In this document: positions 1 through 64,000 of the stretch, in pieces | Layout: every line of letters begins with the position of its first letter | How positions within the stretch are numbered: the first letter of the stretch is position 1 | DNA from: Clostridiales bacterium | GTDB taxonomy: Bacteria; Bacillota; Clostridia; Lachnospirales; WQUN01 | Length of the DNA: 64,000 bases | Direction of reading: 5' to 3' | Assembly: GCA_031270945.1 (NCBI GenBank) | Contig: JAISWZ010000188.1 | Coordinates: 1 to 64,000, forward strand | The notes under the pieces: model-generated | Databases searched by the model: none | Seen by the model: the letters and a program-made list of their open reading frames with translations, nothing else | What the model was told of the DNA's origin: nothing | Program-made: the position numbers and the translations under genes

Positions 1-97
1 AAAATTCCAACTACGCTTTGGGCGGGTCTTTTCCGGTATTTAGCGCTCTTCATCGCATAAACCAATGGCAAGCAACCCTCAAGCGCCACCCCTCAGC

Positions 98-538
98 TTA
101 CGAGTTCCACTTCGTGATCGCATTGTCAATTTCCGCCAAGTCGCGGAGATTGACTTCTTCACTGGGGCTGGCGGGGAAAAAATCAGTGTCTAAATCCATA
201 TCCCAGCGCTCCAGGCGCTCAGTGTCCAGGTTTATAATGTACGAGTAAAGGTAATTCAAATCATCTTCGTAGTCATACGAATTCATGTACCATTCCTCGG
301 AGCGCTGGCTCATTGACACCAAATCCCAAGGCAAGTCCAGCAATTCCTTTCCGTCTATGGATTCTCCGAATGGAACCATTTCGATTTTGTCAAAGAGTCT
401 TCCAATCTCCTCCGGATTGCTATTCCTGCAAAAAGTCAGCATTTGCACACCTAGACTCCATGGGTAGCCGTCGGACTCGCATGAAGAGATTTTCTCTACG
501 CCGTTGCGTTTGAAACCGTACAAAGCTCTTGTGCTCAT
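98..538 (-). CDS. small uncharacterised protein, member A of a five-gene tandem paralog family
   Basis: MSTRALYGFKRNGVEKISSCESDGYPWSLGVQML.FCRN and YIINLDTERLERWD motifs shared with the next four ORFs. Confidence 0.8.
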   Translation of the reverse strand: MSTRALYGFKRNGVEKISSCESDGYPWSLGVQMLTFCRNSNPEEIGRLFDKIEMVPFGESIDGKELLDLPWDLVSMSQRSEEWYMNSYDYEDDLNYLYSYIINLDTERLERWDMDLDTDFFPASPSEEVNLRDLAEIDNAITKWNS

Positions 539-829
539 TGCATCCTCCCATAATTGTAAAAATCAATATCAAATCTAATTCATTATACCACTTTATTAGA
601 CAAGATCAAACCAGTGCCGCCAATTGCGGGCATGCAAAAAGACGGGCAGATTGCGCCCGTCTTCAAGATATCGAGTTTTAAGTTTTTAAGTCTCTAGATA
701 CGATAGCTAAGAAAATCGCCAATATCACAACAAATTTCCATCGACGCTTTGGGCTGGTCTTTTCCGGTCTTTTCCGATCATCATCCCAAAAAACCAATGG
801 CAAGCAGCCCCCAAGCGCCACCCCTCAGC

Positions 830-1261
830 TTACGAGTCCCACTTCGTGATCGCTTTGTCGATTTCCGCCAAGTCGCGGAGATTGACTTCGCTGACAAGGG
901 AACAGGTTGAGCCGAAATCCTTGCTATCCCAGCGCTCCAGGCAATCTGTGTCCAGATTTATAATATACTTGTACTGGTAGTCAGTGAAATCTGCCATGTC
1001 GTACATGTACCATTCCTCAGAGTGATCGCTGTTGGGCGTCAAGTACGACCAGGGCAAGTCTAACAGTTTCTTCCCTTTTACAGACTCCATTTCTTCCACC
1101 AACTCAATTCTGTCGAAAAGGCTATTCATCTCTCCCAAGTCGCTGTTCCTGCAAAAGTCCAGCATTGTAACACCCAGGCCGCTTGGGTAGCCGTCACAAT
1201 GGCAGTAAGAGATTTTCTGCTCGCCATTGCGTTTATAACCGTACAAAGCGCGTGTTCCCAT
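830..1261 (-). CDS. small uncharacterised protein, paralog B
   Basis: MGTRALYGYKRNGEQKISYCHCDGYPSGLGVTMLDFCRN; YKYIINLDTDCLERWD; the 3' flank is also duplicated from paralog A. Confidence 0.8.
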   Translation of the reverse strand: MGTRALYGYKRNGEQKISYCHCDGYPSGLGVTMLDFCRNSDLGEMNSLFDRIELVEEMESVKGKKLLDLPWSYLTPNSDHSEEWYMYDMADFTDYQYKYIINLDTDCLERWDSKDFGSTCSLVSEVNLRDLAEIDKAITKWDS

Positions 1262-1415
1262 TGAATCCTCCTGTCAAGCGATTTTTTTCTGAAACATGGC
1301 TATCTTAGTGCATGGCACCGAAAAAATCCTGGCGAATGCTTCTACTAGTTTGCTCGGGCTTTTGCGAGCAAACATCCGGATTTTTTCGGTGCTTCGGAAT
1401 TACTTTTGGGATGCA

Positions 1416-1907
1416 CTAAGCGTATTCCCCGTTCTCCATTTCCGCAATCGCCTCTTTTATTGCAGACTGGTCGCAGAGATCAACTTCCTTGTTCAGCGTG
1501 AGCTCCTTGTGGTTTTCCCAAATCTCCAAACGCTCAGTGTCCAGGTTTATCACGTACTTGTATGAGAAGTGCAGGTGGGACATGTCTATCATGTACTTGC
1601 ACTTTCCCTCTCCAAAGTACGCGCCCAACTCGCCTTGGGTCTTCCTGAGAAGGCAGTACCAATCATCTGCCGTCTTGTTTGACACGTTCAGGTCCAGCCA
1701 AGCCATGCACGAGAGGATCTGCTCTGTCGTTGGATGAGAGTCTTGAGCTACCATCACTATCTCTTTGAAGCGCTTCTTCAGCTTCTTCAAGCTCTTTTTC
1801 TTGCAAAACGCCAAGATTTTTACGCCCAGCTCGCTTGGATAGCCATCGCAGTGGCAATAGTTGATCTTGTCCTCCCCCTTGTAGCGGAAGCCGTACAATG
1901 TGCTCAT
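1416..1907 (-). CDS. small uncharacterised protein, paralog C
   Basis: MSTLYGFRYKGEDKINYCHCDGYPSELGVKILAFCKK; YKYVINLDTERLEIWEN; stop codon lies inside an inverted-repeat element. Confidence 0.8.
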   Translation of the reverse strand: MSTLYGFRYKGEDKINYCHCDGYPSELGVKILAFCKKKSLKKLKKRFKEIVMVAQDSHPTTEQILSCMAWLDLNVSNKTADDWYCLLRKTQGELGAYFGEGKCKYMIDMSHLHFSYKYVINLDTERLEIWENHKELTLNKEVDLCDQSAIKEAIAEMENGEYA

Positions 1908-1919
1908 GGAATCCCCCTA

Positions 1920-2324
1920 TTAGGCATCCGCCGCCTTCATCGCCTCAACCGCTTCATCAACGCCAGGGAAATCGTTGAATTCCAGTTCCGCAGCCAGCTT
2001 CCATTGCCTATAGTTAAAGCGCCAGAACTCGATTTTCGCCTCGTTCAGGTTGATGACGTACTTGTACTTGAAGCTTTCTTTTTCGTACGGCACACCAGGG
2101 ACATAGCCCATCGTTTTATACATGTATTCCTCCAGGTCTTTTATCCCTGACTTGAACTCCATCAGCGCGACTTTCTCGAAACGCGCCCTCATTACGCGCA
2201 AGCTGTTGTTGACGCAGAATTGCGCCACTTCACGCCCTAGCGTGCCCGGATCGCCTTCCTCGTGGCATACAGCCAGTTTCTCGTCTTTTTTATAGCGAAA
2301 GCCAAACAGTGCTCCTTTGCTCAT
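1920..2324 (-). CDS. small uncharacterised protein, paralog D (start trimmed from the ORF track)
   Basis: MSKGALFGFRYKKDEKLAVCHEEGDPGTLGREVAQFC; RBS GGGAGG upstream of the ATG at 2324; YKYVINLNEAKIEFW. Confidence 0.75.
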   Translation of the reverse strand: MSKGALFGFRYKKDEKLAVCHEEGDPGTLGREVAQFCVNNSLRVMRARFEKVALMEFKSGIKDLEEYMYKTMGYVPGVPYEKESFKYKYVINLNEAKIEFWRFNYRQWKLAAELEFNDFPGVDEAVEAMKAADA

Positions 2325-2465
2325 GAAGCGCCTCCCTAAAAATTTTATCGTTTTGAAAAAGCAAGCGCATAGGCTATAACGTCTCCGGTCCTCCCGCCCC
2401 GACCAATTCATTAATTCTGCACTGCACGCTTGCTTAGCAACGAGTTTCCCAACTAACAAATTTTA

Positions 2466-2960
2466 TCAGTATGCGCCCTCGTACCCGTCAATCGCCTCAT
2501 CAACCTCTGACTTGTCGCGCAAATCCACCTCGCTGTCCAATGTCAAGTCCTTGCCGTTGCTCCAAAACTCCAGCTTCCCTGTATCCAGGTTGATGATGTA
2601 CTTGTATTCGAAGTTCTCAATCTTTGAACTGTCCAACATGTACTCGCACTTTCCCTTACCGAAGTATGCGCTTATTTCTCCCTGCGTCTTCCGGAGAAGG
2701 CAGTACCAATCGTCAGCGCTTTTGTTCGACACGTTCAAATCCAGCCAAGGCATGCACATCAGGATCTGTGTTTGCGTAGGCCTTGAATCCAAGTCCACCA
2801 TAATGATTTTCTTGAAGCACTTGCGCATCTTTTTCAGGCTCTTTTTCCTGCAAAATATCAGCATTTTGCGCCCCAGGCAGTCAGGGTAGCCATCCATCTG
2901 GCAGTAGCCTATCTTTGATTCTCCCTTGTAGCTGAATCCGTATAACGCTCTTGTGCCCAT
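2466..2960 (-). CDS. small uncharacterised protein, paralog E
   Basis: MGTRALYGFSYKGESKIGYCQMDGYPDCLGRKMLIFCRKK; YKYIINLDTGKLEFW. Confidence 0.8.
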   Translation of the reverse strand: MGTRALYGFSYKGESKIGYCQMDGYPDCLGRKMLIFCRKKSLKKMRKCFKKIIMVDLDSRPTQTQILMCMPWLDLNVSNKSADDWYCLLRKTQGEISAYFGKGKCEYMLDSSKIENFEYKYIINLDTGKLEFWSNGKDLTLDSEVDLRDKSEVDEAIDGYEGAY

Positions 2961-3283
2961 ATTATTCCTCCCTGATTATAAAATTCCCTGCACGCTTGCT
3001 TACGTGAGTCGAACCGCCAAATCCCAACGTTTCTCCTCATTGAAAAGTATTATAACATCAAGCGAAAAAACTGTCAATACTTTTATGCAACATTTTTGCC
3101 TCGTGATTGCTGGCTTGCCTTTTGCCAGAATGTTGGTATCAATGATTAAATTCCATGGTGGATTATGGTACGTAGCGCAACAGCGTGCCCAATCAATTCC
3201 TATCTTAACCCCTAGCCAATTAATCCCTATCCCGATCTTTCCTCCCACCCCCCTATTCACGCCTTCCTTCCCTCAGCATCCTA

Positions 3284-3312
3284 TTGACTCAAATCCTGAG
3301 CTATGATAAAAT
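3284..3312 (+). promoter_or_regulatory. sigma70/sigmaA-type promoter for the MATE leader
   Basis: TTGACT - 17 bp - TAAAAT, about 10 nt upstream of the structured leader. Confidence 0.6.
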
Positions 3313-3321
3313 CCCCTTGAA

Positions 3322-3420
3322 CTTGCACCTAGTGCAAGAGCAGTCATCGGAGGGGGCATAATCGTAATTATGCACCGACAAGATGCCAAGTGAGCTTGGA
3401 TAATCTTGCCGGTGTTTTTT
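3322..3420 (+). promoter_or_regulatory. candidate guanidine-IV (mepA-motif) riboswitch with intrinsic terminator
   Basis: Hairpin CTTGCAC-CTA-GTGCAAG; hairpin TCGG(AGGGG)GCATAAT-CGTA-ATTATGC(A)CCGA; terminator CACCG-A-CAAGAT...ATCTTG-C-CGGTG-TTTTTT overlapping the 3' side (mutually exclusive); directly upstream of a MepA-like MATE gene. Confidence 0.65.
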
Positions 3421-3446
3421 GATCCCGGCAAAAACAGGAGGCAATT

Positions 3447-4781
3447 GTGGACATCAAGACAGGCAACATCAAGAAACTCTTTTTCCACTACCTTTTTGCA
3501 GGGATGGGCAGCTCTGTTATCAGCTCCATTTATACCACTGTGGATACGATGGCTTCAGGACAGTATGAAGGGCCCGTGGCAACAGCCGCGCTTTCAGTCA
3601 TCACCCCGATATTCACGCTCTTCATGTGCCTAAGCCTTCTTATAGGCATCGGAGGCGCCATCCCCATGAGCATATTGAGGGGAGAAGGGGATGAGGAGAA
3701 ATCAAATGAGTTCTTTACCCTGTCCCTCTTTTATGGCATCATCGTTTGCGCCATCTGCACAGCCTTCATCTCAATATTCAGGGAAGATTTCTTGCGCCTT
3801 TGCGGCGCGAATGACGAAGTCCTCCCCTATGCGCTGGCTTACATCAAATGGGTTATCGTAGCCATCCCCGCCTTCTTCCTGGGCGTGATCTTAAGCGTGT
3901 TCATCCGCAATGACGGCGCCCCGTTCTTGGCAATGCTTTCAGTCATTTGCGGCGGCGTCTTTAACATATTTGGCGACATCTTCTTTGTCTTCACTCTCGA
4001 CATGGGCATAGAAGGCGCAGGATTGGCCACCATGCTTGGCCAGATGGTCTCCATTGCAATTCTTTTCACCCATTTTCTGAAAAATAAGTGCAAGCTCAAG
4101 ATCGTGAAGCCCAAAAAAATCTTGAAAAAGACTCTACATATAGCTCAAATGGGGTTTTCCCCTTTTATCGTTGATCTGTCTTACGGCTTCGTTGTCCTCA
4201 TATTCAACAACCAGATCATGCGCTACTCCAACGCCACTTACCTGGCTATCTACGGAGCGCTGGCCGCCGCAACCATCCTGATCCAGTCCCTGTTCTATGG
4301 AGTAGGCCAGGCGATCCAGCCGCTAGCCTCCGTAAATTTCGGAGACAGAAACTTTGGCCGCGTTAGCTCTATACTCAAATATGCCCTCATTACCTCCATT
4401 GTCATGGGGCTTCTTTTCTTCTCCGTAGCCATCTGCTTCCCTGAAGCCATTCTCAGGATGTACATGGATGCAACCGACGAGATCATAGAGCATGGGACAG
4501 TCATTGTCCGCATATTCTCTTTCGCCTTTTTGACCCTAGGCATAAACGTAGTCTCCAGCTACTTCCTTCAGGCGATTGAGCTTTCGTCCAGCGCCCTGAT
4601 CATCTCCCTGCTCAGGGGCTTCGTAATCTGCCTAATACTTCTATTCCTCCTCCCAGCCGCTTTCGGCTTTGGCGCCATTTGGCTGACTCTTCCCCTTACC
4701 GAGCTCATGACTCTCGTCTTTGTAATTTTTGTCCTGAGAAGAAAGCGAGCGCACTTTCAAAAGAGATCCGCGTCCGAGTAA
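3447..4781 (+). CDS. MATE family multidrug efflux transporter (MepA-like)
   Basis: 444 aa, 12-TM pattern, MATE-type sequence; RBS AGGAGG then GTG start. Confidence 0.9.
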   Translation: MDIKTGNIKKLFFHYLFAGMGSSVISSIYTTVDTMASGQYEGPVATAALSVITPIFTLFMCLSLLIGIGGAIPMSILRGEGDEEKSNEFFTLSLFYGIIVCAICTAFISIFREDFLRLCGANDEVLPYALAYIKWVIVAIPAFFLGVILSVFIRNDGAPFLAMLSVICGGVFNIFGDIFFVFTLDMGIEGAGLATMLGQMVSIAILFTHFLKNKCKLKIVKPKKILKKTLHIAQMGFSPFIVDLSYGFVVLIFNNQIMRYSNATYLAIYGALAAATILIQSLFYGVGQAIQPLASVNFGDRNFGRVSSILKYALITSIVMGLLFFSVAICFPEAILRMYMDATDEIIEHGTVIVRIFSFAFLTLGINVVSSYFLQAIELSSSALIISLLRGFVICLILLFLLPAAFGFGAIWLTLPLTELMTLVFVIFVLRRKRAHFQKRSASE

Positions 4782-4852
4782 GGCAGACCAAAACCTTTTA
4801 TAACTTGAAGTGAAATTCTTCCAGTGCGTAGCGGTGCAGCCGAACTCAGGGT

Positions 4853-5197
4853 ATGGATTTTCGGCAAAAAACAACCCTGTGGATAACTCGATGAATTTCT
4901 AGCAGAGCGAGGCATTGGGTTAAATAATGGCCGAATCATGGGCTTCGTCCTCTCGTTTGATTTTGAATTCGCGTTGAAGCGCCCAGGATCGAGTGGGATG
5001 AGGCGCGTCAAGCAGGTGATTAAGGAGATGATTTTCGGCAAAAAACAGCCTGTGGATAACTCAAGGAATTTCTTAGTTTTTCGCGTGAGCGGGGCATTGG
5101 GTTAAATAAAGGCCGAAGAATGGGCTTCGGTCTCTCTTTTGGCTTTGAGTTCGCGTTGAAGCACTCAGGAGCGAGTCGGATCAGGCGCACCTCTCTT
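4853..5197. repeat. approx. 180-bp tandem duplication (two diverged copies)
   Basis: TTTTCGGCAAAAAACA..CCTGTGGATAACTC.A..GAATTT...GGGCATTGGGTTAAATAA.GGCCGAA.. TGGGCTTCG..TTCGCGTTGAAGC occurs twice (about 4858 and 5034). Confidence 0.8.
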
Positions 5198-5283
5198 ATA
5201 AGATGTCGGATTCCATTATTTGCGAACAACGCCTCATCCGGTTATTTCGTTGCGCCGCAGACGCAGAACCTTTTTTACCCACG
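5198..5283 (-). repeat. approx. 85-bp dispersed repeat (inverted copy at 19395-19480)
   Basis: Reverse complement TAAAAAAGGTTCTGCGTCTGCGGCGCAACG..ATAACCGGATGA.GCGTTGTTCGCAAA.AATGGAATCCGACATC.TATAAGAG matches 19395-19480. Confidence 0.9.
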
Positions 5284-5410
5284 CCAAACTGAGGCAGAGC
5301 GGAGCTCTGCCTCTTTGTTTTGATCTTTTCTTTTTGCTCTTTGATCTTTTCTTTTTGCTCTTTTCTTATCGCTCTTTTTTTCTCTTTTTCTCTTCTCTTC
5401 TCTTTCTATC

Positions 5411-6076
5411 TCACTTCACAAGCATCCATTCCAGCGCCCTTTTAATGTTGTCCTCCCTTATAGTGCTAGTGACAACACCCATTACGTACCCTTCTATCTG
5501 AAATCCAGACAGCTCTTTCACTTTGGACGCGTCCAGGACGCATTTCACCTGAACTCCTTCTATCAAAGCGCTTTGCACTCCAAAGTATTCCTCATCTATC
5601 CCAGGAGGGAGAAAAGGCGTGATGTCTTGAACCATCTGCTGCTCGGCGTAAGTAGGCAATAGCTCTTCAGGAAATAGCATGAGGTCAATCTCGTTTGCGG
5701 CCACCATAGCGAAGAGCTTTTGCGCGTTTGCCATGTCTACCTGGGGATCTCCGGACTCGCTCATGAACATGATAGCCATGGCTTCAAGATCCTCCAGCTC
5801 CTCCGGGGTCATGACAGCCGCTTCCATAGCCCTTGCGTAAGCGTCCAAAGCCTCGTCTGTCTGGTATCCCTCCAGGAATGCCGTCTGAACGAAGGCTTTT
5901 TTCGGCGGATGGATCCAGATCGTGTCAACCAAGCTCCAGATGATAAATATTCCGGCCAGCGTCGCTATTATGGGTATCTTGTAATATTCCCAAATATACT
6001 CCAACTTTCCCTTAAAGCTCATTCCCTTGAGCTTTTCCGCCTCAAGCCGGCAGTATTCGCTCACTTTTTCCAGCAT
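5411..6076 (-). CDS. single-TM protein with extracytoplasmic domain, unknown function
   Basis: 221 aa; TM YKIPIIATLAGIFIIWSLVDTIWI followed by a soluble C-terminal domain. Confidence 0.7.
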   Translation of the reverse strand: MLEKVSEYCRLEAEKLKGMSFKGKLEYIWEYYKIPIIATLAGIFIIWSLVDTIWIHPPKKAFVQTAFLEGYQTDEALDAYARAMEAAVMTPEELEDLEAMAIMFMSESGDPQVDMANAQKLFAMVAANEIDLMLFPEELLPTYAEQQMVQDITPFLPPGIDEEYFGVQSALIEGVQVKCVLDASKVKELSGFQIEGYVMGVVTSTIREDNIKRALEWMLVK

Positions 6077-6183
6077 GGCACTTGCATCTTCTCTCTTTTC
6101 GGATTATACTTTATTTGTCGCTATTGATGCGCGCATAGTGAAATTCTGCGCATATGCAGCCAAATTTCGCGCAGGGCACGGCC

Positions 6184-6891
6184 TCACGCGCCATCTTCTC
6201 CTGAAAGCGCATTAATCGCTCTCGGCAAAGCGTCCCTGGAGTCCCCTTCGGGTTCGTCTTTGTAGCGATAGTCAAATTTCCTGATGAAGAGGTCGAGATC
6301 AGCGTCTAATTTTGCCAATATCTTGTCTTCTGTTTCTGACAGCTTCGCCTGGAACTCCCCTTCGTGGGTTCCGTTCAAGTATTTTTTCCCAGATTCCCTG
6401 AGCATGGCAAAATGGGGAACGCAAATGGGGGACTTTTCAAACGCGGCCCGAAGCTCTTTCTCCTTTGGCCACATGTAAAAGAACGTGCTCACGTACCTGT
6501 CGAAAGTTCCGCCGATCCTGTCACAAATGTAGCAGCTTCCCAGTACTGTTCCATAAGCGCTTGAACCCGCTTCTTCCGCCTTTTTGAAAAAGCCCTTGCG
6601 CTTGGCAGATGTCTCCTTGGGAAGAACCGACATGTTCTTGATTACCCTCTTCAGGCGCGTTCCAACCATCAGCGCAAGACCCAACCGATTCTGCTGCTCA
6701 TACATCATTACCAGGTGCCTGCGGCAAAATCCCTTGCGGTCTGTTTCCATCCGGATGTCGTCCTCCATATAGGAAGGGCCAAGCATGAAGTCTATGCTGT
6801 CCTTCTCCAGCTTGCGCCTCATGGCGCAAAACGGGCATCCGTCCTGGTTGAACGCGTCCATGACCGGAATGGTGTATATTTCTTCTTTCAT
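6184..6891 (-). CDS. DUF6062-like protein with cysteine motifs
   Basis: MKEEIYTIPVMDAFNQDGCPFCAMRRKLEKDSIDFMLGPSYMEDDIR...GFCRRH; RBS GGGAGG upstream of the internal ATG at 6891. Confidence 0.7.
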   Translation of the reverse strand: MKEEIYTIPVMDAFNQDGCPFCAMRRKLEKDSIDFMLGPSYMEDDIRMETDRKGFCRRHLVMMYEQQNRLGLALMVGTRLKRVIKNMSVLPKETSAKRKGFFKKAEEAGSSAYGTVLGSCYICDRIGGTFDRYVSTFFYMWPKEKELRAAFEKSPICVPHFAMLRESGKKYLNGTHEGEFQAKLSETEDKILAKLDADLDLFIRKFDYRYKDEPEGDSRDALPRAINALSGEDGA

Positions 6892-7141
6892 ATTTGCCTC
6901 CCGCAGCCGCATCAGTGATGCGCCTAGATTTCTGATGAGGATTGTCTTTGGTTTAGAATTCGGGCTTGTCCCAGCTGTTTTTCTGGAACATCCCGTGTTT
7001 TCGAGCTTTATCGCTTTGTCTGCTTAACGGATTCCCGGAATTAAGAGCTTTGTACACCAGTCCTATCATTCGATCCCGGATTTCCGCGCTTTTGCATAGG
7101 TTTTGCTAAGTTTCCCGACATCCTCAGCCTTTGTTTAATTT

Positions 7142-7229
7142 CTTAGTGCATATCCCAAAATTCCGGCAGTGGCGCGATGCTTCTACGCGTGACTTTCACA
7201 AGCCATAAAATTAATTTTGGGATATGCCC
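7142..7229. repeat. GCATATCCC palindromic dispersed repeat
   Basis: CTTAGTGCATATCCCAAAATTCCGG ... TTAATTTTGGGATATGCCC. Confidence 0.8.
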
Positions 7230-7606
7230 ATAAATCTCAAGCGCTTGCACTTGCCCAAACCTTCAGGCTTCCAAGTTTCAAGGAAAAAGCCTGTTATGCC
7301 AACGAGCGGCAAAACTATAATTTATTTATCGTTAGTAAAGCATATCCGCCTTCCTTCATGCGGGCAACGATAAATAACTCCATATTTTAGCGCTCGTTAG
7401 TTAATCGTTTGCACAAGCCCTCGTCAAACCCAGCCGTGTTTCCTATGGGAAGTATAGCATAACATTTTGGGGCTTGCATTAAAAAAGAGAGGCCTATTAT
7501 TAGAATTAGGATTTTTTTCGCGCGAGCAAAGCACCGTTCGCGAGTATATCACCTCCAAAGAAAGCATTTTGCGCGGCTTGCCGCGCCTTGGAAAAGAGGC
7601 TATAAA

Positions 7607-8473
7607 ATGCGATATGATCACAATGGCGACATGGCAGTGCTCTCGGGCCTTGACAGCTTTGATATAGGACAGACCTTGGAATGCGGGCAGTGCTTCCGGT
7701 ACAGAAGGCTAAGCGGCGCTCCCGGGTTCAAGGAATACTGCATTACAGCACACGGCAAGCTCCTCCTTGCCAGGCAGGCTGACGATCTCCTCTACTTGTA
7801 CCCTACTACCCGGCAGGAATACAAGACCATCTGGGCCAGCTACTTTGATACGCGCAGAGACTATGCCTCCATAAAAAATGACCTCAAGCAAAGGGATCCA
7901 ATCGCGGGACAAGCTGCCCAGGCAGGTGGCGGCATCAGGATCCTCAAGCAGGATCCATGGGAGTGCCTGGTTTCCTTCATCATTTCCCAGAACAACAACA
8001 TCCCAAGGATAAAAAAGATAATAGACTCCTTGTGCAAGAACTTTGGAGACTCCATAGGCTGGGGCGTCAAAGGGTTCCCTACGCCCAAAAAGCTCGCCTC
8101 TCTCACAGATGAAGACATGGCTGTCTGCAAGGCCGGATTCAGGACGAAGTACATACTTGAAGCAGCGCAAAGGGTTCACTCAGGCCAAGCCGACTTCTCC
8201 GCCATGGCTGACCTTCCGACCTTGGAGCTCAAAAAGCAGCTCATGGCCTTCAAAGGCGTCGGCCCAAAGATAGCTGATTGCGAGCTTCTCTTCGCCTTTG
8301 GCAGGACAGAGGTTTTCCCCACCGACGTTTGGATCCAGCGCATAATGCGCAACCTGTACTTCAAAGGCGAAGAAGTGCCCTTGAAGGACATCCAAGCGCT
8401 AGCCCTGGCCAAGTTCGGTTCAAACGCAGGCTTCGCGCAGCAGTACCTCTACTACAAAGCCCAGTTCGATTGA
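7607..8473 (+). CDS. 8-oxoguanine DNA glycosylase (OGG1/AlkA family)
   Basis: 288 aa; LECGQCFRYRR, CLVSFIISQNNNIPRIKKII, HhH motif MAFKGVGPKIADCELLFAFGRTEVFPTDVWIQRIM. Confidence 0.85.
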   Translation: MRYDHNGDMAVLSGLDSFDIGQTLECGQCFRYRRLSGAPGFKEYCITAHGKLLLARQADDLLYLYPTTRQEYKTIWASYFDTRRDYASIKNDLKQRDPIAGQAAQAGGGIRILKQDPWECLVSFIISQNNNIPRIKKIIDSLCKNFGDSIGWGVKGFPTPKKLASLTDEDMAVCKAGFRTKYILEAAQRVHSGQADFSAMADLPTLELKKQLMAFKGVGPKIADCELLFAFGRTEVFPTDVWIQRIMRNLYFKGEEVPLKDIQALALAKFGSNAGFAQQYLYYKAQFD

Positions 8474-8474
8474 A

Positions 8475-8507
8475 AAGAAGGCGGAGAAACACTCCGCCTT
8501 CTTTTTT
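8475..8507 (+). terminator. intrinsic terminator after the glycosylase
   Basis: AAGAAGGCGGAG-AAACA-CTCCGCCTTCTTTTTT. Confidence 0.85.
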
Positions 8508-8870
8508 GTTGGTTTGGCGATGCTATATGGGTTTTTGGGGGTTGGGTTTTGTTTGGGTTTTTGGCTTTTTGGGTTTTTGTTTTGGTTTTTTTTGCTTCTC
8601 GCCTTAAATTCCCAAGCCTCTCTTATCTCTCTTACCCCGCTTATACTTCCCTGCTATAATCAGCTATCACCTTTATGTTTTGACTTTTGGGGCGTTAAAA
8701 GATAAGCTATTAAGGGCATACCCCAGATAAGACAGTCCTGGAGCAACGCAAACTTCCGAGCCCTCTGCCCGGCAGGATTCCAGGACATGTCCAAGCAACA
8801 GACTCGCCGCCCCAAAAGGCGCAAGAACTCCTGGCCGCGCATGCCAGATCAAAAAACAAGGAGTGAAACA

Positions 8871-10547
8871 ATGGCTTACCTTTCAGACATTGAAATCGCG
8901 CAGCAGACCAAGATGGAAAAGATCAACAGCATCGCTCAAAACCTTGGCGTAAGCGAGGAGCATTTGGAGCAATACGGGCCTTACAAGGCAAAGATTAGCA
9001 ACAAGCTGTTGGATGAGATGCAAGGGAAGCCAGACGGAAAGCTGATCCTGGTTACAGCTATTACGCCTACTCCCGCAGGGGAGGGAAAGACAACTACTAC
9101 TGTAGGGCTGGCGGATGGATTAAGAAGGATCGGGAAGAAAAGCGTCGTGGCTTTGAGGGAGCCGAGCTTGGGGCCGGTCTTTGGCGTCAAGGGTGGCGCG
9201 GCTGGCGGCGGCTACGCCCAAGTGGTGCCAATGGAAGACATCAATCTCCACTTCACTGGAGACTTCCATGCCATAGGCGCGGCCAACAACCTTCTTGCCG
9301 CCATGCTGGACAACCATATTTTTCAAGGAAACGCCCTTGGCATAGACTCCCGCCGCATCACGTGGAAAAGGGCTGTAGACATGAATGACCGCCAGCTCCG
9401 CTTCATAGCCAACGGACTTGGTGGAAGAACCAATGGGGTTCCAAGAGAAGACGGGTTTGACATCACTGTGGCAAGCGAGATCATGGCGGTGCTTTGCCTG
9501 TCAAGCGGAATCACAGATCTGAAAGAAAGGCTTTCCCGCATCATAGTAGGATACACCAGGGAAGAGGCGCCAGTCAGGTGCTCTGACCTTAAAGCGGCAG
9601 GCGCAATGGCGGCTCTTTTGAAAGACGCCCTAAAGCCAAACCTGGTTCAAACCCTTGAAAAAACCCCTGCCATCGTACATGGCGGGCCTTTCGCAAACAT
9701 AGCCCATGGCTGCAACAGCGTAATAGCGACTAAGATGGCGCTGAAGCTTGGAGATTACGCAGTCACTGAGGCAGGTTTCGGCGCTGATCTAGGCGCTGAG
9801 AAGTTCTTTGACATCAAGTGCCGCATGGCTGGGCTTGTTCCAGACGCGGTGGTCATAGTTGCAAGCGTCAGGGCGCTGAAGCACCACGGAGGGGTTCCAA
9901 AGGCGGAGCTTTCAACAGAGAATGTTGAAGCGGTGGAAAAAGGGCTGCCAAACCTGCTCCAGCATGTTGAAAATGTAACAAAGGTCTTCGGGCTTCCAGC
10001 GGCGGTGGCAATCAACGCGTTTCCTACAGACACGCCAGCTGAGCTTAAGCTGGTTGAAGACAAGTGCAGGGAGCTTGGAGTCAACGTTGCCCTTTCCGAA
10101 GTCTGGGCAAAAGGCGGAGAAGGCGGAATAGCCTTGGCAGAAGAGGTTGTCCGCTTATGTGAAGCGCCAAAGAGCTTCTCCTTCGCTTACGAAGATGATC
10201 TGAGCATAGAGGCGAAGCTGGATGCCATATGCAGGAAGGTCTACCACGCTGACGGAGTTGAGCTGGCCCCTGGAGCGAAAAAACAGGCAAAGCAGCTGGA
10301 GGCTCTGGGCTTTGGAAAGCTTCCCATATGCATGGCCAAAACCCAATACAGCTTTTCAGACAACGCTGACCTTCTTGGCGCTCCAAAAGGCTTCAAAGTC
10401 CAAGTCAGAAACCTTAAAGCCAGCGCGGGCGCGGGCTTCATAGTCGCCTTGACAGGTGACATAATGACCATGCCAGGCTTGCCAAAGAGCCCAAGCGCGG
10501 AGCGCATAGACGTAGATGAGAACGGGAAGATAACCGGGCTGTTTTAA
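8871..10547 (+). CDS. fhs: formate--tetrahydrofolate ligase
   Basis: [48 protein letters not shown] then ATG at 8871. Confidence 0.97.
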
Positions 10548-10560
10548 GATCAAACAATGC

Positions 10561-10593
10561 CACACAAGAGCTGGTTTAGCCAGCTCTTGTGTG
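10561..10593 (+). other. intercistronic perfect hairpin between fhs and the FocA-type gene
   Basis: CACACAAGAGCTGG-TTTAG-CCAGCTCTTGTGTG, no U-tract, just before the RBS of the next gene. Confidence 0.7.
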
Positions 10594-10605
10594 CGGAGGT
10601 CTAAT

Positions 10606-11433
10606 ATGAATATGCTCACCCCACGCGAAATAACCGAGGCATATGCCCGGATCGGAAAGGCGAAGTCTGTTCAGTCAACCGGGAAGCTTGCAATCATGGG
10701 AATCCTGGCCGGATTGTTTATAGCGTTTGGCGCGGCTGCCTCAAGCACCGCTTCTCACTCGATTGATAACGTCTCCTTAGCCAGGCTAATCAGCGGCCTG
10801 GTGTTCCCATTTGGGCTTGGCATGGTCATGCTCACAGGCGCTGAATTGTTCACTGGGAACACAATGATTGCCATCTCGGTCTTAAGCAAGGAAACAACCG
10901 CCAAACTGATGCTTCGCAATTGGCTCATAGTATACCTCGCAAACTTCGTTGGCGCGTTGGCGCTGGCTATGGGCTGCGCCTGGTTTGGCCAGCTGGATTA
11001 CTCAAGCGGAGGCTTGGCGCTATTTGCGATTAAAACCGCAGCGTCCAAAACATCCATTCCATTTCAAAACGCGCTAGTCGCTGGCATCTTCTGCAACATA
11101 CTTGTTTGCGCTGGAGTCCTTTGCAGCCTTTCGGCAAAGGACACAATAGGACGAATAGCCGGCGCGTACATCCCCGTAGCCTTCTTTGTAATCTGCGGGT
11201 TTGAGCATTCCGTTGCCAACATGTACTATGTTCCAGCAGGCATCTTCGCGCTTCAGGTGCCCAAGTACGCCCAGCTGGTGGCTAGCGCCGGCATATCAAC
11301 GCAAAGCCTGACCTGGGCCAACTTTTTCTTTAGAAACCTGATTCCAGTCACTTTGGGAAATATAATTGGGGGCGCTGGCATAGGCGCGGCCATGTGGGCT
11401 TGCCATATGAGGAATCAGCCTAAAGCGGGATAG
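10606..11433 (+). CDS. formate/nitrite transporter family channel (FocA/NirC)
   Basis: GAELFTGNTMI, GFEHSVANMYYVPAGIF, NLIPVTLGNIIGG. Confidence 0.92.
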   Translation: MNMLTPREITEAYARIGKAKSVQSTGKLAIMGILAGLFIAFGAAASSTASHSIDNVSLARLISGLVFPFGLGMVMLTGAELFTGNTMIAISVLSKETTAKLMLRNWLIVYLANFVGALALAMGCAWFGQLDYSSGGLALFAIKTAASKTSIPFQNALVAGIFCNILVCAGVLCSLSAKDTIGRIAGAYIPVAFFVICGFEHSVANMYYVPAGIFALQVPKYAQLVASAGISTQSLTWANFFFRNLIPVTLGNIIGGAGIGAAMWACHMRNQPKAG

Positions 11434-11514
11434 ATTTGCTTGATAAAGGCGTTTGTGTGTGTAAATCCGGATCCGGATGGTCTACAGTGACTTTTCTGGC
11501 AGAGCATAAAGCGC

Positions 11515-11548
11515 AAGACAAAGGGAGCCTCGCGGCTCCCTTTGTCTT
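11515..11548 (+). terminator. intrinsic terminator
   Basis: AAGACAAAGGGAGCC-TCGC-GGCTCCCTTTGTCTT. Confidence 0.8.
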
Positions 11549-11675
11549 GTCTTTAATAAAACAAAAGGCCGGGAATCCCGGCCTTTTCATCTTTTTAGCT
11601 CACACTCGTGGTAGGGTCCACAGGGGTTTTGCGAAAATATCCGTCCAATTTAAGGGGAGGCACTCTTTGTATACT

Positions 11676-11762
11676 GCCTTGCTGCTCTACTGCCTTAGCC
11701 TCTCTACTGCTTTGCCTCTCTACTGCCTTAGCCTCTCTACTGCCCTGCTTCTCCACTGCCTA
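11676..11762. repeat. short tandem repeats (TGCC.T.GCCTCTCTAC units)
   Basis: CTCTACTGCCTTAGCCTCTCTACTGCTTTGCCTCTCTACTGCCTTAGCCTCTCTACTGCC. Confidence 0.8.
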
Positions 11763-11766
11763 ACGT

Positions 11767-11898
11767 TCACTCAAAGTCGTCGCTGTCCGCGCCTTCCTCT
11801 TTATCCTTTCTGTCAGCAAGGACGCTCAGCGCGGCAAGCGCGAGTGTTGTTAAAAAAAGCGTAACGCCTACTTGTCTCGCTTTTTTGACTATATCCAT
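11767..11898 (-). CDS. 43-aa single-TM small protein (below the ORF-track size limit)
   Basis: MDIVKKARQVGVTLFLTTLALAALSVLADRKDKEEGADSDDFE*; GAGAGG RBS upstream of the ATG. Confidence 0.6.
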   Translation of the reverse strand: MDIVKKARQVGVTLFLTTLALAALSVLADRKDKEEGADSDDFE

Positions 11899-12086
11899 AA
11901 TGCACCTCTCAATTTCGCGTTTTTTGCATAACCACAACCCAAGCGAAAAGCGCAGTTCTTTTCACTCATTAGCATACCCTCGACCGTATCAATAGCGTAT
12001 CACTAACTGAGATGTCCGGCAACCACTGATAGTGATAAGAGCATTCTGCAAAATCAATCGAGGTTTTTTCTAATTTCTTTAAATTG

Positions 12087-12647
12087 TCAATGCCATTGCC
12101 TTTCCGTCGCTATGCGATCCAAAGGGACATCCCATGGATCCGCTTCAAGCTCTTCGACCCTCTGCGCTTCAAAGGCGACCCCTATCTTTGCCGCGTTTAG
12201 GCACTGGGGGAGATACCTGTCATAATAGCCCGCGCCCATTCCAATCCTTGCGCGAGTCAAGGCGTGAAAAGCGGTGCATGGGACGATGACCAGGCCTATG
12301 TCGCTTGCTTTTATCAAGTCGCACTTGCCTTCAACAGGAGATATGATCCCGTACTTTCCTACCTTCAAGCCATCTTTCCCATGGGGTGCCGCCGCCACAA
12401 GCATATAGCCCTCTTTGCATATGGGAAACGCGACCTTCTTCCCGGAATCAATGGCCCATTGGTTAAAGGCCTCCATATCAACCTCGCCGTTAAAGGCGTT
12501 ATACGAAAGAATGACGTCTGCCGCTATCCATTCGGAAGCGATAACCCTTTCGCAGATGGCGAGGCTGAGCTTTTTTCGCTCTAAGGCAGGAATGGCGTTT
12601 CTTGCGGCTATTCCTTGGGATTTCAAGTCGGACTTGGTTTTGGGCAT
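12087..12647 (-). CDS. 5-formyltetrahydrofolate cyclo-ligase
   Basis: Family signature ARIGMGAGYYDRYL; RBS GGAGGTG. Confidence 0.93.
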   Translation of the reverse strand: MPKTKSDLKSQGIAARNAIPALERKKLSLAICERVIASEWIAADVILSYNAFNGEVDMEAFNQWAIDSGKKVAFPICKEGYMLVAAAPHGKDGLKVGKYGIISPVEGKCDLIKASDIGLVIVPCTAFHALTRARIGMGAGYYDRYLPQCLNAAKIGVAFEAQRVEELEADPWDVPLDRIATERQWH

Positions 12648-13020
12648 TGGACACCTCCTGGGTTTGGTTTGGTTTTGCTATTTTTATTTGCTTGACTAAA
12701 GCTTACCACAGATTGAGGGTGGCGTCCCGTGTTTATTCTAAACATTCAAGCCTAATCATCGGTTAATGCTGCTATCTCCAAACATTGGCTAGAAGAAGCA
12801 AGCAGCTTCAGGCTTTCCGCCCCTAAAACAAATGCCTGAAACTCAACAGAAATCCAAGTCTGCCTGTTATGGCAATATGAAAATGCTACTCAATATCAGT
12901 TGATTTTGCCACTCCCAAGAGAGATAATAGAAGTGATTTTTAACCTGCGGCATGCCCAAAACGCAAGTTCTTCCCCAGCTGGACATGCCCTGAATATGCA
13001 TTCGCGAAGGAGTGCAACCC

Positions 13021-14598
13021 ATGAATGTCATTCCCAACCCTCGCTCAGCATCGCTAGGCGCGGAAGGGGCGTATGCCCTGCCAGAAGGCAAGATTGCTAT
13101 AGATTTGGGCCCGTTCAGCCAGAAGTCGGTTCAGGCGTTTCTAGATCGCACAGGCCTTGAGGCCAGCGTCGGCGCGGACATTTCGCTTTCGAGATCCGAA
13201 GAGTTCGCCCCCGAGGAATATGAGCTGACCGTCTCAGCTGAAGGCGTATCTGTCAAAGCTTCTACGGATAACGGGGTTGTGCTTGCCCTGACAACGCTGT
13301 TTCAGCTAAGCAAGGACGGGCAGATCCCATTCTCGCAAGTGCGCGACTTGCCCCGCTACGGTCACAGGGGCCTTTCCTTTGACTGCGCCAGGCACTTCTT
13401 TGACGCAAATGAGGTGAAGCGCGTTATCGAGCAGATGTCTCTTGTGAAGATGAATACCCTGCACTGGCACCTCACGGATGACCAGGCATGGAGGATCGAG
13501 TCCAAGAAGCACCCGGAGCTTCACCTTCAGCACAACTTTGAGTACTTCACCCAGGAGGACATCAAAAGCGTTGTAGCCTTTGCTGACTCACGCGGGGTAG
13601 AGGTAATACCCGAGATAGACATGCCAGGGCACATGAGCGCGTTGCTTTCAGCTCACCCAGACCTGAGCTGCTCAGGCAAGAAAGTTGAGCCAGCCACTTG
13701 CGGAGGGATCTACCCTGTCATCCTTTGCGCCGGAAACGAGGACGTCTACGCTTTGATAGCCGAGATCCTGGACGAGATCTGCCCGCTTTTCCCAAGCGGC
13801 AAGTTCCACGTGGGTGGAGACGAAGCTCCAAAGCGGGAATGGGAGAAGTGCCCCCGCTGCCAGCAGAAGATCAAGGAAGAGGGCCTTCCGGACGAAAAGG
13901 CTCTGCAAGGCTACTTCACAAACCGCATAATAGAAGTTTTGAAAGCCAAAGGCAAAACCCCGGTATGCTGGAACGAGTCACTTGAAGCGGCCGCCCTGGA
14001 CAAGAGCTCCATAATCCAGTACTGGATGCCAACAGGAGCTGAGGCTACGAAGAACTGGGCCAGCTCTGGCGGCAAATTTATCTACTCTGACATGTTCACC
14101 TACTACTTCGATTACCCGAACAGCATGTCCAAGCTCCAAAGGGTCTATGAAGAAAAGCTTTCCCTGGGTGACGAGGATTGCTCAGACAATCCTGGGCTGC
14201 TTGGCATCGAGTGCTGCTTGTGGACTGAGCACATCAGGGAAAACAAAGGCTTGGAAGAAAAGCTTTTCCCAAGGCTCTACGCCGCCGCCGAGAAGATGTG
14301 GGGCACCAATTCCGATTACCAGGAGTTCTTGGAAAGGCTCCGCCTGTTCATATCCCGCTTCCATCCAGCAGACATGGGCCTGATTCCAGAAGAGAGCTGG
14401 AACCTGACCGGAGAGGCCAGGCTCAATGAATCATTGGGCTTCTTGGCTATGATGAGCCAGTCCATGTCCCCAGAAGCCAAAGCGGAAGTCTCTACAAGCA
14501 TAGACCCCCAGACGCTCCAGCGGGCGTTTATGGAACACTTCTTCGAGCCCGCCGACATGCCGTTTTTGATGAGGGTGATGCAGGGGCTGTTGGGATAG
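13021..14598 (+). CDS. beta-N-acetylhexosaminidase, GH20
   Basis: LSFDCARHFF, NTLHWHLTDDQAWRIESKK, PEIDMPGHMSALL, FHVGGDEAPK. Confidence 0.95.
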   Translation: MNVIPNPRSASLGAEGAYALPEGKIAIDLGPFSQKSVQAFLDRTGLEASVGADISLSRSEEFAPEEYELTVSAEGVSVKASTDNGVVLALTTLFQLSKDGQIPFSQVRDLPRYGHRGLSFDCARHFFDANEVKRVIEQMSLVKMNTLHWHLTDDQAWRIESKKHPELHLQHNFEYFTQEDIKSVVAFADSRGVEVIPEIDMPGHMSALLSAHPDLSCSGKKVEPATCGGIYPVILCAGNEDVYALIAEILDEICPLFPSGKFHVGGDEAPKREWEKCPRCQQKIKEEGLPDEKALQGYFTNRIIEVLKAKGKTPVCWNESLEAAALDKSSIIQYWMPTGAEATKNWASSGGKFIYSDMFTYYFDYPNSMSKLQRVYEEKLSLGDEDCSDNPGLLGIECCLWTEHIRENKGLEEKLFPRLYAAAEKMWGTNSDYQEFLERLRLFISRFHPADMGLIPEESWNLTGEARLNESLGFLAMMSQSMSPEAKAEVSTSIDPQTLQRAFMEHFFEPADMPFLMRVMQGLLG

Positions 14599-14628
14599 GC
14601 AGATAGAAAAGTGCCCGTTACTTTTCAT

Positions 14629-14670
14629 GCGGGCTGGCGGCGTTGCCGCCAGCCCGCGTTGTCGTTTTTT
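14629..14670 (+). terminator. intrinsic terminator after GH20
   Basis: GCGGGCTGGCGGC-GTT-GCCGCCAGCCCGC then GTTGTCGTTTTTT. Confidence 0.85.
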
Positions 14671-14710
14671 ATTCAAGCGTTGCGCAATCCAGCTCGTTTT
14701 AGCGTCCCCG

Positions 14711-14885
14711 CACCCGCTAGCCCAAGGTTAAACGCTTAACCTCCTGCGGCGCACGTTTCTTGACATACCTTTTCGTCCCGCAAGTCCTAGGTTAAACGTT
14801 TAACTCTCTAAGGTTGGCGGTTTTCCGCATTTTCTTGCTCCTATCGACCCGCATGCCCGAAGTTAAACGTTTAACCCCTGCGGCT
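14711..14885. repeat. three diverged approx. 65-70 bp repeats, each with a GTTAAACGYTTAAC palindrome
   Basis: GTTAAACGCTTAAC at 14727; GTTAAACGTTTAAC at 14791 and 14862; shared CCCGCA...CTGCGGC flanks. Confidence 0.75.
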
Positions 14886-15066
14886 TTCGGTTTTCCCCCA
14901 GCCATGTCCCCAAAATCCCAACTTTTTTTATTTGCCGCACCTCAGCCCACCCCTATTCTTTACATTCCAATAGCGATGTGCTATAATCAAGATGCAACCC
15001 AAATATGGTTTGGACATTTTTCAGGACGTCAGGCATATCCCAGATATGCCAAAGAGGTGATCAGTC

Positions 15067-15193
15067 TTGGACATCATATCAAAGTACCATGGCTTATGGA
15101 GCGTAGACTCGCTGATCGCCACGGGCGGCTCCGGGCCGGTCTATAAGGTCTTCAACGAAACCTTGATACAGCGCACAGAAACGAGGCATCCTC
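15067..15193 (+). pseudogene. duplicated N-terminal fragment of a kinase-like gene
   Basis: MDIISKYHGLWSVDSLIATGGSGPVYKVFNETL, homologous to the start of the next ORF, then runs out of homology. Confidence 0.6.
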
Positions 15194-16096
15194 ATGCATC
15201 TAATAGAAAAGTACGATGGCGGCTCGTGGAAGATAGACTCGATGCTAGGCGCCGGATTTTCCGGCAAAGTCTATAAAATCTCTAAAATAGGCTCAAACCC
15301 TCCAATCCAGGAAGCGCTAAAGGTCTTCTCCCTGCCGGAGATCAGACAAATTATCAAGAATAGCCACCCGGAATTTGACTCAGCCCAGTTGGATCGCTGC
15401 GCAGATTTGCAGCTGGACTCTGCCCGCGAGAAAATCTTGGCTTTCCAAGAAGCTGACTCCCCGTATATCCTCAGCTATCACCATTTTGAGGTGGTCGAAA
15501 CCGACGAGGATCCAGGCCCGCATTTTTTCCTGCGCATGGAATTGCTTCAAAGCCTGGAGCTGGCTTATGCTCTTAATCATTCCTCCGAGAAAGACGTCTG
15601 CAGGCTAGGCGTTGACATCTGCTCAGCGCTTGAGCTTTATGCCAAAAACGGATTGGTGCACGGAAACATAAAGCCCTCAGAGATTTTTCTGGCACAGAAT
15701 GGGGGCTACAAGCTTGGAGGGTTTGAGCATTCCCATCCAGCAGACGCCAAGCCTGCAAACGCAGGGATCGTGGGCGCTCGTTATTATACGGCCCCTGAAG
15801 TTGAAAAAGGGCTTAATTCTGGGAATTCAGACTTGTATTCCTTGGGGATGGTCATGCACCAGCTGCTAAACAATGGCCGGATGCCTTTCGTTTCCCAAGG
15901 CAAATCGGCAAAACCTGGTGAAACAATCGAAGCTCGATTCAAGCGCTTAAAAGGAGACGCTCTTCCTCCTCCAGTCAACGCTTCCCCAGCACTTGCAGCC
16001 ATCGTTCTCAAGGCTTGCGCATTCGATGGCGAAAAGAGGTACCAGAGCACCACTGAAATGAAGAACGCGTTGCTAGGAATCAACAGCTTCCGATAG
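15194..16096 (+). CDS. Ser/Thr protein kinase-fold protein, predicted pseudokinase
   Basis: LGAGFSGKVYK glycine loop, EALKVFS, VHGNIKPSEIF (HRD to HGN), YKLGGFEHS (DFG to GFE), GARYYTAPEV. Confidence 0.8.
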   Translation: MHLIEKYDGGSWKIDSMLGAGFSGKVYKISKIGSNPPIQEALKVFSLPEIRQIIKNSHPEFDSAQLDRCADLQLDSAREKILAFQEADSPYILSYHHFEVVETDEDPGPHFFLRMELLQSLELAYALNHSSEKDVCRLGVDICSALELYAKNGLVHGNIKPSEIFLAQNGGYKLGGFEHSHPADAKPANAGIVGARYYTAPEVEKGLNSGNSDLYSLGMVMHQLLNNGRMPFVSQGKSAKPGETIEARFKRLKGDALPPPVNASPALAAIVLKACAFDGEKRYQSTTEMKNALLGINSFR

Positions 16097-16515
16097 CCAG
16101 CGACGTGGAACTTTATGAAATGGGTTCCCTATCCTTGGAGCGCTATAAATACGCCACTGCTCAAAAGAACCGCATTTTTCTCGCGTATCCGCCCTTACCA
16201 AAGCCTTCAGACCAACTTGGTTCGGAGGCTTTGTTCTATTTCTGCCTCAACTGTCATTTGTATCCTGCAAATTCCTCATTTTCCTCTTGTGATAGCTTGC
16301 ATCTTAGTATTCTTTAACCTGACTTTAACTTTCTTCAACCAAGTTTAAGGTATAATGTTATATGGGCGCTTTGACGAAGACCTAAGTGCGGTCCCAAATT
16401 TGCCTTCGCGTCGGCGCTCTTGGAGCATGCCTCAGCAAAGCTTTGGGATGCGCTCGGTCTGCGCTTTTCTAGAATTCAAGGCCCGCTTGCGGGCCTGGGC
16501 TATAAGGCGGTGTTT

Positions 16516-17112
16516 ATGGATAATAACGCGTACGGCATTGCTATACGGCAGTACCGCCCATCCGACGCCGAGAGCGTCCGCAGCATATGCATTGAAACGC
16601 TCCCAGAGATCATGGCGCAAAATCACATGGAAAAGCTCGCCCTTGTTGCCTTTTGCAACTACTACATCAAGCATGAGCCGTCTTGCTGCTTTGTGGCGGC
16701 CACCGAGGCGGGAGACGTTGTTGGCTACATCCTTTGCGCCGAAAACGCCAAGCTCTGGAGCGAAACGTACCTCAAGTCAATTTCTCCGCTGCCAGACTGC
16801 GACGCGAAAGAGTTTCTGGAGACAATAACCGAAACCCCGCTCTCGCTCTCAGAAGAATATCCAGCGCACCTTCACGTTGACATCTTGCCCGAATTCCAGA
16901 GAATGGGCATTGGAACCAGGCTTGTGGACGCATTGGTCCAGGAGCTTGGAAAAAGAGGCGTACCTGGCCTCATGCTTTGCGTCAACCCCAGCAACGAGAT
17001 GGGGATACGCTTCTACTTGAAGTACGGGTTTGAAATTTTAGATGAAAGGCCCTACGAGACAGTTATGGGCCTAACGCTCAAAATCCCGGGCACATGCTAC
17101 GCCCGCGAGTAA
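16516..17112 (+). CDS. GNAT family N-acetyltransferase
   Basis: IRQYRPSDAESVRSICIETLP; HVDILPEFQRMGIGTRLVDALVQEL; NEMGIRFYLKYGFEIL. Confidence 0.85.
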   Translation: MDNNAYGIAIRQYRPSDAESVRSICIETLPEIMAQNHMEKLALVAFCNYYIKHEPSCCFVAATEAGDVVGYILCAENAKLWSETYLKSISPLPDCDAKEFLETITETPLSLSEEYPAHLHVDILPEFQRMGIGTRLVDALVQELGKRGVPGLMLCVNPSNEMGIRFYLKYGFEILDERPYETVMGLTLKIPGTCYARE

Positions 17113-17267
17113 AAAGCTCAACCTATGCACTCAGAGCGGCCCCAGGCGCGAAGCACCTGGGGCATATCCCAAACGCCGGGATATGTCCCGCTTTCCATAT
17201 TTCAGAACCTCGGCAGAGCGAAAAGAGGGATTCTTTTCGCTCACATGAATCCTTAGGAGGGATACTG

Positions 17268-19349
17268 ATGCCAATCTATGTTTCAGCAAGCGCAAGCCGC
17301 AGCGGCGACGGCAGCAAGGAACGCCCCTTCAAAACAATCAGCCAGGCGGCGGAGATTGCCGTGGCTGGCGACGAGGTGATAGTCGCTCCAGGCGTCTACC
17401 GGGAATGGGTAGACCCGAAGAACGGGCAAGTCACATACAGAAGCGAAACGCCGCTTGGCGCGACAATAACAGGATCTGAGCAGATATCGGACTGGAAGAA
17501 GGCTGAAGGCGATGTCTGGGTGGCAACTATCCCAAACAGCCTGTTTGGCAGCTTCAACCCCTACTCTACTCCAGTGGCTGGCGATTGGTACTGGCCTGTC
17601 AAGGCATTGAGCCTTGGAGAAGTGTACTTGAACGGCAAGGCGCTGTACGAAAGCGCAAATCTGGACGAGGTTTTTAACCCGTCTTCCGAATCGGCCTCCT
17701 GGGAGCCAGAGAACGCGAAGTACCGCTGGCACTCTTCTCAGCAGGGCGATTTCACTGTCATCCATGCCAACTTTCAAGGGGCGGATCCAAACATTGAGAA
17801 CGTAGAGATAAATGTGCGCAAGCATTGTTTCTACCCCTCCAAGACCGGCGTGAACTACATCACGTTTTCTGGCTTCACTGTCAAGCAGGCTTCGCCCCAA
17901 TGGGCCCCTCCCACGGCGTACCAGGAAGGGATGATAGGGCCCCATTGGAGCAAGGGCTGGATAATCGAGGACTGCGAAATCTCAGACTCCCGCTGCAGCG
18001 GAATCTCCCTTGGCAAGTACCTGCAGCCAAACAACGAGAACAAGTGGACAACAAAGGTAACGAAAAACGGAACCCAAAACGAGCGTGACGCCATATGCCA
18101 AGCCCAGAGCGAAGGCTGGACAAAGGAAAGCATAGGCTCCCACATCGTTCGCCGCTGCCATATCCATGACTGCGGACAGGCTGGCATAGTAGGGCATCTG
18201 GGCTGCGTGTTCTCTATCATTGAGGACAACCACATCCATCATATCAACTGCAGGCAGGATCTGGCTGGAGCGGAGATAGGCGGAATAAAGATGCATGCCG
18301 CTATAGATGTCATCTTCCGCAGGAACCACATCCATCATTGCACCAGAGGCTTGTGGCTTGATTGGCAGGCGCAAGGCACCAGGGTTACCCAGAACCTGTT
18401 CCATGACAACGCTCCGCCTGAGGGCGTCAAGATCGACTCCACATACAAGCTTGGAGAGGACATCTTTGTTGAGGTAAGCCATGGGCCTACTCTCATTGAC
18501 AACAACATCCTTCTGTCTCCCTATTCTGCGAAGCTCTGCACCCAGGGCCTGGCCTTCGTCCATAACCTCATTGCCGGCTCTTTCACCTCGGTTGGCAGAG
18601 GCACTGACAATGGAGTAACCCGCTTTCCGTCTCCAAGGTATACCCCTTACCACATTCCGCACAAGACTGACGTAGCTGGCTTCATGACATTCCTGCATGG
18701 CGACGCCAGGTTCTATAATAACGTGTTCATACAGCAGGATCTGAACCCTGAGCTTGAAAGAGCGCTGCAAGCGGACGCCTTGATGTTTGAAACCCAGCCT
18801 GACTCTGCAAGGTTCGCTCCTCCAAACACTGTCCCTGGCACTCACCCGTACGATGGGTATCCTTCAGCCGAAGAATACTTCAGCCGGTTTGAGCCAATCC
18901 AGTACAGCCAGCTGCTTACCGAGACTCTGGAAGCGGAAAAAAGCGAAGAAGACCTGAAAAGGATCGCTGACATGTTCTCCAGGGACAAATATTATGATCA
19001 CCTGCCAGTCCATACTGGAGGGAACGTCTACTTCAACGGCGCCAAGCCTTGCGACAGAGAGCTTGGAAGCAACGAGGACAAGCTTCATCACGTGGATCTC
19101 GCCCTTGTAGAGAAAGACGGAAAGTTCACGCTTGAAACCAACTATTTCGGCTTCCTGTCCCGCGACCTGAGCCAGACCGTCACCACTGAGCTCCTGGGCG
19201 AAGCCTTTGAGCCAGAGCAGCCTTTTGAAAACCCCGATGGTACCCCCATTGTCTTCAATGAAGACTACTTTGGCGAGCACAGGGCTGTTCGCCCCTTGCC
19301 AGGCCCGTTTGAAAACGCGGAAGAGCTGGAGAGGGCGCTGAATTTCTAA
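17268..19349 (+). CDS. right-handed beta-helix glycosidase, GH120 beta-xylosidase-like
   Basis: MPIYVSASASRSGDGSKERPFKTISQAAEIAVAGDEVIVAPGVYREWV; GPHWSKGWIIEDCEI; GSHIVRRCHIHDCGQAGIVGHLG; LWLDWQAQGTRVTQNLF; close to the remembered XylC/GH120 sequence; RBS AGGAGG. Confidence 0.85.
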   Translation: MPIYVSASASRSGDGSKERPFKTISQAAEIAVAGDEVIVAPGVYREWVDPKNGQVTYRSETPLGATITGSEQISDWKKAEGDVWVATIPNSLFGSFNPYSTPVAGDWYWPVKALSLGEVYLNGKALYESANLDEVFNPSSESASWEPENAKYRWHSSQQGDFTVIHANFQGADPNIENVEINVRKHCFYPSKTGVNYITFSGFTVKQASPQWAPPTAYQEGMIGPHWSKGWIIEDCEISDSRCSGISLGKYLQPNNENKWTTKVTKNGTQNERDAICQAQSEGWTKESIGSHIVRRCHIHDCGQAGIVGHLGCVFSIIEDNHIHHINCRQDLAGAEIGGIKMHAAIDVIFRRNHIHHCTRGLWLDWQAQGTRVTQNLFHDNAPPEGVKIDSTYKLGEDIFVEVSHGPTLIDNNILLSPYSAKLCTQGLAFVHNLIAGSFTSVGRGTDNGVTRFPSPRYTPYHIPHKTDVAGFMTFLHGDARFYNNVFIQQDLNPELERALQADALMFETQPDSARFAPPNTVPGTHPYDGYPSAEEYFSRFEPIQYSQLLTETLEAEKSEEDLKRIADMFSRDKYYDHLPVHTGGNVYFNGAKPCDRELGSNEDKLHHVDLALVEKDGKFTLETNYFGFLSRDLSQTVTTELLGEAFEPEQPFENPDGTPIVFNEDYFGEHRAVRPLPGPFENAEELERALNF

Positions 19350-19394
19350 GTTGCGACAAGGCCGATAGGCGGGCTGGTTAAGGATAGATAGAAC

Positions 19395-19480
19395 TTAAAA
19401 AAGGTTCTGCGTCTGCGGCGCAACGTCATAACCGGATGAAGCGTTGTTCGCAAAGAATGGAATCCGACATCCTATAAGAG
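19395..19480 (+). repeat. approx. 85-bp dispersed repeat (inverted copy of 5198-5283)
   Basis: AAAAAAGGTTCTGCGTCTGCGGCGCAACGTCATAACCGGATGAAGCGTTGTTCGCAAAGAATGGAATCCGACATCCTATAAGAG. Confidence 0.9.
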
Positions 19481-19487
19481 ATTGGAT

Positions 19488-19594
19488 TTAGAGCATATCC
19501 CAAAATTATATCCGAGGCACCGGAAAAATCCGGCGTTGAAGCATTCGCCTGGATTTTTCCGGTGCCATTACGGAATTTTGGGATATGCACTTAG
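19488..19594. repeat. GCATATCCC palindromic dispersed repeat
   Basis: TTTAGAGCATATCCCAAAATTATATCCGAGGCACCGGAAAAATCCGGCG...GGATTTTTCCGGTGCCATTACGGAATTTTGGGATATGCACTTAG. Confidence 0.9.
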
Positions 19595-19615
19595 ACAAAT
19601 CTCAGCTTATAAGCC

Positions 19616-19998
19616 AGGGTCTTTTACAACCCTGGCTTTTTTGTTGTCTTCTCACTATCTCTCTCGGGGGCAGAGGTCGGAGTCCGGCATCGCAATTTTT
19701 TCATAAATCATCATGTTGCCATTTGCTTTTTTCTAACTATATAAAATAATAAAATCAGGAACTATTGTTGAACATCATTGTCATTATCATTCTAGGCTCC
19801 CAAGCATTCCAGTCTTGTAAAGCCAGTGTCTTTCACAACTCTGGCTTTTTGTTGCCTTCTCTCGCTCGCAGGTGCGAGGTCGGAATCTGACATCGCAATG
19901 AATCATCACGTTGCCCTTTTTTTTTGTCTGCTTATATGATATAATGAAATTGGAAATGAGTGCTGAATAACATTGTCATCGACATTCTAGACGCCCAA
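19616..19998. repeat. approx. 200-bp imperfect tandem duplication
   Basis: CCAG.GTCTTT.ACAAC.CTGGCTTTTTTGTTG.CTTCTC...GAGGTCGGA.TC.G.CATCGCAAT...AACATCATTGTCAT...CATTCTAG present twice. Confidence 0.75.
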
Positions 19999-20079
19999 AC
20001 TATTCCCTTGTAAATGCTTTTCTTTAAACTGATCACATTGGTATATTTTCTTTAAACATTGGTATATAAAGGAGGAACT

Positions 20080-20564
20080 ATGTCATTCATTGAAAAATAC
20101 GATCCCGCTTGGAGCATAGATTCCGAGCTCGGAGAAGGCGGCTTTTCAAAAGTCTACAAAATAGTCAAAGAGGAATTCGGCAACAAGTACTACTCTGCGA
20201 CGAAGGTTATCCCCGTGCCCCAGAATAGCGCGGAGCTCAAGGATCTCAAGAAGAATGGCTTATTGGGGAACTCCTTTACACTTACATATCTGAGATGGCA
20301 AAAGGCAAAAGACCTGATCAACGAAATTAACATTGTGCGAGAATTCGAGGGAACGACAAACATTGTGAATTACGAGGATCACAAGGTCATTCCAAAAAGG
20401 AATGCGAGCCCGGGTACCTCATTCTCATTCGCATGGAGCTGCTTGAAAGTCTGCAAGCCCGAATAAGCACATATTCAGAAACTAAAAAAGCTCAGTCCCC
20501 GTACCAGAGGAGGCTGAGCTTAGAACCAGTCGTAAAATTATATGAATACAGTAGATTTTGGTGA
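20080..20564 (+). pseudogene. frameshifted, truncated Ser/Thr kinase N-lobe
   Basis: MSFIEKYDPAWSIDSELGEGGFSKVYKIV...; near 20410 the reading shifts frame to YLILIRMELLESLQARISTYSETKK before stopping; no C-lobe. Confidence 0.75.
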
Positions 20565-21163
20565 TATTAACTTGACACTAAACGCAATCAACAATTAACT
20601 GAAATAACAATTAAGTTCACTAAAATTTGTATTAAAAATGCTTTTAGTCGTATTTTGAAATCGGTTCGACAAAATTCTTTTCTCAGGGATAAAACGCCTT
20701 CAATTTCGGTAGTCATTTTGGACAAACACTATCGTTATAAAATGGACAGTAACTATTGTTTCGACCTTGGAAACAGTTATATATTTATTTGATTCTGCCG
20801 TAACAACCACCGACCAAATATGTGTAGTTGGCTTAAGCACAAAGTTTGGCCATCTTATTGACCTTTAGTCAAAACCTTGGTTTTATTGCCTTATTGAAGC
20901 TTTTGATGTAAAATCTATTTTTGATTGGGTTTTTACAAAACCAGGCGCTGGAGATTTTCACATAATAGCAAACTATTCCATTAGCCACCATAATCAACAG
21001 GTTAGTTTTCGTAAGTGCAAATGTACTATGTGGTAACTCCATCGCCTTCCGATTGTATTTTCTTAATCATTATATTGATACTTCTACGCGTTATCAACCC
21101 GTTTCACACGTTTTACTAATCCAAAATATCCTGGATTAGAAGAATTGAGTGTTTCAGGTCGAC

Positions 21164-21421
21164 CTAATTTATTCCAACAACATTTGCGCACGTAGGTGCG
21201 CAGCTGTTGCTGCAGTTCACTGCACAAGCGTTAGCGCAACCCGCTATGCACGTTGAAACGCAATCGCCTTTGCATGATGAGACGCATTGACTTGAGCACG
21301 CGGTAGCGCATGCAACAGAGCAACTGTTACCACACAATCCTGTGCAGCTTCCGTCGCAAAGTCCAGAGCAAACTCCCATTAGCATGGGAAGTGTCGCACC
21401 GAATATTTTGCTTTGATACAT
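21164..21421 (-). CDS. CXXX-repeat RiPP precursor peptide (85 aa, 16 Cys)
   Basis: MYQSKIFGATLPMLMGV-CSGLCDGSCTGLCGNSCSVACATACSSQCVSSCKGDCVSTCIAGCANACAVNCSNSCAPTC-ANVVGIN; RBS AAGGAGG before the internal ATG. Confidence 0.88.
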   Translation of the reverse strand: MYQSKIFGATLPMLMGVCSGLCDGSCTGLCGNSCSVACATACSSQCVSSCKGDCVSTCIAGCANACAVNCSNSCAPTCANVVGIN

Positions 21422-21730
21422 AACTCTTCCTCCTTGCCTTAACGAGCGAAAAAAATCAAACTTTCGCCATAAACAGATAATTATTACAAGTAAAACCAAA
21501 ACAAACCAGATTATTATAGGTTTACTTGTAAATATATAAGTTCAATCCTTATCTTCACTTCTTCATTATTATCCTTGATAAAGTTCTACTGCATAATCAT
21601 GGATAACCAATCAATTCGTGAATAAATGATTGAAATTAATATCTTTAATATAAATTCTATCAAAAAAGCTTCTCTTGTCTCAATGTTGTTTTGTTATATA
21701 TAATTATATTTGCTTCATAAAACAACTTAT

Positions 21731-24049
21731 TTATTCACTCATGCGTAAAATAATATTGCTTTCCGCATCATCCAGAGCATCTTCAAGGCTCATTTTTTCA
21801 TCCAGAAAACTGATTAACGGATATGCGAGATCTTGCTTGTAGTAGCTCATGTCATACAAGTAGTCAACGCTGGATTGAATCAAGTCGAACTGCCTGTTTT
21901 CGAGTTGGTTAAAGGCTCTGTATCCGCTATTTCTCTTCATTTGCTCAGCCTTTTTGTTCAATGGCGATGATGATAAGGATCTTGGGGTTTGCGATTCCTC
22001 TCGTATGAGCCAGCTTAGAAACATCCAGGCTTCTTCCACTTTCTCCGACGAGTTTGATATGGAATACATCCGGTATGCGTAAGCTATGGAATTTCGGTCT
22101 TTTTCACCGCTGAAAGCGGGGATGTACATAACGCTCTGGGCTGACAGATCAAGCTTTGCAATCAGATCCCCATAGGATTCCGATAGGGAGAGCAAATCGG
22201 TAAGCAAGGCATCGTCTGTTCCTGTCAGATGCCTTTCATAGGGCACTTCCTTGTTCAAAACCCCTTTGTCCCTGGCGGATTTATAAGTTTCAACCAGCTC
22301 AGTGAACCAGTCTTGGCGCAAGTCAACAGTTTTTTCCTCCAGGTTAATAAGCGAGGGCATCTGGGCGATCAGCATCGGCACAAATATATTCGTGTCAGGA
22401 TTTGCGCCTTGCGAAGTTTTAAAAAGGCAAATATCCGGATACTTTTCGCTTATATCCAGCCACTTGTCCAGGACGCCTTTCCAGGTCATGTTATCGCTTA
22501 GCTCAAACCCTATCTTGTCGCCCAGCTCCTTGTTGTACATGTGCGCAGTGTAAATCGTTCCTACAGGCAAGCCTGTCACTTTCCCCTTCAGCGTTATGGC
22601 GTTGAGCACATTTTTGTTAAGGTCTTCATAAGACGGGTCTTCCTGCAGAAGCTTTGCTAGATCCACAAACGCGTCAGTCTGAAGGATGTCCAGGTACGGA
22701 AGACCCATGCCGCCTGTGGCAACTATGTCTCCTACGTCATTAGCCATGATCTTGGCGGCAAGTTTTTCTCCTGCAAGTTCAGTGGATTTCCTGAAATCCT
22801 CCTCGGAATGGGAAATGACATCCCATTCAACCAAGAAGTCATTGTTCTCCAGCTCAAATTTCCTAACGGACTCTTCCAGGAAGTCTTGCTTGTAAGCGGC
22901 TGTTATAGTAATCGAGCGGCTTTTTGGCGCCTCGGTTTTGGCGCCAGGAGCAAAGGCCATCCTGTACAAGCGGCTTGAACGGTTGGAGCGCTTAAGCGTT
23001 CCTACAAAAAAGTCATCGCCGCTTGACGCGAAGAAGTTCAGATTTTCCATGTAATCGTCGTTGTAATCCCCTAAGATGAACGGGGTGTCTGTACCGAACT
23101 CCAGAACCGTTTCCAGTGTTCTCCAATCTAGCTTGTAAATGGCGTCCTTATTGGCCAAATGCACTGTGCCGTCTGGGTTGGCGGAAACAAAATAGTCGCC
23201 GTTAACCTTAAATCGGTTAACTATCTCATAATCCCTGAAAATGTCGCACTTTAGAATTTCGTAAGTTCCTTTTCGCCCATTGGTTGAGACAGAAGCGTAC
23301 AAGTATCCATCGTCGTTTATGTCAATATGAGAAACCATGAACTGGCTAAGCACTCCGTCAAGCTTTTCCCCAGTATTTGCTGAATTTGCTGCAAGCATTC
23401 CGCCCTCTATAAAGTATGCGCCGCCGTCTGTGACTCTGAAATCATCAACAAACATCGAAAGCACTGTCTCAAACTTTGCGGATTCTTTAAGCGCTTCAAG
23501 CGAACCTTGCGTACTATTAACTTTATTGTTATTTTCGTCATACGCTTCCAGCACAAACTCCGATATCTGATCTTGGACGAATTTGTGATAAACCAGATAA
23601 ACATATCCATTCTCGTCAACGTCCCAGTTCACCAACCAATACGAGTCGTCATGATTTTCAAAAGGCTTGGTTATTTTATTCATGTCAGGATAAAGCCCTT
23701 GATGTATTGTCCCGCCGTTTTCTAGAGAAAAATATAAAACCCGCCCCAATAAGTCTGTTTTCAAGGCGTAGGGCGCTTCGTATTCATCGGATCTAATGAT
23801 CTCTGTTTCGTAATGATAGTCTTTAACAAACACCTGCGGCTCAACAAGCTCAGTGACGGCGGGCGTTTGCTCCTGCGGTTTGGCGTCAGTGAAATTTGGC
23901 GCAGGCTCTCTTGTGGCAGGGGTCTGTGACGCTTGAACCAGATAATCCGATTCAATTTTAGGCTTAGTTAATGATCTTAAGCTGTAAACAATAAACCCTA
24001 TAAGCATAACACCTATACAAATTAAAGCGTATAATTTATTTTTTTTCAT
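21731..24049 (-). CDS. membrane-anchored extracellular solute-binding protein (family 1) with long N-terminal domain
   Basis: N-terminal TM; propeller-like VDENGYVYLVY / INDDGYLYASVS units; C-terminal SBP-like KVTGLPVGTIYTAHMYNKEL, EEAWMFLSWLI. Confidence 0.75.
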   Translation of the reverse strand: MKKNKLYALICIGVMLIGFIVYSLRSLTKPKIESDYLVQASQTPATREPAPNFTDAKPQEQTPAVTELVEPQVFVKDYHYETEIIRSDEYEAPYALKTDLLGRVLYFSLENGGTIHQGLYPDMNKITKPFENHDDSYWLVNWDVDENGYVYLVYHKFVQDQISEFVLEAYDENNNKVNSTQGSLEALKESAKFETVLSMFVDDFRVTDGGAYFIEGGMLAANSANTGEKLDGVLSQFMVSHIDINDDGYLYASVSTNGRKGTYEILKCDIFRDYEIVNRFKVNGDYFVSANPDGTVHLANKDAIYKLDWRTLETVLEFGTDTPFILGDYNDDYMENLNFFASSGDDFFVGTLKRSNRSSRLYRMAFAPGAKTEAPKSRSITITAAYKQDFLEESVRKFELENNDFLVEWDVISHSEEDFRKSTELAGEKLAAKIMANDVGDIVATGGMGLPYLDILQTDAFVDLAKLLQEDPSYEDLNKNVLNAITLKGKVTGLPVGTIYTAHMYNKELGDKIGFELSDNMTWKGVLDKWLDISEKYPDICLFKTSQGANPDTNIFVPMLIAQMPSLINLEEKTVDLRQDWFTELVETYKSARDKGVLNKEVPYERHLTGTDDALLTDLLSLSESYGDLIAKLDLSAQSVMYIPAFSGEKDRNSIAYAYRMYSISNSSEKVEEAWMFLSWLIREESQTPRSLSSSPLNKKAEQMKRNSGYRAFNQLENRQFDLIQSSVDYLYDMSYYKQDLAYPLISFLDEKMSLEDALDDAESNIILRMSE

Positions 24050-24211
24050 TTCAACCTCAATAATCTTGAATTCACGTCTTCCTTTATGCGTTCACATGCG
24101 CACCTTGCGAACGTTATATCACCGAACAACACAGACTGCTAACACGAAGTACTTCTTACTTCCATAGCTATAAATACAAAATAAATATTAGGTAAGGGGA
24201 CAGTTCAACTG

Positions 24212-24472
24212 CTATTCTTCAATCATAATTTTCGAGCCCTCAAAATCTACATAACATCTTAAGTTTTTCAGTTCGTACTTTTCATTGATATCATCCCACC
24301 ATTTTTGAAACAAGCGCGTTGTTTTCCCATAATCTGCAACAAACTTCTCGTAAAGTGAGGAATTTAAAACGTCAGGCAATTTGGCCAGATTTTCAAGAGC
24401 AATCTTCCTTTCAAAAAGTTCCTGTATGTACTTTAACTCTTCATTTGTTAAATCACAAGCAACTCTATTCAT
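24212..24472 (-). CDS. small accessory protein, likely 'CXXX repeat peptide modification system protein'
   Basis: 86 aa MNRVACDLTNEELKYIQELFERKIALENLAKLP...; immediately downstream of the maturase. Confidence 0.6.
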   Translation of the reverse strand: MNRVACDLTNEELKYIQELFERKIALENLAKLPDVLNSSLYEKFVADYGKTTRLFQKWWDDINEKYELKNLRCYVDFEGSKIMIEE

Positions 24473-24485
24473 CGCATATCATCTC

Positions 24486-26618
24486 CTAGACAGTGTAATA
24501 TCCAATTTTTACATTTTCAAGTATTTTCACTATAGGATCGTCATAACCTATCTCCGTCAATCCCTCTTTTTCAATTTTTAACCTGTACAAATTAGAAATT
24601 TCTCTTTCAATATGGCTCTTTTTACATTGGAACGAAGGTGGAACATTAATTTCACGTGTAGTCTTTACGTTGATGTATATGCAGCCTAAGCATTGATAAG
24701 AATCACAATTAGAGCAAATAGGTCGTCTAGAGTTTTTGTACATTTCCTTGTTAAATGTCCCTTTTATGCCTATGTAAGCGTCGCCCACACTGTCTATCTT
24801 ATCCTTTCCATAAAAAGCAGAGCATACATATATCTTCGAGTCCGGTGCATAAACGAAGGAGCGATTTCCAGCTTTACAGTTATCAAAATCATCGATATAG
24901 CACAGATCTGTTATAAGATTTACTTCCTTACTTATACCTGCTTCATGATATTTTACAAGGTTTAGCATTATTTTCTCTAGTTGAGATTTGTATACGGCAT
25001 TATTAAAAGTACGTTCTACATCCAATATATTTAAGTTGATACGACTTGACTTTTCCAACAGAACAGAAACAAGTTCATTTAACAAACATATGTCATTCGA
25101 ATTCACATTCAACATGCAACTAATTAGTCCATATATAGGTAAATATACGCTTTGTTTATCAAAAATCAACATGCACTCTTTTAACGTTTTGGATTCTTCA
25201 TAGAACTTCGCCGGAACCATATGAAAAATTGTATAGTCATTGTATGCGTCATCGTGACTATAAGTAAATTTCTTCGATGAATGCACGAATATCGGCCTAA
25301 AGAAATCCTTTCTACAGAATTTCAACCCTTGCAAAATATCATTACTACTCATCAACGTTTCGGAATTCGAAGAATTACTAACAGAACAATAATCCACATG
25401 ATCATCAGAAAGAAGAAAATAAAGCCTTTGCGTGTCTCGACCATTAAAATCTTTTTTAATTCCGTAAATATTCAGCAGTTTTGAAAAATAATAATCGTTT
25501 GCGCGAACACGCGCTTTATGCATTTTGCATATGTACTTCGCACGATAGAAATTGGTTGAATCTGGTGACTCATCATAACAGAAGCCTTGACAGAAGCTAC
25601 ATCCCCATGCTACAGGACACTCTAAGCATTCAGAATCACTTTGAAGCGCATATGTGGCTGTCATAAAAGGTCGTACTTTTTCCATGTCAATGCCACTATT
25701 AACATCTCCAATGCACCACTCATCTTTATTATTCAGGGAATATGATCGAAATCTTATACAAGGATATATTTTTCCGTCATTGCCAACCGCTATCATTTTT
25801 CCAGCGCCGCAACTCGTAGATGTCAAATCATTTAGGCCATAGAACCCTCCTATATTGTCATCAAAAAGCGAACATCTGTACTGGTTATGCAAATTATTCT
25901 CGATAATATAATCTGCTAATAATATCATCTGTTTTTCAAATACTAAATCATCGTCGTACTCCCAAACATTTTCAAATACAACATTGGCAGAAATGTCATG
26001 TATCCCCATTTCCCAAAGAGATATGATACTTTCTTGTAAATAGCATAAATCAGCATGTGCAAATGTGACTTTTGTGTTCGCCCTGAACTGCGATTTCCAT
26101 ATTTCTATATTTCCAGAAATTTGGTCATAAGAACCACTACCGTCAGGAAATACTCGTTGTAAATCGTGTTTAGTTTTAGTGCCATCTATAGTGATACTCA
26201 ATGACAATTTATCTTTATTCTTAGCAATATATTCTTGAACCTTTGAATTTGAATAGTTGACTCCGTTCGTGCATATATTAAAACGATAGTTCCAGTACCA
26301 TGGATGATCAATCTCAAATGCTCTTATCTTAAAATAATCGCTTAGTCGATCTATAAGGTCAATTTCTAGAAGCGGTTCCCCTCCGATAAATTCCAAGACA
26401 ACCGAATTTGGAAAATTTATGTCAGCCGAAAGAATGTAATCTATGAATTTTTTGCCCGTTTCATAATCCATCTTTTTTTCAGACGATTTATGCGTAATAT
26501 AGCAATACTTGCATCGAAGATTGCATGCATCTGTCACGACAAATGTAATAGTTTGACTGTTTCCCTCATTCCATATTTCTACATTCTTTCCTACCATATA
26601 TTCACTCATTGCATCCAC
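24486..26618 (-). CDS. radical SAM/SPASM peptide maturase, CXXX-repeat target family, with second Cys-cluster domain
   Basis: VVTDACNLRCKYCYI (CxxxCxxC), GGEPLLE, CGAGKMIAVGNDGKIYPCIRF, CLECPVAWGCSFCQGFC, and C-terminal CSNCDSYQCLGCIYINVKTTREINVPPSFQCKKSHIEREI. Confidence 0.88.
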   Translation of the reverse strand: MDAMSEYMVGKNVEIWNEGNSQTITFVVTDACNLRCKYCYITHKSSEKKMDYETGKKFIDYILSADINFPNSVVLEFIGGEPLLEIDLIDRLSDYFKIRAFEIDHPWYWNYRFNICTNGVNYSNSKVQEYIAKNKDKLSLSITIDGTKTKHDLQRVFPDGSGSYDQISGNIEIWKSQFRANTKVTFAHADLCYLQESIISLWEMGIHDISANVVFENVWEYDDDLVFEKQMILLADYIIENNLHNQYRCSLFDDNIGGFYGLNDLTSTSCGAGKMIAVGNDGKIYPCIRFRSYSLNNKDEWCIGDVNSGIDMEKVRPFMTATYALQSDSECLECPVAWGCSFCQGFCYDESPDSTNFYRAKYICKMHKARVRANDYYFSKLLNIYGIKKDFNGRDTQRLYFLLSDDHVDYCSVSNSSNSETLMSSNDILQGLKFCRKDFFRPIFVHSSKKFTYSHDDAYNDYTIFHMVPAKFYEESKTLKECMLIFDKQSVYLPIYGLISCMLNVNSNDICLLNELVSVLLEKSSRINLNILDVERTFNNAVYKSQLEKIMLNLVKYHEAGISKEVNLITDLCYIDDFDNCKAGNRSFVYAPDSKIYVCSAFYGKDKIDSVGDAYIGIKGTFNKEMYKNSRRPICSNCDSYQCLGCIYINVKTTREINVPPSFQCKKSHIEREISNLYRLKIEKEGLTEIGYDDPIVKILENVKIGYYTV

Positions 26619-26777
26619 TTCCTCAATCGCTAATTGCGCAGAAAATAGCTTTTTTTCTTTTCCTTAATCAATCAACTTCATATTAGACGTGTTCATTTAA
26701 ATGAACAGATTCCTACGTACACGGATTACCATTATGCGATAAACTTACAGCACCTAATTAAATCCATTATTGATAAT

Positions 26778-28496
26778 TTACATTTTTTCTATTGCTTCTT
26801 TTTCAAACAGCTCCTTATAAAGAACATTTCTAGATAAAAGTTCTAGATGCTTCCCAAAATCCTGTATTTCACCATTATCTATTAAAAAAATGCAGTCGCT
26901 TTTTTCTACAGAAGATAACTTGTGACTTATAAAAATAACAATTGAGTTCTTAGCCACTTCAGATAAAAGATCCATTACTTTTTTCTCGAATTTACCATCA
27001 AGATCAGATGTTATTTCATCTAATAGCAAAACAGAAGAGTGTTTCAGGAGCGCTCTCGCAATATTTATTTTTTGTTTTTGACCACTTGAAAGCAAATTTC
27101 CATCTTCTCCTAGTTTTGTCTTTAAACCATTTATAAGCATTTTCTCCAACTCATTAATTTCTGCCTTTCTGCAGACGTCTGCAACTTCAGTTTCATCCGC
27201 CTTCGGATTAGCTAGTTTAACATTCTCAATTAATGAGTCATTAATTATAAACACTTCTTTTTGTGCATATGTAATGTTATCTCTTAAACTCAATAACTTT
27301 ATCTCACATATATCTTTATCATTTAGATAAACAACTCCACTTTGTATTTCATAAAACCCCATCAATATTTTAGCCAGCGTACTCTTCCCACAGCCATTTC
27401 TTCCTACAATGCTATATAAGCCCGGCTTATCAATATCAATCGAAATCCCCTTAAAAATTTCCACTCCGTCAAAATAACTAAATTTTAAGTTTTTAATTTT
27501 AATTTTCCTTATGTCTCCTAAATCCAATCCTGCATTCAATACTTCAGAATCATCATCTAACATTCCGAATATTCTATCAGCACTTACTGATACTGTCTGA
27601 GCTTGTATGTTAAAAGCTAAAATTCTCGAAACAGAATCGAACAATTTTCCAACGTACGTGTTAAATGCAACCATGTTTCCTATTGTCAATTTTCCCTCAA
27701 TTATGAACCTTGCCGATGTGTATATTGTAAAAAGAGTAAACACAAGCAGAATTGCTTGGCTCCCAATATTCATGAAGTTGCTCAAAAAAAATGTTCTTTT
27801 AAGTATTGACAGCTTTTTATCAGTGAATTTTAAAAAATCAATACGTGATGCACCTTCGGACATAAAAGAGCGAATACCTTTAATGTTCGCAAATGTAGAA
27901 TCGACAAAGCTATAATATTTGTCATGCAACTCTTTTTCTTGCTTTGATAAAACTTTAAACTTACTTCGAAAAACTATATTGTTCAAAGCAGTCAATGGTA
28001 TAAATAAAATAGCAATTATAGACAATCCCGCAGATATTGAAAAAACAAAGTAAAGAGAAACAATTAAATTAAAACTTATTAAAGCGATGCTTGTTACTAA
28101 ATTTAAGCAAAAATCAACAATTGCATTGGTATCAAATTCAAGTCTAGATATCAGCTCTCCTGTTGTTAAAGCGTCTAGCTTTTTAAACCTAAGACGCAAT
28201 ATTTTTTCAAATATGGCCAATTTCACTTCATTGTTCACTTTAAATGCAAACATTTCCCCTATGTAACTTTCGTACATCCCTAAAGCCATTGAAACTATCG
28301 TAATTGCAAAATAAGCAGCAATGCATATTGGCAAATCGGATACAGAGCCGATTGTAACAACATCAATCATTTTTCCATAGATATATGGACTGATGTTTGC
28401 CGTAATAACTCCAAATACTATGAGAATTATCAAAAAAGAAATAAACACTCTGTGCTTTTTAAAAAACAAAATATAAAACCGATTAAACGTTCCCAC
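26778..28496 (-). CDS. ABC transporter, fused permease and ATP-binding domains (probable peptide exporter, no C39 peptidase seen)
   Basis: 6-TM exporter domain; Walker A VGRNGCGKSTLAKILMG; LSSGQKQKINIARALL; VLLLDEITSDLD. Confidence 0.9.
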   Translation of the reverse strand: MGTFNRFYILFFKKHRVFISFLIILIVFGVITANISPYIYGKMIDVVTIGSVSDLPICIAAYFAITIVSMALGMYESYIGEMFAFKVNNEVKLAIFEKILRLRFKKLDALTTGELISRLEFDTNAIVDFCLNLVTSIALISFNLIVSLYFVFSISAGLSIIAILFIPLTALNNIVFRSKFKVLSKQEKELHDKYYSFVDSTFANIKGIRSFMSEGASRIDFLKFTDKKLSILKRTFFLSNFMNIGSQAILLVFTLFTIYTSARFIIEGKLTIGNMVAFNTYVGKLFDSVSRILAFNIQAQTVSVSADRIFGMLDDDSEVLNAGLDLGDIRKIKIKNLKFSYFDGVEIFKGISIDIDKPGLYSIVGRNGCGKSTLAKILMGFYEIQSGVVYLNDKDICEIKLLSLRDNITYAQKEVFIINDSLIENVKLANPKADETEVADVCRKAEINELEKMLINGLKTKLGEDGNLLSSGQKQKINIARALLKHSSVLLLDEITSDLDGKFEKKVMDLLSEVAKNSIVIFISHKLSSVEKSDCIFLIDNGEIQDFGKHLELLSRNVLYKELFEKEAIEKM

Positions 28497-29022
28497 TCAA
28501 TTCTCCTTGCTAAATATTTTCGCTTATTCAGCGGGTGTAATTCCATGCCTCACATACAAGTTTTATTGTGACGCCTATTAAGACTAAATCGCTTTCGTTT
28601 GAAGAATGGAAAACACACAAGATTCAATGATTGGCAAATAATACTACCTTTGCTTATATTAGTTAAGCTGGCTAAAATATTTTGTGCAAACTGGCTCACC
28701 AACAGTTGCGATTGAATGTTAACAAACTCGTGTATGATAACCTTAGGATATTCGCACTTTACTTAGAGCTATCATTAATTCCGAACCCCTCGACATTCTC
28801 CAAGCTATATTATTCTTGTTTTGCGCTACAGATCCTGTTAACTAACCTGTAGCGCCATCTACACACTTTAACAAATTCATCATCTGTGCTTTCATATGCG
28901 AGATAACCCTTGACAGTTCTATTATACGTCATTACAAGGATATGCGCAAGTGGTTTTTAAAAAAATTTTTATGTCGCGCTTTAGCTTGAAGGAGCAACGT
29001 AGCTTCAATTCTTTACTGCTGT

Positions 29023-30174
29023 TTAACCTTGGGCATTATTAATCAAATAAGAGTCTAGCCCTTTCATTCCCATCTTCAAAATCCTTGCAATCTCAAAGAT
29101 CCCAAAAGCCGTTAAAGCCATCCTAGCCCAGAACATAACAGGATATGCCATTTCATAGGCAGACCTTTTATGCGCGTAAAGAAGGTTGCCCTCCCTAATC
29201 TTCTCGCGGACAATGCCCCGGTAGAACGAGAAGTCAAAGAAGCTCTGATCCGGCGCATACTTGCTTGGAATAAAAAGCTCAAACCTGACCTTTCCGTAAA
29301 AAACAAGAATCAAGGCTATCGTTGCAGCAATGGCGATAAAAGCCTCTGCCAACTTGGTTGCGTTGGATTCGCTAGACAAGCTTTCTGTTTTCAAAGAGGC
29401 CGCAACCGTCTTGAACTGGCCAGCGCAAAAAAGCCAGCAAGCCTTCGCCATTAGCAGAGACAAGGCCAAAAACCCTGAAAATTTCACAAAAAGCCAGAAC
29501 TGGTCAAGAATGTATTGGGATCTGCTAAAATCCCTGGCAACATAATTTTTGCCGCTTGCGCCTAATGCGCCAAGGGCGTCCGAAGCCGCGAAAGGGCCAG
29601 ATGTTGAAACCCACACGCTTGAAACCGCAGCCGCCTGAGCATATGCCTTGTCAAACCCGCTATTTGCCGGCAGGTAAACATCTCTTATCCCGTCGTCCGA
29701 GACAGCCGCAAGAAGCCAGTTTTCTCTGTAGACGCCGCATACCTGGTAGCGGATCCCGTTCAGCTTGAATTCTTGCCCCACCGAGTCAGCGACCCGGAAA
29801 ATTTCAAAAGACAAGTCTTCGCTTATCAGAGCGCTGTTTATCCCGTATATGACAGCTCCATCAGAAAAGGTTGAGCCGCTTGAAAAGTGAAAATCCTTGA
29901 ATTCATCCAGCTCCGAGGTTGTCACAAAAACATTGACAGAAATGGATGGTTCGCTAATGCCCCCCACGACCCCGCCAACTTCTTTGAAGCAAGCAGCGTT
30001 GCTTCCGAAGGCTTCTCCCGCTTTTTCAAAGGTTGTCCCGAAGCTGGCGTTCATCCCGTAATTCCTTGCGTGAAGCTCAACCCGGCTCATCAATCGCGGA
30101 AAAGCAAAGTCAAGCGCAAAGCCGCAGATCACAGACAAAACCAGTCCCAAAGCCGCGCAAGCCATCTTTCTCAT
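29023..30174 (-). CDS. ABC permease-like membrane protein with MacB-type extracytoplasmic core
   Basis: N-terminal TM, large extracytoplasmic domain, C-terminal TMs; start overlaps the upstream stop by ATGA. Confidence 0.6.
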   Translation of the reverse strand: MRKMACAALGLVLSVICGFALDFAFPRLMSRVELHARNYGMNASFGTTFEKAGEAFGSNAACFKEVGGVVGGISEPSISVNVFVTTSELDEFKDFHFSSGSTFSDGAVIYGINSALISEDLSFEIFRVADSVGQEFKLNGIRYQVCGVYRENWLLAAVSDDGIRDVYLPANSGFDKAYAQAAAVSSVWVSTSGPFAASDALGALGASGKNYVARDFSRSQYILDQFWLFVKFSGFLALSLLMAKACWLFCAGQFKTVAASLKTESLSSESNATKLAEAFIAIAATIALILVFYGKVRFELFIPSKYAPDQSFFDFSFYRGIVREKIREGNLLYAHKRSAYEMAYPVMFWARMALTAFGIFEIARILKMGMKGLDSYLINNAQG

Positions 30175-30821
30175 TGCGCGATCCTCACTTTCATCCCGTT
30201 CTTGACAGCCTTGGTTGTGCCTGAAATGAAGAGATCCCTCTCTGAAAGCGACTGCGAGACAGCTGCATTGAAGTCATCTTCGGCTTCAACATCCACTTCT
30301 TGCCTCCTTGCGACATAAGACTCTCCAAGCGCTCCGCTCTCGGTCTCCACGCGGTAAACGTACGTCCCGCCTCCCTCCCGGAAAACGCAGCCTTTTGGCA
30401 GGACGTTTGGGTATGTTCCGATTGAGTGCCTGAAGCTGACATCGCATTCCTGCCCGTCATAAGCGCCCTCAGCGCCAGATGCCTTGCACTTGGCAACGAC
30501 TGACTGGCTATTCTCGTCAAATGACTTCTCCGCAACTATGCAATCAACCCGTCCTGCCAGGTTTGAAAATGAAGCGTAGACCCTCCCGCCTTCCTTGAGA
30601 ATGCTGTCCTGCTCCAGCCCTATGGAGAAATAGACAAATGAGTCCCTGTAAACCCCGCGCGATCTCGCGTCGTATCCCAAGCTCTGGGACATCCGTCCAG
30701 CGACTCGCACCTCTGGCGTCATCCAGTAGTCGATCTTCGAGCTAGCCAGCGTAAACGCAAGCATCACAGCGAGAAATGCCGCTGCGGCCTTCACAATTCT
30801 CTTGCTCGGCATAAAATTCAC
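30171..30821 (-). CDS. membrane-anchored adaptor-like protein (HlyD/RND-adaptor C-terminal-like)
   Basis: 216 aa; N-terminal TM; ..LPKGCVFREGGGTYVYRVE.. resembles the adaptor membrane-proximal domain; coupled to the next ORF. Confidence 0.5.
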   Translation of the reverse strand: MNFMPSKRIVKAAAAFLAVMLAFTLASSKIDYWMTPEVRVAGRMSQSLGYDARSRGVYRDSFVYFSIGLEQDSILKEGGRVYASFSNLAGRVDCIVAEKSFDENSQSVVAKCKASGAEGAYDGQECDVSFRHSIGTYPNVLPKGCVFREGGGTYVYRVETESGALGESYVARRQEVDVEAEDDFNAAVSQSLSERDLFISGTTKAVKNGMKVRIAQ

Positions 30822-30923
30822 CTTTTTTTATAAAAGCTTTGTATTTCAAGCTTTTTTATTTCAAGCCTTTTATAAAATCTTTTTATTTCAAGTCTTTTTA
30901 TTTCAAGCCTTTTTTCTATCTTT

Positions 30924-31751
30924 TTATTTCAAGCTTCCGGCTGCTATTCCCTCTATCAGCCCTCCATAGTTCATTGCGCATGCCAAGCATGGCAGAACCA
31001 TTGCCACCACTCCACAAGCCGGAAGGCCTCTCGCAAGAGCCCCCAGATTCAGCGACAATGGGAGCAAGTCTTGGCTGGACAGGAAAACCAGCGGCTGCTC
31101 AACCATTCCCCAACTGTCAATGAAAAGAAGTATAAATAGCGCCGACATAGCACTCTTGGACATCGGGGCCACAATCCTGAAGAACGCGCCAACGCTTGAA
31201 AGCCCGTCTATCTTTCCCGCCTCAAGGATCTCACCGCTTATCCCCTTTATCATCTGCGCCGACATGAAAACCCCGAAAGCGCTGAATATTCCCGGAAGAA
31301 CCAGCGACAGCTTCGTATCCAATAGCCCCATGGCCTTAAGCGTTATGTACTGCGGCACAAGCGTTGCCTGAAAAGGCATCAGCATGGCCGCTATGTACAT
31401 GAAGAACAGGAAGTCCTTAAACGGGAACGTGAACTTCGCAAAGCCGTATCCTGCCGCAAGGCTTATCGGAATGGCAAGAACTGAAACCAGCAGCGAAACT
31501 TCAACCGAGTTCCAAAACCACTTCAAGTACTGCGGCATTCTTAAGAGAACAGATTCAAATTGGTGGATGGAAAAGTCCCTGGGCAATACGTAAGCGCCCA
31601 AGGGCTCCGTTGCTGACTTGAAAGAGCTAGAAACCGACAGAAGCGCCGGAAGCAGGCACAGGACGCATAGCGTTGCCACAAAGAGCCTGCTTCCCGCTTT
31701 TTTTAGCATAAGCAATCCCTCTTTTTTAACTCTATAGCTGCGAGCGGACAT
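30924..31751 (-). CDS. carbohydrate ABC transporter permease (MalG-type)
   Basis: EAA loop EAGKIDGLSSVGAFFRIVAP; 6 TM pattern. Confidence 0.85.
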   Translation of the reverse strand: MSARSYRVKKEGLLMLKKAGSRLFVATLCVLCLLPALLSVSSSFKSATEPLGAYVLPRDFSIHQFESVLLRMPQYLKWFWNSVEVSLLVSVLAIPISLAAGYGFAKFTFPFKDFLFFMYIAAMLMPFQATLVPQYITLKAMGLLDTKLSLVLPGIFSAFGVFMSAQMIKGISGEILEAGKIDGLSSVGAFFRIVAPMSKSAMSALFILLFIDSWGMVEQPLVFLSSQDLLPLSLNLGALARGLPACGVVAMVLPCLACAMNYGGLIEGIAAGSLK

Positions 31752-32634
31752 ACCTCTCCTGCGCCTTTAGCGCTAGCCATATGCCGGCAAAAAGAACTGA
31801 GGCCAGCATAAGCGACGCTGTTGTCAGCCTCTGGTAGTTTAGCTTGAAAAAGTTGTTGTTCATGAAGTGCGCAAGCATGTATACGCTCTTGGGCGGATCG
31901 GTTCCGAATATGGCATGGATGTCCCTGAATGCCCTGAAGCTGTTTGCCACAGCTATGACCATAGCGAAAAGCGCGGCCGGCATCGCCAGCGGTATCGTTA
32001 CGTAAAGCGCCTTCTTGGCCTCGGATGTTGACTCCAGATCAAACACCTCGTAATGCTCCTTTGGTATCTGCGATATCGCGCTTGTGAATATGACAGCCAG
32101 GTATCCGATGTTCTTCCAAACATACAGCGCCACCGCCGCGCCCATGGCCGCGTCTCCAGACAATAGCCCCGGCATCTTCCGCCCTGCGGCCGCCGCGATC
32201 CTCACAGCTATTCCATCATCGCCAAGCAGCATGCTCCATCCGGCGATAACAGCGGAAACTGGAACTATGTATGGCGTCAGCATGGATACCATGGCCATGG
32301 AAGATGCCCGCCTCGACAAAGCCATTCCAGCCGCCAGTGATATCACCAGCGCCAGCGGAACCCCCGCCCCCATGTAGACCAGCGTGTTCTTGGCGGCCAG
32401 CTGAAACGCCGGGCTTTTCAGCAAGTCCACGTAGTTGTCCAGCCATACTATCTTCACGTCCGTTATCCCGGATGTGATGGAATACCATATGCTTATGAAA
32501 AACGGAGCTATCACAAAGCATACAGTCCCCGCCAAGCTTGGAAGTATGAATAGCAAGCCTATTGCGGCTTCTTTCTTTGCGTTTCTTGTCATAGCCACCA
32601 CCTTTGCGCTAGGGTTTGGCAGTTTGCTTTCCAA
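31732..32634 (-). CDS. sugar ABC transporter permease (MalF-type)
   Basis: FILPSLAGTVCFVIAPFFISIWYSI; EVFDLESTSEAKKALYVTIPLAMPA. Confidence 0.85.
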   Translation of the reverse strand: MESKLPNPSAKVVAMTRNAKKEAAIGLLFILPSLAGTVCFVIAPFFISIWYSITSGITDVKIVWLDNYVDLLKSPAFQLAAKNTLVYMGAGVPLALVISLAAGMALSRRASSMAMVSMLTPYIVPVSAVIAGWSMLLGDDGIAVRIAAAAGRKMPGLLSGDAAMGAAVALYVWKNIGYLAVIFTSAISQIPKEHYEVFDLESTSEAKKALYVTIPLAMPAALFAMVIAVANSFRAFRDIHAIFGTDPPKSVYMLAHFMNNNFFKLNYQRLTTASLMLASVLFAGIWLALKAQERYVRSQL

Positions 32635-32659
32635 TGCGCTAAATTCGCTCTAAATCAAA

Positions 32660-32693
32660 TATTGGGATATGCATGAATGGCATATCCCAATAT
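32660..32693. repeat. compact GCATATCCC palindrome
   Basis: ATATTGGGATATGC-ATGAATG-GCATATCCCAATAT. Confidence 0.85.
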
Positions 32694-33824
32694 AATTTAA
32701 GGCATAGCGAATGTTAGGTTCGTCGCTTGAGAATTATGGCAACCTTTTATGTTGCCAGCTTATAATGCCATTTGCAAGAATTATATCATAAATTCCGCCA
32801 TAAACGCAAGGCTTGATTATGTGCGTCTGTAATTAGCATAGCAAAGAAACGCTTAAATATCTGCCAGTTGCGCAAGCGCAACTGCCAAATCCTTTGAAGG
32901 GCCGGGGGCTTTGCCCCCGGCCCTTCTTTTTGCTCTAAAACCCAGAATCGCTCGCTCATTCGAATCAAAACGCATCTTTCCGCATCTTTCCGCATCATCC
33001 CGCCTGTCCCAACCCCAAAAGAGCGCGAATCCGCAAGCAAAAGCTTGCGGATTCGCGCGTGCCCAACTTTAAAAGCCATACTTTAATCGTTGCGATAAAG
33101 GTTTCAGCAACGCTTTGCCAAAAGCCGCATATCCAGCCTTGTCATTCGAGCCAGGGTTGGCAAACTCGACTAACGAAAACTAGCAATCATATGTATGCAC
33201 GCCAACAGGCAAACGCATGCCCGCTTCCGCGCATTCTTGGCAAAGATTGCCCTTCCCGCTTAAATCCGCTTCTTAGAGCATCCCTCGCCTAAAAGAGGGG
33301 GACTGATTCCAGGCCAGGACACACTCGCCGTCCGCATTCGGCAAATTTTCCAAAGCTAATCCAAGCGGGGCAACCTTCAAAGCGAGCCCGGCAGGGCTCA
33401 GGCTTGCGCGCCCCAAATTTTGCGGGCTCTCGCAAGCGCATATATCAATATTACATGATGATTAGTTAGGTGTCAACATGTTTTTTTGAAATATTCAAAA
33501 AAAGCTTCGATTTCGCCATGGCCAATCGCTCGCAAAAGCTTGCAACAGGCCTTGGTTTTGATCAACGCTTTTCTGCAAGTTTTCAATATAAAACAAAAGT
33601 ATGCCTAATAAAACCCCAGCTTCATCCATTCATATCAGAATTATGGGAATAAACTTTTCAGCCGTAAATAAGAGTTAGGGTTAGTTCAGGCGATTATGCG
33701 TCAATGCCGCAATCATTTAGATCAAAGCAATAGATTCCAAAAATTTCGATTTGCCAATCGAAATCGACAAGATTCGAGCTCCCGATCAGGGCGCTGAGCG
33801 CCCCAGCGCCTCAGGCGCTGACCC

Positions 33825-33864
33825 AAAAGGGCAGGCAGGCGCTTGCGCGCCTGCCTGCCCTTTT
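33825..33864 (-). terminator. bidirectional-type terminator downstream of the oxidoreductase
   Basis: AAAAGGGCAGGCAGGCGC-TTGC-GCGCCTGCCTGCCCTTTT. Confidence 0.75.
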
Positions 33865-33945
33865 AAATCACTTTGTACATATCCCAAAATTCCGTTAAGG
33901 CGCCGAACTTAATTATCAGCTCCATCACGCCCCAGTTTCTCTAGC

Positions 33946-35949
33946 CTATATCCGTCTTGCCACTTCAAACCCGTCCCAAATAGCAGCCCTGATATTCCTG
34001 ACCTTAGCGCCGTCTCCGAGGCAGTAAACATGAGGCATCTCATTTCTCAGCTCTTTGAACAGGTCATTCCTGGACTCGTAGCCAGCCGCTATGATAACGC
34101 TGTCAGCCTTAATCACTTCTGACCCTTCCTGGGTTTCGACTGTAGCGCCGTCTTTGCTAACTGAAGTCACTTTCGCGCTTGCCATTATCCTGACGTTATT
34201 GAATGCCAGCAGATCCCTGAGCATCCACTCGTTCATTGGAGGGATGGCGCTTCCGGACTTGAGTACGTCCTTCAGAGTCTCTACTATAGTCACTTTCTTG
34301 CCGTTTTGCGCCAAGTGCAGTCCCAGCTCGCATCCAACCAAGCCTCCGCCTATTATGACGCAGCTCTTTTCAACCGTCTTCCTGCCAAGATAGATGTCTT
34401 CAGCCATGGCGACCATGTCCAGATCTGATCCTGGGAAGTCCAGCTTTATGGCTTTCGAGCCTTCGGCTATGAAAATGGCGTCTGGGTTTATGGATAAGAT
34501 CACGTCTTTGGTTGCCTTGGTGTTTTTCTTTATATCCACTCCCAGCGTTTCCAGCTGGCGCTCATACCAGGCCGCAAGCTTCAGGTCATCGCTCTTGAAC
34601 TTGGGCACCCCTCCTACCAGGAGAGATCCGCCTAGCTTGTCCGACGCTTCGAACAGTATTACGTTGTGGCCTCTCAAGGCGCTTACCCTGGCCGCTTCCA
34701 GCCCAGCGGGGCCTCCGCCTACAACAGCTATATCCCTCTGCTCCTCGGCCATTTCCAGCTTTACGAACGTCTCGCGGGCGCACTCGGGATTGACAGCGCA
34801 GGATCCTCTTCCGCCCTCCAAAAGCCTTCCGAAGCAGCCGTCATGGCATCCTAGGCACGGCCTGATGTCCAAGGTCTTTCCAGCCAATACCTTGTTGACG
34901 TAGTGCGCGTCAGCCAGGAGCTGCCTACCTATGCCTACCGCGTCTATCGATTCGGACTCTATCGCCTGAACGGCCATGTCCGGCTCTTCCATTCTTCCTG
35001 CCACTATCACAGGCACCGTAGCCACTTTCTTCAGCTCTTTGGCCAGAGGCAGGTACATGCCTTTCTCGAAGTACATGGGAGGGTGCGCCCAGTACCAGGA
35101 GTCGTATGATCCAGCGTCAGCGTCAAAAGCGTCATATCCAGCTTCCTGCAAAATCTTTGCGACTTCCAGCGCTTCTTCTATATCCCGCCCTAGCTCTGCG
35201 AAATCCTCTCCTGGCACTCCGCCTTGGCGCAGTGCCTTGATGTAGCTCTTTATGCTGAATCTCACGATCACTGGGAAGCTTTTTCCGCATTTCTTCTTTA
35301 TAGCCTCCACTATCTCTATCGCAAACGTCAGCCTGCCTCTCAAGTCTCCGCCGTACTTGTCAGTCCTCTGGTTAAACAAAGCCATGGTAAAGCAGTCCAA
35401 AAGATAGCCTTCATGGACCGCGTGAACCTCTATGCCGTCAAATCCCACTTTCTTGGCTATCCCAGCGGCGTTTCCAAACCTCTCGACTATATGCTCCACT
35501 TCGGATGTTGTCAGCGCCCGGCATGGCGCGTCTATCCACCTGTTGGTCGTCTCTGACGGCGCTACGAAATCCTGCTTCTTCAAAGCCGGAGGCAAGGCGC
35601 TGCGCCCCAGCCCCGCCGTGAGCTGAAGAAATATCTTCGCCCCGTACGGATGAACCCTGTCGCAGATCTCCTTCGCCATCTTCTCATACAGGTTTTCGTT
35701 GGTGTTCGGGCAAGGAAAAAAGGAGTCTACATGCTGCTCCGCCTCATTGTCCACCCAGTTGGCGCCGGTTATTATAAGCCCAACCCCGCCCCTGGCCCGC
35801 TCAGAGAAGTACTCAACCGCGTCAGGCGTGTAGGCGTTCTGGGAATCGCTGTGTGAAAGCGTCCCCATAGGCGCCATGCAAAACTTGTTCTTGATTTCAA
35901 CCTCGCCTATCTTGAACGGCTCGAAAAGAATGCGATGCTTGTCTTTCAT
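33946..35949 (-). CDS. NADH:flavin oxidoreductase / Old Yellow Enzyme family with Fe-S and FAD/NAD domains
   Basis: FKIGEVEIKNKFCMAPMGT; CLGCHDGCFGRLLEGGRGSCAVNP; VVGGGPAGLEAARVSALRGH; VIIGGGLVGCELGLHLA. Confidence 0.93.
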   Translation of the reverse strand: MKDKHRILFEPFKIGEVEIKNKFCMAPMGTLSHSDSQNAYTPDAVEYFSERARGGVGLIITGANWVDNEAEQHVDSFFPCPNTNENLYEKMAKEICDRVHPYGAKIFLQLTAGLGRSALPPALKKQDFVAPSETTNRWIDAPCRALTTSEVEHIVERFGNAAGIAKKVGFDGIEVHAVHEGYLLDCFTMALFNQRTDKYGGDLRGRLTFAIEIVEAIKKKCGKSFPVIVRFSIKSYIKALRQGGVPGEDFAELGRDIEEALEVAKILQEAGYDAFDADAGSYDSWYWAHPPMYFEKGMYLPLAKELKKVATVPVIVAGRMEEPDMAVQAIESESIDAVGIGRQLLADAHYVNKVLAGKTLDIRPCLGCHDGCFGRLLEGGRGSCAVNPECARETFVKLEMAEEQRDIAVVGGGPAGLEAARVSALRGHNVILFEASDKLGGSLLVGGVPKFKSDDLKLAAWYERQLETLGVDIKKNTKATKDVILSINPDAIFIAEGSKAIKLDFPGSDLDMVAMAEDIYLGRKTVEKSCVIIGGGLVGCELGLHLAQNGKKVTIVETLKDVLKSGSAIPPMNEWMLRDLLAFNNVRIMASAKVTSVSKDGATVETQEGSEVIKADSVIIAAGYESRNDLFKELRNEMPHVYCLGDGAKVRNIRAAIWDGFEVARRI

Positions 35950-36807
35950 GCCTTCACCTCGAAATCGCGCGAAATTAATCGCGCCAAGATTTTGGGGCCC
36001 GTTTGCGGTCCCATCTTAGTTATTCTTAGCCATACTTCAAGCGTTGATTCGCGCCGGCCCCCAGCGCCGGCGCTGGGGGGGCCAAAAGTTCTGGCGCTCG
36101 GATCACGACAAATTCCTGCGATTCCCACCTTGCGCCCACATGTTCCCTAGGCGTGTCAACTAACAGTAGTGCAGCCATCAAGTTTTTCGAAGCTAGAATG
36201 TATGTTCAAAGAGCGAAAAGCTTGTGATCTGGGCATTTTAAAATTGGGATTGCGCTCTTCACAAAGGTTTCATAATCTGGCGAACATCCGTCCATTTATC
36301 TCCGCCTCCCCCATTTGCGACAGAATTCATGAAATTTCATGTTTATCTCTTGACTTGGGGCCAATTTAAGGTTAAAATATATTAGAGCAAATAATAGCGA
36401 GAATCGTCCTAATTTGCCGAAATAAAGATTGAGGGTTGCAAGCGCGCTCAATCCGCAAGCGCCTGCCCTTGACGCCCGCGCAAAAGCTTGCAGGGCTAAG
36501 GCCCTATACCAGCAGGCTTTCACCAGGACACCCCCCGTCATGGCATGAAGGCTTCCGCGCGCGCAGACGCATATCCAAAAATTTTGGATTATGCGCATAA
36601 AGCTTATCCCTTCGCTTAACGGCTTGGAAAAACCACGCGTTAAAGCTACGAACGCTTTCTTGGGATAAACGCTTAGCGCGCGCAGGCGCATCCCCTCGCT
36701 TAGGCGCGCTCGTTCGCCGCAAGCACCCGCGCCTCTGGCGCGCGCGCTATCCGCGCTACGCGCCAAACGCCAAACGGCGTCAAAAAAAACTTACAGGAGG
36801 CATCGAA

Positions 36808-38094
36808 ATGAACAAGAAAAAGCTTACCGCAGTCGCAGCAACACTGGTCGCGCTCACGCTCATCATCACCGGGACGTTCGCATGGATCAGCTTTCAGAAT
36901 TCCACCACCAGCGGGATCACCGGCAGAGACGCGGCGCCTGGCGCCTCAACACATGACGACATAGGCTTGGACGGCTTTGACAAAGACGTATACGTAGAGA
37001 ACTGGGGCACCGAGCCCATCTTCGTGCGCGTCAAGCTCAGCGAGTACATGGAAGTCGGATCCCTTGCCGGCACAGAAAGCCCTGACAAGAAAGTAGAGAA
37101 GCTTGTAGACTACTCTTCTTACGAAGATCCCAGCACCTGGAGCCTTTACTTCTACAACACCTATAGCCCCTTCCGTGAGTTCTGGGAGCTTGAGCACGGC
37201 GGAGCGAAGCTCTACAAGCCTGTCGCTGAAGAGAACCATGTAGACGGCTATATAGCCAATGACCCCACAATCTATGAGTTAACCGATCCTGGCGTCAAAG
37301 AGACCCTGTCCGCTGGCATCAAGTCCATGCAAGAGTGGGCTTACAACGAGCCTGAAGCAGGCAACTACTGGGTTGGCGACGAAGACGGATGGTTCTACTG
37401 GGCGCAGGCTCTTCAACCCGGCGAAGCCACTGGCCTTCTTGTAAACAACATCTCAAAGCTCAAAAACATTCCTGGCGGCACCTACTACTATGGAATCCAT
37501 ACCGAGACTCAGATGGCAACCGGACATGGCGACCTCGAGACTCCTGACTACTATATCAACTTTGGCGATTCAGCCAATGGCGGCTGGACTCCTGAAGCTT
37601 CTGATCTCTTGGGCTTTATCGTAGCCAAGTCAGAAGCCGAGTCAGGATTCTATCCTACAGCTCCTGAAGAAGATGATCCCATTCCCGCTCCTGAAGAGGA
37701 TGAGCCCCTTCCTCCAGTCGGACCTTCTGATCCAGTAAAACCCGAAGAAGAAGATCCCACCGAGCCTGTTGAGAATCCCGAAGGCATCATCGAGCCTATC
37801 CCGACTCCTAATCCTGAGGACAACGATCCTATCGTCGAGCCCGATCCTGCTGTCGATCCTATAGTCGATCCTGCTGGCGAGACTGAGGAAGAAACCGAAG
37901 ATCCTTATGGCGAGACCGAAGAAGTCGAAGATCCCGCTGCTGATGTCGAAGATCCTGCTACTGAGACCGAAGATCCCGCTGCTGATGTCGAAGATCCTGC
38001 TGGCGAAGTCGAAGATCCCACAGTTGAGCCAGGCGCTGCTGACCTGACAAAGGATCCAGTCAAAGAAGAAGAAGAAGTCCTCACAGCTAACTAA
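36808..38094 (+). CDS. SipW-dependent-type signal peptide protein with acidic/proline-rich C-terminal repeats
   Basis: MNKKKLTAVAATLVALTLIITGTFAWISFQNSTTSG; TasA/camelysin-like order; C-terminal TEDPAADVEDPAGEVEDP repeats; RBS AGGAGG. Confidence 0.8.
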   Translation: MNKKKLTAVAATLVALTLIITGTFAWISFQNSTTSGITGRDAAPGASTHDDIGLDGFDKDVYVENWGTEPIFVRVKLSEYMEVGSLAGTESPDKKVEKLVDYSSYEDPSTWSLYFYNTYSPFREFWELEHGGAKLYKPVAEENHVDGYIANDPTIYELTDPGVKETLSAGIKSMQEWAYNEPEAGNYWVGDEDGWFYWAQALQPGEATGLLVNNISKLKNIPGGTYYYGIHTETQMATGHGDLETPDYYINFGDSANGGWTPEASDLLGFIVAKSEAESGFYPTAPEEDDPIPAPEEDEPLPPVGPSDPVKPEEEDPTEPVENPEGIIEPIPTPNPEDNDPIVEPDPAVDPIVDPAGETEEETEDPYGETEEVEDPAADVEDPATETEDPAADVEDPAGEVEDPTVEPGAADLTKDPVKEEEEVLTAN

Positions 38095-38482
38095 TAAATG
38101 CGATTTCAAGTGCATAAAGCCAGTCAAGCCTTCGCTTGAATTCTGGATATGCACTTCCCTATAAAGGGAGCTGGCGCAGCGCGCCAGCTCCCTTTTCGGG
38201 TCTTGGGTTAGGTTTTGGGGTTGGGCTTTCCGGTTTTCAGGTTTTCATGTTTGAATTATTAGGATTTTCTTCGTATTCCAGCCGCTTCTCATCTCTAGCC
38301 ATTTTCATTCCGCTCCGCGCCAATCCAAGGCCTTTTCATCTCTCAACCCAGCTCCCCCATATTTCGACCACCCCCTGTCCCTCTATTGCATTTTTTGCCG
38401 ATATGTGATACTGTGAATTCATTCATGCCGCTCGTTAGCATTGCGCGCGGCAACGCATTTGCAACACCATCGAGGTGCACAC

Positions 38483-39982
38483 ATGAAAGCATTCAACACC
38501 GATGCCGCCTGCGATCCCAGCGTCCACTGCATTGCAAGAAGAAGCCGGGTGCTTGAGAGCATCAAGTCCCTGGTTGACCGAAACAAGTACATCGTAATCA
38601 ACCGTCCCCGCAAGACAGGAAAGTCCACGGCGCTGCTTTTGCTTGGCGGGATCCTCCAGCCGGAATACAGCTATCTGTCAATATGCATAGGGCTGCTTCC
38701 TCCGGACTCATTCGCTAGCGCGAGCTGTCTATGCCCAAGGCTTCACGCTCTTATGTCTGAGGCAATGAATGGCGATACCGGCATATCAAGGCAGGCGGCG
38801 GAAGAGTTCAAGGCGGCCTCAGCCCCTGACCTGGACAGCCTGTTTTCCGCAATATTCAAGCTGTGCGCTTCCAACGGCAAGCGCATTGTGCTGGCTGTTG
38901 ACGAATATGATTCCGCTTGCGCAAGCCAGGCGTTTCTGGATTTCATGGACGCGCTGTGGGGCTGCCACCTTTACTTCAACCAGGGGACGTTCGTCTCTGT
39001 CATATTGTCAGGCCTGAAAGACGCCAGAATCCTTGCGCCTGGACAATCCAAGGCGCAGGACAAGCCGTGGGGCCAAGCCGCTGAATTTGATCAGGACATG
39101 AGCTTTTCCAGAAGCGACATCGCGGAGCTTACGGCTGGTCATGAGCTTCAGCCAGATATAGCCGATCTTTTGATGGAGTACACATGCGGCCACCCGTACC
39201 TGGTGTCCAAGCTCTGCTCCTTGATGGCCAAAAAGGCAAGCCCGCCGTGGAACCGGGAAAACTTTATCAGAGCGGTGACAAAAATCGCCAGATCCAGCTC
39301 TATCCTGATAAGCTCCATGAAAAGCCTGGCAGAGGAAAACGTGGAGCTGAAGCGTCTTTTGCACAGGCTCCTATTCTCGGGCGAGGACATAGGAATGAGC
39401 TCTGTTTCCCTCAAAACGGTAGACCAAGCCCTTCTTCACGGCTTTCTGAAAGTCACTCCAGACAACAGGATCGCTGTCTCCAACCGCATCTTTGAAACCT
39501 GTCTTTGCGACACGCTAATGCAAGACGGCCAGTCCTTTGATGATCTGGCCAAGCAGGACCAGAAAGATAGCAAAAGCCTGAACGTCCAAAAGCTCTTAAA
39601 AAAGTTCGCGTCGCACTTTTCCAAAGCCTTCAGGGCCAGGGACAAAGCTTCCTTGGAAAGCCAGGCAAGGCGCATCTTCCTGACCTACCTCAAGCCAGCC
39701 TTGGGCAAGAAAGGCACGTATTACGTAGACGCAAAAACCAGAACCCCGACCAGATCCCATGTCATTGTGGACATATGCGACAAGCAGTACATAATAGAGC
39801 TAAAGATAACCCCCTCAACAAGAAACGGGGCAGACGGGGTGGTTGAGTTCTCGGATTACTTGGGCAAGCATTCCGCAGATCATGGCTATTTTGTCCTGTT
39901 CGCCATAAAGCCCGCCAACACGGGCAAGTTCATGAAAGACGTGGAGATAAACGGGAAAAAGATCAGCATATTTATTGCTTAG
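38483..39982 (+). CDS. AAA-ATPase-like protein with C-terminal PD-(D/E)XK nuclease-like domain
   Basis: INRPRKTGKSTALLLLGG; IVLAVDEYDSA; C-terminal SHVIVDICDKQYIIELKI. Confidence 0.8.
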   Translation: MKAFNTDAACDPSVHCIARRSRVLESIKSLVDRNKYIVINRPRKTGKSTALLLLGGILQPEYSYLSICIGLLPPDSFASASCLCPRLHALMSEAMNGDTGISRQAAEEFKAASAPDLDSLFSAIFKLCASNGKRIVLAVDEYDSACASQAFLDFMDALWGCHLYFNQGTFVSVILSGLKDARILAPGQSKAQDKPWGQAAEFDQDMSFSRSDIAELTAGHELQPDIADLLMEYTCGHPYLVSKLCSLMAKKASPPWNRENFIRAVTKIARSSSILISSMKSLAEENVELKRLLHRLLFSGEDIGMSSVSLKTVDQALLHGFLKVTPDNRIAVSNRIFETCLCDTLMQDGQSFDDLAKQDQKDSKSLNVQKLLKKFASHFSKAFRARDKASLESQARRIFLTYLKPALGKKGTYYVDAKTRTPTRSHVIVDICDKQYIIELKITPSTRNGADGVVEFSDYLGKHSADHGYFVLFAIKPANTGKFMKDVEINGKKISIFIA

Positions 39983-39984
39983 AG

Positions 39985-40140
39985 AAATAAGAGACGTGAG
40001 ACAGGCAAAAAGAGGAACAGAAAGTTTATTGCTGAGAGCAAAAAGGCGTGAGACATGCGAAAAGAGCAGCAGAAAGTTTGTTGCTGAGAGCAAAAAGGCG
40101 TGAGACAGGCAAAAATAGCAACAGAAAGTTTATTGCTTAA
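39985..40140. repeat. 3 x approx. 57-bp tandem repeat after the ATPase stop codon
   Basis: GGCGTGAGACAGGCAAAAA.AG.AACAGAAAGTTTATTGCTGAGAGCAAAAA repeated. Confidence 0.85.
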
Positions 40141-40248
40141 AACATGAAACGTAAAATAAGAAACGAAAAGCAAACGAGCCGCCAGGGTGCCTGGCGGCTC
40201 GTTTGCTGGAACTGGCCTAAATCTTAATTCTAACCCCTTAAAGAAAAA

Positions 40249-40289
40249 CCCCCAGCCCATGCCGCGCGGAGCGCGGCATGGGCTGGGGG
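40249..40289. terminator. strong hairpin in the convergent intergenic region
   Basis: CCCCCAGCCCATGCCGCGC-GGA-GCGCGGCATGGGCTGGGGG. Confidence 0.6.
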
Positions 40290-40524
40290 CAAAGCGAGTT
40301 GCGCTGTGCGCAACCGGCTTTGCAAGATCCCCGCTTTGTTTTTTTAAGAACAAAAAAGAAAGCCCTCAAGCATGCTTGGGGCTGATGTTTCAAGCTTTAC
40401 GCGCCTTCGCGCTAATGATTCCATCTATCGCGTTCATGGCGCCAATATTTCTTTCTTTTCCGCGCCTATGGCACAGCCTTTTCAAGCCCGCCCTTTGACG
40501 CTTTTTGCCTATCTCAAGCCAATC

Positions 40525-43500
40525 CTACGACTTTATGAACCTCAGCAGCAATGCCGCCAAGAGCAAGTCTTTGGACGAAAGGGTGTTAAGCTTTGGAAGG
40601 CAGTTCAGGCTTCCGGTCTGGAGCCCGACTAGGAGGTCTGTTGCGGTCAAGCCGTCTCCAAGCCCTATCAGAGAAAGCAAGTCGCTTGTTGACAAGCCCT
40701 TCCCGGACTGGATAGCGGCAATGACATCGCTGCCTGACAGCCCGTTTCCGAGCTTCAGCCCTGCTACAAGATCTGCCACCAGATCGTTTACGCACTGGCT
40801 AGTTATGGCCTGGCTTGTTGCGGGCTGGCTTGTTGCGGTTTGCGCCGCTGCCGGCTGGCTTGGCGCTGGCTGGATTGTTGCGGTCTGGGCTGTTACGACT
40901 TGGCTTGCCGGGATCTGCCCTGTGATCTGGCTTCTTCCGCCACACCCGCATCCGGCTCTGCCGGTCTGGGTTGTTGCGGTCTGGCTTGTTGCGGTCTGTC
41001 CTGAAACGCTGCTTGTTCCGGTCAATCCTGAGATCTGGCTTCTTCCGCCGCACCCGCATCCGGCTCTGCCCGTCTGGGTTCCGACAGAGGGAGTCACGGC
41101 CCTTGTTCCTGACTGGGAGATGGCGTTGCTCAGGGAAACGAGCTTATTCCAGGTATCCCTGCCTACAATCCCGTCTGCGGTAAGGCCGAAGAGCCTCTGG
41201 AATATGGCTACGGCGTTCTGGGTGCCCGTGCCGAACACTCCGTCAGCAGTAAGCTTGGGGATAGACGGGTATCTGATTGAGGCGGCATTTAGCCAGGACT
41301 GGATAAGGGCCACATCCTCGCCGCTTGAGCCCACTTTGTAGGAGTAGCCGGCGTATTCAGGGGCGTAGCCTGACGGAAGGGTAAGGACGGCTGACATGAT
41401 TTTGTCCCATGTAGCCTGGCCTACGACGCCGTCATCCTTTAGGTTGAAAAGGCTTTGGAACTCTTTGACGGCCGCGGCCGTCCCGGCGCCGAAAACTCCG
41501 TCGGCGCAGATGGCAGTGATAGACGGGAATATCTGGGACAGGGCGTTTAGGCTTTGCTGGATCAGCTTCACGTCGTTGCCTGAGGATCCCAAGGTCAAGT
41601 AGTAGCCGGGGTACTGGGGAACGGTAATTGTCGGCGCCTTCTCGGATTCGGTGACGAGCTTGTTCCAGGTCTGCTCACCTACAACACCGTCTGCCGAAAG
41701 CCCGAAGAGCTTTTGGAATGCCATGACCGCTTGCTGGGTGCCTGGCCCGAAGTTGCCGTCAGCCGTGACAGCGGGGATGGACGAGTTAAGAAGAGCGACC
41801 TTGTTGATCAGTTCCTGCAAAAGCCTTACATTGTCGCCGCTTTGCCCTACCTTCAGGAGGTATCCAGGGTAAGACGGAGATGATGTCACGGGCTTTTTCT
41901 GGGACTCAGCCACGATCTTATCCCAGGTCTGCTGGCCTACGATCCCGTCAGCGGAGAGCCCGAAGAGTTTCTGGAAGGCGATGACCGCTTGCTCTGTGCC
42001 TGATCCGAAGTCGCCGTCGGCTGTCACTTTTGGGATGGAGGGATTGTAGTCTGCCACCTTGTTCAGGTATTCCTGCAAGACCCTGACGTTTTCTCCGCTT
42101 TGCCCTACCCTAAGGAGATATCCCGGGTACTTGGAGGAATCGGTTGGGGTCTTCTGGGACTCAAGGACTATCCTGTCCCAGGTCTGCTGGCCTACGACGC
42201 CATCAGCATCAAGCCCGAACAGGTTCTGGAAAGCCAAGACCGCTTGCTCTGTCGCTGGCCCGAAGTTGCCGTCAGCGGTAACAGAAGGGATGGAAGAGTT
42301 AAGCTGGGCCACTTTGTTCAGCAGTTCCTGCATGGCTTTGACGCTTTCGCTGGTCTGCCCTATCCTGAGCGCGTAGCCCGGGTACTGGGATGAAGATGAA
42401 GGGGTTTTCTGGGACTCTGCAACTATCCTGTCCCAGGTTGCCTGCCCTACGACGCCATCAGCGTCCAGTCCAAAGTACTTCTGGAAGGCTATGACCGCCT
42501 GCTGGGTACCTGAGCCGAAGTTGCCGTCAGCAGTAATAGAGGGGAGTGAGGGATTAAGCCTTGCCACAATGTTCAGCAGCTCCTGCATGGACTGGACGCT
42601 GTCGCTGGTCTGTCCGATCCTTAGCGCATAGCCTGGGTAAACGGGAGATCCGAATACCGCTCTGGTCTTGTAGGCTTCCGCCACAATCTTATCCCAAGTG
42701 GCCTGCCCTACTACGCCGTCAGCCGAAAGGCCGTAGTAATCCTGGAACGCAATGATCGCCTGCTGGGTGCCGTAGCCGAAGTATCCGTCCGCTACAAGCG
42801 TGGGGATTGACCAGTTCCAAGTGGCGATCCTGTTCAAAAGTTCCTGCATGACCCTGATGTTCTCGCCATTCTGGCCGAGCTTTATCAGGTATCCCGGGTA
42901 TGGGAGCGATGGTGTTGGCTCTGGCGTTGGGGTTGTTGACGTCTTCTGGGACTCAAGGACTAGCCTATCCCAGGTGGACTGCCCTACTATCCCGTCAGCC
43001 GAGAGGCCAAAGAGGGACTGAAAAGCCTTGACAGCGTTAAAGGTGCCGGGCCCGAAATCTCCGTCCGCTGTCACCTTCGAGAGCGATGGGTTAAGATTCG
43101 CGACCAGGTTCAAGAGCTCCTGCAGCGTCTTCACATTGTCGCCTTTTTGCCCTTGCTTTATGAGGTATCCCGGGTACGGAACCGAGGGCTTTTTCTGGGA
43201 TTCCAAAACAAGCCTATCCCAGGTGGACTGCCCTACTATCCCGTCAGCCGTGAGGCCAAAGAGGGACTGAAAAGCTTTGACAGCGTTAAAAGTGCCAGGG
43301 CCGAAGTCCCCGTCCGCTGTCACTTTGGAAAGCGATGGGTTGAGATCCGCGACCAGGTTCAAGAGTTCCTGCAGCTTCTTTACGTTGTCGCCTGTTTGCC
43401 CCTGCTTGATCAGGTATCCTGGGTAAGCTGGGCTAGTTCCTGGGGTGCTGGGAGTCTCAGGAGTGCTGGGAGTCTCGGGAGTGCTGGGGTTATCCGGAAT

Positions 43501-45036
43501 AACCGGGTTTCCTGGCACTGGCGCTTGGTCTTTGATGGACCAATAGACTTCGTACAGCTTCTTCCAAGTGTCAACGCTCACAGCGCCGGTCTGGGGAAGC
43601 CCGAACGTCTTCTGGAACGCCGTGACAGCTGTCTTGACATCGGCGGTGAATGCGCCGTCTTCTATCACTTCTGGCACTGTGTCATAGAACTGGGCGATAT
43701 ACGTGAGAAGGAACTGAAGCTCAACTATCTCAGCCCGCTTGGACTGGGTTTCCTCCAGGCTCATCCCGTACTGAAGCCAGGTCTGAGGAGGCGTTCTTCC
43801 TACGCCTATCCTCTCGCCTTCGCTGTCAAGCTCGGCAAGCCTCTTTACCGCCACATACTTCCTGGATATCTCGTACCAGGTGCTCTTTCCTATGATCCCG
43901 TCCGCCGGAAGGTTGAATATCTCCTGAAACTTCTTTACCGCAGCCTTCGTGTCAGCGCCAAAGACCCCGTTGGGGTTGGTTATGGCAGGTATCGCCGGGT
44001 AGTTCGTCCTGATCCTGTTCAGGTAGTCCTGCATGACCTGGACGTTGATGTCATCATATCCCTCCATCAAGGCGTAACCCGGATAGGTCTCGTTGCTGTA
44101 GGAGATCTCGTCTGCCCAAGCCAGCTCCATGTCTTCGGGATAGAAGTACCGGATGATCTCCATCGCAGTGTATCCCTGCAACGCCAGGTACTGGCTTCCC
44201 CACTGGGTGAGCCCGTCGCAGGTAGCGTTCCTGCCGTCGCAGTAGATTGTGAAGTAAGGCTCGTTCCTGCCCAGCCTCTTCAGGTAGGTTCCAAACACCT
44301 CATCCACTATGGCCGCGACGTTCGAGAATATCTCTCTTCCCGGCACATAGTACTGGTCTGTCCTGGTGTTGTTCGTGATGTCAAAGCTGTACCCCTGGCT
44401 TGGGTACCAGGCGGTGTAGATCCTGTTCATGGCGAAGGTGATCTGGCACCACACGTTCGCCTTTATCGCCTCATACTCCCAGTCGGCGCAGATCTCGCTG
44501 CAGGCCACGTTCTTGATGTAGTCTTTGAACGGCACAGTCACGTCCACCCCTGGGTCTTTGTAGTACGCAAGGTGCACCCGGATATACGCCGGAAGCTTCA
44601 CCGTGTTTGTGCTTGCCCTGGCTCTCCTGTAATCCGCCTCTTGCGGGTACGATCCAGGCTCTGGCGCGGATCTGAAGTCAATGCCGTGCTCAGCCGGAAT
44701 GTTTATCTCCCTGGCCAAGCCATCCCTTGTCTGGGGATGCATCTGCACAGTCAGCTCGGAGTCGATCCCCCCGAAAATCTGGACACCGTGCGCTATGACG
44801 CCCTGGCTTCGGCTTGTCGACAGAACCTCGACATCGTAAGACTGGTAGCTGGTGCATGAGCCAACCAAAGCTTTAGTGTCTATGACTGGCAACGGAATCC
44901 TCTCAACCTTGCCGTCGCTGTCGACAGTCAGGGTATATATCGTTGTTCCGCCGCTTTTGACAAGAACCTTGGTTCCTTGGGCAGGCATGACGCCTTCTCC
45001 CCAATCCAAGGCTATTGTCAAATATCCTTCAGCCAT
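40525..45036 (-). CDS. giant SpoIID/LytB-like protein with about 11 peptidoglycan-binding repeats and a Cys/Gly-rich low-complexity tail
   Basis: VPFKDYIKNVACSEICADWEYEAIKANVWC and LTQWGSQYLALQGYTAMEIIRYFYPE; repeated YPGYLIK.GQ.GDNV..LQELLN.VA..NPS...VTADG.FG.GT..AV.AFQ..FGL.ADGIVGQ.TWD; TQTGRAGCGCGGRSQI x2; RBS GGAGGTG before the ATG at 45036. Confidence 0.85.
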   Translation of the reverse strand: MAEGYLTIALDWGEGVMPAQGTKVLVKSGGTTIYTLTVDSDGKVERIPLPVIDTKALVGSCTSYQSYDVEVLSTSRSQGVIAHGVQIFGGIDSELTVQMHPQTRDGLAREINIPAEHGIDFRSAPEPGSYPQEADYRRARASTNTVKLPAYIRVHLAYYKDPGVDVTVPFKDYIKNVACSEICADWEYEAIKANVWCQITFAMNRIYTAWYPSQGYSFDITNNTRTDQYYVPGREIFSNVAAIVDEVFGTYLKRLGRNEPYFTIYCDGRNATCDGLTQWGSQYLALQGYTAMEIIRYFYPEDMELAWADEISYSNETYPGYALMEGYDDINVQVMQDYLNRIRTNYPAIPAITNPNGVFGADTKAAVKKFQEIFNLPADGIIGKSTWYEISRKYVAVKRLAELDSEGERIGVGRTPPQTWLQYGMSLEETQSKRAEIVELQFLLTYIAQFYDTVPEVIEDGAFTADVKTAVTAFQKTFGLPQTGAVSVDTWKKLYEVYWSIKDQAPVPGNPVIPDNPSTPETPSTPETPSTPGTSPAYPGYLIKQGQTGDNVKKLQELLNLVADLNPSLSKVTADGDFGPGTFNAVKAFQSLFGLTADGIVGQSTWDRLVLESQKKPSVPYPGYLIKQGQKGDNVKTLQELLNLVANLNPSLSKVTADGDFGPGTFNAVKAFQSLFGLSADGIVGQSTWDRLVLESQKTSTTPTPEPTPSLPYPGYLIKLGQNGENIRVMQELLNRIATWNWSIPTLVADGYFGYGTQQAIIAFQDYYGLSADGVVGQATWDKIVAEAYKTRAVFGSPVYPGYALRIGQTSDSVQSMQELLNIVARLNPSLPSITADGNFGSGTQQAVIAFQKYFGLDADGVVGQATWDRIVAESQKTPSSSSQYPGYALRIGQTSESVKAMQELLNKVAQLNSSIPSVTADGNFGPATEQAVLAFQNLFGLDADGVVGQQTWDRIVLESQKTPTDSSKYPGYLLRVGQSGENVRVLQEYLNKVADYNPSIPKVTADGDFGSGTEQAVIAFQKLFGLSADGIVGQQTWDKIVAESQKKPVTSSPSYPGYLLKVGQSGDNVRLLQELINKVALLNSSIPAVTADGNFGPGTQQAVMAFQKLFGLSADGVVGEQTWNKLVTESEKAPTITVPQYPGYYLTLGSSGNDVKLIQQSLNALSQIFPSITAICADGVFGAGTAAAVKEFQSLFNLKDDGVVGQATWDKIMSAVLTLPSGYAPEYAGYSYKVGSSGEDVALIQSWLNAASIRYPSIPKLTADGVFGTGTQNAVAIFQRLFGLTADGIVGRDTWNKLVSLSNAISQSGTRAVTPSVGTQTGRAGCGCGGRSQISGLTGTSSVSGQTATSQTATTQTGRAGCGCGGRSQITGQIPASQVVTAQTATIQPAPSQPAAAQTATSQPATSQAITSQCVNDLVADLVAGLKLGNGLSGSDVIAAIQSGKGLSTSDLLSLIGLGDGLTATDLLVGLQTGSLNCLPKLNTLSSKDLLLAALLLRFIKS

Positions 45037-45233
45037 GGGTACCACCTCCATATTCACTGCAATGAGCGCTATTCCCAGCCTCAAAGCCGGACAGGCCTTG
45101 CGGCTGGTGATAATAAAATTTTCAATTCACCGCTCATTAGTATAATACAGGCCAAGAGCGGATGTGTTACAGTAATGCTTCATATTTCCGCTATTATTAA
45201 AAGATAGGATATATTGGGATATTAAGAGCATAC

Positions 45234-45287
45234 CCCAGCCCCTCCAACCCCGTGGCGCTTACGCCACGGGGTTGGAGGGGCTGGGGG
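45234..45287 (-). other. long perfect hairpin upstream of the giant gene (orientation and role unclear)
   Basis: CCCAGCCCCTCCAACCCCGTGGCG-CTTA-CGCCACGGGGTTGGAGGGGCTGGG. Confidence 0.6.
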
Positions 45288-45617
45288 TTATGTTTGGGGT
45301 TGGGGTTGGGTTAGGCCTGACCCAGGCCGATGCTGGCGGGACACCAAGCTTCCAGCAAGCTCCTAATAAGCTCCTAACAAGCTCCTAATGTCGATTTTAG
45401 CAAAACAGGCGTCTTCTCCAGCAATCGACGCTTTGATTCAAACGCGCTCCAGCCCGCCCCAAGCGGGTTTTTTCCCCTCCAAAGATGCAAAATTCTAAAA
45501 ACTAATGAAATCTCGTGAAAAACAGAGCTACAGCGAGCATTTAAGTCCTAGCTTAGCGTCAACCGCCTTTCCCGTTGTTTGCATCTTTCCCAAGACCGCA
45601 TTATTATATATCCGTAG

Positions 45618-45644
45618 TTAGCACTCAATAGAAGCGAGTGCTAA
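45618..45644 (+). promoter_or_regulatory. CIRCE operator (HrcA binding site)
   Basis: TTAGCACTC-N9-GAGTGCTAA, perfect consensus, upstream of groES. Confidence 0.97.
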
Positions 45645-45828
45645 TAATGGCGTGAGAATATTTCGGATGCGCCAAATATGCTGATGAGTCCTGTTTTCGT
45701 CAAAACTCGCTCACCGGCGTAGCCAGCAGCTTGCCCGCGCAAGGCGGGCGCCAAGCGCGTTTCCAGCCGGGACGCGCAATAAAGCGCATTCTGGCAACTG
45801 GATGCGCAACATATCGGAGGTAGGAAAC

Positions 45829-46119
45829 ATGAGACTTAAACCTTTGGGCGACAGGGTCGTCATCAAGCAGCTGGAGGCAGAGGAGAAAACAAAATCCGGC
45901 ATAGTCCTTCCCAGCAATGCCAAGGAAAAGCCGCAAGAGGCAGAAGTGCTTGCCGTAGGGCCTGGCGGCACAGTGGACGGCAAAGAAGTGAAGATAGAAG
46001 TCAAGCCCGGCGACAGGATCATATATTCCAAGTACGCTGGAACAGAAGTCAAGCTCGACAAGGAAGAATACATCATCATCAAGCACAGCGACATCCTGGC
46101 GGTAGTGGAGCCGGCGTAA
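45829..46119 (+). CDS. groES: co-chaperonin GroES
   Basis: [46 protein letters not shown]. Confidence 0.97.
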
Positions 46120-46218
46120 GGCTTGCAATCTTTTTAGGCTGCAAGCGATATCTTAAAGCGATATTTTTTAAGTCAAAGCCTTTAAATCTTGAATCAAAGC
46201 CTTTAAATCAAAATCTTA

Positions 46219-47945
<1,727 letters not shown>

Positions 47946-47963
47946 GCTAAAGCCCAAAATCCC

Positions 47964-48004
47964 AAAACCGCACCAAGCCGCAAGGCTTGGCTGCGGTTTT
48001 TTTC
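47964..48004 (+). terminator. intrinsic terminator after groEL
   Basis: AAAACCGCA-CCAAGCC-GCAA-GGCTTGG-CTGCGGTTTTTTT. Confidence 0.85.
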
Positions 48005-48429
48005 TGGAAAGAAAATATTTGGGGATCATGCGGTTTTTTAAATCTAAAGACCAAGATTCCAAGAACCAAAGCTCCTAGAACCTCAAGGGCGCTGCGCCAA
48101 CGGCGCAGCGCCCTTTTTGGCAAGCGCAAAGCATTTCCGGCTTTAAAATTTTACTCTTTTTTCAAGAAAACCGCACTATTCCCCTCTTTTTAGCCACTCC
48201 TAGCGCCTGATTAAAATCAAATGAAAACTGCGCGCTTTTGCCCTTTGTTATTGACCGGCAATGACCGCTATGCTATACTGGAAGCATGCCTTGGGGCAAT
48301 GAAAAGCGTCTGATGCAACTGCGCTTGCGGGCGCAAAAACATATCCTTAAAACCAATTAACGGCTTAAAAAGGCCCTTTTTAGGATTTTGGGGATATGCT
48401 CTCAGTTGCTTTGGAAAAGAAAGTGGCAT

Positions 48430-48487
48430 TTAGTGCATATTCCAAAATTCCGTAATGGTACTGAATATAATTTTGGGATATGCTCTT
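48430..48487. repeat. short GCATATCCC palindromic repeat
   Basis: TTAGTGCATATTCCAAAATTCCGTAATGGTACTGAATATAATTTTGGGATATGCTCTTA. Confidence 0.85.
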
Positions 48488-48718
48488 ATTTTCAACAAGC
48501 CGCAGGAATCAAGTTTGTTCCGCAAAAGATCGCTAGAGGCATAAATTTAAGCCTTATACCCCGACCTTTTGCGATTTGCGGCGCCCCTGCATATCTAAGA
48601 CCCCAAAAACAAAAGCTTAGATATGCCTTTTAAGCGGGCGATGTATCGCTCGCAGCAACCCAAGGCCAATACGCGAGCGAAGCCTTTTGGGATCGCCGCA
48701 TAGCGAGGGCTGGTTTTG

Positions 48719-49231
48719 ATGGATAGCGTTTTTAAGGAACAGATTGTCAAAAAGAAGCCAACCGCGATCGACACTCTCAAAAAGGCTGGAATAATCATCG
48801 CCGTCATTGCCATTTATCTGGTTGCAAGCATCGTTCCAGCCATAGCACCTTTTGCCTTCATTCTTGCGGCCGCTGCGGCCTTCGGCGCCTATTACCTATT
48901 CACGATGCTGAACGTGGAGTATGAGTACGCTTTCACAAATGGCGAACTTGACATAGACGCAATCTATAACAGGTCAAGGCGCAAGAGGGTGTTCTCCGGC
49001 TCGGTCAGGGATTTCGAGGTAATGGCGCATGTAGAGGACACAGCCCACGCCAGGGATTTTGGAAACGCTGAGGTGAAAAATTACTTCAGCGGCGTAGTCG
49101 GAAAGGACACATACGCCTTTCTGGCGTCTCACAAAGGCAAAAGGCTTAAAGTGATCATAGAGCCCAATGAAATGATGCTGAAGGCTTTCTCCACTGTCCT
49201 TACGCCAAGGAAGCTGTACAAGAAGCTGTAG
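48719..49231 (+). CDS. DUF6106-like membrane protein
   Basis: MDSVFKEQIVKKKPTAIDTLKKAGIII; two TMs; VEYEYAFTNGELDIDAIYNRSRRKRV. Confidence 0.7.
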   Translation: MDSVFKEQIVKKKPTAIDTLKKAGIIIAVIAIYLVASIVPAIAPFAFILAAAAAFGAYYLFTMLNVEYEYAFTNGELDIDAIYNRSRRKRVFSGSVRDFEVMAHVEDTAHARDFGNAEVKNYFSGVVGKDTYAFLASHKGKRLKVIIEPNEMMLKAFSTVLTPRKLYKKL

Positions 49232-49246
49232 CTAGGGGGAAGCCTA

Positions 49247-49795
49247 ATGACAGACGAGGTAAAGAGCGAGGTACGCAAAGATATAGCCAGCTGGGCCAAG
49301 ACAATAGTGTTCGCCGTTTTGGTCGCGGCTGTGTTCAACAACGTGGTGATAGTCAACGCGACAGTGCCCACCGGATCGATGATGGACAACATAAAGCCCA
49401 AGGACAGGATTGTGGCGTTCCGCTTGTCTTATTTATTCAAGGCGCCCCAGCGGTTTGACATAGTCGTGTTCCGGTTTCCAGACAACCGGCAGGTGCTTTA
49501 CGTCAAAAGGATAATAGGCCTCCCCGGCGAAACTGTCACCATCAGGGGAGGAAAAATCTACATCAACGATTCGTCTGAGCCCCTGAATGACGATTTCGTG
49601 AAAGAGACCCCAAGGGACGAGGATCTAGGCCCTTACGAAGTCCCTGAGGGATGCTACTTCATGATGGGCGACAACAGGAACTCGTCTGCCGACGCAAGAG
49701 TCTGGCAAAACACGTATGTTGTAAAATCAGATATTCTGGGCAAAGTATTATTCAAGTACTTCCCAGGAGTGCCCAAGGTTTTGTATAATACTTAA
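49247..49795 (+). CDS. lepB: signal peptidase I
   Basis: TVPTGSMMDNI (Ser), VKRIIGLPGETV (Lys), MGDNRNSSADAR. Confidence 0.93.
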   Translation: MTDEVKSEVRKDIASWAKTIVFAVLVAAVFNNVVIVNATVPTGSMMDNIKPKDRIVAFRLSYLFKAPQRFDIVVFRFPDNRQVLYVKRIIGLPGETVTIRGGKIYINDSSEPLNDDFVKETPRDEDLGPYEVPEGCYFMMGDNRNSSADARVWQNTYVVKSDILGKVLFKYFPGVPKVLYNT

Positions 49796-49800
49796 GATTA

Positions 49801-50010
49801 AAGAAAATATCTTTTAGAATCAAAGAAAATTGCAAAACAAAAAGCAAGATTTAAAAAAGCAAGATTTAAAAAAGAAAGAATCTAAAATCAAAAAAGCAAG
49901 ATTTAAAAGAGAAAGAATCAAAAATCAAAAAGCAAGATTTAAAAAAGCAAGATTTAAAAAAGAAAGAATCAAAAAAGCAAAAATAAAAAAACAAAAATAA
50001 AAAAAAGCCA
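49801..50010. repeat. A/G-rich microrepeat tract (AAAGCAAGATTTAAAAAAG, GAAAGAATCAAAA units)
   Basis: Direct inspection; unit repeated many times between lepB and the DUF1858 gene. Confidence 0.85.
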
Positions 50011-50070
50011 AACCAAGCAAGCGGCTGCGCCGCTTGCCGCAATCCATTCGCCTTTAAAGGAGGATTTATC

Positions 50071-50289
50071 GTGGCCCAAATATCAAAGGAAACAATCATA
50101 TCTGACATCATTGCCGAAAACAGGGGAGTTATCCCCATATTCATGCGCTCAGGCATGCATTGCCTCGGATGCCCGTCAGCTCAGGGCGAGTCGCTGGAGG
50201 ATGCCGCATATGTCCACGGCATGTCAGATGACCAGGTAGACGCGCTGGTTGAAGAAATCAACACGTACCTGGAGTCAGTTCCCGTCTGA
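50071..50289 (+). CDS. DUF1858 domain protein
   Basis: ISDIIAENRGVIPIFMRSGMHCLGCPSAQGESLEDAAYVHGMSDDQVDALVEEIN; RBS AGGAGG. Confidence 0.88.
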   Translation: MAQISKETIISDIIAENRGVIPIFMRSGMHCLGCPSAQGESLEDAAYVHGMSDDQVDALVEEINTYLESVPV

Positions 50290-50628
50290 GATTTTCAAAA
50301 CTTACACCAAAAGCCCCAATTTTGTCATCATCAAATTTGTGTCCAATTTGAAACATAATTGACTTTTTCTTTAAAAAAACCTTGATATCATGGCCTTTTT
50401 TGTTAGCAAAACTAATTGCTTGGATTTTCCTCAAATGACAATCAGCTAAGTAAAAAGGCCGAAAAATCAAGCTCCGCTAGCGTTAAATCCTTGAAAAGCT
50501 CTGCCGACGCATCACTTGGCAGAGCTTTTTCGCTTTAGTATAATGATAGTATAATGAAAGTGTAATGAAAGAATCCAAGCCCCAAATCCGTACATACTAA
50601 TAACAGGGACAATTTTTATGCCCATGTC

Positions 50629-50886
50629 AAGAGCATGTCCCAAGGTGAATGCCGAAAGTTTCCAGAGTCCAGCAAATCATTTTAGGGCTTTGGCGACTTG
50701 CTTTTGGGATATGTACCAAGAGCATATCCCAAAATTATATCCGAGGCACCGGAAAAATCCGGATGTTTGCTCGTAGAAGCCCGAGCAAACTAGTTGAAGC
50801 GTTCGCCAGGATTTTGGCGATTTGCCCTTGAACATTGGGCAAACGCTATCCGGTGCCATTTCGGAATTTTGGGATATGCACCAAGA
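50629..50886. repeat. two adjacent GCATATCCC palindromic elements, the second with a nested hairpin
   Basis: AAGAGCATGTCCCAAGG...CTTTTGGGATATGTACCAAGAGCATATCCCAAAATTATATCCGAGGCACCGG...CCGGTGCCATTTCGGAATTTTGGGATATGCACCAAG. Confidence 0.88.
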
Positions 50887-51074
50887 GCTTATCCAAACCA
50901 AAATTTGGGGCAACGAAAGTCGCATGCGCATCCCATGGAGCGAAAACCGCTCCGGCGGCGGTTTCCCGCAACCGTCGATTGTCAAGAGCAGCGGACGAAA
51001 AAAAATTTTTCGCTCGCAGAGCAACTGCATGCTCCCAGCCTGTGCTCTGGGCCATGCCAAGAAAGGAGATTTAA

Positions 51075-53624
51075 ATGGCTAGAAAAACAGTCCGCGCAGT
51101 CGCTTTGTTTCTTGCGGCGATTCTGATTTCTCAAGTGTTTCCGCTTGCGGCGCTGGCAGATGAGCCTGAAGAAATATTTGAGTCTTACAGAGACACAGCA
51201 GTTTACTACGGATTAAAGCCCGAGTCCGATCCGACTGAGCTGAAAAAGGAACTGACGTACCAAGACTTTTACGAGATCATGTCCAGGTTTGCGTCCCTGA
51301 AAAACGGCATGACCATAGAAGAATTCGCGAATGCCAAGGATATCAGCGTAGCTCTGAACGGATCGAACGTACCAAGGGATCTGGCGATATATCTGGGAGT
51401 CAGGAGCTATATATCAATGCCCCCAGAAGGCAAAATGCTCCAAGACGAATTGGCTGATATGCTGTCCGAGTACCTGACCAAGGTAGTTGCGCCGCTTCCA
51501 GCCATGACCTATTACGCTGACAGCCAGTACCGCCGCTACAACTTTGTTGACGGCGCCCCTTTGGCTAGCTCACGCCAATTTGTTCAAGAAGCGCTCCTGG
51601 AATCCGTTGCGCTTTCCAAGGGCGACAGCGCTGAAAGCGGCACCTTCAGCTCTGGAAGCACAATTACCCGAGAGCAGTTCATATGCGCCATGTACATCAT
51701 AGCCTGCTCAAGCCTTCCTTTGGACATTTCAGGTCAATACCCTGGAGGCACAACAGGGGATTTGAGCTATGACACCAGCGTTGGAATAATACTTGACAGG
51801 ATAATCACCACAGGCATGACAGAAGAGCAGAAGGTTAAAGCGGTCTATGACTATCTTAGCTTCAACTCTCCTTACTCCAACTCATCTCCAACCCCGTGGA
51901 CCTCAGTCAATCCGCTGAATCCTGTAGCTCTGGAGAAAACCCTGGCGCAAGGCGCCTTGTTTGAGAGCGGCAGAGGCGGCTCGGCCGCTTTTGCCTGCGC
52001 ATTCAGGCTTTTGCTTTTAAGGCTTGGAATCCAGGCAAACTTTGTTTCAGGCACGCTTCCTTCAAACCCTGGCGCCAGCCATAACTGGAATCAGGCAAAG
52101 GTAAGCGGAGAGTGGTTCTGGTTTGACACCAGCTTGGAGAACCAGAACAAGAACAACGCGGCGCTTAGGTATAGCTACTACATGAAGAAGGATGATGTCT
52201 GGAAGACATCCCATAACTGGGACGCTTCTATCTGGCCACAAGCCATAGGCACTGTCTCTTCATCTCTTGTAACTCCGTCTCCTACTCCTACCAGAGCGCC
52301 TTCTCCAACTCCGACGCCGTATCCGACACAAGCGGCAGGCGCTCCTGACAGGTATGTATATCAAGCGCCAGGACAGGCAAGCCTTCCATTCAACTTGCTT
52401 GATTCTGTTTCATCGCCGGAGTCAGCGCAAAAGGCCATTGACTCTCTGCTTTCTTCTTTCACCCAGACATCCAAGGCAGACCCCAACTTCCGCGACCTTC
52501 TGGCTTTGTTTGCTGAACGCGCCATTTCCAAGGGAAGCGCTAGCGCTCAGGAGGAAGCTACTGTATCCATAGGCGCCTATTCCGGAAACATAGTTGAAGA
52601 GGCGGCAAAAGCCGAAGCTTCTATCGCTTCCTCCGGGGTTGTCCTGGATCGCAAGATCAGAACAGAAATTTTGTACACTCTGCCAAACGCGTCAAACAAG
52701 ATCGATATCATCATCAATCCAGGCGCTGGATCATTAGGCGTTTCAAAGGTCAGGGTAGAGTCGCCATTCATCTCCGTGGTGCTTCCAATAGAGTTCATAG
52801 CAGCCGCAGTAGCTGATGGAAACGCTTACTACCTGTCTGTTGAGAGGCAGTACCTGGATGCTATACTTTCTTACAAGACTACTTCCAATAAAAATATAAG
52901 CGAGCAGTATGGGCTGTCTACTCCGTCAGCTCCTGACACTGCCGGCATCGTGGATTCAGAGTCCAGCTCAGTTCCGCTTAAGAAGAATCCGTCTACCAAC
53001 ACCAGCGATTGGTTCGTTTATGGCAATCCAAGCAACAACTCCTTTACCTTCAGGAGTGTTGACGCAAACTTCACTGATCTTTCAGGCCTTGATCCCGCAG
53101 TCTCCTCCTATATCCTTCAGCTGTCCCAGAAGGGGATTATCAGCGGCATCGCCCCTAACACTTTCGCTCCATCAGATACACTGACCAGAGCCCAAGCGGC
53201 GCAGCTCTTCTCTGTTGCCCTCAGCATCCTTGACAAGAACGCTGACGGCGGCTTCTCTGACATTAAGCCAGAGGACTGGATGAGGCCAGCGGTAGGTTCG
53301 GCAAAGAACAACGGCATAATCGCAGGCTATGAAGATCAAACCTTCAGGCCCGAAGACATTCTCAACAAAGAGCAGCTCTCCTCCATAGCGGCCAGATCCC
53401 TTGTCCGCTCTGTCAGCGGAGTCAACGCCCTTACTGCCGCAGACATCTCTCCTGTCAGCGACGCGGCAGACATCGCAGACTGGGCCAAGGCAGACATAGC
53501 TCTGGCTTGGAAAGCCACTCTCATTCCTGTCACTGTCTCAGGCAAAGTAAACCCGCAGGAAAGCGTTACCAGAGCTGACGCCGCATACATTATCGGCAGG
53601 CTCTTTGACCGGATTTGGCTCTAA
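51075..53624 (+). CDS. secreted transglutaminase-like + SLH domain protein (catalytic Cys apparently Ser)
   Basis: Signal peptide; TEEQKVKAVYDYLSFNSPYS; RGGSAAFACAFRLLLLRLGIQANFVSG...SHNWNQAKVSGEWFWFDTS; three C-terminal SLH repeats. Confidence 0.85.
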   Translation: MARKTVRAVALFLAAILISQVFPLAALADEPEEIFESYRDTAVYYGLKPESDPTELKKELTYQDFYEIMSRFASLKNGMTIEEFANAKDISVALNGSNVPRDLAIYLGVRSYISMPPEGKMLQDELADMLSEYLTKVVAPLPAMTYYADSQYRRYNFVDGAPLASSRQFVQEALLESVALSKGDSAESGTFSSGSTITREQFICAMYIIACSSLPLDISGQYPGGTTGDLSYDTSVGIILDRIITTGMTEEQKVKAVYDYLSFNSPYSNSSPTPWTSVNPLNPVALEKTLAQGALFESGRGGSAAFACAFRLLLLRLGIQANFVSGTLPSNPGASHNWNQAKVSGEWFWFDTSLENQNKNNAALRYSYYMKKDDVWKTSHNWDASIWPQAIGTVSSSLVTPSPTPTRAPSPTPTPYPTQAAGAPDRYVYQAPGQASLPFNLLDSVSSPESAQKAIDSLLSSFTQTSKADPNFRDLLALFAERAISKGSASAQEEATVSIGAYSGNIVEEAAKAEASIASSGVVLDRKIRTEILYTLPNASNKIDIIINPGAGSLGVSKVRVESPFISVVLPIEFIAAAVADGNAYYLSVERQYLDAILSYKTTSNKNISEQYGLSTPSAPDTAGIVDSESSSVPLKKNPSTNTSDWFVYGNPSNNSFTFRSVDANFTDLSGLDPAVSSYILQLSQKGIISGIAPNTFAPSDTLTRAQAAQLFSVALSILDKNADGGFSDIKPEDWMRPAVGSAKNNGIIAGYEDQTFRPEDILNKEQLSSIAARSLVRSVSGVNALTAADISPVSDAADIADWAKADIALAWKATLIPVTVSGKVNPQESVTRADAAYIIGRLFDRIWL

Positions 53625-53640
53625 TTCTACTGCAATTATA

Positions 53641-53674
53641 CGGAAAAGCCCCGCTAAAGCGGGGCTTTTCCGTT
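53641..53674 (+). terminator. intrinsic terminator
   Basis: CGGAAAAGCCCCGC-TAAA-GCGGGGCTTTTCCG. Confidence 0.85.
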
Positions 53675-53948
53675 GGAGTAGATGGAGAAGATGGGTAATA
53701 AGGGGCATAAGCGGCTCCGCGTAAGCGGGGCTTGCTTTCATATGAATGTTTTAGGGATGTCCGTCTAAGGCTTGGCAAACGTGCCATGACATTGAGCGAA
53801 TATAAACGCACTTAAGAATATAATTGCGAATAATAATAAAATCCATTTATCTCCATCAGGATGATTACTGGGTTTAATGCTTGTTCGATAAATATGTTAG
53901 CGGCCAAATAAAATAAGGCAACTTGAACACTGAAAGGAAGGCTTGCTT

Positions 53949-55865
53949 ATGAAATCGAAAGGCATCAAGTTTTTGGCAATGCTTCTTGTTTCGGCAATCT
54001 TGCTGTCCGTTGCGCCAATCGACGCCTTTGGCGACCAGGTCTTCGGAGTTAAGTTCGTGAGCATTTATGTTAGCGACGTGCAAACACCAACCCGCTTTAG
54101 GGTTTTGCCAACGGATATAAGCGGAGATTTCGTTTTCACGCATGAAGACGGGGGCACAATAACGATCCCATCTTCTCTCTTGGTTTCTTATAGAGATTTC
54201 GTAGGCGTTAATATTCCTATTGCGCCAGCAAGTTGGGAGACAGACGGCACTTTGCCGGCAGACTGGCGAGAGCACGAGTATATCGCATTTATAAAGAATC
54301 CAGGTGTCTATACGCTAACCTCTTTGCCAAAACTGTCTAACGGCTACGCGATTGTTGGAATCAAGCAAAAGGATGATGAAACAAATGAAGGCGAACAACT
54401 TGTAACCACGCCATTTGTCAATATAGCTAATCTTGTCGACCTTCAGATGCCAACTACCATCACATTTTTGATAGACAAACTGGGGGACGGCGATCCTGGG
54501 AACGACGAGCGCGAGGATCCAGTTTTGACTGATCCCAGCTACGTATATCCAGCAGACCCGGGAGCTAATGTATTTCCTCCGACAGAATTGCTTGAGTCCA
54601 TTTCCACTCCTGAAGACGCGGCGAAGGTTGTTGGCGATTACGCCAGCACACTGACTGAAGCGCAGAAAACTTCTCCAACAGGCGAGGATCGCCTTGAGCG
54701 GTTTGCTGAAGAGGCTGCTTCCATGGCGGCGTCGACAACTGCAACTGACCAGTTCGTAGTTGACTACGCTCTCGTATCCAGCCTTGAGCAAAGAGCGGCT
54801 TCAGCAAAAACAGCTGTCACCAACGCGCTGACTTCAAACGGAGTGCCCTTGAACCGGGATATTCGATCTGTTGTCAGGGTTAAGGTCATGGAGTCAACTG
54901 CTTACCAGCCGGTGACAACCCTCATTTCCTTAGGCGCTTTCCGCTTGAACGCTCCTGCTTCCGCTTCAAGTGTTACCTTCAACATCAACGAGAGCTACTC
55001 TAACGCTGGAGCGGATCTGGTCATCATAGACACAGCGGGAGCGGATCTTTACATCAGCAAGGGCAAAGTTGAAACTGGAACAATGTCTGTTTCGAATCTA
55101 TCTTCGACTACTGCAAAAGTGGACTTTGGGTCGGCAAAGAACAGCGTAGTAACAGTCTCTTTCCCTGGTCAGGGGAAGGCAACTGACTATTACACTGTGA
55201 CAGATGAAGCAGGGGTCAATCACGGCGGAATATACGATCCGGCTTCAGGCTCTTTCAAGGCGAAGGTCAACAACACGGGCACTTTTAATGTTGCTTCTCG
55301 CGAAAAGGACTTCACAGACTTGAAAACGCAAGACAACGAAGTTCAAAAGGCTATCAAGGCTTTGGCGTCTAAAGGCGTTATCAACGGGCGAACGACAACG
55401 GAGTTTGCTCCGACCGCAAAGATAACAAGAGCTGAGATCGCGACTCTTCTGGTTCTTGCTCTGAAGCAAATGGATCCAAACGCCAATGGCAACTTCGCTG
55501 ACGTCAAGAATTCCGACTGGTTCTTTGGAGCGGCTGGTTCATCCAAGAAGCAAGGCCTGATAACTGGGTACGAGGACAACACTTTCAGGGGCGGAGTGAA
55601 CCTGCCGAAATCCCAAATCTACTCCGTTAGCGCCAGGATTCTTCGAAACGAGATGAAATATGCAACGCCTAAGGACATAAACGCATCGCTTAAAGCGTTT
55701 AACGACGCGACAAGCATTCCTGACTGGGCAAAGAACGATGTGGCTTTGGCGGCTTACGCAGGGCTCGTTACCACTCGCACGGACGGGAAGTTTGGAAGCG
55801 AGGAAGAAATGACGAGAGGCAATGCGGCTATAGCTGTTTGGAGGCTTTATAACAAGATTTTTTAG
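53949..55865 (+). CDS. S-layer homology domain protein, paralog 1
   Basis: Signal peptide; variable N-domain; YVYPADPGANVFPPTELLESISTPEDAAKVV; three SLH repeats ending RGNAAIAVWRLYNKIF. Confidence 0.9.
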   Translation: MKSKGIKFLAMLLVSAILLSVAPIDAFGDQVFGVKFVSIYVSDVQTPTRFRVLPTDISGDFVFTHEDGGTITIPSSLLVSYRDFVGVNIPIAPASWETDGTLPADWREHEYIAFIKNPGVYTLTSLPKLSNGYAIVGIKQKDDETNEGEQLVTTPFVNIANLVDLQMPTTITFLIDKLGDGDPGNDEREDPVLTDPSYVYPADPGANVFPPTELLESISTPEDAAKVVGDYASTLTEAQKTSPTGEDRLERFAEEAASMAASTTATDQFVVDYALVSSLEQRAASAKTAVTNALTSNGVPLNRDIRSVVRVKVMESTAYQPVTTLISLGAFRLNAPASASSVTFNINESYSNAGADLVIIDTAGADLYISKGKVETGTMSVSNLSSTTAKVDFGSAKNSVVTVSFPGQGKATDYYTVTDEAGVNHGGIYDPASGSFKAKVNNTGTFNVASREKDFTDLKTQDNEVQKAIKALASKGVINGRTTTEFAPTAKITRAEIATLLVLALKQMDPNANGNFADVKNSDWFFGAAGSSKKQGLITGYEDNTFRGGVNLPKSQIYSVSARILRNEMKYATPKDINASLKAFNDATSIPDWAKNDVALAAYAGLVTTRTDGKFGSEEEMTRGNAAIAVWRLYNKIF

Positions 55866-55898
55866 GGTTTAAGAGTTTTTAAGGGTTATGAGTTTTGG

Positions 55899-55930
55899 GA
55901 GAAAGCGGGAATGCCCGCTTTCTCCTTTTT
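55899..55930 (+). terminator. terminator, duplicated type
   Basis: GAGAAAGCGGG-AAT-GCCCGCTTTCTCCTTTTTT. Confidence 0.85.
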
Positions 55931-56289
55931 TGATCCCCTGAAATCTATAATAGCGATTTTCACCCATGCATAAGCATAGATTTTGCGATGCGGGATTTTG
56001 TGAGTTGATAATTTCATATAATATCAATATTTCGACATTTAAAGAGAGGCTTTGGGATAGGTCGACCACTCTCGATGCCTATACTTCAAGCTTCGTGGAT
56101 CTCAAATCTATTTTTCCTATGATCTGTTGACATAGATATTTTATAAATCCATAATATCCTCACTTACATAATTTCGGCTTTGTTTTTCAAATGAGCAACA
56201 TTGCCAGCATTGCGAGTCCGACATGCGCCAAGAACGAGGACAAAAAGTCGCCAAAAAGATGATTCAGCACCGAAAGGAATGTCTTTCCT

Positions 56290-58152
56290 ATGAACTCCAA
56301 AATCATTAAATTCTTTGCGTTTCTTTTTGCATCGACAGTCTTGCTGTTGATTGCGCCTGTTAGCGCCTACGCTACCGACAGCTTAGGCATTAAGGACATC
56401 TCCATTTATGTTAGGGATGTGCAGTCGCCAGCCCGCTTTACTGTTTCGCCAAGTGAGATAAGCGGCGATTTCGTTTTCGCAAACGATGACGGAGATACGA
56501 TCACGCTTCAATCATCTTCCATGACCCTTTTTAGGGATGATTTAAACGCTTTCGCTACCATCATACCAGAAGGCTGGCAATCATACGGCTTTACCCGCCT
56601 TGTAAAGAAGCCAGGCATCTATACCCTAAAATCTGTGCCAAAGCTGTCTAACGGCTACACGATTGTTGCAATCGAACAAGAAGATGAAGCGGCAAACGAT
56701 GGCATCCAGCTTGTGACTACTCCGTTCATCAACATACGCAACCTGGTCGACTATCAAAAGTACACGCACATAAGATTTTTTGTAGACAAATTGGAGGGGG
56801 CGCCAGTGGTCGACGCTCCGCCCAGCTACGTATATCCAGCCGATCCTGGAGCGAATGTCTTTCCTCCGACATCAACGCTTGAGTCTATTTCGACTCCCGA
56901 AGACGCGGCAAAGGTTGTGAGCGATTACGTCCGAACGTTGACAGACGCTCAAAAGACCTCCCCTACCGGGGTGGATCGGCTTGCGCGGTATGCTGAAGAG
57001 GCTGCTTCCATGGCGGCGTCAACTACAGTAAACAACCTGTTTACGCTTGATTTAGCTCTTTTGTCCAGCCTTGATTCGAGAGCGGCATCGGCAAAAACCG
57101 CTGTAACTAACGCGCTGACCTCAAGCGGAGTGTCGCTAAACAGGGAGCTTCGATCAGTTATCAGGCTTAAGGTCATGCAGACAACCGCCTACCAGCCAGT
57201 GACAAGCCTCATTTCCTTGGGCGCTTTCCGCTTGAACGCTCCTGCGTCGGCTTCAAATGTTACCTTCAACGTTAATGATAGCTACTCCAAGGCTGGAGCT
57301 GACCTGGTAATCGTAGACACTACGGGAGCAGATCTCTACGTCAGCAAGGGAAAAGTTGAAACCGGAACAATATCCGTTTCAAGCGCGTCCTCGACTACTG
57401 CAAAAGTGGAGTTCGGGTCGGCAAAGAACAGCGTAGTAACAGTCTCTTTTCCTGGACAGGGCAAGGCATCTGACTATTATTCTGTGACAGATGAAGCTGG
57501 GGTCAACCAAGGCGGAATCTATGACCCAGCATCAGACTCTTTCAAGGCAAAAGTCAATAGCTCAAGCACTTTCAAAGTAGGACCAAGCGAAAAGGACTTC
57601 ACAGACTTGAAAACGCAAGACAACGAAGTTCAAAAGGCTATCAAGGCTTTGGCGTCTAAAGGCGTTATCAACGGGCGCAGCGCAACAGAATTTGAGCCGA
57701 CCGCGAAGATAACAAGAGCTGAGATCGCGACTCTTCTGGTTCTTGCTCTGAAGCAAATGGATCCAAACGCCAACGGCAACTTTGCTGACGTCAAGAATTC
57801 CGACTGGTTCTTTGGAGCGGCGGGATCCTCCAAGAAGCAGGGCTTGATAACGGGGTACGAGGACAACACTTTCAGGGGCGGAGTGAACCTGCCGAAATCC
57901 CAAATCTACTCTGTAAGCGCAAGGATACTCCGAAACGAGATGAAATATGCTACGCCTAAGGACATAAACGCGTCACTTAAAGGGTTTAACGACGCGACAA
58001 GCATTCCTGACTGGGCAAAGAGCGATGTTGCTCTGGCAGCTTACGCAGGGCTCGTTACCACTCGCACGGACGGGAAGTTTGGAAGCGAGGAAGAAATGAC
58101 GCGGGGCAACGCGGCTATAGCTGTTTGGAGGCTTTACAACAAGATTTTTTAG
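56290..58152 (+). CDS. S-layer homology domain protein, paralog 2
   Basis: Same architecture as paralog 1, near-identical C-terminal half. Confidence 0.9.
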   Translation: MNSKIIKFFAFLFASTVLLLIAPVSAYATDSLGIKDISIYVRDVQSPARFTVSPSEISGDFVFANDDGDTITLQSSSMTLFRDDLNAFATIIPEGWQSYGFTRLVKKPGIYTLKSVPKLSNGYTIVAIEQEDEAANDGIQLVTTPFINIRNLVDYQKYTHIRFFVDKLEGAPVVDAPPSYVYPADPGANVFPPTSTLESISTPEDAAKVVSDYVRTLTDAQKTSPTGVDRLARYAEEAASMAASTTVNNLFTLDLALLSSLDSRAASAKTAVTNALTSSGVSLNRELRSVIRLKVMQTTAYQPVTSLISLGAFRLNAPASASNVTFNVNDSYSKAGADLVIVDTTGADLYVSKGKVETGTISVSSASSTTAKVEFGSAKNSVVTVSFPGQGKASDYYSVTDEAGVNQGGIYDPASDSFKAKVNSSSTFKVGPSEKDFTDLKTQDNEVQKAIKALASKGVINGRSATEFEPTAKITRAEIATLLVLALKQMDPNANGNFADVKNSDWFFGAAGSSKKQGLITGYEDNTFRGGVNLPKSQIYSVSARILRNEMKYATPKDINASLKGFNDATSIPDWAKSDVALAAYAGLVTTRTDGKFGSEEEMTRGNAAIAVWRLYNKIF

Positions 58153-58168
58153 GGGTTAAGATTTTTGG

Positions 58169-58200
58169 GAGAAAGCGGGGATGCCCGCTTTCTCCTTTTT
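58169..58200 (+). terminator. terminator, duplicated type
   Basis: GAGAAAGCGGGGATGCCCGCTTTCTCCTTTTTTT. Confidence 0.85.
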
Positions 58201-58544
58201 TTATAGCAAACGCGATCAGGTGTGAGAAGTTGGGTAGCTGTCTTTATTACGGTAAGTTTTGGTTTTTGTTCCTGCTCCATATGAGTACCATATCGCCATC
58301 CTCACGGAATGCTTGGTCGTCTCCATCGTTTTAGTATGCGTAGCTATTGCGATTTTCTTCCTTGCGGTACTGAGCGCCCCGAACGGCATCGTCGAGAAGT
58401 TCACGCTGTTCATCGTTATTCATTGGGTCACGGTAGTCTGCGCCAACTACGTCTTTGTCTTAAAGTGCAGATGAAGCGCAAACCTTACTGGAACACCTAT
58501 TCTTATTGAAGTCATCTTTGCGAAAACGAGAGGAGAACGTTATT

Positions 58545-58913
58545 ATGACACCACCTCGCATTCTCAAATCGTCGGTTATAGCTCCGCCGATATTTGGCGT
58601 CGTTTTCGGCGCGCTTTTGTTTATCCTTGGTGCGGCGGACGACGCGCCTGGCCTATGCCTGATCGGATTGGTTTTTGCGTTCCTGCTTATCATGCTTGGC
58701 GCCAAAAACACCGGCCTCATTCCAAAGGGCTTCATTCAGCCGTTCATTCTGCTGTGCTTTGGAACAGGCAGCATTCTGCTTGGAACGGCATGGTTCAGAG
58801 ACACTGAGTTTGACAATGCGCCCATTTTTCCGATTGCGGCGCTTTGCATTGGCGCAGAGATATTGTCCGCTGGAATACTGCAAGCGAGACGACGGATTCG
58901 CGGCAAACAGTAA
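58545..58913 (+). CDS. small multi-TM membrane protein, unknown function
   Basis: MTPPRILKSSVIAPPIFGVVFGALLFILGAADDAPGLCLIGLVFAFLLIMLGAKNTG...; RBS AGGAGA. Confidence 0.6.
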   Translation: MTPPRILKSSVIAPPIFGVVFGALLFILGAADDAPGLCLIGLVFAFLLIMLGAKNTGLIPKGFIQPFILLCFGTGSILLGTAWFRDTEFDNAPIFPIAALCIGAEILSAGILQARRRIRGKQ

Positions 58914-59038
58914 GCCGTATCAGACTTGGAAGTTGGCGAGATGGCCTGCAATCCATGCTGCCTTTTGTTCCCGGTTTCCGAGCGCGTTGCTGACTTCAGC
59001 TTGCAATTGACGCATTTGCCGCCAGCATCATCGAGATG

Positions 59039-59092
59039 GATTTTTAGGTTTAAGAGAGTTTAGGGAGAAAGCGAGAGCGTCCGCTTTCTCCT
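59039..59092 (+). other. orphan 3' remnant of an SLH cassette (post-stop leader plus terminator)
   Basis: GATTTTTAGGTTTAAGAGAGTTTAGGGAGAAAGCGAGAGCGTCCGCTTTCTCC resembles AAGATTTTTTAGGGTTTAGGGAGTTTAAGGAGAAAGCGGGAATGCCCGCTTTCTC of the intact copies. Confidence 0.65.
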
Positions 59093-59574
59093 CTTTTATT
59101 GGAATGGATAGGCTTCGACTGCATAGTAGCAATAACACATGTTCACAAATTTCTCAAATTCTTTTTGAAACATTCTATTGACAAAGATATATTAGCGATC
59201 TATAATCTTCTCAAATATATCCTCGCGACATGACTTTGCAAGTGTAAAGCGCTGCCAAGGTTCATGCCTATGGGTCCAAGCGCGGCTGATATGCGAGGAA
59301 AAGTCTACGGGCGCTTATATCTGCGAGCGAAATCATCAGCGCCTTTGAAATCTCAAGGGAGGCAAAGATCGATGTGATCTAAATATCCTTTAGGCGTCTC
59401 AGCCTGATGCGGCTTTCTGCCGCTATGACAGCGAGCGAAAAGAATTGCGAACAAGAATAAAAATCTATTTATCGTCAGCGGTACAGTAACTGGGTTTTAC
59501 GGATAATTTTATAAATTAGTTAGCGGTCGTAAGTAAATAAAAAGTGCCATGGGCACTGAAGGGAAGGTATGATT

Positions 59575-61440
59575 ATGAAATCTAAAGGCATCAAGTTTTT
59601 GGCAATTCTTCTTGCATCGACGCTGTTGCTGTCGGTTGCGCCTATCACCGCCTTTGGCGGAGGCGATGGGGTTAAGGGACTTTACCTTTATATAGCAGAT
59701 GTGCAAACGCCCGCCCGCTTTACGGTTTTGCCAGAGGAGATAAGCGGAGATTTAGTTTTTACAAGTCAAAATGGGGATACATTAAGGTTCAGCACATCTG
59801 GTATGGTAGTTAGAGATGAAGAGTTATTTGGCAGCACTGATGTCTTGACGGAAGACATGGAGCCAACCGAACATGGCATCTATATAAAAAATCCGGGTTA
59901 TTATACTCTAACAGAATATCCTGAGCTGTCTAATGGCTATGTAATTGTTTCAGCCGGATATCGACGTTATAGTAATACAAAGGACGTTGAGATTACGACA
60001 CCGTTCATTGACATTCCACAATTTAACGGCTACTTTGGAATAGACGATCTTGTATTATTGGTAGACAAATTGGATAACGGCGAGCGCGAGGCTCCAGTTA
60101 TGCCTGAGCCCAGCTACGTGTATCCAGCTGACCCAGGAGCGGATGTATTTCCTCCAACAGAATTGCTTGAGTCCATTTCGACACCAGAAGACGCGGCGAA
60201 GGTTGTTGGCGATTACGCCAGCACACTGACTGAAGTGCAGAAGACTTCTCCAACAGGCGAGGATCGCCTTGAGCGGTTTGCTGAAGAAGCGGCTTCCATG
60301 GCGGCGTCGGAAACCGTAACTGACCAGTTCGTAGTTGACTACGCTCTCGTATCCAGTCTTGAGCAAAGAGCGGCTTCAGCAAAAACAGCAGTGACTAACG
60401 CGCTTGTCTCAAATGGAGTGCCCTTGAACAGGGATATTCGATCCGTTGTCAGGGTTAAGGTCATGGAGTCAACGGCTTACCAGCCAGTGACAACCCTCAT
60501 TTCTTTGGGTGCCTTCCGATTGAACGCTCCAGCTTCCGCTTCAAATGTTACTTTCAACATCAACGAGAGCTACTCCAACGCTGGAGCGGATCTGGTCATC
60601 ATTGACACTGCGGGAGCAGATCTTTACATTAGCAAGGGAAAAGTGGAAACAGGAACAATGTCTGTTTCAAGTCCGTCCTCGACTACTGCAAAAGTGGACT
60701 TCGGTGAGGCGAAAAACAGCGTAGTAACAGTCTCTTTCCCTGGGCAGGGCAAGGCAACTGACTATTATTCTGTGACTGATGAAGCCGGGGTCAATCACGG
60801 CGGCATTTACGATCCTGCTTCAGACTCTTTTAAGGTGAAAGTCAACAGCTCAAACACTTTCAAAGTAGCGCCAAGCGAAAAGGACTTCACAGACTTGAAA
60901 GCGCAGGACAACGAAGTTCAAAAGGCCATCAAGGCTTTGGCGTCTAAAGGCGTTATTAACGGGCGAACGGCGACGGAGTTCGAACCGACCGCTAGGATAA
61001 CAAGAGCTGAGATCGCGACTCTTCTGGTTCTTGCTCTGAAGCAAATGGATCCAAACGCCAACGGCAACTTTGCTGACGTCAAGAATTCAGACTGGTTCTT
61101 TGGAGCGGCTGGATCTTCCAAGAAGCAAGGCTTGATAACTGGATATGAGGACAATACGTTCCGGGGCGGCGTGAACCTGCCGAAATCACAAATCTACTCC
61201 GTAAGCGCAAGGATCCTTCGAAACGAGATGAAATATGCAACGCCTAAGGACATAAACGCATCGCTTAAAGGGTTTAACGACGCAACAAGCATTCCTGACT
61301 GGGCAAAGAGCGATGTGGCTCTGGCGGCTTACGCAGGGCTCGTTACCACTCGCACGGACGGGAAGTTTGGAAGCGAGGAAGAAATGACGAGGGGCAATGC
61401 GGCTATAGCCGTTTGGAGGCTTTATAACAAGATTTTTTAG
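59575..61440 (+). CDS. S-layer homology domain protein, paralog 3
   Basis: MKSKGIKFLAILLASTLLLSVAPITAFG; same architecture; 5' flank similar to paralog 1. Confidence 0.9.
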   Translation: MKSKGIKFLAILLASTLLLSVAPITAFGGGDGVKGLYLYIADVQTPARFTVLPEEISGDLVFTSQNGDTLRFSTSGMVVRDEELFGSTDVLTEDMEPTEHGIYIKNPGYYTLTEYPELSNGYVIVSAGYRRYSNTKDVEITTPFIDIPQFNGYFGIDDLVLLVDKLDNGEREAPVMPEPSYVYPADPGADVFPPTELLESISTPEDAAKVVGDYASTLTEVQKTSPTGEDRLERFAEEAASMAASETVTDQFVVDYALVSSLEQRAASAKTAVTNALVSNGVPLNRDIRSVVRVKVMESTAYQPVTTLISLGAFRLNAPASASNVTFNINESYSNAGADLVIIDTAGADLYISKGKVETGTMSVSSPSSTTAKVDFGEAKNSVVTVSFPGQGKATDYYSVTDEAGVNHGGIYDPASDSFKVKVNSSNTFKVAPSEKDFTDLKAQDNEVQKAIKALASKGVINGRTATEFEPTARITRAEIATLLVLALKQMDPNANGNFADVKNSDWFFGAAGSSKKQGLITGYEDNTFRGGVNLPKSQIYSVSARILRNEMKYATPKDINASLKGFNDATSIPDWAKSDVALAAYAGLVTTRTDGKFGSEEEMTRGNAAIAVWRLYNKIF

Positions 61441-61456
61441 GGTTTAGGGAGTTTAA

Positions 61457-61490
61457 GGAGAAAGCGGGAATGCCCGCTTTCTCTTTTTTA
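61457..61490 (+). terminator. terminator, duplicated type
   Basis: GGAGAAAGCGGGAATGCCCGCTTTCTCTTTTTT. Confidence 0.85.
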
Positions 61491-62024
61491 TTGGCTTTAA
61501 GGGGCGAGAGAGATCTTATTGAAGCACGATGACTTCTGCGCGAAACAGGGCAAAAAAATGGGCGGCTCATGACCAAAGAGCTCGGGAATCAGGGAGTGGC
61601 GGAGGATTTAACGGGATAGAGCTTTCTTAGTGCCAATTTGCAGTAAGCTTAACAAACTATGCGATAATAAGCGTGGCCTATCTTCCTGTCAAAGATTCGA
61701 TGCGAAAAAGACTCTTACCAGCTTAGGGGTTCGGGGTTTTCTCAACTTTTAGGCGAAATCAATGTAGATAAAGCCTTTTTCTTTGCAATGTCACTGTTCA
61801 TTCGTCTTAAAATATGACCACAAAACAAAGTTTTTGAATTTATTATTCGTATTTTCTCAAAAGCATTATATAACTTCGTTGACACTTCCTATTCTTGATG
61901 CTATAATGACTTCGATAAGTTGCCCTCATTTAGGGCTCGCCAGGATTTTTGCTTGACTCAATCTTCTATCAGAGCGAAAGCGAAGGCGTTATTCGCTCAG
62001 AACAATCAGTAAAGGAGAAGTTGT

Positions 62025-63554
62025 ATGAAAAAAATTATTTTAACGCTTGCAGTTGCCGCGCTCATTCTTTCGCAATTCCCATCCAGCGCATACGCGACTA
62101 CAGCAGTGCCCCGTGCTATCGCGAAGAGCGTAGCTAGCAATTACGTAGCCCCGGCGACAAAAATTACTATAAAGGGGTCTGCATCGCCAACGCCTGCCCC
62201 TGATCTCTCTCCGGACGAAGCAATTGCATACATATATCCAGCCGATCCTGGCTCGGACGTTACGCCTCCAACGTCAGGGCTTGAGTCCATTTCAACTCCT
62301 GAAGACGCGGCAAAGGTTGTAAGAGATTACGTCAGCACACTGACCGAAACTCAGAAGACCTCTCCTACTGGAGTAGATCGCCTTGAGCGATTCGCTGAAG
62401 AAGCGGCTTCTATGGCGGCGTCAACAACTGTAACTGACCAGTTCGTAGTTGACTACGATCTCGTGTCTGGCCTTGACGTGCTCGGCGATACAGCACGAAG
62501 CTTCGTCTCTGAAGCTCTGACATCAAGCGGGATATCTCTTAACAGAGATCTCAGATCTGTTGTCAGGGTTAAGGTCATGGAGACAACAGCTTACCAGCCA
62601 GTGACAAGCCTCATTTCCTTGGGTGCCTTCCGCTTGAACGCTCCCGCTTCAGCTTCAAATGTAACTTTCAACATCAATGAGAGCTACTCCTCTGCTGGAG
62701 CTGACACGGTTATCATAGACACTGCAGGAACAGATCTTTACATAAGCAAGGGCAAAGTGGAAACCGGAACTATATCCGTCCAAAGCCCAACCTCGACAAC
62801 TGCAAAAATAGATTTTGGCTCTGCGAAAAAGAGCGTAGTTACAGTCTCTTTTCCTGGGCAAGGCAAAGAAAATGACTATTACTCAGTGGTTGATGACTCT
62901 GGCGCCAACCACGGCGGAATCTACGATCCGGCATCTGACTCTTTTAAGGCTAAAGTCAGCAGTTCTGGCACTTTCAACGTTGCGTCTAGCGAAAAGGATT
63001 TCTCAGACCTAGTATTGCAAGACTTTGAGGTTCAAAAGGCAATCAAGGCTCTGGCATCAAAAGGGGTTATCAACGGGCGCAGCGAGACAGAGTTTGCTCC
63101 GACCGCGAAGATTACACGCGCTGAAATCTCTACTCTTCTGGTTCTAGCCCTGAAGCAAATGGATCCAAACGCTGACGGCAACTTTAACGATGTCAAGAAT
63201 TCGGACTGGTTCTTTGGAGCGGCTGGTTCATCCAAGAAGCAAGGCCTGATAACTGGATATGAAGACAATACCTTCAGGGGCACTGCAAACTTGCCGAAAT
63301 CCCAAATCTACTCCGTTAGCGCAAGGATTCTTCGAAACGAGATGAAATATGCAACCCCTAGCGACATAAGTGCGTCGCTTAATGGGTTTAACGACGCAAC
63401 AAGCATTCCTGACTGGGCAAAAAGCGATGTTGCGCTGGCGGCTTATGCAGGGCTCGTTACTACCCGCAAGGACGGGAAGTTTGGAAGCGATGAAGAAATG
63501 ACAAGAGCCAATGCGGCTATCGCTGTTTGGAGGCTTTACAACAAGATTTTTTAG
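62025..63554 (+). CDS. S-layer homology domain protein, paralog 4 (lacks the variable N-domain)
   Basis: Signal peptide then short linker to YIYPADPGSDVTPPTSGLESISTPEDAAKVV; SLH repeats as in the other copies. Confidence 0.9.
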   Translation: MKKIILTLAVAALILSQFPSSAYATTAVPRAIAKSVASNYVAPATKITIKGSASPTPAPDLSPDEAIAYIYPADPGSDVTPPTSGLESISTPEDAAKVVRDYVSTLTETQKTSPTGVDRLERFAEEAASMAASTTVTDQFVVDYDLVSGLDVLGDTARSFVSEALTSSGISLNRDLRSVVRVKVMETTAYQPVTSLISLGAFRLNAPASASNVTFNINESYSSAGADTVIIDTAGTDLYISKGKVETGTISVQSPTSTTAKIDFGSAKKSVVTVSFPGQGKENDYYSVVDDSGANHGGIYDPASDSFKAKVSSSGTFNVASSEKDFSDLVLQDFEVQKAIKALASKGVINGRSETEFAPTAKITRAEISTLLVLALKQMDPNADGNFNDVKNSDWFFGAAGSSKKQGLITGYEDNTFRGTANLPKSQIYSVSARILRNEMKYATPSDISASLNGFNDATSIPDWAKSDVALAAYAGLVTTRKDGKFGSDEEMTRANAAIAVWRLYNKIF

Positions 63555-63570
63555 TTTTAAAAATATGTTC

Positions 63571-63600
63571 GGAGAAAGCGGGATCCCGCTTTCTCCGTTT
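63571..63600 (+). terminator. terminator, duplicated type
   Basis: GGAGAAAGCGGGATCCCGCTTTCTCC. Confidence 0.85.
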
Positions 63601-64000
63601 TATTTGGATCAGGAATCTTTTTTGAGAGTGTGAGGTTTTGAGCGCAGGGAACAGAAAATGCGATAAGAGCTCCCTTATTTGCAGAATCAAGCGCGATCCC
63701 GATTTCTCAACGCTCTTGGTCGATGGATGTTTGCTATCATGGCTTTTGCTTCTTAGATGGCTTATACTTTTCCTCAAAAAACTTCCATGCAGTTTCAAAG
63801 TCTTTTACGCGATCACAGCGGTCAAAGGGGGCTACATGCGCAGCCTATCAACCTATAGGTTCTCATTCTCCCAATTTCGGGGTTAGGAACGATCTCGCAA
63901 ATTTAACGAAATCGTTGTTGACAAAGCATTTTCTATGGTATATCAATGCTCATCTGTCTTAAATTTTAGTCTTCATCTAGAACTTTTTGGTTTTATAAAT

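Follow-up and report, generated by a model that had tools for sequence, protein, structure and literature searches.

A CXXX-repeat RiPP cluster with a two-halved maturase and an importer gene set in a Clostridiales genome

A peptide in which cysteine recurs at every fourth position raises two questions: what its maturase makes of it, and what the product is for. Such a peptide is encoded in the window examined here, a 64,000-nucleotide stretch of the Clostridiales bacterium contig JAISWZ010000188.1. CXXX-repeat peptides are already a named family, and the open literature, as searched here, contains no characterized CXXX product, no text on the family, and nothing on the combination of a RiPP with an importer. 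New in the present analysis are an importer set within CXXX clusters, a maturase made of two halves, a YxSK[IL] leader that precedes a core without a fixed acceptor residue, and a TIGR04116 accessory protein that does not come out as a RiPP recognition element. The importer, in particular, yields a directly testable statement on what the CXXX product is for. The explanation that we favor, and hold with as much doubt as confidence, is that the CXXX-repeat RiPP is exported and then recaptured by a dedicated importer, as a signal or a metallophore.

The precursor and its family

The precursor gene lies at 21164..21421 on the (-) strand and translates as MYQSKIFGATLPMLMGVCSGLCDGSC...CAPTCANVVGIN. 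All 15 gaps between its 16 Cys residues, the first of which is residue 18, are exactly three residues long. The 85-residue peptide consists of a 17-residue leader, MYQSKIFGATLPMLMGV, which bears the YxSK[IL] motif common to its relatives, a (CX3)15C core, and the tail ANVVGIN, and a GGAGG ribosome binding site is situated ∼8 nt 5' of the ATG. The original prediction had described an open reading frame of this length with its own ribosome binding site, a leader of about 17 residues, and 16 Cys at exact four-residue spacing, and each of these is borne out by the translation. It had also held that the Cys spacing is conserved and the DNA is not. Indeed, Tandem Repeats Finder detects no repeat in the precursor DNA, and the mean identity of the repeat units at X codons is 27%, versus 28% for shuffled codons. 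As judged by alignment with homologues, the X residues are not free and are inherited in register: 21 of the 42 compared match the Lachnospiraceae precursor L030 in register, and ≤9 do so in any other register, with corresponding values of 17/42 versus 6 for L032.

The array could in principle be a chance open reading frame, or belong to a decayed cluster that has lost its function. We give this next to no weight, as it is already refuted by conservation: the frames are intact, a ribosome binding site is present, and the X residues are conserved in register with L030. A chance origin is further excluded because the 8.8-Mb genome of this organism (a fragmented assembly, 76% complete) contains no second comparable coding array, while homologous precursors are found beside related maturases. 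Other six-Cys pattern matches in the genome are short or lie inside low-complexity TGC runs.

Relatives were collected by one scan of named genomes, which gave 16 loci, and further genomes were reached through those loci. In a phylum-wide scan of ∼400 genomes with the maturase alignment, the window alone matched at E ≤ 1e-90, which indicates that the system is rare; named loci were accordingly the route to its relatives. Nearly all of the related maturases are adjoined by homologous precursors that share the leader motif and the period. Those of branch A carry Y-x-S-K-[IL] among their first residues and those of branch B carry LFSxKKI...DVxGY, and the first Cys falls at residues 16–25 in every leader-bearing precursor. 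The number of Cys ranges from 4 (Anaerococcus, Peptoniphilus) up to 18 (the Lachnospiraceae precursor L030), and the natural four-Cys precursors make structure determination feasible. In branch A, 203/232 Cys gaps are of three residues, and most of the others are of two. The description of the peptide as strictly four-periodic with 16 Cys thus holds for the window but is not unique to it; on these comparisons it is a long member of a family with 4 to 18 Cys, not an outlier. The NCBIfam precursor models score it below their cut-offs (TIGR04114, 16.9 bits against 20; TIGR04117, 14.3 against 50). Since they give no match to L131 or L032, and L030 reaches TIGR04114 only at the limit (20.0 against 20), these models miss most of this precursor branch.

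Several relatives depart from the common arrangement. In Dielma fastidiosa, two precursors (L033:7913-8143 and 12443-12658) are almost without a leader, with the first Cys at residue 4 or 5. A normal maturase lies between them, and the leader may accordingly be used differently in this species. A 245-residue CXXX-like precursor (L155:7403-8137) carries its Cys core N-terminally and a leader-like domain C-terminally, opposite to the order in its relatives L150, L151, L153, and L154. A CXXX cassette is also carried by the conjugative plasmid pAPRE01 of Anaerococcus prevotii (NC_013164.1, L157 1-14339), where it immediately precedes a class III lanthipeptide (lanKC) cluster.

The maturase and the limits on its chemistry

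On the same strand as the precursor, as originally described, are an 86-residue protein, a radical SAM/SPASM protein, and an ABC exporter. The radical SAM protein (24486..26618, (-) strand) exceeds the curated cut-offs of both NCBIfam maturase models, TIGR04115 in its N half (469.7 bits against 350) and TIGR04119 in its C half (211.5 against 150), and the 86-residue protein (24212..24472, (-) strand) matches TIGR04116 with 64.4 bits against 50. The check by CXXX models that had been proposed therefore succeeds for maturase and accessory protein and fails for the precursor, and we regard membership of the cluster in the NCBIfam CXXX-repeat system as nearly certain. Translation of the maturase more likely begins at ATG 26609 (MSEYMVGK...) than at GTG 26618, because the putative ribosome binding site extends up to the GTG.

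Eighteen Cys residues are common to 31 full-length maturases. The CX3CX2C motif, C32/36/39, occurs in the N half only, in 30/31 sequences (the remaining row starts late). It is followed by a first SPASM set of seven invariant Cys at 270, 287, 331, 334, 340, 343, and 364, and a second such set lies in the C half at 581, 599, 635, 638, 643, 646, and 665. C411 is likewise invariant and aligns with the middle Cys of the triad that the C half has lost. Profile comparison relates the halves at 97% over their whole length and at 84% for SPASM against SPASM, and it is these two comparisons that support a duplication; the barrel parts compared alone give no signal (2.8%). We read the C half as a degenerate radical SAM/SPASM duplicate that has kept its auxiliary-cluster ligands, and the two halves together present predicted ligands for up to five iron–sulfur clusters. 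An AF2 model of the maturase, built from a shallow alignment (mean pLDDT 70), has as its closest folds CteB (5wgg/5why), anSME (4k39), ChlB (9gmc), TigE, and SkfB. The neighbors of this predicted fold are thioether- and peptide-modifying radical SAM/SPASM enzymes.

Half-size TIGR04115 enzymes with much longer precursors exist as well. Two IMG/VR contigs classed as viral encode TIGR04115 maturases (L099:5001-6095, 473 bits, and L103:5001-6143, 420 bits), and no CX3 precursor of the usual type was seen near either. In another locus (L147:6440-7643, genome G538) the maturase is in pieces, and the precursors, solute-binding protein, exporter, and permeases look intact.

A homologue of the TIGR04116 protein accompanies 24 other maturase loci, and the family is present in 13/15 genomes with related loci and 0/14 control genomes. 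Its AF2 model (pLDDT 91) is arranged as a strand, two long helices, and two strands, which does not correspond to the three strands and then three helices of a winged-helix recognition element, and no PDB fold matches it at E ≤ 0.001. On this model, the protein is not predicted to be a RiPP recognition element; that it binds the leader is a guess.

The sequences of the precursors themselves constrain the chemistry. In the 203 CX3C units that branch A supplies, even the most frequent residue at an X position accounts for no more than 28%; G leads at X2, and S/T do so at X1 and X3. Asp or Glu occurs in only 2/15 CX3 units of the window peptide, D/E/N/Q are absent from 8/15, and in one unit (IAG) all side chains are nonpolar. 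PapB links Cys to the Asp β-carbon in CX3D motifs and accepts Asp or Glu (PMC9413430), a rule that cannot apply here since the window units largely lack these residues. The absence of a fixed acceptor residue among the 33 precursors compared argues against Cys–Asp/Glu links of the PapB type and thereby narrows the chemistry; judged from these alignments, what remains is a bond from Cys to a backbone carbon of a variable residue, a bond from Cys to the next Cys, or a change confined to Cys.

An odd number of Cys in 14/30 precursors indicates that complete Cys–Cys pairing is not enforced, and as far as the comparative data go, they do not require pairwise disulfides. The same count speaks against a metallothionein-like peptide, unmodified or disulfide bonded, that is never cross-linked by the radical SAM enzyme. 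Such a peptide would fit a repeat in which no X position is fixed and Cys is the only invariant. It would leave without employment, however, a dedicated maturase in which all radical SAM and auxiliary ligands are invariant and whose N-half family, TIGR04115, groups with thioether-forming enzymes, and we consider it very unlikely.

In the scheme that we favor instead, the family of the maturase and its conserved ligands point to a radical modification at Cys, and the leader motif points to leader recognition. The short YxSKI leader would bring the precursor to the maturase, possibly aided by the TIGR04116 protein. The N half of the enzyme would then modify Cys at each CX3 unit, walking along the array, and the modification would most likely consist of thioether cross-links of local reach (i to about i+4); the original prediction had suggested that such links could be of sactipeptide or ranthipeptide type. 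The degenerate C half retains a further two sets of cluster ligands, and its task is probably to hold or position the peptide, or to pass on electrons.

Exporter and importer genes

The ABC exporter (26778..28496, (-) strand, 572 residues) has a homologue in nearly all related clusters. Its membrane domain (PF00664, 106 bits) and ATPase domain (PF00005, 93 bits) suggest that the product is exported. It has no C39 peptidase domain, and secretion would proceed without a leader peptidase built into the exporter.

The bounds originally proposed for the cluster, 21164-28496, proved too short. They pass over a 772-residue solute-binding protein (SBP; 21731..24049, (-) strand) adjoining the precursor and omit the genes beyond the exporter; as read from its gene content, the cluster reaches about 32634 and includes an importer set. 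Thus, the precursor, 86-residue protein, maturase, and exporter had been recognized correctly, and the importer and the two-halved nature of the maturase had been missed. All on the (-) strand, the set begins with a MalF-like BPD_transp_1 permease (31732..32634), followed by a MalG-like ABC permease (30924..31751), a 216-residue protein without a Pfam match over cut-off (30171..30821), and a 383-residue membrane protein containing a MacB_PCD domain (29023..30174; PF12704, 41.8 bits against 27). The MalF- and MalG-like proteins are each 50% identical to their homologues in L029, the latter being found in further CXXX clusters too; the 216-residue protein has homologues in L029 and L030, and the MacB_PCD protein in L029, L032, L030 (by Pfam), L184, and L178. 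Both Pfam matches that place the set with CUT1 importers exceed their cut-offs in the window: SBP_bac_8 in the C half of the SBP (PF13416, 41 bits against 27) and PF00528 in the MalF-like permease (43.5 against 26.4). The cluster in the window encodes no MalK-type ATPase, a component identified by OB_MalK and TOBE domains in L029 and L032 and by homology in L184, L185, and L178. The N terminus of the SBP is a hydrophobic anchor without a lipobox, and its N half is unclassified, with propeller-like repeats as an impression only. The closest solved structure by sequence is CbpC (7x0o).

A terminator-like hairpin (33058-33023, (-) strand) lies upstream of the MalF-like gene, and a promoter scan of the cluster gave nothing above chance. 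A perfect 14-bp palindrome just 5' of the same gene (32659-32693) was considered as an operator and set aside: a near copy at 50703-50733 precedes an unrelated S-layer (SLH/transglutaminase) gene, and the element may be a dispersed repeat. The flank of the cluster within the window also contains a complete protein-kinase gene (15194-16093) and a truncated kinase-like open reading frame (20059-20466).

The importer set emerged from clustering the neighbor genes of CXXX loci. Complete or near-complete sets, in shuffled gene order, are present in eight CXXX clusters from six genomes: the window, L029 and L032 (G456), L030 (G457), L135 (G1242), L147 (G538), and, in G528, L131 with L184 and L132 with L185. 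In G528 the order is radical SAM enzyme, TIGR04116, precursor, SBP, precursor, SBP, precursor, exporter, permeases, MacB protein, MalK. A ninth SBP–permease set (L178, G540) is at a contig end in a genome where no maturase was found. Many CXXX clusters lack the importer; those maturases that have it belong to a single group of 11 rows with support of 98/91, within which its distribution needs at least two gains or losses. The SBP family has nine members in CXXX clusters. A search of the own genome with its alignment (19 candidates scored) gave a single match at E ≤ 1e-15, at the CXXX cluster. In 24 genomes all matches above 800 bits are inside CXXX clusters, with the next at 179 bits, and in 394 genomes around G528 the match at the G540 contig end is the only one above 900 bits to lie outside a CXXX cluster. 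The alignment was built from CXXX loci, and this specificity is accordingly partly circular; what is informative is that strong members are not found elsewhere. A C-terminal motif after the last Cys, xG[MILFQ], is shared by precursors of 7/8 importer clusters versus 3/18 others (Fisher p 0.001), and having been defined after looking at the data and being confounded by kinship, it serves as a lead only.

We regard it as probable that the importer is part of the CXXX system. One could nonetheless propose that it carries an ordinary sugar and that the CXXX genes do no more than fall under its regulation or benefit from its niche. The C half of the SBP is nearest to sugar-binding proteins, and the module does occur without CXXX: L182 (2610-10671, G456:C11) comprises MalF, MalG, a P216-like protein, MacB_PCD, an SBP with a lipobox, and MalK, with no RiPP genes. 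From this we conclude that the module probably predates the link to CXXX, and, taken with its membership in the CUT1 sugar-type group, that the original ligand was something else. Yet the linkage is repeated in six genomes despite the shuffled order, precursor and SBP are adjacent and co-duplicated, and 9/9 SBPs of CXXX clusters lack the lipobox that is present in five relatives outside them. In addition, the SBP relatives that come next in similarity, in G656, lie around a CcpM maturase (632 bits against a cut-off of 500), which belongs to a different Cys-rich RiPP family. On balance, a mere sugar importer appears improbable. The L182 module lies between apparent two-component systems. At the G656 locus (L180:4713-12659), the SBP relatives and CcpM maturase are accompanied by an ABC exporter and several broken SBP copies, and a search there for a Cys-rich precursor found none.

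A peptide with bacteriocin activity would assign these genes differently: SBP, importer, and MacB protein would provide immunity or sensing, the tethered SBP neutralizing or reporting the peptide at the surface. An anchor without a lipobox, unlike that of relatives outside CXXX clusters, is in keeping with such a role, as are the precursor–SBP pairs in tandem, the MacB_PCD protein, a type also known in antimicrobial-peptide efflux, and two conserved upstream genes in Peptoniphilaceae CXXX clusters that by eye resemble a histidine kinase and a response regulator. The MalF-, MalG-, and often MalK-like proteins, however, make up a complete importer, which goes beyond what binding or sensing needs, and no ATPase of the MacB type turned up alongside the MacB protein. 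We judge the bacteriocin unlikely.

Recapture, the reading we favor, is suggested by the linkage and by the co-duplication of precursor and SBP. The peptide, either by itself or carrying a ligand (a metal ion, for example), would be bound by the membrane-tethered SBP and returned to the cell through the MalF/MalG-like importer. No metal-linked gene was identified. Whether the CXXX peptide is itself imported seems to us evenly balanced. A fuller version, in which CXXX peptides are secreted, cross-linked carriers or signals reclaimed by a tethered SBP and a CUT1-type importer, with each Cys linked to the next unit without a fixed acceptor, possibly to the β-carbon of the Cys four residues on, is decidedly speculative. 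We know of no RiPP with this last chemistry.

Comparison with known systems

The cluster resembles the NCBIfam CXXX system (TIGR04114–TIGR04119) in a maturase and an accessory protein that score over the cut-offs and in a CX3-repeat precursor adjoining the maturase; it differs in that its precursor falls below TIGR04114 and TIGR04117 and in a dedicated importer that is not in those models. Outside CXXX families, the N half of the maturase scores best against the PapB model (188 bits), and freyrasin, the PapB product, likewise has repeated short Cys units on one precursor. The score is nevertheless far from the NF047865 cut-off of 340, position +4 in the window is Cys and not Asp or Glu, and the PapB model, at 330 positions, contains nothing that corresponds to the second half of the maturase.

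CteB, the SCIFF maturase, is the closest solved structure by sequence (5wgg, E 4e-34) and by fold, whereas the window maturase reaches 120 bits against the TIGR03974 cut-off of 425, and SCIFF has six Cys that do not form a repeat. The links from Cys to α-carbons in sactipeptides accept varied residues and would fit variable X positions. Sactipeptides such as RumC, SkfA, and thuricin CD differ in their few Cys, often in nested hairpins, and in the low scores of the maturase against their enzymes (RumMC, 75 against 720).

For the presumed recapture, peptide metallophores such as methanobactin would offer a parallel, in that a Cys-containing RiPP is secreted and is served by a binding protein and an importer of its own. 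The enzymes and importer class of the CXXX cluster differ from those of methanobactin. The importer itself is of the CUT1 (MalEFGK) type in its SBP_bac_8 and BPD_transp_1 domains, and in the OB_MalK/TOBE domains of its relatives. It stands apart from other CUT1 systems in an SBP of almost twice the usual size, tethered without a lipobox and encoded inside RiPP clusters.
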